Positions 1 to 37,350 of a DNA stretch of 37,350 nucleotides are shown here, piece after piece. Within the stretch, counting starts at the first letter, position 1; each line of letters opens with the position of its first letter. A program made the position numbers and the translations under genes. The notes under the pieces were generated by a model. It saw nothing but the letters and a program-made list of their open reading frames with translations, searched no databases and was not told where the DNA came from. The stretch is from Gammaproteobacteria bacterium (lineage in GTDB: Bacteria > Pseudomonadota > Gammaproteobacteria > SG8-11). The stretch covers positions 1-37,350 of the forward strand of contig JAADIM010000055.1 of the NCBI GenBank assembly GCA_013151345.1, read 5' to 3'.

Positions 1-1577
1 GCTTATCCGGTGAATTTGTTATGGATGATTGGCCGGTCATAGCCGAAAATCCGAAACTGGACAGTGCACAGTATATTTCTGATTATTTTTCAGGTGGGGT
101 ATGGAAAAATACAGACATAGGCAGTGAACAGGATACTTTTCTTTACCGACCCGTTTTTTTGCTTACGCTATATATTGGCAAACAACTATTTGGTAACTCG
201 CCTTTTGGCTTTCACGCGCTCAATCTTACGCTACATTTTATTAATACTGTTTTAGTCTTTTTTTTAATAATTCGTCTTAGCAAAACCAAATCACGCTTGC
301 TTGCCCTTTTTGCCAGTTTATTTTTTGCGTTACATCCTATACACGCAGAATCTGTAAGCTGGATTGCCGGTATAACTGACCCATTGGTCTCCTGCTTTGT
401 ATTGAGTTCTTTTCTATTATATTTGAAGTTTCGTGCAACACCAAATCGCATATTCTTGATATTGTCACTGGTGTTTTTTGTGTTAGCACTATTATCAAAA
501 GAAAACGCAGTGATGCTGCCTTTCGTGATGATCGCTTATGCAACCTTCCTCGGACAAGAGCAAGGACAGGGAGTGAATCACAAACCCAGCCTTACCCACA
601 TCGGTCTATTTTTCATAGTATTGATAATTTATTTTATTGTCAGAAAAATAATCCTAGGGTCAACGATTGCGTTGTCTGATTTTTCAATGACAGGGGTTTT
701 CCATCTTTTTTCATTTGTTGGCGAGTATATAAAGTTACTCTTTATACCCTGGCCGCTTAACTATTATTATGCTGTACCGGAAAACGGAATTTTACAAATA
801 TGGGGAGCAATTTTCACACTTACTGTGTTGGCGACGTTAGTCTTTTTTGTCGCTAAAAGGCAATTCAAAGACAAGATTGTTCTTTTTTCTGTATGTTGGA
901 TCGGCTTAATACTGCTCCCTTCCCTATCTTTGGCCTTTCATGCAGAACCGAATTTCTCGATCCGCTATTTGTATTTACCCTCCGCCGGATTATCATTCAT
1001 GTTGCCCTATTTGATTGAATCTCTTTTTGTTCGATATAAGAAAGCAACAGTCATCAGCTGCAGCGGTATCTTGCTCGTTTTTTCTATTTTAACTATTTAT
1101 GCAAATCGTATCTGGCAGAATGAATTTGTATTTTATAGCCATGCAATGGCGGTAACACCCTTGCAAGCTGGTCCGGTGTCGGGTCTGGCAACCTATTTTC
1201 GACGAAACAAACAAGACCAAAAAGCAATTGAGTATTACTTAAAAGCGAGCGAACTGGGTGACACACTAGACAAGGTAAACGCATTTGAAAATATTGGTTT
1301 GATTTACGGACTTAAAGGAAACGTAGAGCAAAGTACAACGTTTTATACCAAAGCCTATAATCTCGCGCCCAATCGGTCTACCGTATTGGTTGGCCTGGGG
1401 AATAATGCCTGGTCCCGAAAAGACTATCAGGCAACGCGTTCATTTTATGAAAAGGCGTTTCAAGCAGACAAGAATAATTATGAAGCAGCGTATAATCTTT
1501 CGATTCTATATAGAAGTTTGGGAGATATGAATAAGGCAGCTTATTATCAGAGAGAAGCTTTGAATCTAAAAAGGTAA
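1..1577 (+). CDS. GT-C-like polytopic membrane protein with C-terminal TPRs (5' partial)
   Basis: The reading frame is open from the window edge (six sense codons precede the first ATG at 21), so the true start lies upstream. The first visible residues contain a DDW motif followed by an AENP-type stretch. This resembles the first extracytoplasmic loop of TMTC/PMT-like GT-C glycosyltransferases, where acidic residues are catalytic. About ten hydrophobic segments follow to roughly residue 365 of the visible part. After them come three to four TPR units (about residues 385-518; for example the KAIEYYLKASELG, STTFYTKAYNLAP and ATRSFYEKAFQAD helices). By family knowledge such proteins transfer a sugar from a polyprenyl-phosphate donor to proteins or glycans on the outer face of the membrane. 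The convergent GtrB-like gene at 1757-2728 could make such a donor; that link is inference. Acceptor and sugar are unknown. Confidence 0.75.
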   Translation, partial: LSGEFVMDDWPVIAENPKLDSAQYISDYFSGGVWKNTDIGSEQDTFLYRPVFLLTLYIGKQLFGNSPFGFHALNLTLHFINTVLVFFLIIRLSKTKSRLLALFASLFFALHPIHAESVSWIAGITDPLVSCFVLSSFLLYLKFRATPNRIFLILSLVFFVLALLSKENAVMLPFVMIAYATFLGQEQGQGVNHKPSLTHIGLFFIVLIIYFIVRKIILGSTIALSDFSMTGVFHLFSFVGEYIKLLFIPWPLNYYYAVPENGILQIWGAIFTLTVLATLVFFVAKRQFKDKIVLFSVCWIGLILLPSLSLAFHAEPNFSIRYLYLPSAGLSFMLPYLIESLFVRYKKATVISCSGILLVFSILTIYANRIWQNEFVFYSHAMAVTPLQAGPVSGLATYFRRNKQDQKAIEYYLKASELGDTLDKVNAFENIGLIYGLKGNVEQSTTFYTKAYNLAPNRSTVLVGLGNNAWSRKDYQATRSFYEKAFQADKNNYEAAYNLSILYRSLGDMNKAAYYQREALNLKR

Positions 1578-1756
1578 AGGGTGTATTGCGCACTAATTGT
1601 GATTTTTTTAAGCGCGTGTTTTGGTGCGTGGAATACATCTTATATAAAAATTCGTTGGAAATAAGTACATGTCTTTGCATAATATTTGCCAAAACAGCCG
1701 TTGAAAAATAAGCAAACAAACATGCTGGCCAATCTTGTGTTTTTCAGCGCGACTAA

Positions 1757-2728
1757 TTAATCGACTGTTGTTATAGAGTTAGTTGTAGAGCTAGCTGCAG
1801 GACCATCACTGCTTTCACCTACCACAAATAATGGCCTACCTTGGACTTGTTTATAAATTTTACCGATATATTCGCCGAGCACGCCCAAAAAAATGAGCTG
1901 TACACCGCCGAGAAAAAACATACCTGAAGTCATTAATGCGTAACCTGGAATATTTAGATCCCATACCAAGCGCTGCAGCGCTATCACAATGGTTATGCAA
2001 AAACTTAAAACCGTGATGATTAAACCAAAAGCAATGCAGACACGCAATGGCACGAGACTAAAACTCACCAAAGCATCAATCGACAACAAAGCCAGCTTGA
2101 AATAACTGTATTTTGTCTTGCCTTTATTTCGCGCCGAGCGCTCATACTCGATCGCAGTTTGTTTAAAACCTATCCAGGAAAACATACCACGAACAAAACG
2201 GTTACGTTCCGGCAACGCATTAAACAAACTAACTACCTTATGATCCACCAGACGAAAATCACCTACATCCAACGGGATCGGTACACTGGTAAAAATACGC
2301 AGGACACGATAAAAAAGATAGGAAGATAATTTTTTTAATATTGTTTCATTCCACCGACGGCTGCGACGCCCGTAAACGACGTCGTAACCCTCTTTCCATT
2401 TTTTATAAAGCTGCGGTATTACCTCAGGCGGATCCTGTAAATCCGCATCGATAAGTACGGCAGCCTTGCCGTTAACCATTTTAAACCCACAACTGGACGC
2501 CGCTTCGTGGCCAAAGTTGCGACTAAAACTGGTATAACGAATATTTGTATTGTTTGCAGCCAGGCCCTTAATTTTTTCCAGCGTTTTGTCGGTTGATCCA
2601 TCATCAATAAAAATGAGTTCGAATGTAATGCATGCTTTATCCATCGTATCCTTAATGCGCGAAAACACCAGATCAATGTTTTCCTCTTCATCCAATGCAG
2701 GTATTATTATTGATATTTCACATGTCAT
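1757..2728 (-). CDS. GtrB/DPM1-like polyprenyl-phosphate glycosyltransferase (GT2)
   Basis: 323 aa. The N-terminal GT-A domain has the nucleotide-binding DDGSTDKT motif (about residues 42-49) and a DAD metal motif inside DADLQDPPEV (residues 94-103), the pattern of the dolichol-phosphate-mannose synthase/GtrB/ArnC group. Two C-terminal membrane helices (about 225-250 and 262-288) are followed by the GEYIGKIY and RPLFVV signature common to this subgroup. The expected reaction is transfer of a sugar from an NDP-sugar to undecaprenyl phosphate on the cytoplasmic face, giving a donor for a GT-C enzyme. It lies 52 bp downstream of the methyltransferase on the same strand and converges on the GT-C-like gene. 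The sugar cannot be read from sequence. Confidence 0.88.
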   Translation of the reverse strand: MTCEISIIIPALDEEENIDLVFSRIKDTMDKACITFELIFIDDGSTDKTLEKIKGLAANNTNIRYTSFSRNFGHEAASSCGFKMVNGKAAVLIDADLQDPPEVIPQLYKKWKEGYDVVYGRRSRRWNETILKKLSSYLFYRVLRIFTSVPIPLDVGDFRLVDHKVVSLFNALPERNRFVRGMFSWIGFKQTAIEYERSARNKGKTKYSYFKLALLSIDALVSFSLVPLRVCIAFGLIITVLSFCITIVIALQRLVWDLNIPGYALMTSGMFFLGGVQLIFLGVLGEYIGKIYKQVQGRPLFVVGESSDGPAASSTTNSITTVD

Positions 2729-2780
2729 ATACAGTTCTATTCTTTATGTTTTATAGAACATATGTTCCATAAACAGTGGG

Positions 2781-3509
2781 TTATATTTTTTTTAGCGCCA
2801 CTGCATAACTGCAACCCCAGGGTAGCGAAAAATATCGCATCCACCTGCTTTCCAGATTAAACAAGAAGTACAACAGAGCGTTAACAATAACGGAATGTTC
2901 TTCCAGATCGCTTTGCTGCGTATTTTTATCTTTCGATTGCAAAAATCTGTTTAAAAAAACCAATGGAGACAATATAAAATTAAACGGCGAGAAAAATAAT
3001 TCCTCTACCGGCTTGTTTTCCCACAAATTATTAAGTGTATTGGCTTGATAACGACGCTTATGCCCTAAGGCAACATCATGATTGCTCCATAATATCTTGT
3101 GGGCGGGTACAGTAATAATAATTAACGTACCCGGTTTTAATGATTCAATTATATCGCCTAAAAAACCAGTATCATCTTCGATATGTTCCAGCACATCAGC
3201 GAGTAATACTACATCAACATCGTGCCACTTATCTTTCAATACGTGATAATCACCCAACAACATATCGCCATTTACTCGTTCCTTTGCGTATTCAATCGCA
3301 TCGCTGGAAACATCAACCCCTGTGACTTTATCAGCATACTCCCCTAAAAGCCTGAGATTGCCACCTGTGCCACAACCTATTTCTACGATATGTCTCACAC
3401 CTTTTGATGAAAATCGTAAAAGCAAGGTTAAAATAACATTGCGCCTGGCTTTAAACCACCAGTGATGGTCTTCTAATTCGGCATGTATTTTAAATTCATG
3501 TGCGTGCAT
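2781..3509 (-). CDS. class I SAM-dependent methyltransferase
   Basis: 242 aa. The N-terminus has the ELEDHHWWFKARR block seen in many polysaccharide-cluster methyltransferases. It is followed by the SAM-binding motif VEIGCGTGG (residues 42-50), an acidic motif II ending in GVDVSS, and LLADVLEHIEDD (motif IV region). A hydrophobic stretch near residues 185-200 (FNFILSPLVFLNRFL) may contact the membrane or substrate. The start is the ATG at 3509; its opening matches the family start. The position directly upstream of the GtrB-like glycosyltransferase suggests modification of a glycan, lipid-linked sugar or small metabolite, but the substrate cannot be determined. Confidence 0.82.
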   Translation of the reverse strand: MHAHEFKIHAELEDHHWWFKARRNVILTLLLRFSSKGVRHIVEIGCGTGGNLRLLGEYADKVTGVDVSSDAIEYAKERVNGDMLLGDYHVLKDKWHDVDVVLLADVLEHIEDDTGFLGDIIESLKPGTLIIITVPAHKILWSNHDVALGHKRRYQANTLNNLWENKPVEELFFSPFNFILSPLVFLNRFLQSKDKNTQQSDLEEHSVIVNALLYFLFNLESRWMRYFSLPWGCSYAVALKKI

Positions 3510-3586
3510 CGAATACTATATAATTTTTACTTAATGTAGCGTTGTCGGACCTACATTATTTATGTCCACTCACATAAAATAAACAC

Positions 3587-5221
3587 TCAATTATCATCTA
3601 ATTCTTCCGGCTGTTCACTTGTCGCTTTATTAATAATTTTGTCAGGCGTTTTTTGTACAGCAGCCGGATCCTCTGACTTTATTTCTTTCGGCGGCCCAAC
3701 TTCATCGGCGGCTTTATCGCTGGCTGGGGCAGGCGGTATTGGTTTTTTAACCGAATTGCCTGGATTGATTTCTTTTGGTCGTTCGTTTTTCGCTTTATCG
3801 TCGACCTTGGCAGGCGTTTTTTGTACGGCAGCCGGTTCTTCCTCTGATTTTATTTTTTTCGACGGCCCAACTTCATCGGCGGCTTTATCGCTGGCTGGGG
3901 CAGGCGATATTGGTTTTTTAGCCGAATCGCCTGGATTGATTTCTTTTGGTCGTTCGTTTTTCGCTTTATCGTCAACCTTGGCAGGCGTTTTTTGTACGGC
4001 AGCCGGACTCTCCGATTTTATTTCTTTCGGCGGCTCAGCTTCACTGGTGGCTTTATCGCTGGCTCGGGCAGGCAATATTTTATCTATTCTCGCTGCTTCT
4101 GACTTTTCATAATCAAGTAGTATACGTTTACTTTCATCATCCGTTACCCGACGTATTACTTCTATTTTTTTATGAAGCTGATCAACCACATAGATACGAT
4201 TCGTTTCGTCAACAGCGATGCCTGCTGGCATGGCATATTGTCCAGGCTTGTCATTCATATCCGGACCACCAATCCACATTAACAGTTGCCCCTGCGGATT
4301 AAATATTTGAAAATTCCGATATCCGGCATCAGTGACATAAACATTTCCATCATCGTCAACCGCAATACCACGTGGTCGCGCAAAATCACCGATGTTCCTG
4401 CCAACTTTCCCCCACTTACGTAAAAAGTTTCCATCACGGTCGAACGCTTGCACTCTAAAATTGCCCGCATCTAACACATATAAAGTACCATCAGGCGCGA
4501 CCGCCGCTGATCTTGGCAAATTGAAATTGCCGTCATTTCCTCCACGTGTACCAATCGTCTTAAGAACCTTTCCTTCGCGGTCAAACACAACAACCCGGTG
4601 AGCCATACTTGCAACACCGCCTGAATCAACCACATAAATTCGATCACCGGTTGGGTTAACGGCCACATCAATGGGCTTCTCTAACGACGTTGAATCACCT
4701 ACGCTACCTAGAAAATAGCCCACGTCATCGTAAATTTTTATTGTTCTGGCTCCCGCATCTGCAACGTAGATATTCAATAAATAATCCATTGCCACACCAT
4801 AAGGATCAATTAATCGCCCATATTTCAGGTGCCCGATACGAAGCAAACGGTTGTTGACTAAATCAAACATTACCAGGGAATTCACCATGGTATCGGATAC
4901 AACCACACGACCATTTCGTGCCGCAATATCAAGGGGTTTTTCGTAAGCAATTAACTTTTTCTTATCCACGCCAGAAACAATTTGCCTAAATTTCTCCCCC
5001 GGCGTAGGGCGAATAACACTTGATTCAGACCGTAGCGATGTTTCGTATATAAAGCGCGGCGGGTCAGGTGGTTTTGGCCAGAAAGGTGGCGGTTGCTTTT
5101 TTGCGGGGGCGACAGCACACGCAGACAACAAAATCACAACAAAAACGAATGCAAACTTGCTGAACAAACTTATTGTGACTTCGAATTTTTGATACAAAAT
5201 ATTTTCACTTGATATCTTCAC
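3587..5221 (-). CDS. NHL-repeat beta-propeller lipoprotein with repeated Pro/Lys/Ala-rich tail
   Basis: 544 aa. A hydrophobic signal ends in the lipobox LLSAC (Cys35), so the mature protein is probably an outer- or inner-membrane lipoprotein. Residues about 50-370 contain six NHL-type blades (recurring DPYGVAMD, KPIDVAVN, LPRSAAVAPDG, RPRGIAVDDDGNVYVTD and MPAGIAVDETNRIYVVD strands). The rest, about 380-544, is a low-complexity tail made of three copies of a roughly 56-residue unit (ASDKA...PKEIKSE...PAAVQKTPAKVDDKAKNE...KEINPG). NHL propellers bind proteins, peptides or glycans; no enzyme activity is implied. A later ATG could be the real start, because 20 residues precede the hydrophobic core. 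It follows ubiI by 111 bp on the same strand. Confidence 0.8.
   Translation of the reverse strand: MKISSENILYQKFEVTISLFSKFAFVFVVILLSACAVAPAKKQPPPFWPKPPDPPRFIYETSLRSESSVIRPTPGEKFRQIVSGVDKKKLIAYEKPLDIAARNGRVVVSDTMVNSLVMFDLVNNRLLRIGHLKYGRLIDPYGVAMDYLLNIYVADAGARTIKIYDDVGYFLGSVGDSTSLEKPIDVAVNPTGDRIYVVDSGGVASMAHRVVVFDREGKVLKTIGTRGGNDGNFNLPRSAAVAPDGTLYVLDAGNFRVQAFDRDGNFLRKWGKVGRNIGDFARPRGIAVDDDGNVYVTDAGYRNFQIFNPQGQLLMWIGGPDMNDKPGQYAMPAGIAVDETNRIYVVDQLHKKIEVIRRVTDDESKRILLDYEKSEAARIDKILPARASDKATSEAEPPKEIKSESPAAVQKTPAKVDDKAKNERPKEINPGDSAKKPISPAPASDKAADEVGPSKKIKSEEEPAAVQKTPAKVDDKAKNERPKEINPGNSVKKPIPPAPASDKAADEVGPPKEIKSEDPAAVQKTPDKIINKATSEQPEELDDN
3630..4110 (-). repeat. three tandem ~56-codon repeats inside the lipoprotein gene
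   Basis: Within the lipoprotein tail the same block recurs three times with near identity at DNA level. On the plus strand the shared text includes ggcaggcgttttttgtac, gctttatcgctggct and gatttcttttggtcgttcg. The period is about 165-171 bp. The first (N-terminal) and last copies are the most diverged and the middle copy carries one extra Glu codon (EEEP versus EDP/ESP). Such long near-identical repeats can expand or contract by recombination. Confidence 0.85.
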
Positions 5222-5261
5222 TTTTTGTTCCAGTAGCCGTTTCGGTAACTAAAATTGCTGC

Positions 5262-5320
5262 GTAACTTATGTTTTCAATAAATCAGTTTCAATAACTTAT
5301 GTTTCAATAACTTATGTTTC
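5262..5320. repeat. 15-bp tandem repeat in the ubiI-lipoprotein gap
   Basis: Two perfect adjacent copies of aataacttatgtttc lie at 5291-5305 and 5306-5320. A degenerate copy (taacttatgttttcaat) lies near 5263. The array sits between the ubiI stop and the lipoprotein start, so it would fall in the leader or promoter of the lipoprotein gene. Confidence 0.7.
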
Positions 5321-5332
5321 ACTAACTCAAAT

Positions 5333-6664
5333 TCAAGCAACCCCGGAAACGTGTTTTTCTTGAATCGCACTTCCCGACAGATAGACCGGCTTCGCCAGCG
5401 TTGGCAAATCACCGGTCAAACCCATCGTATGGCGCATGATAATGTTTTTTACCGGTTCTGTCTTATGTGTCATAGTCAAACCCGCATTTCTAATCCAACG
5501 AACAAAAGGCAAATTATTGCCAAATAATTTTTTAAACACATCCATTACAGCAAGCGTTGCTAAATTATCTGATTTTCGCCAACGCTCGTACTTTCTTAGC
5601 ACTGCATACGCTCCGATATCAGAATAACCAGACTTAGTATTATCAATTGTTTTACCTAATACTTCTGATAAGGTTGCCGCATCCATAAATCCGAGATTCA
5701 CTCCCTGACCGGCAAGAGGATGAACCGTATGGGCTGCATCACCTATTAATGCCAGTCGTGAACTCACATAACTGGTGGCATATTGCAGCTTCAACGGATA
5801 CGCCGCACGCGTTGAAACAAAGTCTATACTGCCCAGCCTCCTGTCAAATGTAGATTCGAGTTCTGAAATAAACTGTTCATCATCTAACGCTAACAGCTGC
5901 TCAGCTCGCTGAGTTGTTGCGCTCCACACGATTGAACAAAAACCATCGGATAAAGGTAAAAATGCCAATGGCCCGTCTGGCAAAAAACGCTGCCATGCGG
6001 TTTCATTATGGTTTATTGACGTTTTTACTGTGGCCACCAGCGCTTTTTGCTGATAATCCCATCCTTTTACTTTTATATTTGCCTGTTCTCTAACCCAGGA
6101 GTGGCTACCATCAGCACCTACAAGTAAATTCGCGTGCAAGCATTGCCCATCAGCCAACGTCATTGATACTTGCTCATCATCTATGTTTATCGTGCTAACC
6201 TTAACCGGGCTGATATAATCTACATTATCAAATTCATTGAGGCGGTCTAAGATAGATAATAGTATTACACTGTTTTCAACAATATGACCCATATTGGCTT
6301 CGCCGATTTGTGCGCTGTCAAAATGAATCACTCCATTGCCAGTACTATCCCAGACATGCATTTCCCGAAAAGGGCTGATGCGCCGCTGTTGTATGCGATC
6401 CCACACACCAATGTTACGCAAAAAACATTCAGACGCACGCGTAATAGCGCTTACTCTTAAATCGTGGTCTATTAAATCATAGTTTTGTTTCGACCAAGTC
6501 GGCGTCGGCGCGGCTTCCACAACGGCAATTTTCAGTTGCTTGCTGTTTTTCGATAATTTTGCTAAAGAACAAGCAAAGCTTGCACCAACCATACCGCCAC
6601 CCACAACGATGACATCGTATTGTTCTGTAGAAGACCCTGTTGATGTATTGTTAGATGTACTCAC
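5333..6664 (-). CDS. ubiI: UbiI/VisC-type FAD-dependent ubiquinone hydroxylase
   Basis: 443 aa flavoprotein monooxygenase of the UbiH/UbiI/UbiF family. It has the N-terminal FAD dinucleotide motif GGGMVGAS (about 22-29), the central NAD(P)H/FAD motif LLVGADGSHSWVR, and the C-terminal FAD motif GDAAHTVHPLAGQGVNLGF. Blocks such as HIVENSVI and WDYQQKALVATV match E. coli UbiI best, which performs C5 hydroxylation in aerobic ubiquinone biosynthesis. It starts with GTG, and that codon overlaps the ubiH stop (GTGA, 6661-6664), indicating translational coupling. UbiF-type C6 specificity cannot be excluded by eye. Confidence 0.85.
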   Translation of the reverse strand: MSTSNNTSTGSSTEQYDVIVVGGGMVGASFACSLAKLSKNSKQLKIAVVEAAPTPTWSKQNYDLIDHDLRVSAITRASECFLRNIGVWDRIQQRRISPFREMHVWDSTGNGVIHFDSAQIGEANMGHIVENSVILLSILDRLNEFDNVDYISPVKVSTINIDDEQVSMTLADGQCLHANLLVGADGSHSWVREQANIKVKGWDYQQKALVATVKTSINHNETAWQRFLPDGPLAFLPLSDGFCSIVWSATTQRAEQLLALDDEQFISELESTFDRRLGSIDFVSTRAAYPLKLQYATSYVSSRLALIGDAAHTVHPLAGQGVNLGFMDAATLSEVLGKTIDNTKSGYSDIGAYAVLRKYERWRKSDNLATLAVMDVFKKLFGNNLPFVRWIRNAGLTMTHKTEPVKNIIMRHTMGLTGDLPTLAKPVYLSGSAIQEKHVSGVA

Positions 6665-7920
6665 AGATTTAGACCACGTGCTATTCGCGGCAATTTTCCG
6701 GTGAGGCCCATTGCCTGGCGGGAAACCAAACGCTTAAAAGGCGGTAGCAAGTCCGATGCGATTAATCCAACATTACGCGCGACCGTAAAGGGTAAAAAAT
6801 CAGTCGAAAATAATCTAACCAATCCATCAGTAATTGCGACGACGCACAAATGATCACGCTTACGCCAGGCAGCATATCTATTTAAATTATCTAGCTGCCC
6901 AATATCATAGTTTGCACATTGTGCATCATTAATAACTTCCGCCAAAGTAGCCACATCACGTAACCCTAAATTAAACCCCTGGCCAGCAACGGGATGCAAA
7001 GAATGTGCAGCATTGCCTATCAGTGCAAATCGCAGCCTCACCTGCTCGCGCGCATGCACTAGACGCAAGGGGTAAGCATGACGCACTCCAACATGGAGTA
7101 GTTGGCCCAACCGTTGGCCAAATAATTTCTGAAAAACATCAATAAAGGTTTTGTTATCCAACGACATTGTGCCTTCCACATCCGTATTTGCACGTGTCCA
7201 GACTATTGATGATCGCCCCTCAGATAATGGCAACACAGCAATTGGCCCGCTACTGGTGAAACGCTCGTATGCCACATTGTGATGTGATCGTTGCGAAGTA
7301 ATATTCGCAATCACTGCAGTTTGCTGGTAATCCCAATCTGTTGTCTTAATTCCCAAAGATTGACGAACCAAAGAATCTCTACCATCAGCCGCGACAATCA
7401 ATCGCGCTGATATTTTTCTTGTACTGCTTTGATGCATGACTGTCACTTGCGCCATTTCCCCGTCTTGCTGCTGCGAAAACGGCTGGGGTAAACTGATATC
7501 AACAACCTGGGCAGGACAAATCAATTCAATATTCGAACTGCAAGACATGTACTCCCCGAGAGCGTGTCCCATAGCGCGACTCATCACGACATAGCCTAGC
7601 GCTTCCACTCCCTGCTCAGTACAATCCAGACGCGTCACACCAAAATGCCCACGATCGGAAACGTGAATCTTGTTAATGGGTGTCGCAACATGTTGTATCA
7701 ATGGCCAGATATTAATTGCATCGAAAATTCGTTTAGAACCCAACGAAAGTGCAATCGAACGATCGTCAAAACTGGGCTGTGATGCTGATTTAAAAGGTAT
7801 AGCCTCAACCACACCGATACGCATATTCTGGTCAGCCATTGCACAGGCGAAACTGGCGCCAATCAGGCCACCACCAATAACTAATACATCAAAATCGACA
7901 TTATCTAGCTTTTCAGGCAT
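6661..7920 (-). CDS. ubiH: UbiH-type 2-octaprenyl-6-methoxyphenol hydroxylase
   Basis: 419 aa, same family as the downstream gene but with UbiH-like blocks: KIHVSDRGHFG, VAADGRDSLVR, LPLSEGRSSIVW and LIGNAAHSLHPVAGQGFNLGLRDV. The FAD motif GGGLIGAS lies near residues 16-23. In E. coli UbiH hydroxylates C1 of the ring during ubiquinone synthesis as part of a soluble Ubi complex. It lies 57 bp after pepP and overlaps ubiI by 4 bp. The pepP-ubiH-ubiI order is the same as in E. coli, which supports the UbiH/UbiI assignment better than motifs alone. Confidence 0.87.
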   Translation of the reverse strand: MPEKLDNVDFDVLVIGGGLIGASFACAMADQNMRIGVVEAIPFKSASQPSFDDRSIALSLGSKRIFDAINIWPLIQHVATPINKIHVSDRGHFGVTRLDCTEQGVEALGYVVMSRAMGHALGEYMSCSSNIELICPAQVVDISLPQPFSQQQDGEMAQVTVMHQSSTRKISARLIVAADGRDSLVRQSLGIKTTDWDYQQTAVIANITSQRSHHNVAYERFTSSGPIAVLPLSEGRSSIVWTRANTDVEGTMSLDNKTFIDVFQKLFGQRLGQLLHVGVRHAYPLRLVHAREQVRLRFALIGNAAHSLHPVAGQGFNLGLRDVATLAEVINDAQCANYDIGQLDNLNRYAAWRKRDHLCVVAITDGLVRLFSTDFLPFTVARNVGLIASDLLPPFKRLVSRQAMGLTGKLPRIARGLNL

Positions 7921-7977
7921 CTTTCAATGTCTCGCATGGGTTTCGCTTGGGGTTGTTTCGCATGGATTCTCGCAAAA

Positions 7978-9285
7978 TTAGTGGCTCGCCATATATGATT
8001 CAATTTCGTCGACGGTTCTGGGTAAGTCTTTTGTTAACACATCGTGCCCGTCCTGTGTGACCAACACATCATCTTCTATACGTATACCGATATCCCACCA
8101 TTTTTTTGCGACGCCTTTGCTGCCAGCAGGAATATAAATACCGGGCTCAACAGTTAATAACATGCCCGGCTCTAACACGCGCCATTGATCTCCAACCTTA
8201 TAATCACCCACGTCGTGTACATCCATGCCAAGCCAATGACCTGTACGATGCATATAGAAGCGGCGATACGCCTGATCCTTTATCAACTGAGCAGGCTGTC
8301 CTTTGAGTATTCCCAATTTTACCAATCCTTTGGTCAACACTTTAATCGCGGCTGTGTGTGGATCATTCCAATGGTGACCCGGCGCAATTTTTTTAAATGC
8401 AGCATGTTGCGCCGCCAACACTAATTCATACAATGCCTTTTGTGCGGCGGTAAAACGGCCATTTACAGGAAATGTACAGGTGATGTCAGAAGCATAACTA
8501 TCAAACTCTGCACCGGCATCAATTAATACAAGTTCCTTGTTCTTTAGCTCCGCATTATTTTCGACATAGTGAAGAATGCAACCATTTTCGCCACCACCAA
8601 CAATTGAAGTATAGGCGGGAACACAACCGTGTTTTTTAAAGCCATGTATTAATTCCGCTTCGAGTTCGTATTCCATCATACCCGGCTCGCATATACGCAT
8701 CGCGCGTTTATGTGCTTCGACAGATATTTTCGCCGCCTTGCGCATAGCCTTTATTTCGCTTCTACTTTTATACAGGCGCATATCATGAAGAAGATGGTCC
8801 AATGTGACAAACTCACCCGGCGCATGAACACCTAAGCGCACTTTGTCACGCAACTGATTTACCCAGCCGATTACCTTTTGATCGAATTGCGCATCGCAAC
8901 CCATGGTGTAAAATACACGCCCACAATTCTCCAGTAAGCCCGGCAAGATGTCGTCAATATCACCAATGGGATACGCATCGCGGGCACCGTATTCTGCGCA
9001 AGCCCCTTCCAGACCAGCTCGTCGGCCATGCCAGATTTCCATCTCCTGGTCCTTTTCGCGACAAAAGAGAATGTATTGAGCGTGTTTACGGCCAGGTGTA
9101 ATCACCGCGACCGCTTCTGGTTCTGCAAATCCAGTCAGATAATAGAAATCACTATCTGCACGATAGGGATACTCAACATCTCGATTACGTATTTTAATCG
9201 TTGCAGTTGGCAGGATGGCAACATCGCCCTCACCCATCATTTGCATTAAGCGCTTGCGCCGACGGGAAAACTCTTTTTCTTCCAT
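7978..9285 (-). CDS. pepP: Xaa-Pro aminopeptidase (aminopeptidase P)
   Basis: 435 aa, the usual length of proteobacterial PepP (M24B). An N-terminal creatinase-like domain (about 1-170) precedes the pita-bread catalytic domain. Dinuclear metal ligands are visible: Asp in VLIDAGAEFD, Asp in ASDITCTFPV, His in HRTGHWLGMDVHDVG, Glu in LTVEPGIYI, and Glu in GIRIEDDVLVT. It removes N-terminal residues preceding proline, normally with Mn2+, in the cytoplasm. It lies between ygfB and ubiH, as in E. coli and many relatives; the 103-bp gap from ygfB and 57-bp gap to ubiH fit one transcript. Confidence 0.93.
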   Translation of the reverse strand: MEEKEFSRRRKRLMQMMGEGDVAILPTATIKIRNRDVEYPYRADSDFYYLTGFAEPEAVAVITPGRKHAQYILFCREKDQEMEIWHGRRAGLEGACAEYGARDAYPIGDIDDILPGLLENCGRVFYTMGCDAQFDQKVIGWVNQLRDKVRLGVHAPGEFVTLDHLLHDMRLYKSRSEIKAMRKAAKISVEAHKRAMRICEPGMMEYELEAELIHGFKKHGCVPAYTSIVGGGENGCILHYVENNAELKNKELVLIDAGAEFDSYASDITCTFPVNGRFTAAQKALYELVLAAQHAAFKKIAPGHHWNDPHTAAIKVLTKGLVKLGILKGQPAQLIKDQAYRRFYMHRTGHWLGMDVHDVGDYKVGDQWRVLEPGMLLTVEPGIYIPAGSKGVAKKWWDIGIRIEDDVLVTQDGHDVLTKDLPRTVDEIESYMASH

Positions 9286-9388
9286 GCTCAGATTATGCCA
9301 GAAATTAGATAGCTAACGCCAAGGTTGGTTTACTTTTTAATTCGCAGACTAGCATAAATTTACGGCAACCACAGAAGCAACGCAACGA

Positions 9389-9958
9389 TCAATGCAATCG
9401 CGACTTATCGACGGGGTGCGTGACAGAGGGTGAATTTAGCTCCTGATAGACAAGAAGCACACCAGCACGCAAATATTCTGATATTTCTGTAAATGCGGCA
9501 TCCTCTTCCTCTGTGCCTTCGATATCGTATTTTCCAGCCTGAGCTATTTTCGTGAAATCTATCAAAATCTCCATAGAATCTGCTGGTAATTCCTTGAGAT
9601 CTTTTATTCCACCAAAACTCATTCCCACAAGAAACCCTTGTGCCCATTGCGCTAATGCAACCGTTTTTTCTGCTACGCTCGCGGTGTCTTCAGGTAAAAT
9701 TGGCTGAAAATCACACTCTACACTTGTTAATTGGCGCTGTGACTCTAGAATAATAGGGTTTAATAACGTCTCTAGCTCGCCGGGCGGCACCTCATTTGCC
9801 TCATTTATCTGAGACATAATATGATTCACCCACAGTCCCGCGGCGCCTCCACCTTTAGCACAAAGTAATCCACATAATACACCGTGACACTCAGATGCTT
9901 CGTTACCAGGCCCAATACGGAAAAGCACCTCCGTAACACTGACGTAATCAAATTGCAT
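9389..9958 (-). CDS. ygfB: YgfB family (UPF0149) protein
   Basis: 189 aa, all-alpha UPF0149 protein. Typical family text includes the early HGVLCGLLCA segment, FLVGMSFGG, and the acidic EGTEEEDAAFTEISEYLRAGVLL near the C-terminus. The first ATG at 9958 gives a length in family range. The gene heads the pepP-ubiH-ubiI group and is divergent from the TIGR02449/zapA pair, with 145 bp between the two likely starts. In Pseudomonas a YgfB homologue affects antibiotic-response regulation; whether that holds here is unknown. Confidence 0.88.
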   Translation of the reverse strand: MQFDYVSVTEVLFRIGPGNEASECHGVLCGLLCAKGGGAAGLWVNHIMSQINEANEVPPGELETLLNPIILESQRQLTSVECDFQPILPEDTASVAEKTVALAQWAQGFLVGMSFGGIKDLKELPADSMEILIDFTKIAQAGKYDIEGTEEEDAAFTEISEYLRAGVLLVYQELNSPSVTHPVDKSRLH

Positions 9959-10103
9959 TTATCTTAACCCTTGTTTTATGGCAAAAAGATCGACAAAAGT
10001 TCGCCGACCACAAGATTTTGTAAAAACCCCAATATTGTACAGCAATTATTCATGAAATATAATCTAGTCGTTGACCCTGCCTGCTGTCCGCTCTATATTT
10101 GCA

Positions 10104-10340
10104 ATGATGGATAACGATAAGAAAAATGCTAAAACCGAGTCTGACCTCAATAAACTCGAGAAACAAGTTGACGAGCTAATAAAGATTTGCGATGAACTTA
10201 AAGGTGAAAATCATTTGTTACGTGAGCGTCAGGAGTCTCTGGTTACAGAACGTGCGACTTTAATTGAAAAAACTGAATTAGCGCGGATACGTGTTGAAGC
10301 AATGATTGACCGACTCAAATCATTGGAGAGCGAACAATGA
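10104..10340 (+). CDS. TIGR02449-type short coiled-coil protein upstream of zapA
   Basis: About 78 aa if started at ATG 10104 (10107 is equally possible). An upstream TTG at 10071 extends the frame but adds residues with no coiled-coil character, so I prefer the ATGs. After a polar start the protein is an unbroken heptad helix (LNKLEKQVDELIKICDELKG ... RVEAMIDRLKSLE), rich in Glu, Lys and Leu. Small coiled-coil proteins of this type sit next to zapA in many gammaproteobacteria and resemble ZapB, a cell-division assembly factor. Its stop codon overlaps the zapA start (ATGA at 10337-10340), so the two are probably co-translated. Confidence 0.82.
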   Translation: MMDNDKKNAKTESDLNKLEKQVDELIKICDELKGENHLLRERQESLVTERATLIEKTELARIRVEAMIDRLKSLESEQ

Positions 10341-10651
10341 ACAATGATGCTATACCTGTCACTGTACGTATTATGGATAAAGAATTTTGCGTTTCCTGTC
10401 CAAATGAAGAGCGCGACGGCCTCGTTGAGTCAGCGCGTCTGCTCGATAAAAAAATGCGGGAAATTCGTGACAGCCGCAGAGTCATTGGCGCAGATCGTAT
10501 CGCCGTGATTGCTGCATTGAATATAGCACACGAATTGATTGAGACATCCTCAAAAAAAGAACAAGGTGGTAGTGAATTCGATTTACGCATCAAAAGCATA
10601 CAAGAAAAGGTAGAAACCGCATTATGCAAAAACAAACAGCTTGAATTATAG
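10337..10651 (+). CDS. zapA: cell division protein ZapA
   Basis: 104 aa. The N-terminal beta-hairpin domain begins with the family pattern PVTVRIMDKEFCVSCPNEE, then LVESARLLDKKMREIR and DRIAVIAALNIAHEL, and ends in a coiled coil. ZapA binds and bundles FtsZ filaments at the Z-ring. The order coiled-coil gene-zapA-6S RNA-fau is a known gammaproteobacterial arrangement. No clear hairpin terminator follows; the AT-rich gap to the 6S gene begins straight after the stop. Confidence 0.92.
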   Translation: MNNDAIPVTVRIMDKEFCVSCPNEERDGLVESARLLDKKMREIRDSRRVIGADRIAVIAALNIAHELIETSSKKEQGGSEFDLRIKSIQEKVETALCKNKQLEL

Positions 10652-11133
10652 ATCACCAATCACATTCTTAACCCTTTATTTTTACACATTATAATATCCC
10701 CATTAAAATAAACTCTGATTAAGCGTAGTGGATTCCTATTGCTACCCCAACCACGCGGCTAATTAATCTACCGAAAATCAGCATACTTCACAGATTACTT
10801 ACAATCATATTAACTTATGCTTATTCATTATTTGGCGTTAAAAAACCAACAAATCGCTTGTAGACATTTCATTATTGAGTATCATATAACTATAGTTTCA
10901 GGCAGTATATTTTTACAACTTGTATAAAAAAACAATCAAGCATCGACTATATCTACCGATACTATAACTATAGCCACTGACATATGAGTTACTGGCATAT
11001 AGATTTGATCAAAGCGTGCTATGTTGATACTGTTAATAAGCAGCAAGACCAGTAAGTAATAAGACTTATTATGTAAATTTTATTTGTAAGAATGAAAAAT
11101 AAAAAGTGTTTGTACCTAATTTGTTGTTTATAG
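10652..11133. other. AT-rich gap between zapA and the 6S RNA promoter
   Basis: About 480 bp without a convincing ORF on either strand. I see scattered palindromic AT words (for example ctatagt/actatag variants near 10886-10975), but no tRNA-like fold and no strong terminator. Confidence 0.5.
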
Positions 11134-11162
11134 TTGTTGTTTATAAGAATTGTTGCTTATAA
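11134..11162 (+). promoter_or_regulatory. likely sigma70 promoter of 6S RNA
   Basis: A TTGTTG -35-like box (11134-11139) is followed by a 17-bp spacer and a TTATAA -10-like box (11157-11162). This predicts transcription starting near 11169-11171, about 10 nt before the closing stem of the 6S RNA. Confidence 0.55.
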
Positions 11163-11171
11163 AAAGAGTTT

Positions 11172-11366
11172 TAAGTTACGCGTACCTGCGGTGTTTGTGA
11201 GTGGGCTGATATATTCTTGAGCCGATAATTGCGACCCCGGGATCATTAAGTTTATGTTGTGTGCATGTCTGCTTACGCGGAAAGCCTAATACATAAACAT
11301 TTGCTCCCACCTGAGCCTAAGGGTTCAAGGGTTGACGCCACCACGGCACATGCGGGGACGCCCTTT
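11172..11366 (+). ncRNA. ssrS: 6S RNA
   Basis: The segment matches the conserved skeleton of proteobacterial 6S RNA: gtgggctgatat...ttgagccgataatt on the 5' side, ggaaagcctaatac after the apical region, and gcctaagggttcaagggttgacgcc on the 3' side. The closing stem pairs gcgtacctgcggtgt (from 11180) with acatgcggggacgc (to 11361), with a few bulges, and a CCCTTTTT run follows as a likely terminator. Length is about 180-190 nt. 6S RNA mimics an open promoter and sequesters sigma70-RNA polymerase in stationary phase. Its place just upstream of fau (ygfA) is the classic synteny. Exact ends are approximate. Confidence 0.93.
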
Positions 11367-11519
11367 TTGTTATATCTTTTTCAGCATTGCCTGTTAGAAC
11401 TTATTTATTAGAATAAATAATTATCACCTTTCTTTAGCCTCCTTCTTCATTCATATCTTGCGCCGACTTGCGCTTAAGGAACCCCTGGTAAAATCTAGTG
11501 ACTTCGGTAATTAACTAAA

Positions 11520-12110
11520 ATGGCAACAAAGATCCAAATCCGAAAAAAAATGCGTCAAAGGCGACAAAACCTAAACAACCGCATGAGCAACTATCTTGCG
11601 ACTCAATTCACACAACATCTTTTACAAACGTCACTATTTAAAACAAGTAAGAGAATTGCGTGCTATTTACCCCATGATGGCGAACTGAATTTAAATTACG
11701 TTATCCAGCGTATCTGGGAGATGAATAAAACATGTTACGTCCCGGTACTAAACCGTTTAAATCGAAAGCAATTACTATTTGCTCAATACAATAACGATTC
11801 GCAACTGAAAAAAAACAAATTTGGCATACTCGAACCCACTATTTCTCCACGAAACGCATCGAATGCACATAATCTGGATCTCATTTTGATCCCTCTCGTT
11901 GCATTCGATAGATCCGGTAACCGCTTGGGCATGGGCGGCGGCTTCTATGACAGAACATTAGCTTTTCTGGACAAACGTGAAATCTGGTTAAAACCAAAAC
12001 TATATGGCGTAGCATATGAATTCCAGCAAGTTGACTCAATAAAAACAGACTCATGGGACATTCCGTTGCATGGGGTATTAACCGAAATAAAAAAATACGA
12101 CATTATTTAA
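11520..12110 (+). CDS. fau: 5-formyltetrahydrofolate cyclo-ligase
   Basis: 196 aa. The basic N-terminus IRKKMRQRRQNL is the usual start of this family. The nucleotide and substrate loop GMGGGFYDRTLAFL near residues 138-151 is diagnostic. The enzyme converts 5-formyl-THF plus ATP to 5,10-methenyl-THF in the cytoplasm. It is 154 bp downstream of the 6S RNA. The E. coli homologue ygfA is co-transcribed with ssrS, and readthrough is plausible here, although the T-run after 6S may limit it. No strong Shine-Dalgarno precedes the ATG. Confidence 0.93.
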   Translation: MATKIQIRKKMRQRRQNLNNRMSNYLATQFTQHLLQTSLFKTSKRIACYLPHDGELNLNYVIQRIWEMNKTCYVPVLNRLNRKQLLFAQYNNDSQLKKNKFGILEPTISPRNASNAHNLDLILIPLVAFDRSGNRLGMGGGFYDRTLAFLDKREIWLKPKLYGVAYEFQQVDSIKTDSWDIPLHGVLTEIKKYDII

Positions 12111-12170
12111 ATGATTGATAGCATGGCATTCTGACCAATACGTTCTGACCAAAATAAAGTAGGGGAAAAA

Positions 12171-12629
12171 ATGAATTATTGGCTTTTCAAATCTGAACCA
12201 GATACATTCAGCATTACCGATCTAAAAAACATGCCCAATAAAACTGAACACTGGGATGGCGTACGCAATTATCAAGCACGTAACTTCATGATGAATGACA
12301 TGAAAAAAGGTGATCTTGCTTTTTTTTATCATTCTAACTGTAAAATACCCGGCATTGTTGGTGTCGCAACGATTACCAAAGAAGCCTACCCGGACTACAC
12401 AGCGCAAGATCCTAAAAGCCCTTACCACGATCCTAAGAGCACACAAGAAAACCCACGATGGTATATGGTAGATGTTAAATTTATACGCGAGTTAAAACGC
12501 ACAATTTCGTTAACAGAACTAAAACCGCTTAAGGAATTGAACGAATTCCCTTTAGTCAGAAAAGGTAATCGCTTGTCCATAATGCCGGTGACGAAAAAAG
12601 AGTGGAATTTCATCCTCGGACTGGAATAA
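12171..12629 (+). CDS. EVE-domain protein
   Basis: 152 aa, a single EVE (DUF55, PUA-like) domain. The family start YWLFKSEPDTFSITDL, the HWDGVRNYQARNFM block and the FFYHSNCKIPGIVGVATI block are all present. EVE domains bind modified bases in DNA or RNA through an aromatic cage. Bacterial stand-alone forms are often near fau/zapA, as here, and their physiological target is not settled. A good Shine-Dalgarno (AGGGGA) precedes the ATG. It ends 93 bp before the convergent ilvA stop. Confidence 0.92.
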   Translation: MNYWLFKSEPDTFSITDLKNMPNKTEHWDGVRNYQARNFMMNDMKKGDLAFFYHSNCKIPGIVGVATITKEAYPDYTAQDPKSPYHDPKSTQENPRWYMVDVKFIRELKRTISLTELKPLKELNEFPLVRKGNRLSIMPVTKKEWNFILGLE

Positions 12630-12641
12630 AGTAAGATATTC

Positions 12642-12712
12642 ACCCCCCGCAAAGGACGCAAAGTTTTATTAATTACATTCTTTGCGACCATTACGTCTTT
12701 GCGATGAATTGA
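12642..12712. repeat. CGCAAAG-type inverted repeat between convergent genes
   Basis: The left arm cgcaaaggacgcaaag and the right arms ctttgcg and cgtctttgcg surround an AT-rich centre (ttttattaattacatt). The fold could act as a bidirectional terminator for the EVE gene and ilvA. The same cgcaaag(a/g)acgcaaag text is a recurrent intergenic motif in many proteobacteria, so it may belong to a small dispersed repeat family. Confidence 0.6.
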
Positions 12713-12722
12713 TTTTTTGCAA

Positions 12723-14243
12723 CTACGTGACACCAAGAAACAATTTGTATGCAGGATTATCTGATTCATCCCAATACGCGTATCCTAATTCATGTAAAAA
12801 CACGTCGAAATTTTGTTTCTCTTCGTCAGGCACTTGTACGCCAATCAATATGCGGCCATAGGCGGCGCCCTGATTTCGATAATGAAATAAACTGATGTTC
12901 CAACGATGACCCATTTTGTTTAGAAATCGCAACAAAGCACCTGGTCGTTCCGGAAATTCAAATCGATATAAACATTCATTTTCCAATTTTTGTGCATGAC
13001 CACCCACCATATAACGAACATGAGTTTTCGCCATTTCGTTGTCCGTCATATCGATAGCTGGATAGTTTTGTTTTTTTAATTTTTCAACAAGCTCATTTTT
13101 TTCCTGCTCGCCTTTTTCGAGTTGCACACCAACGAACACATGTGCACTTTGCGAATCAGAGTATCGATAATTGAACTCAGTGATACCGCGTTGTCCGACA
13201 ATTTCACAAAAATCCCTGAAACTGCCCGGACGTTCAGGAATTGTTACCGCAATTATTGCCTCACGTTGTTCTCCCAATTCCGCCCGTTCGGCAACGTGAC
13301 GCAAACGATCAAAGTTCATATTCGCGCCGCTATCGATAGCGACCAAATTTTTATCTTTAATTTTTTCCCGCTCTACATACTTTTTGAGCCCTGCGACCGC
13401 AAGCGCACCCGCTGGCTCCGCCACCGAGCGTGTGTCGTCAAAAATATCTTTTATCGCTGCGCAAATTTCGTCTGTATTGACTAAAATGACTTCATCGACA
13501 TGCTCTTTCGCTATTCGAAAGGGTTCTTCACCCACTTGTTGGACGGCCACACCATCAGCAAAAATACCCACTTGGTCCAGAATAACACGCTCACCCGCTT
13601 CCAATGCGCGATAAAGACAAGCTGCGTCGTCTGGCTCAACACCGATGACTTTTATCTCGGGATGCAATTGCTTAATGTAGACCGCCATTCCCGCGATCAA
13701 ACCACCACCACCGACAGGTATAAATATCGCGTAAATATCGCCCGAATGCTGGCGCAGAATCTCAACTGCGATAGTGCCTTGTCCAGCGATCACTTCTTTA
13801 TCATCATATGGGTGGACATAAGTCATCCCATTCTCCAGGGCCAACTTGCAGGCGTGCTGATACGCTTCGTCATAGGTATTTCCGACCAAATCGATCTGGG
13901 CACCATAACTTACGACCGACTCAACCTTAATACGTGGCGTGGTCTTTGGCATGACAATCAGCGCATGAATGCCCAGCTTTTCGGCGGCTAATGCAACACC
14001 TTGCGCGTGATTTCCTGCAGAAGCGGTAATTACGCCCTTTTGCTGCGCACTTTGAGATAAATGAGCAATTTTGTTATAGGCGCCGCGGCATTTGAAGGAA
14101 AAAACCGGCTGCAAATCTTCACGTTTTAACGAAATATGGTTATTAAACCGCCTGGAAAGGTTCGTCACGTCATCCAGCGGGGTCTCGCGGGCAACTTCAT
14201 AAACTCGGGCATTAAGTATTTTCGTCAAATAATCATCTTTCAT
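12723..14243 (-). CDS. ilvA: threonine ammonia-lyase, biosynthetic
   Basis: 506 aa, close to the 514 aa of E. coli IlvA. The PLP lysine lies in SFKCRGAYNK (Lys51) and the phosphate-binding loop GGGGLIAGM is present. Two C-terminal ACT-like regulatory regions (about 330-410 and 425-500) begin with the characteristic PERPGSFRDF and PERPGALLRF turns. The enzyme deaminates threonine to 2-oxobutanoate, the first step of isoleucine synthesis. The two regulatory modules imply isoleucine inhibition and valine activation by family analogy. It is divergent from rpiA across a 372-bp gap containing strong hairpins; I did not find an ile-rich leader peptide. Confidence 0.94.
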   Translation of the reverse strand: MKDDYLTKILNARVYEVARETPLDDVTNLSRRFNNHISLKREDLQPVFSFKCRGAYNKIAHLSQSAQQKGVITASAGNHAQGVALAAEKLGIHALIVMPKTTPRIKVESVVSYGAQIDLVGNTYDEAYQHACKLALENGMTYVHPYDDKEVIAGQGTIAVEILRQHSGDIYAIFIPVGGGGLIAGMAVYIKQLHPEIKVIGVEPDDAACLYRALEAGERVILDQVGIFADGVAVQQVGEEPFRIAKEHVDEVILVNTDEICAAIKDIFDDTRSVAEPAGALAVAGLKKYVEREKIKDKNLVAIDSGANMNFDRLRHVAERAELGEQREAIIAVTIPERPGSFRDFCEIVGQRGITEFNYRYSDSQSAHVFVGVQLEKGEQEKNELVEKLKKQNYPAIDMTDNEMAKTHVRYMVGGHAQKLENECLYRFEFPERPGALLRFLNKMGHRWNISLFHYRNQGAAYGRILIGVQVPDEEKQNFDVFLHELGYAYWDESDNPAYKLFLGVT

Positions 14244-14615
14244 GGTTGTAAATTAACAGGTTAGGACGAAAATGTCAGCGTTGCCAGCAACTCTATAATC
14301 ATTTTGTTGGCGTAAAATGTACTGAACCAAATTGACTATATTTGAACTATAATAAGACTCTGTATTCAAAGTCCTTTATTATAGCGTCGTAACTAGCGGT
14401 TACTGACGACGACTAACGACTAACCGAGAGCTAAAGGTTAAGGGGCGGTAATTAGAGCACTTTTTGTTAATATCTTTAATATTGTAAATAAGAGTGTTTT
14501 TTGTAAAATAAAGTAAAGTACTAAACTACCTATAGAATACCTATTTAAATAAATGGCTTATTACAATAGCCTTTACAATCTGGCTAAGGGTAGTACTAAA
14601 GAGACAAACTAAAAA
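14244..14615. other. ilvA-rpiA divergent gap with three hairpins
   Basis: The gap holds three successive inverted repeats. At 14347-14384, ctataataagact pairs with agtcctttattatag. At 14385-14411, cgtcgtaac pairs with gttactgacgacg. At 14421-14440, taacc pairs with ggtta. A cacttttt run lies at about 14458-14466. The remainder (14470-14615) is AT-rich and probably contains the rpiA promoter. No ORF with codon-like structure is visible. Confidence 0.6.
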
Positions 14616-15272
14616 ATGGATCAAGACGAATTAAAAAGAAATGTTGCCATCGCCGCAATCGACTATGTCGAAACCGGGACTATTATTGGCGTGGGCACTG
14701 GCAGCACAGCAAACTATTTTGTTGATGAACTCGCCAAGATAAAAACAAAAATTGATGGTACAGTAGCTAGCTCCATCACAACAGCAAATCGACTAAAAGG
14801 GCATGGTATTCGGGTTTTGGATTTAAATGTCGTTGATGAAATTTCTGTTTATGTGGACGGTGCCGATGAAAGTAATCGCTTTCTACATTTGATTAAAGGT
14901 GGTGGTGGTGCTCTTACTCGCGAGAAAATAATCGCGTCTGCCTCTAACAAGTTTGTATGTATTGCAGATGACTCAAAGCTTGTTGACATATTAGGAAATT
15001 TTCCGCTGCCAGTTGAAGTTATTCCAATGGCACGCAGCTATGTGGCACGAGAACTAGTCAAACTAGGTGGTCAACCGGTGTATCGTGAAGGATATAAAAC
15101 AGATAATGGAAATATAATACTGGATGTCCGAAATTTGCAGATCATGCAACCAGTAGAGCTGGAACAAAAAATCAACAATATTGTCGGCGTCGTTACTAAT
15201 GGCTTATTTGCTGCTCGCCCTGCAGATGTTCTATTACTTGGCACTCAGAACGGAATTAAAATACTTACTTAG
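14616..15272 (+). CDS. rpiA: ribose-5-phosphate isomerase A
   Basis: 218 aa, the usual RpiA length. Visible signatures are the phosphate loop [15 protein letters not shown] (about 26-40), [23 protein letters not shown] with the catalytic Asp pair, and [13 protein letters not shown] with catalytic Glu/Lys (about 90-102). It interconverts ribose 5-phosphate and ribulose 5-phosphate in the pentose phosphate pathway. The conserved rpiA/ilvA divergence seen in E. coli-like genomes supports the call. Confidence 0.95.
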
Positions 15273-15357
15273 CATTTAACTTAACACATACTCAACACAT
15301 ACTTAACAAGGCGACAATTGTGTAATTATTTATCACTATGGAAGTCTACACAACACA

Positions 15358-16095
15358 ATGAACTACAGAAGAATATCACAACACACTGTCCTGATTATCA
15401 GTTCTTTATTAGTAGCATCTTGTCTTTTGCCGCTACAACAGACCAAATGGAAGTCACTGGATCAACAAGCGGCACGGGAAACCTTCATGGCATACAAGTA
15501 TGCCTTGCTAAATAACTTGGGAAAAGAGGCCGCTGATTTAATCAGTGAAAAAACCATTCAACACTATGCCCATCTCAGATCACTGGCTTTAGCAGGCAAC
15601 TTGGAAGAATTAAATGCATTGTCTGCGTACAACAAGCTCGTGGTACTTAATATGCGCCACACGATCTCTGGAAAAATGTTAAAAACAATGTCTGCAAAAG
15701 ATATTTTTGCCTATGGCGTTGAACAGGAATGGATAGCAAAAGAAGACATTGCACCTTATGACATTGGCACTATAAGTGTCTATGGCGCGTATGCAAGTGC
15801 TGAACTACAACGCGGGGCCAAAAACACAGATACTATACTTGAATTCCTTAATGAAAACGAAGTCTGGCGAATTAATCTGTTGCCAATATTGAAAAAGGCT
15901 GGTCAAAATTTCACTGCGCAAATTCCGACAGCAGATGAAAAAAATGAAAATGACATGATATTAAAAATTATTGAATCCATGTCGGGAAGAAAAACAACCA
16001 AAGCAATTTGGGAGCCAATATTAAATGTTAAGCCCTTGATATCTGATAGTGCAACCAAAAAACGTCCGGCAAAAACCGAATTGGATAAAAATTAA
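15358..16095 (+). CDS. putative lipoprotein of unknown function
   Basis: 245 aa. I do not recognise the family. The N-terminus is a signal peptide ending in a lipobox (LLVASC, Cys21), so a lipid-anchored envelope protein is likely. The mature part is mixed alpha/beta, with a helical first half (QQAARETFMAYKYALLNN..., resembling NTF2-like or stress-induced surface folds; a guess only) and a polar Lys-rich C-terminus. It starts 85 bp after rpiA on the same strand, so co-transcription is possible. It converges on the diguanylate cyclase with only 11 bp between stop codons. No strong Shine-Dalgarno is seen. Confidence 0.65.
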   Translation: MNYRRISQHTVLIISSLLVASCLLPLQQTKWKSLDQQAARETFMAYKYALLNNLGKEAADLISEKTIQHYAHLRSLALAGNLEELNALSAYNKLVVLNMRHTISGKMLKTMSAKDIFAYGVEQEWIAKEDIAPYDIGTISVYGAYASAELQRGAKNTDTILEFLNENEVWRINLLPILKKAGQNFTAQIPTADEKNENDMILKIIESMSGRKTTKAIWEPILNVKPLISDSATKKRPAKTELDKN

Positions 16096-16106
16096 AGAAA
16101 CTCTGT

Positions 16107-17384
16107 TTATTTTTCAGATTCGACTTCATTTTCCGGCTCGGCTTCGGCAACCTTAACAAGCTTTATTTCGGTTTCGAGTACCTTAATACCCGTTTCTATC
16201 GACTGTACATCAAACAGAGGCTTATCAATTTCATTCCCTAGCTTGAATAACGGTAATGTTTTTTTGATCAAACTGTGTAAATGTTCAACAATACCATCTT
16301 CATTTCCATGTCCTATCATTGTTAATGCTTCGTCAAGCTTGGGGCAAGCGTTATCTTCATCGACAATCTCCTCAATTTTCTTCCCATCGTCAGAAGCACA
16401 TAATCGATTTCGACCTTTACGTTTTGCTGTATAAAGTCGTTTATCTGCTATCGCCAACAATGCCTCGACATTTTCAATGTCATCATCATCTTTATCCAGC
16501 GACGCAACACCTAAACTAATAGTTACCGATATTTGCTTGCCACTATATTCAAATTTTGCGGCTGATATTGCGCTACGTAGACGTTCCGCCATCACAATGG
16601 AAGCAAGTCGATTGGAATAAGGTAAGGCGATAGTGAATTCTTCACCGCCTATTCGTGCCAACACATCATTCGTGCGAACATTATTTAATAAGATTTTCGA
16701 TACTTCTATCAAAATATAGTCACCTGCCTGGTGCCCATAGGTATCATTAATTATTTTAAAGTGATCTATATCCACCATTAGAACGCTGAAGTGTTCTTTG
16801 TGCCGTCGCATTAAATCCAGGCATTCGCTCGCTTTGGAAAAAAATGAACGGCGATTCGTTAATTTGGTCAGTGCATCTGTATCAGCCTGGCTTTTTAGTA
16901 TAAGTTTGCTGGCCTCCAGATCCCGTATTGTCAGCGCCAACTTTTGATGTGCTTTAACGCGCGCCATTATTTCAACAGGATCAGAATTTTTCGAGATGAA
17001 ATCATTCGCACCTTCGATGAATGCGCGACGCTTTGCCTTGAGATCTTCGGCACCCGTTACAACAATGACCGGAATATTGGTGATACGGGATATATCCGAA
17101 GCCCGAATACGTTTAATAAAATCATAGCCATTCAAAACCGGCATATCGAGATCGGTAATAACCAACTCGATATCTTCATCCTTCAATAGCACTTCCCAGG
17201 CGTCCTCACCATTTACTGCTTCCACTATGGTTAATTCATCAAGCAACGCGCGGGTTAAACCTGCTCGAATAGTAACCGAATCATCCGCTACTAATATTCT
17301 TGATGATGCTTTTTCTTCCAACGGAAGCGATCTGTGCGGATCAGGCGATATTGCACGATTATTTTTTTCTTTTTTTTCAGACAC
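16107..17384 (-). CDS. response regulator with GGDEF domain (diguanylate cyclase)
   Basis: 425 aa. Residues about 28-150 form a receiver domain with the acidic pair in LVADDS, phosphoacceptor Asp78 in ITDLDMP, switch Thr in VVTGA, and Lys in FISKNSDP. Residues about 165-330 are a GGDEF domain with active site GGEEF. An RxxD inhibitory site (RTND) sits at the usual distance upstream, so both cyclic-di-GMP synthesis and product inhibition look intact. A C-terminal extension of about 95 residues, rich in Glu and Lys with a helical segment, is not recognisable. The protein should act in the cytoplasm as a phosphorylation-controlled c-di-GMP synthase; the partner kinase is not in this window. Confidence 0.9.
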   Translation of the reverse strand: MSEKKEKNNRAISPDPHRSLPLEEKASSRILVADDSVTIRAGLTRALLDELTIVEAVNGEDAWEVLLKDEDIELVITDLDMPVLNGYDFIKRIRASDISRITNIPVIVVTGAEDLKAKRRAFIEGANDFISKNSDPVEIMARVKAHQKLALTIRDLEASKLILKSQADTDALTKLTNRRSFFSKASECLDLMRRHKEHFSVLMVDIDHFKIINDTYGHQAGDYILIEVSKILLNNVRTNDVLARIGGEEFTIALPYSNRLASIVMAERLRSAISAAKFEYSGKQISVTISLGVASLDKDDDDIENVEALLAIADKRLYTAKRKGRNRLCASDDGKKIEEIVDEDNACPKLDEALTMIGHGNEDGIVEHLHSLIKKTLPLFKLGNEIDKPLFDVQSIETGIKVLETEIKLVKVAEAEPENEVESEK

Positions 17385-17461
17385 TTAGAGCCACCTACGA
17401 TTTACTTAATAAAATCTCTCTAATTAGTATATATCGAATAAAAAAATATTTTATTTAGTTT

Positions 17462-17580
17462 TTGCACATGGATGTGCTTATGTCGTTAGGAGCACAGGGA
17501 TGTGCGAAACGACGTTGCACATGGATGTGCTTATGTCGTTAAGAGCACAGGGATGTGCGAAACGACTTTGCACATGGATG
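17462..17580. repeat. 53-bp palindromic tandem repeat (2.25 copies)
   Basis: Two almost identical 53-bp units (17462-17514 and 17515-17567, differing at ggagc/agagc and the last base) are followed by 13 bp of a third. Each unit holds nested palindromes: gcacatggatgtgc, and gtcgtt...gcacagggatgtgc...aacgac. It resembles a REP/palindromic-unit type repeat and lies between the diguanylate cyclase start and the broken RND gene. Confidence 0.85.
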
Positions 17581-17664
17581 AAAAAGGAACAGAGAAATGC
17601 AGAAATTACCCTATACCGAAATAAGTACATTATTCGGGGTAAAGCCAAACTCACTCGATTCCGC

Positions 17665-20078
17665 TCAGACAACAACGCCGGGAATAATATCAGGAGAACG
17701 CTTCGACAATATTAAATATACGATAGGTACCAAAACAAGGCTAACCACCATCGAAAATGTCAATCCCGAAACAATCGTTACCGCTAATGGTTGCAACATT
17801 TCTGAGCCTTCACCCAAACCTAATGCCAAGGGCAGCATTGATAATTGCATCTTTGATATTACTCCCGCGCCCTCGTTCAATCTCAATATATTCCACAAGC
17901 ACAATCGAATTGTTAACCACTATACCTGCCAACATAATCATACCCAACCGGCATCGATAAAGACAAGTCTACTATATGAATACCAATTGCCACACCGATC
18001 GTTGCAAATGGTACACAGATCAATATGACAAACGGATTGCGTATAGATTCATACTGTATTGCCATCACTACAAAAACTAGAAATAATGCCAGACCCAACA
18101 ATACATAACTTAAATCACGACCTTCTTTCAACACTTTACCAGCACCGCCATCATAGAGCGTATACCCTAACTGGCAACGCAAATTCATTCACTATCTGTT
18201 CTATTTCACTATGGACAAGCCCTAATGTAAAACCATCTTTAATAGTCGCATTTACTTCAACTATTCGCCTTTGTTGATCACGTAATATTGTTGCAGGCGA
18301 AGGTAATAATTCTACATTAGCCACATCACTTAAAGACACTGACGATCCATTATTATGGGATTTAAAATTACTGGATTCATTACCGGATCTGGAGTTATCA
18401 GCACTAAACAAAATAATTTCTTCAATGTCCTGAGGGTTAGAAATATCTGATTGAGGAAGGCGCAGTCGGATATCATAACTGAGGTCACCTTCTATATACT
18501 CGGAGACAACCTCACCCTGTAATGCAAAACGCAGTGCATCACCTATTTCTTCAACGGACAAACCAAATGTGGCCGCACGCGCTCGATCCACATTGATAGC
18601 GAGTTCCTGCCTATTCTCTTCCGCTGAGTACGAAGACCACCTTATAGCATCCAGTTTTTTCAGCTGCTTTGCCAATTTATCCCCTAACGAAGCCAGTACC
18701 GCTAAATCCGTCCCTTGTAATCTTAAGCTAATCCTTTCGTCACCCCGACCGATTTTTACACCACGTATACCGCTTGCGCGCATGCGAACACGCACGCCTG
18801 TCAGCGTTTCTTTTTCTATTAATGCGCTCACCCGTTCGATCCATTCATCGCTGGTTACATTGCGTTTCGTTTTTTGAACTAATTGAATACGAATGGAACT
18901 TTCATTACTCGCCTCATATTGTGAACGACCAAAAATACGCCCGCCTACTGTAGAAAAAATAGTTTCAACTTCTGGCTGCTGCCTTATAACACCCTCTGCA
19001 AGTTCCACAGCCCTGTCCATTTTATTGATATTCACGCCAGTATCTGCGGTAAGTGAGACACTAATTTGACCTTCATCCACCTTAGGCAAAATTTCTTCTT
19101 CATCAGAAAAAAAAGTGGGTATAGCGAAACCTAACCCAACAATAAAGATGACTACGGGAACCATGGGCACCTTAAGTAGTGCACGAATTAATCGAACATA
19201 TGCCGATTGTAATTTCGCCATTAGCGCGTCGACCTTATTTCATTTCGAAATAAAAAGGTTCGAAACAACAAAGAGCCTCGAAACGGACGCGTCTCAATCG
19301 AGCCTACTCGCGCCGATAATGCGGGAACCAATGTAAGTGCAATTACCAGCGAAGCAACTATTGCAGCTGAGATTGTAAAAATAAGCTCTTTAAATAACAA
19401 ACCTACCAATCCCCCCACAAATAAAAATGGCAACACAGCCGCCAGATTTGTCGATGTCGATGCAACAATAGCGCTGTTTACTTCCCTCGCTGCATTGACA
19501 GGCGCATCTATAAATGATTCGCCTTCTCTTTGGTGACGATAGATGTTTTCCAACATCACAATGGTATTGTCTACCAACATACCAACCCCCAATGCCAACC
19601 CACCTAAAGTCATAATATTCAAGGATAAGCCGCCTAGAGCCATCAATACAAACGTTACCATGATGGCAATGGGTATAGCGCTGCCGATAATTAATGTACG
19701 CCGAATATCACCTAAAAAAATGTAGACAACAATCATTGCCAACAGCGCATCGGTTAGTGCCGCCGATGTCGCATTCTTTAGCGCATGCCGCACGAATACG
19801 GCTTGATCTCCTACTGACTGTATTTTTATATCTTGCGGAAGTTGCTCTTCCAACTGTCGAGTAACTCGATCTTCCATTATTTGCGCAGGCACACCTGGAT
19901 CATTTATTCTTACACGCACTTCCGGGTAAATCAGGTGAGGGAGTAAATTAATACCAAGCGAGTTTAGAGAAAAAGCACCTAACACTACAACTGCCAAAAC
20001 TATCATCACGACACCAATTGGGTGTCGTATCGACCAGACGGCGATACCGCCGGATTTCAATTGGCTGTCGATACTCAT
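17665..20078 (-). pseudogene. degraded RND efflux pump gene (HAE1-like)
   Basis: An intact RND pump is about 1,020-1,040 aa; here the reading frame is in pieces. Segment one (20078-19221) covers TM1 and then jumps from the start of the porter domain (RVTRQLEEQL, near 19839) to the end of it (PQDIKIQSVGDQ...), losing about 240 residues. TM2-TM6 follow. The frame shifts at about 19221 (TAATG), again at about 18168 (one extra base between FALPV and GYTLYDGG) and again at about 17942 (between SMPVG and MIMLAGIVVNNS). Near 17831-17838 a further deletion removes the RLRPILMT-type segment at an atgctgcc word. The C-terminal end (LPLALGLGEGSEMLQPLAV...) is then normal. The start overlaps the adaptor stop (ATGA, 20075-20078). 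Sequencing error could explain single-base shifts but not the two deletions. Confidence 0.85.
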
Positions 20079-21169
20079 TTATCTTCTTTTAGCGAAGAAC
20101 GCTGTAAGGACTGTTGTAACGGAACTTCTTTTACTTTTTTACCCTCTCTCAAACCAAGAAAACCTTTTAAGACAATTTTGCTGCCATCAGCCACACCATC
20201 AATAATTTCAACCTTGTCAGCTAAACGTAATCCACTACGCACATTTATTTTTTTAACCTCGCCCTCTTCAACGACAAATAAATATTCACCTTTACCGTCT
20301 CGTTGCAATGCGCTAAATGGAACCACCAGGCAATCTTGCGCCTGAGTATTCAATACAACACGGCAAAATTGACCTATCATCGCACCACGCGGAACAGGAT
20401 CGATACTTACCTCAACAAGACTACGTCGGGTTCTCTCATCCAGTGACGGATGAATGCACTTTATCAATCCGCTAAATGTTTTATTGCCCAATGCATCGAT
20501 TTTGACTTCTACCTGGTCGCCCTGATTTACAAATGGCAACATAAGCTCAGACATTGAAATTTCAGTCACGAGTGAACCAGGGTCATACAAGCTAAGCAAG
20601 TGCGTATGGCGTGGTACAATATCACCTGATTCCAGCAATCGCTCGTTGATCATCCCTGAAAATGGTGCTTTTATCGTGGTAAAAGCGAGCCTGGTTTCCA
20701 ATACTTTTTCTTCAGATTGAGCGACTTCCAGTGCAGTTTGCACACGGGCTTTTTCTTCATTGGAAACCAACTGTTTGTTAAGCATATCTGTCAACCGTTT
20801 TAGATCCAGCTCCGCCTGTCGATGTGTCGCTATTGCTTTACCCAGCTCAGCCCTGAGTAACTGGTCGTCCAGTTCTACTAGTACGCTCCCCTTGTTAACC
20901 ATGTCGCCTTCATAAAAGGGGATCTGTTTGATTTGACCTTCTTCTCGGTTAAAAATCCTTATCGTTCGACTCGCACGTAACGTACCCGTATGCGTGCTAA
21001 CATGACTGAGCGTGTCCTTTTTAATAGTGACTGTCTCGACTAAATGCTGCTCAGCAATTTTTTCTGACTTTTTCTCAGGTACATGCTGGTTACAGGCCTG
21101 AATGCTGACAGAAATGACTAGCACCGCCAGCATAACCCTAAATGCTCTACCAGTATCCATTAATAACAT
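20075..21169 (-). CDS. RND efflux periplasmic adaptor (membrane fusion protein)
   Basis: 364 aa, a standard length, with a lipobox-like signal ending in SIQAC (Cys26). Domain order is normal for the HlyD/AcrA class: N-terminal beta-barrel strand, lipoyl half (IFNREEGQIKQIPFYEGDMVNKGSVLVELDD), helical hairpin (about 105-160), second lipoyl half (FTTIKAPFSGMINERLLESGDIV), beta-barrel (VEVKIDALGNKTFSG), and membrane-proximal domain. It would link an inner-membrane RND pump to an outer-membrane channel. Its partner pump immediately downstream is a pseudogene, so the protein may be non-functional or shared with another pump. Start ATG 21169 is chosen; ATG 21160 is an alternative. Confidence 0.88.
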   Translation of the reverse strand: MLLMDTGRAFRVMLAVLVISVSIQACNQHVPEKKSEKIAEQHLVETVTIKKDTLSHVSTHTGTLRASRTIRIFNREEGQIKQIPFYEGDMVNKGSVLVELDDQLLRAELGKAIATHRQAELDLKRLTDMLNKQLVSNEEKARVQTALEVAQSEEKVLETRLAFTTIKAPFSGMINERLLESGDIVPRHTHLLSLYDPGSLVTEISMSELMLPFVNQGDQVEVKIDALGNKTFSGLIKCIHPSLDERTRRSLVEVSIDPVPRGAMIGQFCRVVLNTQAQDCLVVPFSALQRDGKGEYLFVVEEGEVKKINVRSGLRLADKVEIIDGVADGSKIVLKGFLGLREGKKVKEVPLQQSLQRSSLKEDK

Positions 21170-21379
21170 TTAACATCCCGGGGACTTAATAGTGATCATG
21201 AATAGCATAAATGAGTCGAAAATAGCCAGCCCAGGTATTACAAACCCTGTTGGCTTATTAATATTAATCTACGCTGTTTATTACAAATCAAACCACCCTG
21301 AAATTGGTAAACTCAAAGCATGGTTGATAGAGTACAACATCAATCCCCTGATACAAACTTATAACTTATAACTTAACTT

Positions 21380-23191
21380 ATGTCGCCAAATACGCCTTTT
21401 ACTGAAGCACCGCACCGGAATCGCAGTGATTTTAAAAACTTGCGCGCAGTTGCGCCTTTCCTGACAGATTATATCGGCAGAGTTATCATTGCACTAAGCT
21501 GTTTAATATTGGCTAAATTTGCAAACGTTGGTATCCCACTCGCGCTAAAAGAAATTATAGACGCATTAGACATTAGCAAACAAAACATAATCGTACTTCC
21601 AATCGCGTTGTTATTGGGCTATGGCGCACTTCGCTTGGGTAGCGCCTTGTTTAATGAGCTACGCGATTCTATTTTTGCTCGCGTTCGCTACCGCGCCATG
21701 CGGCGACTTTCTGCACGCTTATTAGATCATCTATACTCGTTAGCGTTACGATTTCACCTGGAACGACAAACTGGCGCTATCTCGCGTGATCTTGACCGCG
21801 GAACACGCAGCGTCAGCACTTTACTTAATTATTTGACCTTTAGCATATTACCCACCATTGCTGAATTTGCACTGGTTACCGTTATACTTTTTATTAATTA
21901 CGAGATAAAATTTTTAATCGTAATCTTTGTGACTGTTATTATATATGTTGGCTTTACCCTTGCAATGTCTGAATGGCGTATGCATTTTCGGCATTCAATG
22001 AACAAGCTCGATTCGGAAGCGAATTCACAAGCAATAGACGGCCTTATAAATTACGAAACAGTGAAATATTTTGGTAACGAAGCTTATGAAGTAGCGCAGT
22101 ACGACACAACACTTAACGCCTGGGAAAATGATGCAGTAAAAAGTCAAACGTCCATGTCCGCGTTAAATTTTGGCCAAAGCATTATTATTGCTGTTGGCGC
22201 GACCATTATCATGATTTACGCCAGTCAGGGCGTAGTTGATGGAGACCTGACATTGGGTGATTTGGTATTAATCAATGCGTTTCTCCTCCAGCTGTTCATA
22301 CCGTTAGGCTTTCTTGGGATTATTTATCGGCAAACTATTCATTCGCTCGCCGACATGGATTTAATGCTTAAGCTGCTAAATCAAGAACCGGAAATTAAAG
22401 ACAGCAAAAACGCTAATTCAATTGAGCTGAAAAAGGGTGAAATACAATTCAAACATGTTGACTTCAATTACAATGAAAACCGCGAAATTCTCAATGATGT
22501 CAATTTCAGTATTCCGCCCGGCAACAAAGTCGCCGTAGTCGGACCCTCCGGTGCAGGCAAATCTACACTTGTACGCCTGCTATTTCGGTTTTATGACGTC
22601 AACAACGGACAAATAATGATCGATGGGCAGGATATTCGTGATGTCACACAAGCTAGCCTGCGAAATATAATTGGCATCGTCCCGCAGGACACCGTGTTAT
22701 TCAACAATAGCATCTATTATAATATTGGCTACGCCAAGCCAAATGCTGGCAAGGATGAAATCATCGCCGCAGCCCGCATGGCTCACATACATGAATTTAT
22801 AGAAACCCTACCTGAAGGTTATGACACTGTAGTAGGAGAACGTGGTTTAAAGTTATCAGGCGGCGAAAAACAACGCATAGCCATCGCCAGAGTTGTGTTG
22901 AAAAACCCCAAAATACTGATATTCGATGAAGCAACCTCTGCTCTAGACAGCAAGTCGGAACAGGCCATCCTTTCTGCGCTGAAGGAGGTTGCCATGCATC
23001 ACTCAACGCTGGTCATTGCACATCGATTATCAACTGTTGTCGACGCCGATAAAATCTTAGTCATGGAAAATGGCCGTATTGTCGAACAAGGCACACACCA
23101 GGCGTTGATAGAAAAAAATGGAAGCTATACAAACATGTGGACTTTACAACAACAGGAACGCGAAGAAAATTCAGAGATTCAGAATATTTAA
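21380..23191 (+). CDS. Atm1/HMT1-type ABC exporter (fused membrane and ATPase domains)
   Basis: 603 aa half-transporter. Six membrane helices (about 30-330) precede an ATPase with Walker A GPSGAGKST, Q-loop VPQD, signature LSGGEKQRIAIAR, Walker B ILIFDEATSAL and H-loop IAHRLST. The membrane-domain blocks LHLERQTG-like (FHLERQTGAISRDLDRG), NYETVKYFGNE and QLFIPLGFLG are typical of the mitochondrial Atm1/ABCB7 and bacterial HMT1 group, which export glutathione-linked sulfur or metal species. The substrate here is inferred from family only. The start lies after an actttata-like tandem stretch (about 21356-21380). It converges on folK with a 54-bp hairpin between. Confidence 0.9.
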   Translation: MSPNTPFTEAPHRNRSDFKNLRAVAPFLTDYIGRVIIALSCLILAKFANVGIPLALKEIIDALDISKQNIIVLPIALLLGYGALRLGSALFNELRDSIFARVRYRAMRRLSARLLDHLYSLALRFHLERQTGAISRDLDRGTRSVSTLLNYLTFSILPTIAEFALVTVILFINYEIKFLIVIFVTVIIYVGFTLAMSEWRMHFRHSMNKLDSEANSQAIDGLINYETVKYFGNEAYEVAQYDTTLNAWENDAVKSQTSMSALNFGQSIIIAVGATIIMIYASQGVVDGDLTLGDLVLINAFLLQLFIPLGFLGIIYRQTIHSLADMDLMLKLLNQEPEIKDSKNANSIELKKGEIQFKHVDFNYNENREILNDVNFSIPPGNKVAVVGPSGAGKSTLVRLLFRFYDVNNGQIMIDGQDIRDVTQASLRNIIGIVPQDTVLFNNSIYYNIGYAKPNAGKDEIIAAARMAHIHEFIETLPEGYDTVVGERGLKLSGGEKQRIAIARVVLKNPKILIFDEATSALDSKSEQAILSALKEVAMHHSTLVIAHRLSTVVDADKILVMENGRIVEQGTHQALIEKNGSYTNMWTLQQQEREENSEIQNI

Positions 23192-23194
23192 TAG

Positions 23195-23248
23195 GTAGGG
23201 TGCGTTCTATTGCACCAGCAGCAGGTGTGCGTAGAATGCGCACCCTAC
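23195..23248. repeat. 54-bp inverted repeat with GTAGGGTGCG ends
   Basis: The left arm gtagggtgcgttctattgca pairs with the right arm ending in agaatgcgcaccctac; the tip contains caccagcagcaggtg. The element sits between the convergent ABC exporter and folK genes, where it can form a strong hairpin and may terminate both. The gtagggtgcg/cgcaccctac end is a widespread small intergenic repeat in proteobacteria. Confidence 0.75.
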
Positions 23249-23258
23249 AAAAATTTGT

Positions 23259-23753
23259 TCACTCTTCCCACTGATACTCGATTTTCGTTAACGGCTGACT
23301 TTTTTTCTCAAACCGTTCCCATAATGTTTTATAGGTTTCACTGATAACCGGATGTCGTTCATTAGGCGCTATTTCACAGAGTGGTTTTAAAACAAACGCA
23401 TATTCAGTTATTTCGCCTCGAGGTATTTCAAATCCATCTTGCTTGATAATTTCTGCATCATATAACAATAAATCCAGATCCAACGTGCGTGATGTAAACC
23501 GCGCCTGCGTACGCAGACGGCCTTGTTGCTCTTCTATTTTTTGTAAATTATTTCTCACGGTCAATGCATCCTGATCCGTATCCGCTGCGACAACCAGGTT
23601 ATAAAAATCATCACCGTTAAAACCAAGGGCTTTACTCTCATATACAGACGATTTGATCACATTGTCAAAATATGTCTTAAGCGCAATCACACCTTTGCTT
23701 ATATTTTTTTCTCGATCAATGTTGCTACCCACTGATATATAAATACGCGCCAT
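23259..23753 (-). CDS. folK: 2-amino-4-hydroxy-6-hydroxymethyldihydropteridine pyrophosphokinase
   Basis: 164 aa. Signatures: YISVGSNIDREKNI at the start, the YESKALGFNGDDFYNLVVAADT block, and RTLDLDLLLYD, which carries the Mg2+-binding Asp pair. It transfers pyrophosphate from ATP to hydroxymethyldihydropterin in folate synthesis. It begins 3 bp after the folB stop on the same strand, so the two consecutive pathway steps are expressed together. Confidence 0.94.
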   Translation of the reverse strand: MARIYISVGSNIDREKNISKGVIALKTYFDNVIKSSVYESKALGFNGDDFYNLVVAADTDQDALTVRNNLQKIEEQQGRLRTQARFTSRTLDLDLLLYDAEIIKQDGFEIPRGEITEYAFVLKPLCEIAPNERHPVISETYKTLWERFEKKSQPLTKIEYQWEE

Positions 23754-23756
23754 GGT

Positions 23757-24116
23757 TTATATCTCGCCTCTTTCGATAATAATGCCAACATCGCCTGCAT
23801 ATCGTACAGCACCTTTTTTATTTACACGTAACTTTACCCATTTTACGCCAAACTCTGTAAGCACTAATTCAGTGACCCGCTCCGCCAATGTTTCAACTAA
23901 CTGAAAATGATTTTCACTCACGTACTCTATTAAGCGTTTAGCCACTGCCTTGTAATCAATTGCATCATCAATATGGTCACTACTGGCGGCTTTTTTTACA
24001 TCTGTGGCCATATCCAGGTCAAGTATGACAGCTTGCTTAATACGGCGCTCCCAATCGTAAATGCCTATGATTGTTTCGATGGTCAAATCATGTAAAAAAA
24101 CAATATCTTTTTTCAA
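23757..24116 (-). CDS. folB: dihydroneopterin aldolase
   Basis: 119 aa. The family start DIVFLHDLTIETIIGIYDWERR is followed by DAIDYKAVAKRLIEYVSENHFQLVETLAERV with the conserved active-site Glu region, and KLRVNKKGAVRYAGDVGIIIER at the end. It cleaves dihydroneopterin to hydroxymethyldihydropterin plus glycolaldehyde, the substrate for FolK next door. Divergent from plsY with 180 bp between likely starts, the same arrangement as E. coli ygiH(plsY)-folB. Confidence 0.95.
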   Translation of the reverse strand: MKKDIVFLHDLTIETIIGIYDWERRIKQAVILDLDMATDVKKAASSDHIDDAIDYKAVAKRLIEYVSENHFQLVETLAERVTELVLTEFGVKWVKLRVNKKGAVRYAGDVGIIIERGEI

Positions 24117-24215
24117 TCCTTATATCCCCCTATCTAACCAAGTGTTTTCCTCTAAGTAAATTTTTCCTTTATACTCCAACAATGGCGTATTCTACTACAA
24201 TTTGTAGCTAAATCA

Positions 24216-24251
24216 GCGAGTTCTATTGCGAGTTCTATTGCGAGTTCTATT
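24216..24251. repeat. three perfect 12-bp tandem repeats
   Basis: gcgagttctatt occurs three times in a row (24216-24227, 24228-24239, 24240-24251), about 45 bp upstream of the likely plsY ATG and within the divergent folB/plsY regulatory gap. Copy-number change here would alter promoter or leader spacing. Confidence 0.85.
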
Positions 24252-24296
24252 AATGTTACCAAATAAAATTAACGTGAATTGTATACTAGCAACCAA

Positions 24297-24872
24297 ATGA
24301 TTATTGACAGCTTACTTGTTCTTTTGGCTTATTTATCCGGTTCAATATCAACGGCCATCATTGTTTGCAAGATCATGCACCTACCCGACCCTCGATCTCA
24401 AGGCTCGGGTAATCCGGGGGCCACGAATGTATTGCGTTTGGGGGGGAAAAAAGCAGCTGCAACCACCTTAGCCGGGGATATGTTAAAAGGGCTTATCCCT
24501 GTGCTGATTGCGTCCGCATTAACATCAAATCAAACCACATTAGCCTTAGTTGCCATGTTTGCTTTTTTAGGGCATTTATACCCTATATTTTTTCGATTTA
24601 AAGGCGGCAAAGGGGTTGCAACCGCATTTGGCGTTTTATTGGGATTATCGTGGCCTGTTGCAATGGTCGTCAGCGCAACCTGGCTAACTATGGCTTATAT
24701 TTTTAAAATCTCGTCTTTGTCTGCGTTAACCGCAGCTATTCTTGCACCTGTTTACATGTGGGTACTAGAACCTGCCAAATCCTATTTCTTATTAATGATT
24801 CTATTATCGTTGCTGCTTATCTGGAGACATAGATCAAATATTAAAAAACTGATTGAAGGTACTGAGGACTAG
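24297..24872 (+). CDS. plsY: glycerol-3-phosphate acyltransferase PlsY
   Basis: About 191 aa from ATG 24297. A TTG at 24279 would add six residues, but the family normally opens directly into the first membrane helix, so the ATG is preferred. Five membrane segments are visible. Active-site loops GSGNPGATNVLR and FKGGKGVATAFG are intact, as is the first loop GSISTAIIVCK. PlsY acylates glycerol 3-phosphate from acyl-phosphate at the inner membrane, the first committed step of phospholipid synthesis. Divergent folB supports the call. Confidence 0.94.
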   Translation: MIIDSLLVLLAYLSGSISTAIIVCKIMHLPDPRSQGSGNPGATNVLRLGGKKAAATTLAGDMLKGLIPVLIASALTSNQTTLALVAMFAFLGHLYPIFFRFKGGKGVATAFGVLLGLSWPVAMVVSATWLTMAYIFKISSLSALTAAILAPVYMWVLEPAKSYFLLMILLSLLLIWRHRSNIKKLIEGTED

Positions 24873-24942
24873 TTCCAAGCCATTAAATGCCTGCTAAAGA
24901 AATCAATGACTTGGCCGATATAATATGAAAGGAGGGTGCGTT

Positions 24943-25515
24943 ATGAGTTCACTCGAATTACAAGCCACACCTACAGCACTATGGCATAAGCTCGTTTGTG
25001 ATGCGGAAACGACGATGAATATTCAGCTCGAAGAGGGCCTGCAAAGCTATCTCGTGTTTTTACTGATGCGCTTTACCAACAAACCTGCAACACTCTCTAA
25101 CATACTGGCGTTGGATTATTTACGTAATCAAACGACTAATGGCGCAGTCCGGCAAGAACAACTTCGTGACGTGGGTGATCAATGTTTATTGTTCTCGGGT
25201 CTTTTCCCCGGAATCGCGGCACGTAGACAAGTGCAAATAAGCTACTACATCGATCTAGGAAAAGGCGCTTACATGGACTTATCTGCTTCTCTCAGGCACA
25301 GTCTCGCAGACATCTATTCGCAGCTATCAGCGTCATTCGTTCCATTAATGGATGTGTTACAGGCAATCCGATCGTTAGACAAATCTATTACCTTACTTGA
25401 CCCATTCCAGGCTTTTGAGCTCTGGAGCGATAAAAAGAGTCAGCACGCTTACAAGACACTCACAGCTACGACGGATGCAATACCTGCGTCGATCATTAGC
25501 GAGAAGAAACACTAG
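24943..25515 (+). CDS. conserved-looking protein of unknown function
   Basis: 190 aa from ATG 24943, which follows a perfect AGGAGG Shine-Dalgarno at 7-bp spacing; the earlier ATG at 24925 sits upstream of that site and is unlikely. I do not recognise the family. It is soluble, mostly helical, with no signal peptide or membrane helix. Notable text: LWHKLVCDAET, LQSYLVFLLMRFTNKP, QLRDVGDQCLLFSGLFPG, YYIDLGKGAYMDLS. The repeated leucine and aromatic pattern suggests a compact helical bundle. It stands between plsY and the PP-loop gene, 70 bp after plsY, and may share the plsY transcript. Confidence 0.75.
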   Translation: MSSLELQATPTALWHKLVCDAETTMNIQLEEGLQSYLVFLLMRFTNKPATLSNILALDYLRNQTTNGAVRQEQLRDVGDQCLLFSGLFPGIAARRQVQISYYIDLGKGAYMDLSASLRHSLADIYSQLSASFVPLMDVLQAIRSLDKSITLLDPFQAFELWSDKKSQHAYKTLTATTDAIPASIISEKKH

Positions 25516-25552
25516 GCGACCCTCTATTCTCAGACAGCCTCCTCTTCATCGT

Positions 25553-25580
25553 GGCATGGTGGGTGGTATGCACCCTACAA
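25553..25580. repeat. half copy of a GTAGGGTGC-type repeat
   Basis: The text gggtggtatgcaccctac resembles one end of the 54-bp inverted repeat at 23195-23248 (…atgcgcaccctac). Only one arm is recognisable, so this may be a decayed copy. Confidence 0.4.
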
Positions 25581-25587
25581 TTCCAGC

Positions 25588-25643
25588 AAATCTATCCCCT
25601 TAAATCTATCCCTTTAAATCTATCCCTTTAAATCTATCCCTTT
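25588..25643. repeat. four 14-bp tandem repeats
   Basis: Unit aaatctatcccttt is repeated four times (25588-25601 with one change, then 25602-25615, 25616-25629 and 25630-25643 perfect). It lies in the 294-bp gap before the PP-loop gene. Confidence 0.9.
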
Positions 25644-25809
25644 AAATAAAGTGGCATTTTAAAAAAATACATCGAATCGAGTTATACTACCCTCTACTCT
25701 CATTGGCCTGTTACCCATCAAACTTCCTGTGTGCCTAAATACCCGAATTAAGATAAAATGCACTATTCCCTTACACAAGGGCCCACAAACAAGGCAATAG
25801 ATAATTAAT

Positions 25810-26868
25810 ATGAAAGCAGCTACACATTTAAAACAAAAAAAAGCAGTTGCATTGATTTCTGGAGGGTTGGATTCAATGTTGGCCGCACGGACCATGATCG
25901 AGCAAAACATTCATGTCGAAGGAATAAATTTTTTTACCGGCTTTTGTGTCGAAGGCCACACACATGCAATACGAAAACAGGATAAAGACAAACAAAAACG
26001 CAACAACGCCTTATGGGTTGCCGAACAGTTAGGCATAAAATTACACATTATCGATGTTATAGAAGAATATAAAGATATAGTCATCAACCCCAAACACGGC
26101 TATGGCGCCAACCTGAACCCCTGCCTGGATTGCAAATGTTTCATGGTGAAAAAAGCCTTGCAATGGACACAGGAAAACAATTTTGATTTTATCATCACTG
26201 GTGAAGTAATTGGGCAACGGCCCATGTCGCAACGCAGAGATACCATGCCCGTTGTTGCGCGAGAATCCGGCGCGAATGATTTGTTGGTGCGTCCGCTTTG
26301 CGCAAAAAATCTTCCGGCAACATTACCGGAACTCAACGGCTGGATAGATCGTGAAAAGATGCACGGATTTACCGGCCGGTCTCGTAAACCTCAATTCAAA
26401 CTGGCCGCTGAGTTTGGTATCGAAGAGTATGCACAACCGGCAGGCGGCTGTTGCTTTCTGACGGATAAATCATATGCCAATAAACTATCGGATTTATGGC
26501 AAGCCCGTGGTGAACGTAAATATGAATTTGACGACATCATGCTGCTTAAAATAGGCCGGCATTTAAGACCACGTCCGCATTTCAAAATAATTGTTGGGCG
26601 CGAAGAAGGTGAAAACAATTTTATGCAAGGTTATCGAAAACAATTCACATCCATGTATACACTTAGCCATAGCGGCCCGTTGGTTTTGGCCGATGGCAAA
26701 ATGAGCGAAGATGATATTTATCTCGCAGCACGTTTAACAGCGCGGTTTAGCCAGGGGCGAGACGCACAATCGGTACAGGTTTTAGTAAAACAAGTCGATA
26801 AAGAAGAAATAAAACTCGATGTTCCGCCATTATCGAGTGAGGAAATTCCACAAGAGTGGTACGTATGA
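25810..26868 (+). CDS. PP-loop ATPase with predicted RNA-binding C-terminus (tRNA thiolation-like)
   Basis: 352 aa. The N-terminal PP-loop nucleotide-binding motif SGGLDS (17-22) is as in MnmA/ThiI-type enzymes that adenylate a base before sulfur transfer. Cysteines are plentiful: a CLDCKC cluster (105-110), where MnmA/TtuA-type proteins carry catalytic or metal Cys, and a CC pair at 214-215 (AGGCCFLTD). The C-terminus (about 245-330: KIGRHLRPRPHFKIIVGREEGEN ... GPLVLADG) resembles the NFACT-R-like RNA-binding module found fused to some PP-loop proteins; that is from memory of the family. It overlaps the TusA-like gene by 4 bp, supporting a sulfur-relay role. It is not canonical MnmA, which lacks this C-terminal region. 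Target RNA and modification are unknown. Confidence 0.8.
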   Translation: MKAATHLKQKKAVALISGGLDSMLAARTMIEQNIHVEGINFFTGFCVEGHTHAIRKQDKDKQKRNNALWVAEQLGIKLHIIDVIEEYKDIVINPKHGYGANLNPCLDCKCFMVKKALQWTQENNFDFIITGEVIGQRPMSQRRDTMPVVARESGANDLLVRPLCAKNLPATLPELNGWIDREKMHGFTGRSRKPQFKLAAEFGIEEYAQPAGGCCFLTDKSYANKLSDLWQARGERKYEFDDIMLLKIGRHLRPRPHFKIIVGREEGENNFMQGYRKQFTSMYTLSHSGPLVLADGKMSEDDIYLAARLTARFSQGRDAQSVQVLVKQVDKEEIKLDVPPLSSEEIPQEWYV

Positions 26869-27101
26869 GCCATCACACTTTAGATGCGACCCGTTTACTT
26901 TGCCCGCTTCCCGTTATTCGAACGCAAAATTTTGTTGCAACGTTGAATCGGGGCGATACTGTCGATGTCATTTGCACTGATCCAGGCGCAAAAAATGACA
27001 TTCCTGCATGGAGCAGAATTAACGGGCATGAAATCATAAACACAAAAGATGATGGCAACAATATCGTGATAACGGTAAAAGTAGTGGGAAGCTCAGATTA
27101 A
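26865..27101 (+). CDS. TusA-family sulfur carrier protein
   Basis: About 78 aa from ATG 26865, whose ATGA overlaps the stop of the PP-loop gene; an in-frame GTG at 26856 is less likely. The diagnostic LLCPLPVIRTQ motif places the sulfur-carrying Cys at position 13. The rest (GDTVDVICTDPGAKNDIPAWSRINGHEI) is the standard two-layer TusA fold. TusA proteins pass persulfide sulfur from a cysteine desulfurase to acceptors. Tight coupling to a PP-loop ATPase suggests that ATPase is the acceptor here. Not necessarily TusA itself, since several paralogues usually exist. Confidence 0.9.
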   Translation: MSHHTLDATRLLCPLPVIRTQNFVATLNRGDTVDVICTDPGAKNDIPAWSRINGHEIINTKDDGNNIVITVKVVGSSD

Positions 27102-27108
27102 GTCTGTT

Positions 27109-28260
27109 ATGGCAATCAACCTTGAACGTAATCAGCGTTACATAGAAGCTCGCAAGGTCACATTAGTCGGCTCCGTTGTCGATTTTTTACTTGGTGTGGC
27201 CAAAATTTTTGTTGGCCTTATTGATAACTCACAGGCACTTATTGCTGATGGCGTTCATTCATTATCCGATTTAGTAACAGACGTTATGGTTCTCGTGGCC
27301 GTTAAACACGGCAGCCGGGATGCGGATGATGAGCACCCTTATGGGCACGGTCGAATTGAAACGCTAATGACTGTTGCCCTTGGCTTAATCTTAATTGCCG
27401 TTGCAGCGGGCATTGCACAAGATGCAATTCGGCGTCTTTTTCTGCCAGAGTTACTTATGCATCCCGGGTGGTTTTCATTTAGTATCGCCGCCATTTCTGT
27501 GGTCTCCAAAGAAGCTATTTATCATTACACTATACGCGCCGCCCGAAAGCTCAACTCCGAATTATTACGTGCTAACGCCTGGCATAGCCGTACCGACGCT
27601 ATTTCTTCGGTCATTGTGATTATCGGCATCCTGGGATCAATGGCCGGTCTGGAATATCTGGATTCAGTCGCTGCGGTCGGTGTCGCTGTGCTGGTCGCAA
27701 AAATCGGCTGGGAATTAAGCTGGAAAAGTGCAAGAGAATTGATTGATACCGGCCTTGATCCAGAATACGTTGAGCGAATCAAACAAACCATCATCGAATC
27801 AAATGGCATTCGTGCGTTACATATGTTGCGTACCCGCCGCATGGGTAGCGATGTGCTGGTCGATGTGCATGTTATTGTCGACCCCAAAGTCAGCGTATCT
27901 GAAGGCCATCAAATAGGAGAACACGTTCGAACGCGCTTAACTGACGAGTTTCCCGAAATCAATGATGTAACTGTGCATGCAGACCCTGAAGATGATGAGT
28001 CTTCCCGACCATCCAGCCATCTGCCCGCACGAAATCTACTGCTCGAGGAGCTGAATAAACGCTGGGCCGCATTTGAAGAATCAAAACACATAAAAAACGT
28101 TACGTTGCATTATCTGGATGGGGCAATACATGTAGAAATACAACTACCACTCGATTTGGCCGTGTCCACCGGGAAAGCCTATGAAATCGCTCAAAAATTC
28201 TCATCGCTGTGCGATGACACCCAGACAGTAAACAATATAAAAGTACTATTCACTCCTTGA
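27109..28260 (+). CDS. cation diffusion facilitator (CDF) metal transporter
   Basis: 383 aa. Membrane domain residues about 15-210 carry the paired metal-site motifs ALIADGVHSLSDLVTD (TM2) and HSRTDAISSV (TM5), plus the DEHPYGHGRIETL loop. A cytoplasmic ZT-dimer-like domain (about 215-295) follows, and then about 85 additional residues (NLLLEELNKRWAAFEE...TVNNIKVLFTP) that look like a second copy of a ferredoxin-like module. It exports Zn2+, Fe2+ or similar ions in exchange for protons; the ion is not readable. It starts 7 bp after the TusA-like gene, so the three genes probably form an operon. Confidence 0.92.
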   Translation: MAINLERNQRYIEARKVTLVGSVVDFLLGVAKIFVGLIDNSQALIADGVHSLSDLVTDVMVLVAVKHGSRDADDEHPYGHGRIETLMTVALGLILIAVAAGIAQDAIRRLFLPELLMHPGWFSFSIAAISVVSKEAIYHYTIRAARKLNSELLRANAWHSRTDAISSVIVIIGILGSMAGLEYLDSVAAVGVAVLVAKIGWELSWKSARELIDTGLDPEYVERIKQTIIESNGIRALHMLRTRRMGSDVLVDVHVIVDPKVSVSEGHQIGEHVRTRLTDEFPEINDVTVHADPEDDESSRPSSHLPARNLLLEELNKRWAAFEESKHIKNVTLHYLDGAIHVEIQLPLDLAVSTGKAYEIAQKFSSLCDDTQTVNNIKVLFTP

Positions 28261-28277
28261 TGCTCTATATTGGTGCA
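28261..28277. promoter_or_regulatory. NtrC binding site 1 (glnA enhancer)
   Basis: tgctctatattggtgca matches the strong enterobacterial glnA NtrC site TGCACTATATTGGTGCA at 16 of 17 positions. It begins directly after the CDF stop codon, about 245 bp upstream of the sigma54-type promoter. Confidence 0.8.
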
Positions 28278-28290
28278 AAATATTTTTATT

Positions 28291-28307
28291 TGCCCCATAT
28301 CGGAGCT
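28291..28307. promoter_or_regulatory. NtrC binding site 2 (weaker)
   Basis: tgccccatatcggagct keeps most of the NtrC palindrome (about 13 of 17 against TGCACCATATTGGTGCA). It begins exactly 30 bp after site 1, close to three helical turns, as with the paired E. coli glnA sites. Confidence 0.55.
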
Positions 28308-28504
28308 GCCATTTATTCAGACTCTAACACGCTTATCGCCCGTTAAAACACAGCCATCTCCTCAAGTAATCGATTCTCAAGCAATGCGCCCAAAGTAAAA
28401 ATGTAATAAGCACAAACAGTTGCCGGTCACTGACTTCGATAATACGTAAAATTAAGCCCAATAAATTCAAACCCTATACTTTGCTAGAATTACTTCTTTG
28501 TCTA

Positions 28505-28519
28505 TGGCATGCTTCCTGC
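28505..28519 (+). promoter_or_regulatory. sigma54-type -24/-12 promoter of glnA
   Basis: tggcatgcttcctgc has GG and GC exactly 12 bp apart and matches TGGCAYG-N4-NTGC. Predicted start of transcription is near 28531, leaving a leader of about 100 nt before the glnA ATG. Confidence 0.7.
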
Positions 28520-28634
28520 TCTTTACCTATTTTATGCAATAATAATGCATCAATATCTCATAACTCATTTAGCTTCTGCATACTATGGTTTACAACCAAC
28601 AGTTTGCAGCACGGATTAAGATTTGGAGGACCCG

Positions 28635-30044
28635 ATGTCGGCCAGTAAAGTTTTAAAATTAATTAAAGACAAAAACGTAAAATTCGTGGATTTTCGCTTC
28701 ACAGACACAAAGGGAAAAGAACAGCATGTGTCCGTGCCTTCAAGTACAGTCAACGAAGACACCTTTAAAGACGGTAAAATGTTTGATGGATCTTCAATCG
28801 CTGGCTGGAAAAGCATAAACGAATCAGACATGGTGCTCATGCCTGATGCCGATACAGCAGTACTTGATCCGTTTACAGATGAGCCTTCTATCAATATTCG
28901 TTGCGATATCCTGGAACCATCTACTATGCAAGGATATGCTCGTGATCCAAGATCCGTGGCCAAACGTGCTGAAGCCTACTTAAAATCAACAGGTATTGGT
29001 GATACTGCTTATTTTGGTCCCGAGCCAGAATTTTTTGTTTTGGATGACGTTCGTTGGGGTGCTGATATGTCAGGTGCATTCTATAAAATTGACTCAGAAG
29101 AAGCTGGCTGGAATGCAGAACGCGTTTATTCCGATGGCAACATGGGCCACCGACCTGGCACTAAAGGCGGCTACTTTCCGGTACCTCCCGTCGATTCACT
29201 GAATGATATTCGCGCCGCAATGTGCCTGGCAATGGAAGAAATGGGCTTGTCGGTCGAGGTTCATCATCACGAAGTGGCTACTGCCGGTCAATGTGAAATT
29301 GGCACACGATTTAACAGTCTGGTTCGCAAGGCAGATGAGACACAAATCCTCAAATATGTAGTGCATAACGTCGCGCATTCCTATGGCAGAACGGCAACAT
29401 TTATGCCTAAACCACTAGTGGGTGACAACGGTAGTGGTATGCATGTCCACCAGTCTATCGCTAAGGATGAACAAAACATCTTTACTGGTAACGAACAAGC
29501 TGGCCTGTCTGAAAATGCGCTTTATTATATCGGCGGCATCATCAAGCATGCCCGTGCATTGAACGCATTAACCAATGCCAGCACCAACAGCTATAAACGA
29601 CTGGTACCCGGTTTTGAAGCACCTGTTATGCTGGCTTATTCAGCGCGTAACCGGTCAGCCTCTATTCGTATACCGTTTGAGTCAAACCCCAAAGGGCGCC
29701 GTATCGAAATTCGTTTTCCGGATTCCACTGCGAATCCCTATCTCGCATTCGCAGGCATGTTGATGGCGGGACTGGACGGAATTCAGAATAAAATACATCC
29801 TGGCGACCCAATGGATAAAGACCTTTACGATCTTCCACCAGAAGAAGCGCAAGACATCCCGACAGTATGCTCATCATTCGAGCAAGCGCTAGTTGCACTT
29901 GATACAGATCGTACCTTCTTAACCGCTGGCGGCGTCTTTTCTGATGATATGATTGACGCATATATCAATTTAAAAATGGAAGAAGTGACAAGATTACAAA
30001 TGAGCACCCATCCAGTCGAGTTCGATATGTACTATAGTGTATAA
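28635..30044 (+). CDS. glnA: glutamine synthetase type I
   Basis: 469 aa from ATG 28635, which follows a GGAGG Shine-Dalgarno; this is exactly the E. coli GlnA length, and the TTG at 28623 lies inside that ribosome-binding region. Signatures: [10 protein letters not shown], the ATP/metal blocks [12 protein letters not shown] and [17 protein letters not shown], the GSGMHVHQS loop, and NRSASIRIP. The adenylylation site is present (Tyr398 counting Met, in DLYDLPPEE), so GlnE control is expected. The protein ends in the family tail [10 protein letters not shown]. It makes glutamine from glutamate, ammonia and ATP. NtrC sites and a sigma54 promoter upstream, a hairpin terminator downstream, and ntrBC next door form a complete nitrogen-control locus. 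Confidence 0.98.
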
Positions 30045-30128
30045 CTGCTGTATATAACTGTCATATATAACTACAGCGTATAACTTTATTCTGTATTAAT
30101 AAGAGCACATAAAAACTTTATATTTTAT

Positions 30129-30156
30129 AAAAGCCTCCAAATGGGGCTTTTTTTTT
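30129..30156 (+). terminator. Rho-independent terminator after glnA
   Basis: aaaagcc and ggctttt form a stem with an inner CC/GG step and an aaat loop, followed by nine T residues. It sits 85 bp after the glnA stop and separates it from the DUF4124 gene. Confidence 0.85.
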
Positions 30157-30207
30157 GTATAGAACAATGCTTCAATTGCACTATTAAGAGCCACCTTGGA
30201 GAGTTAC

Positions 30208-30729
30208 ATGCGTTGTTTATTGTTTTTCACTATCTTGAGTTTGTGCGTGCCAGCCACCGCAGATACGTATAAGTGGACAGATAAGAACGGAAAAATTATC
30301 TATTCGGATAAACCCAACCCAAATGGCAGTGAAGAAAAAGTAAAAGGCGCACCACTCACGACCTATAGCCCGGATCCTGCTTTAAAAAAACCTTCTGGCA
30401 CGCCAAGCAATGTTAAACAAAGAGCACGACGCACAACGTATAGCAACTTCACCATTGAACAACCCACAAACGATAAGACATTTAGACAAAATGCAGGAAA
30501 TGTCACTGTGAAATTCGGAATAACACCAACATTAAATAACGCAATAGGCGATAAAATCGAAATCTTTCTCGATGGTAAGAAATCAGGCGAAACAAGCAAT
30601 AATAGCTTCAGTTTTGTCAGCTTGAATCGTGGCACGCATACTTTAAGCGCAAACTTAGTCAATCGCCAAGGCACCGTATTGAAATCAGATTCGATTACGT
30701 TTCATCTGCAACGCGCCACAGCAAAATAA
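30208..30729 (+). CDS. secreted DUF4124-domain protein
   Basis: About 173 aa from ATG 30208, preceded by GGAGAG at good spacing; the TTG at 30196 is upstream of that site. A signal peptide (about 1-19, ending near ATA) is followed at once by the DUF4124 motif DTYKWTDKNGKIIYSDKPN. A linker then leads to a C-terminal Ig/fibronectin-like beta domain (about 85-170: FTIEQPTND ... TFHLQR). Probably periplasmic. Proteins of this type are often found between glnA and ntrB in gammaproteobacteria, but their role is unknown. Confidence 0.85.
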   Translation: MRCLLFFTILSLCVPATADTYKWTDKNGKIIYSDKPNPNGSEEKVKGAPLTTYSPDPALKKPSGTPSNVKQRARRTTYSNFTIEQPTNDKTFRQNAGNVTVKFGITPTLNNAIGDKIEIFLDGKKSGETSNNSFSFVSLNRGTHTLSANLVNRQGTVLKSDSITFHLQRATAK

Positions 30730-30810
30730 CCTTATAATATAAAGCCTTGCGCTCGACTATTGGCTGTCCGCCCTACTTAGTAGCAACAACCTGATCACGA
30801 ATCATGCATA

Positions 30811-30827
30811 TGCGCTATTATAGTGCA
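30811..30827. promoter_or_regulatory. NtrC binding site upstream of ntrB
   Basis: tgcgctattatagtgca is a near-perfect palindrome and fits the NtrC consensus (TGCACTATATTGGTGCA) with half-sites TGC-CTA and TAGTGCA. It lies about 170 bp upstream of a -24/-12 element. Confidence 0.7.
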
Positions 30828-30978
30828 TTTTTACTCCTCTCCAGGTACAATTTCCTTGAAAAAATGATTAAGGGAAACTATATAGTTGCCCCTTCAATGA
30901 TAATTTTTTCTTTAATATCATTACATTAAAAATTTTTATTAAAATTTCAACCCTGCATTAAATTATCAATGTAATAAC

Positions 30979-30993
30979 TGGAGTGCTTTTTGC
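30979..30993 (+). promoter_or_regulatory. sigma54-like -24/-12 promoter of ntrB
   Basis: tggagtgctttttgc has GG and GC 12 bp apart, with an ideal TTGC -12 box but a weak -24 box (GAGTG instead of GCACG). Transcription would begin near 31005, about 20 bp before the ntrB GTG. Confidence 0.55.
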
Positions 30994-31025
30994 AAATCAG
31001 GAAATGGGGTTAACAGAAGGTAGCT

Positions 31026-32072
31026 GTGCAAATAGATATCCAGAAACAAATCGTAGACAACTTAACCACCGCTGTCCTGATGTTTAATAAAGAACTTAAG
31101 CTGGATTACATTAACGCCGCAGGTGAAATGTTATTCGAAATCAGCGCACGGCGCCTCATTGGTATGTCTATCGATGAGCTTTTTATAAACGCTGATGAAA
31201 TGATTGAATGTTTGAAACAAGCTGCAAAAAATGGGCAGAGTTTTACCGAACGTGAACTGCACATCACTATTCCTGGTGCGCGTGCTATTGATGTTGATTG
31301 CGTAGTCACGCCGATGAATGACCCAAATTATGACAACGCATTACTGATTGAGTTAATACAAATGGAACGGCACTTGCGTATTTCCAGAGAAGGCAACCTG
31401 GTGGTTCAACAGGAACTGGCGCGCACCATCATTCGCGGTTTAGCGCATGAAATTAAAAACCCACTGGGTGGGTTACGCGGTGCCGCGCAATTATTAGAAC
31501 GTGAATTATCTAATGATGAGCAAAAAGAATATACAGATATTATTATCGGCGAAGCAGACAGGCTACAAAACCTTGTCGATCGCATGCAAGGGCCAAAATC
31601 GCTGCCACAGATGGAGACGATTAATATACACCAAGTTATAGAGCGCGTTCGCAGTTTAGTCTCTGCCGAAGTCACTGATAAAATCAAATTAACCAGAGAT
31701 TATGATCCAAGCATACCTGACATCTACGCCGATCAAGATCAGTTAATACAAGCAATATTAAACATTGTTCGCAATGCGACTCAAGCAATAGAAAATGAAG
31801 GCGAAATTATTCTTCGTACGCGCACTACAAGACAATTCACTATTGGCCAGACAAGACACAGATTAGTTCTACGCATCGACATCATCGATGATGGGTCAGG
31901 TGTTGCACCTGAAATAATAAAAAGTATTTTCTACCCGATGGTGACAGGAAGACCCGAAGGAACGGGGCTTGGACTTTCTATCGCTCAATCACTAATAAAT
32001 CAGCACGGTGGGTTAATCGAGTGTGAAAGTGAACCCGGAATGACCCGGTTCAGTGTATTACTCCCACTGTAA
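31026..32072 (+). CDS. glnL: nitrogen regulation sensor kinase NtrB
   Basis: 348 aa, GTG start at 31026, typical length. An N-terminal PAS domain (about 5-115) is followed by an H-box GLAHEIKNPLGGLRGAAQLLE with phosphorylated His141, an N-box NIVRNATQAIE, and G-boxes DDGSGV and GTGLGLSIAQSLINQHGG. There are no membrane helices, so the enzyme is cytoplasmic. It phosphorylates or dephosphorylates NtrC according to PII binding, which reports glutamine and 2-oxoglutarate. It is followed 26 bp later by ntrC. Confidence 0.96.
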   Translation: MQIDIQKQIVDNLTTAVLMFNKELKLDYINAAGEMLFEISARRLIGMSIDELFINADEMIECLKQAAKNGQSFTERELHITIPGARAIDVDCVVTPMNDPNYDNALLIELIQMERHLRISREGNLVVQQELARTIIRGLAHEIKNPLGGLRGAAQLLERELSNDEQKEYTDIIIGEADRLQNLVDRMQGPKSLPQMETINIHQVIERVRSLVSAEVTDKIKLTRDYDPSIPDIYADQDQLIQAILNIVRNATQAIENEGEIILRTRTTRQFTIGQTRHRLVLRIDIIDDGSGVAPEIIKSIFYPMVTGRPEGTGLGLSIAQSLINQHGGLIECESEPGMTRFSVLLPL

Positions 32073-32098
32073 AGACACAATAATATGAGGAACGAGTA

Positions 32099-33508
32099 AT
32101 GAGTCGAGAAAACATTTGGATAATTGACGATGATCGTGCAATTCGATGGGTATTGGAAAAAGCGCTTAAACAAGCAGATATGGATGTAACCTGTTTTGAA
32201 AACGGCACCAGTATCATGAACGATATTTCTGATTCCCGACCTGACGCGATTGTAACAGATTTGCGTATGCCAGGTATTGACGGACTGGAATTACTAAAAG
32301 AAATAAACTCAAACTACCCGACACTACCCGTCATAATTATGACTGCCCACTCAGATCTGGATAACGCAGTCACTGCCTACAGGGAGGGTGCTTTTGAATA
32401 CCTGCCCAAACCTTTTGATGTGGATGAAGCAGTCGAACTGGTCCGACGTGCAGTACAACATAACCCAAAAAATAAAATCAGTAAGACGGCAGAAACGCAA
32501 GCAGTTAAAACGGAAATTATCGGAGAAGCGCCCTCGATGCAAGAGGTGTTTCGCGCCATAGGTCGTTTATCTCGTTCAAAAATCACTGTACTAATTAATG
32601 GCGAATCTGGCACTGGCAAAGAGTTAGTCGCACAAGCCTTACATCGACATAGCCCACGATCAGACAAACCCTTTATCGCACTAAATACAGCAGCAATCCC
32701 CAAGGATTTGCTTGAATCGGAATTATTTGGGCATGAGCGCGGCGCTTTTACCGGCGCACAAAATATGCGGCGAGGTCGCTTTGAACAGGCCGACACCGGT
32801 ACTTTGTTTCTTGATGAAATAGGTGATATGCCTGCCGAATTGCAAACACGCCTATTACGTGTTCTTTCTGATGGGGAATTTTATCGTGTGGGTGGTCACA
32901 CACCAATAAAAGTGGACGTACGCATTATCGCAGCCACACACCAAAACCTGGAACAACGTGTCAAAGAAGGACGATTTCGCGAAGATCTGTTTCACCGGTT
33001 AAATGTTATACGTATACACGCTCCCGCGTTGCGTGAACGCCAGGAAGATATTCCTTTATTGACTGGACATTTTTTGGCCGAAGCAGCAAAAGAACTTGAA
33101 GTGGAAACAAAAGCACTGGCAGCTGACACCGAAGCCTACCTCATGCGTCTTGATTGGCCCGGCAACGTAAGACAGCTTCAAAATATATGTCGTTGGCTTA
33201 CTGTAATGTCACCCGGAAACACCATTCAAATGGAAGATCTACCTCCAGAACTTCAAGCAGAAAATGCTACGCCATTAAATGGTGACGACTGGGGCAATTC
33301 GCTGCGTAGATGGGCTGACCATCGATTTGCATCCGGTCAAACTACATTGTTAGAAACCGCGATGCCTCATTTTGAGCGTATCATGATTGAAACCGCACTA
33401 AAACATACCGGTGGGAGACGGCAAGATGCGGCGAAATTACTTGGTTGGGGAAGAAATACATTAACCCGGAAAATAAAAGAACTCAGTATGGAGCAAGATG
33501 TCGCATAA
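32099..33508 (+). CDS. glnG: nitrogen regulation response regulator NtrC
   Basis: 469 aa, identical length to E. coli NtrC. The receiver domain has Asp11/Asp12 and phosphoacceptor Asp54 (IVTDLRMPG), with Lys in YLPKPFDVDEA. The AAA+ domain has Walker A GESGTGKELV, the sigma54-contacting loop GAFTGA, Walker B TLFLDEIGD and the R-finger region. A Fis-type helix-turn-helix ends the protein (ALKHTGGRRQDAAKLLGWGRNTLTRKIKEL). It activates sigma54 promoters under nitrogen limitation. Sites at glnA and upstream of ntrB in this window are its predicted targets. A good AGGAA precedes the ATG. Confidence 0.97.
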   Translation: MSRENIWIIDDDRAIRWVLEKALKQADMDVTCFENGTSIMNDISDSRPDAIVTDLRMPGIDGLELLKEINSNYPTLPVIIMTAHSDLDNAVTAYREGAFEYLPKPFDVDEAVELVRRAVQHNPKNKISKTAETQAVKTEIIGEAPSMQEVFRAIGRLSRSKITVLINGESGTGKELVAQALHRHSPRSDKPFIALNTAAIPKDLLESELFGHERGAFTGAQNMRRGRFEQADTGTLFLDEIGDMPAELQTRLLRVLSDGEFYRVGGHTPIKVDVRIIAATHQNLEQRVKEGRFREDLFHRLNVIRIHAPALRERQEDIPLLTGHFLAEAAKELEVETKALAADTEAYLMRLDWPGNVRQLQNICRWLTVMSPGNTIQMEDLPPELQAENATPLNGDDWGNSLRRWADHRFASGQTTLLETAMPHFERIMIETALKHTGGRRQDAAKLLGWGRNTLTRKIKELSMEQDVA

Positions 33509-33970
33509 CAGATATCGCATACAGGTGTTTCAACACCGAGTTATAAATCGTTGGCCAACCACATGTCTTATTTTTCCATCGCTCCGCCTCTTTTCGGTTA
33601 ATGGATGGACCTATAATCTGGTGAATTAAACTCATAAAAAAATAGGAGAAGATGTCACTTTCTCCTCCTAACATTTTGATTAACTATCTTGAAGGAGTCA
33701 AGAAACCTTCTACAAACAGATATTACTAAAGCCTGCAAAATGCTGACATTTAGTTTTGTCTTTGCTTATATTTGTATATCACAAAATTACACATAAAATA
33801 AATATAGGGAGAAAATTAATTGAATAAAGCAACAGTGCTTTTCAACGGGAATTTCTTTGAGTTAAGTATAGAGAAACATAGGAATGTTCTTTTTACGCTC
33901 AACACATAATAAGATACTCCAGCTGAAAAAGACGCGCGACTGATTTAGGCGTTAGAATAGATCAAACACT
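33509..33970. other. gap after ntrC with hairpins and a doubtful micro-ORF
   Basis: About 460 bp. It contains a minus-oriented terminator (33636-33666), a small hairpin cttga-aggag-tcaag (33689-33703), and a 29-codon TTG frame at 33820-33909 preceded by AGGGAGA. No recognisable gene. The last 25 bp contain gcgttagaatag just before the beta-lactamase-like gene. Confidence 0.5.
33636..33666 (-). terminator. hairpin plus T-run read on the minus strand
   Basis: aggagaa (33644-33650) and ttctcct (33660-33666) form a 7-bp stem with a 9-nt loop. On the minus strand the stem is followed by A and then seven T. No minus-strand gene lies directly upstream of it in this window, so its client is unclear; it may be a remnant. 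Confidence 0.55.
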
Positions 33971-35107
33971 ATGAAAATACTATTGATCATATTCGCCTCA
34001 ATTCTATTTATCGCTGCATCAGCAGCCATTTATCTGAAATACCGACTAAATAACACAACGGACAATGGGGATCTTGAAGCTTCCCTTGATGCTGAAATAG
34101 AAAAAATATCAAAAAAAGGACTTTCGTACGGCCTAGTCATTGGTATCTACAAGAACGGCAAATCGTTTTTCAAAGGCTATGGCACGATAAACAAAAAAGA
34201 AACTTCCGTCCCAAATGCATCAACAGTTTTTCAGCTAGCTTCAGTAAGTAAGCTTTTTACTTCATCATTGTTGCAAATTCTTTCCGATGAAGGAGTTGCA
34301 GATATGGATGCGACGTTAGATCAGCTAATTGGTAATTCTACAATCCTGTCATCTAGCGCAAAGCTAGTCACTCTGAGACAACTGGCTACACACACATCTG
34401 GTTTTCCAAGAATCCCAAAAGCACTTATCGACAAAGTAACCAGGCTAGCTGGAAAAGAAAATGCAATGGTAGACCCTTACAGCCATATTGACTTGAAAGA
34501 CGTGCTTGACTATTTGGAAAATACACAGGGAAAACACAAGCCGGGCAAGTTTAAATATTCCAACTATGGCATGGGTTTACTCGGACACGTTTTGGAAATC
34601 ATAACGAAAAAGGACTTGGAGTCTCTGGCAACAGAAAAGATTTTTAAACCGCTTGATATGATAAGCACTGCAATAGCGTTAACTCCAGAAATGCAGAAGC
34701 ATCTTGCTCAAGGTTATACAACAAAGGGCGAACCAACTCCCCTATGGACATGTGGCGCTCTTGATGGTGCTGGTTGTTTTAATTCATCTGGATCAGATAT
34801 GATGAAGTTTGTGCAGGCAAATATTGACGACAAATCATTTCTGATACAGACATTTAAAAAAATGCATAAACAACAATCTAATGGTAAAACGGGTATTGGA
34901 TGGATGCAACCAGGATTTGCTGAAAGATTTATTGGTAATAAATCGGTGATTTGGCACAATGGATTAGTTGGAGGCTATGGGTCTTATGTTTCAATCGACT
35001 TAAAGGCCAAAACGGGTGTTTTTATCTTATCAAATATGGCAATTGACCCTAGTATGATAGGAATGATGATAACACGTCTTGTGCGTACACAATCATGGTC
35101 ACCTTAA
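33971..35107 (+). CDS. beta-lactamase-fold serine hydrolase (class C/PBP-like)
   Basis: 378 aa. One N-terminal membrane helix (about 2-24) acts as an anchor or uncleaved signal. The catalytic triad motifs of the serine beta-lactamase/esterase EstB/AmpC superfamily are all present: SVSK (Ser91, Lys94), YSN (Tyr196, Asn198) and WHNG near residue 335, replacing KTG. THTSGFPR and ANYG-type blocks are typical of the broad beta-lactamase family (PF00144). Members include peptidases, esterases and AmpC; resistance cannot be claimed. The gene opens an accessory-looking section and has a weak ribosome-binding site. Confidence 0.9.
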   Translation: MKILLIIFASILFIAASAAIYLKYRLNNTTDNGDLEASLDAEIEKISKKGLSYGLVIGIYKNGKSFFKGYGTINKKETSVPNASTVFQLASVSKLFTSSLLQILSDEGVADMDATLDQLIGNSTILSSSAKLVTLRQLATHTSGFPRIPKALIDKVTRLAGKENAMVDPYSHIDLKDVLDYLENTQGKHKPGKFKYSNYGMGLLGHVLEIITKKDLESLATEKIFKPLDMISTAIALTPEMQKHLAQGYTTKGEPTPLWTCGALDGAGCFNSSGSDMMKFVQANIDDKSFLIQTFKKMHKQQSNGKTGIGWMQPGFAERFIGNKSVIWHNGLVGGYGSYVSIDLKAKTGVFILSNMAIDPSMIGMMITRLVRTQSWSP

Positions 35108-35396
35108 TGTACCTTCTTACACATTCAGGCAGAAAAAACGCCGCTCGTTCCTCTCTCTTCTTTTTGCTACCTGTAATGTGAAACGTTAACTGTAAACAAT
35201 ATTTAACAGATAGAGAATAGTGCAATGATAAATATACAGCTAGATCACAGCCTATATATCCAAAGTGCGAAGCAAAATTTGAGCCACAGCTAACATAGCG
35301 TCCGAGTGGAATAAAAAAAGACGCGCAGCCGCTCGACTGTGACTATAATGTGTAAAATAAGTGTAAAAAATTATTTCAAATTGTAGGAGAAAAATA
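35108..35396. other. gap with an imperfect inverted repeat
   Basis: Just under 300 bp with no gene. cacattcagg (about 35128) and cctgtaatgtg (about 35167) form an imperfect stem with one bulged base, followed by acgttaact. A second weak stem (cgagtgg/ccgctcg) lies near 35302-35335. A GGAGAAA ribosome-binding site precedes the GFA gene. Confidence 0.45.
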
Positions 35397-35825
35397 ATGT
35401 CAGAACTAATTGAGGAAAACGGGAATTGTCTTTGCGGCGCCGTTCGTATCACCGCAAGGAACATTAACAAAAGTGTGGGCGCGTGCCATTGCGGTATGTG
35501 CAGGAAATGGGGTGGTGGCCCCTTGATGGCGGTTGATTGCGGCACAGACGTTTCATTTGAAGGCGAAGAAAATATATCAGTATTTAACTCATCTGAGTGG
35601 GCGGAACGTGGCTTTTGTAATAAATGCGGAAGCCATTTATTTTACAGGCTGAAAGAAAGCAATCAACACATGATGCCAGTTGGGCTATTCAATAATGATC
35701 AAATGTTTGTTTTTGATCATCAGGTATTTATTGATGAGAAACCTTCATTTTACGGCTTCTCAAATGAAACAAATGATATGACGGGGGCTGAATTATTTGC
35801 AAAATACGCCCCTTCATCAGAGTAA
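35397..35825 (+). CDS. GFA/CENP-V domain protein
   Basis: 142 aa. Cysteine pairs of the zinc-binding GFA fold are visible: CLCGAVR (about 12-18), ACHCGMCRKWGGGP (about 30-43) and FCNKCGSHLFYRL (about 77-89), matching the CxCG...CHCxxC...CxxCG pattern. The end, PSFYGFSNETNDMTGAE, is common in this family. Named for glutathione-dependent formaldehyde-activating enzyme, but most members have no proven reaction. A GGAGAAA Shine-Dalgarno sits 6 bp before the ATG. Confidence 0.93.
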   Translation: MSELIEENGNCLCGAVRITARNINKSVGACHCGMCRKWGGGPLMAVDCGTDVSFEGEENISVFNSSEWAERGFCNKCGSHLFYRLKESNQHMMPVGLFNNDQMFVFDHQVFIDEKPSFYGFSNETNDMTGAELFAKYAPSSE

Positions 35826-35892
35826 GCACGGCACAAGGCAATTCAACAAGAGCACCTCAAGACGCGACACCTGTTGATTGTTACGTTATAAA

Positions 35893-36086
35893 CAATGATC
35901 CTAAATAAATCAGTTGAATCTACTGCGGACACCTAACGCACTGAATCTAACGCGTTTTTCCATTTTTTAAGACTCACCCGTAGAATGACTTGACTACGCG
36001 ATCGCCTTAAAAAATGGAAAAACACGCTATCTTCAGCACCTTAGGCACCCTCGTTACGATTCAACTGATTTATTTAGGATGATTGA
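35893..36086. repeat. 194-bp palindromic element with 28-bp outer arms
   Basis: Outer arms 35893-35920 and 36059-36086 are inverted copies matching at 27 of 28 positions (shared core cctaaataaatcagttgaat). The homology continues inward with gaps: cgcgtttttccattttttaag pairs with cttaaaaaatggaaaaacacgc. The centre is near 35990, in the acccgtag...ctacgcg loop. The right arm contains the start codon of the GNAT remnant. No transposase and no clear target-site duplication are seen. Confidence 0.85.
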
Positions 36087-36366
36087 ATTAAGAGAATATA
36101 AAAAATCCGACACTGATATATTAGTACTGCTCGCCAACAATAAGCGCGTTTCCAGATATCTGGTCTACACATTCCCATATCCATATACTCGAAGGAATGC
36201 AGATTGGCGGATAGCAGTTGGAGCTAAAGAAAATGGAGCTTTGAACAAAGTTATTGAATATCATGGTGAGTTTGTCGGCAGTGTTAGCAATTATATTGTC
36301 ACCCAGCCGCCTCATATGCACATAAGCGACATTGTTGTTCGCCTCACACGCAAATATTACCCATGA
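36079..36366 (+). pseudogene. truncated GNAT acetyltransferase
   Basis: 95 codons. The first 70 or so (IELREYKKSDTDILVLLANNKRVSRYL ... EYHGEFVGSV) match the start of RimJ/RimL-like GNAT enzymes of about 170-180 aa, including the YLVYTFPYPYTRRNADW block. After GEFVGSV the text (SNYIVTQPPHMHISDIV...) no longer fits the fold, and the acetyl-CoA loop (R/Q-x-x-G-x-G/A) and C-terminal half are missing. I read it as the 5' fragment of a gene cut by a rearrangement. The ATG lies inside the right arm of the palindrome. Confidence 0.7.
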
Positions 36367-36514
36367 CGTCGGCAAGGCATAATAAGCTAATCCATTTGAC
36401 CGTAAAAAATTGGCACTTAGGGAAGTCAATTATTTTTTACAAAGCCATTCAAGACTCACACCCCCTCGGCAGGGCAAGTGATCTCCGTCGTTATCCACCA
36501 AGGAAAAATAGAAT

Positions 36515-36817
36515 ATGATTCTTGAAGCCGTCATTCTGAATATAAAAGAAGGTAAAACTTGCGAATTCGAAAAAGCGTTCTCGACAGCGCAAGAAATCAT
36601 TTCATCAATTAAAGGTTATATTTCACATCAGCTCCAAAAATGCATTGAAAATGAAAATCGCTACATACTTTTAGTTCAGTGGGAAAGCGTGGAAGCGCAC
36701 ACAATAAATTTTCGCGAATCGACGCTATATCAGGAATGGAAAGAATTATTGCATCATTTTTATGAACCCTTTCCTGAAGTTAAACATTATAAAATGGTAT
36801 TTAACAGCGTTGCATAA
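36515..36817 (+). CDS. antibiotic biosynthesis monooxygenase (ABM) family protein
   Basis: 100 aa, a single dimeric alpha-beta barrel (ABM, PF03992-like) domain: MILEAVILNIKEGKTCEFEKAFSTAQEIISSIKGYISHQLQKC, then YILLVQWESVEAHTINFRESTLYQEWKELLHHFYEPFPEVKHYKMV. Members include small monooxygenases, heme-degrading enzymes and many proteins without known substrate. AAGGAA precedes the ATG at good spacing. It is the third short single-domain gene of the accessory tail. Confidence 0.9.
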   Translation: MILEAVILNIKEGKTCEFEKAFSTAQEIISSIKGYISHQLQKCIENENRYILLVQWESVEAHTINFRESTLYQEWKELLHHFYEPFPEVKHYKMVFNSVA

Positions 36818-37282
36818 AAACACACTCGAACTGACTCCAAACCGTGGCGTTTCGCTACGCTACACTCTGCGGTTTGGAGCGACTGAGCTTGGTCGTTATT
36901 CTTATAAGTTGAAGAAAAGCTAATTATGAGTATTAGTTAAAGCTATTGTCATTGAGTTAATTGCAGGAAGCATTATAAAATCATGTCACAATTAAATGTA
37001 ATAATTGTGTTGAGTACTTCAGTCTCGATTCTCAATACCATTGTTCAGCTATTTATTATTAATTGAATATAACACTATATGCGGGTATAAATATTTCATT
37101 CCCTGGCGAATCACCATTTTTCATTATGCTCATAATAAAAGAAGCGCGGATATCCTCGGCACAACAACCCTCAATTTGAGTTCAGAAATGGCCTTAACTA
37201 CAATATTCCAGTGGACATATATCGTTGCGCTCCTTTTTGTACTGCCGAGCTCAATCATTATGTTTTTAAATTGGTAGAATAA
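36818..37282. other. gap with a strong hairpin; no convincing gene
   Basis: A 10-bp perfect stem ctccaaaccg (36835-36844) and cggtttggag (36870-36879) has a 25-nt inner part that can itself fold (gcgt...acgc). The sequence after it ends in ggtcgttattc. A 78-codon TTG frame (37041-37277) has a hydrophobic end (TYIVALLFVLPSSIIMFLNW) but no Shine-Dalgarno or recognisable family, so I do not call it a gene. Confidence 0.5.
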
Positions 37283-37350
37283 ATGGGTTCTTTCGAAAAA
37301 GTAAGTAAATGGATTTCTGAAGACTCATTTAGGGTTAGCTGTATTAATGC
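37283..37350 (+). CDS. start of an unidentified gene cut by the window edge
   Basis: ATG at 37283 opens a frame of 22 codons (MGSFEKVSKWISEDSFRVSC...) that runs to the end of the window. No strong ribosome-binding site is visible, and the product cannot be named. Confidence 0.35.
   Translation, partial: MGSFEKVSKWISEDSFRVSCIN

Follow-up and report, generated by a model that had tools for sequence, protein, structure and literature searches.

We found that the near-palindrome in the window (the whole 37,350-nucleotide stretch of DNA analysed) is a non-coding MITE, an element of a kind already known. Very probably it was moved in trans onto the start codon of a GNAT acetyltransferase gene by a DDE transposase of an IS1380-type subgroup. 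Its hairpin interior is not derived from the IS, and in a few copies of the element tracts of one arm have been rewritten to match the other.

The palindrome is real. An inverted-repeat search recovered outer arms of 28 nt (35893–35920 and 36058–36085) that are 96% complementary (27/28), and inner arms of 52 nt (35932–35983 and 35994–36045) that are 77% complementary, bearing out the near-palindrome and the inner homology of each half described in the initial annotation. The RNA fold of 35900–36078 reached −69.4 kcal/mol (shuffled mean −25.8, z −11.7), and the DNA fold −40.8 (shuffled mean −12.2, z −9.2); in both cases 0 of 200 shuffles were as good. The true borders, set by comparing copies, are 35900 and 36078: complete copies start with CCTAAAT or nearly so, have the inverse at the other end, and show five bases directly repeated just outside. 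The element is free of internal ORFs of at least 60 aa. The seven outermost bases of each 28-base arm are flanking host DNA (the duplication ATGAT and two more bases); the local target, CAATGATTG, is a palindrome too, identical on both strands, and this made the arms come out overlong by 7 bases per side. The locus is laid out as follows.

35895–35899, plus strand: left target duplication ATGAT, with the ATG of the target gene (sequence).
35895–35936, plus strand: 13-codon frame that starts at the upstream ATG, enters the element and ends at a stop (translation).
35900–36078, no strand assigned: the MITE, 179 bp (copy comparison for the borders; hairpin fold).
35900–35920, plus strand: left terminal inverted repeat, 21 bp, perfect, CCTAAATAAATCAGTTGAATC (sequence, repeat search).
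35932–35983, plus strand: inner left arm of the hairpin (52 nt, 77% complementary to the right arm).
35984–35993, no strand assigned: hairpin tip between the inner arms (repeat search; 25 own copies aligned).
35994–36045, minus strand: inner right arm of the hairpin (repeat search).
36058–36078, minus strand: right terminal inverted repeat, 21 bp, perfect (sequence, repeat search).
36079–36083, plus strand: right target duplication ATGAT (sequence).
36079–36366, plus strand: GNAT acetyltransferase remnant, a 95-aa ORF with homology only over residues 1–70 (tblastn).

The hairpin tip is the part that varies most in length among the 25 own copies aligned. In L010, L014, L015 and L019 the length-variable tip carries N in the assembly, and this part may thus be hard to sequence or unstable. 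Rfam gave four matches to the element, all below the gathering score and three of them microRNA families, as expected of a hairpin. No DNA similar to it was found in plasmid and phage records at E 1e-5, and promoter-like sites within it were at chance (1 found, 1.3 expected).

We compared the element with its own genome, an assembly of 2.18 Mb in 134 contigs that is 68.5% complete, and obtained 83 alignment rows, both strands counted. When a copy was called complete only where an end has a partner end 30–400 bp away, 38 end-to-end copies were present among the loci fetched from this genome, spread over many contigs: 25 of 173–184 bp, ten of 203–234 bp and three of 106–110 bp. Nine of the 38 contain N; five of the ten long copies do so (11–52 N), and the lengths of these are uncertain because the runs of N lie inside them. 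The longer copies L024, L031, L034, L037 and L040 have an extra G+C-rich segment before the right end, with a small hairpin of its own (GCCTAC...GTAGGC).

Identical 5-bp flanks were found at 30 of the 38 own copies (shuffled pairing gave a mean of 3.2 and a maximum of 9), a positive outcome for the proposed check for further copies with flanking duplications, and at 41 of 62 copies from other genomes (mean 6.8, maximum 16). The latter sample comprises 62 of 64 other-genome pairs, a pair sharing a right end and a copy with less than 25 bp of flank being left out. A sixth flank base matched in only 1 of the 100 copies. The motif WTNAW was fitted by the left flank of 35/38 own and 57/62 other copies, and by the right flank of 34/38 and 55/62, respectively. 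Extended palindromic targets were dropped, as symmetry fades more than 2 bases from the centre. Copies, duplications and fold together support the suggestion, made in the initial annotation, of a MITE-type, non-coding hairpin inserted at the gene. Identical flanks are lacking at 8/38 own and 21/62 other copies; at six of these 29 (2/8 own, 4/21 other) the flanks are reverse complements, as are those of the IS in the genome SZUA-41, described below (TTCAA and TTGAA).

For 35 of the 38 own copies (those with flanks under 300 bp were left out) we determined whether removing the element would leave an open frame of 150 aa or more running through the junction. This was the case for 7 of 35 copies, compared with 53% of 4315 control positions taken from these flanks, so own insertions lie mostly outside long frames. 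At six loci in this genome (L010, L012, L013, L030, L035 and L168) open frames terminate 4–9 bases inside the element end, at a stop codon provided by CCTAA or the duplication.

At the window locus the right arm had been credited with the ATG of the acetyltransferase gene. This proved wrong: the ATG at 36079 lies within the right duplication and the same ATG lies in the left one, so it is host target sequence present on both sides. The gene start is thereby corrected, and the duplicated ATG is of a sort able to mislead gene calling. The downstream ATG now directly abuts the element end (TTTAGG), and the original leader is thus severed from the gene. The claim of a broken acetyltransferase gene held in that the remnant is real as homology: tblastn matches to GNAT-annotated proteins extend over residues 1 to 69–70, and residues 2–70 match a 184-aa frame in a same-family genome. 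The insertion alone does not account for the break, because the homology runs about 70 residues past the insertion and then stops within the gene; the loss of the 3′ part is a separate lesion. Pfam at E 0.001 gave no family for the 95-aa ORF. A look for the empty site in relatives gave no match to the remnant in G001 (same genus) and, in G003, a homologue whose DNA similarity is confined to 62 bp within the gene. Elsewhere in the window, downstream of an ABM-domain ORF, a compact inverted repeat (36835–36879; 21-nt arms, 3-nt loop) is followed by ...GGTCGTTAT and is attC-like to the eye; a stretch 83% similar to it lies at G000:C68:3236–3289.

The MITE family is patchily distributed over Gammaproteobacteria. 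Genome contigs scanned for the 17-bp end yielded at least 106 stretches. Among the matches listed, end pairs with a spacing of about 175 bp are present in Cellvibrionaceae MAG.082, Methylococcales SI037_bin4, Thiohalomonas L138_T1, a symbiont of Taylorina and several MAGs with no finer name than Gammaproteobacteria, and Ectothiorhodospiraceae NORP100 has a 200-bp relative; full-length matches are about 69–78% identical to the window element, and three Methylomonas pairs (238–240 bp) have only the end in common with it. Also among those listed, matches in Oscillospiraceae, Clostridia, Elizabethkingia and Haloplasmataceae, and in Amphibacillus, Virgibacillus and Jeotgalibacillus records, lacked a partner end and were not scored as elements. 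Of 369 genomes drawn evenly from the window's class, nine, the own genome among them, have exact paired ends 170–200 bp apart; the interior is visibly different in one of the nine (G160). The sampled same-genus and same-family genomes (G001–G004) gave no match to the element.

The partner of the family is, probably and with good support, an IS1380-type transposase. The subgroup concerned has open frames of 508–524 aa in 1.6–1.7-kb elements (1586–1710 bp) with ends CCTA.....[TG]CAGTT, and was found in genomes carrying the MITE or its end and in some others. Among 50 IS1380-type loci (L179–L228), paired ends of the MITE kind were present only at L182, L183, L184 and L189; at L190 and L196, which cover one and the same fragment, only one similar end is present. 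Proteins recurring beside unpaired ends formed three groups, none resembling a transposase.

The MAG SZUA-41 (listed as both G057 and G188, whose contig and coordinates coincide) has an IS with an open 516-aa transposase, P0001, and one end reading CCTAGATTAATCAGTTG; several bases of its other end differ from the MITE end. Exact CCTAGATTAATCAGTTG makes up 16 of 25 end-like sites in this genome, the IS's own end included. Five complete MITEs were present in 20 stretches fetched from it. Three of these (175–176 bp) are 71–74% identical to the window element and carry the CCTAGATTAATCAGTTG variant at one or both ends. The IS end aligned with the two MITEs compared over 18–19 bp without mismatch, and no other significant alignment was found; since only the ends are shared, the MITE interior is not a deleted IS. 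The remaining two, of 233 bp (L276 653–885 and L280 695–927), have CCTAGATTAATCAGTTG-type ends and a different interior, and probably represent another MITE family served by this transposase. P0001 scored 74.1 bits with PF13701 (cut-off 34.7) and 130.9 bits with NCBIfam NF033539 (IS1380; cut-off 180), and because it passes the former cut-off and misses the latter we term the partner IS1380-type. Members of the IS1380 family duplicate 4–5 bp of target. Identical 5-bp repeats flank two of six whole IS copies (TTTAA and ATGAT) and are absent at the other four.

The PF13701 profile gave no match in the own genome. P0001 as query did reveal a decayed transposase copy, with an end, CCTAAATTAATCAGTTA, at G000:C131:8534 that matches the MITE end at 16 of 17 bases; transposase pieces lie behind it at G000:C131:8603–9119, the middle is missing, and there is no recognisable right end. 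No complete IS with exact MITE ends was found in this 68.5% complete assembly, and the partner may have decayed in the host's own lineage. Looking for a transposase with the same ends, as had been proposed, was thus successful for one IS end in SZUA-41 and, in the own genome, for the decayed copy only. The 1.9-Mb assembly of Thiohalomonas sp. L138_T1 (G072) gave 39 matches to fragments of the subgroup transposase, many of them close to contig ends; this genome carries a heavy load of the IS or its remains.

We analysed the interior in an alignment of 18 chosen elements from many genomes. It folds into one long hairpin in which 96.9% of cells are paired, in genomes about 30% apart. Changes on both sides occur in 13 of 46 pairs (shuffled mean 9.1; 1 of 500 shuffles as high), and covariation is 0.194, compared with 0.098 in shuffles, while slid partners reach 0.068 at most. 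Further pair types are no more numerous than in shuffles (21 and 20.6, respectively), and the structure has the advantage of having been obtained from this very alignment. Arm analyses within the own genome used 25 of the 38 copies (170–186 bp), and the rewriting test also 16 Cellvibrionaceae copies (170–180 bp). The changed cells of the 25 copies comprise 60 one-sided unpaired, 5 one-sided paired and 11 two-sided paired.

At the 16 positions where the consensus arms differ (diagnostic sites), some copies carry tracts from the opposite arm. In L035 six consecutive left-arm sites have right-arm letters; in L009 (3335–3508) three right-arm sites are switched, with one beside them switched in the left arm. 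In the G346 copy C161, 32 bases are identical in both arms where the sister copies C14 and C346 differ, and all three copies have perfect 5-bp duplications. Altogether 63 diagnostic cells are changed in the 25 own copies, many of them shared by descent, with 34 matching the opposite arm and 29 not; the 16 Cellvibrionaceae copies have isolated switched sites only. The excerpts available of two studies (PMC7202029, PMC8604942) describe template switching that homogenises the arms of imperfect inverted repeats in tracts, and template switching is the simplest reading of the tracts seen here. Occasional rewriting of one arm from the other would be at least part of the reason why the arms stay complementary.

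Retention of the hairpin, with covariation, across genomes about 30% apart, and the rarity of own copies in gene interiors, could alternatively be taken to mean that the hairpin is a domesticated repeat, selected for an RNA or cruciform function in the cell, whose mobility is past. We consider this quite unlikely. Rewritten tracts yield paired changes without selection, one-sided pair-breaking cells in the own genome outnumber two-sided paired ones, and further pair types do not exceed the shuffles; any insertion would be expected to avoid genes, and promoter-like sites are at chance. Another view of the interior is somewhat less doubtful, though we hold it only tentatively: it might be a part in its own right, common to MITEs of several Gammaproteobacterial lineages and not derived from the compared IS, which stays palindromic in the long term through arm-to-arm rewriting together with selection, the folded form aiding mobilisation (an IS1380-type transposase might, for instance, use it as a cruciform or single-strand substrate, or it could act as a replication-linked signal).

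It is very unlikely, in our judgement, that a transposase of another family moves the MITE and that the likeness of the ends to those of the IS1380-type subgroup is a coincidence. Such a reading could draw on the lack of an intact partner in the own genome, the several whole IS copies without clean duplications, and the partner's score below the NCBIfam cut-off. However, the IS and MITE ends in SZUA-41 are identical over 18–19 bp and follow that genome's variant letter, the own genome contains transposase remains following a matching end, the duplications at two whole IS copies have the same length and motif, and paired ends of the MITE kind surround only the subgroup among the 50 loci. That the element is an integron attC site, or an ordinary promoter or terminator palindrome, is hardly credible, even though a long imperfect palindrome does adjoin a small gene: copies are dispersed over many contigs and carry 5-bp target duplications, whereas an attC cassette site would have no flanking target duplications.

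Taking the IS1380-type subgroup as the partner, we propose that its DDE transposase, encoded elsewhere, recognises the MITE's ~17-bp ends (CCTAAATWAATCAGTTG) and inserts the MITE at 5-bp WTNAW targets, duplicating them. At the window locus the target ATGAT would have held the GNAT start codon, and insertion would have placed an ATG on either side of the element and cut the gene off from its leader. The 175–180-bp hairpin interior, not derived from the IS, would at times have had one arm rewritten from the opposite arm, most simply by template switching in replication. For a patchy Gammaproteobacterial MITE family this provides a probable transposase and a precise rule for its targets (5 bp, WTNAW), and diverged copies within one genome appear to record the arm-to-arm rewriting of long imperfect palindromes. 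New to us are the MITE family, its target rule and the arm rewriting; the excerpts retrieved from open-access literature (including PMC10969869, PMC4133298, PMC11578231, PMC3281130, PMC9208149 and PMC3542288) tie no MITE family to IS1380.

In the portions of these sources that we consulted, MITEPye1 has ends matching IS1182 (PMC11578231) and TIMEs have ends matching Tn3 (PMC4133298). Like both, the window MITE is small and non-coding, with IS-like inverted ends, direct repeats, a long stem-loop and a mostly intergenic location; it differs from both, as far as those portions go, in its sequence family, its partner and its 5-bp WTNAW target, and is far more numerous than MITEPye1, for which the same excerpt gives 1–3 copies per chromosome (PMC11578231). 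The partner shares the PF13701 DDE domain with the IS1380 family members ISEcp1 and IS1247, but its subgroup has 508–524-aa frames and the SZUA-41 protein falls below the NCBIfam cut-off. According to the excerpts at hand, ISEcp1 makes 5-bp duplications (TATGA; PMC2887853), a target that does not fit WTNAW, and IS1247 is 1672 bp long with 16-bp repeats and 5-bp duplications (PMC3281130). The homogenisation of arms in tracts resembles quasipalindrome correction as the consulted parts of PMC7202029 and PMC8604942 present it, except that for the window MITE rewriting is read from dispersed copies rather than from mutations observed as they happen.
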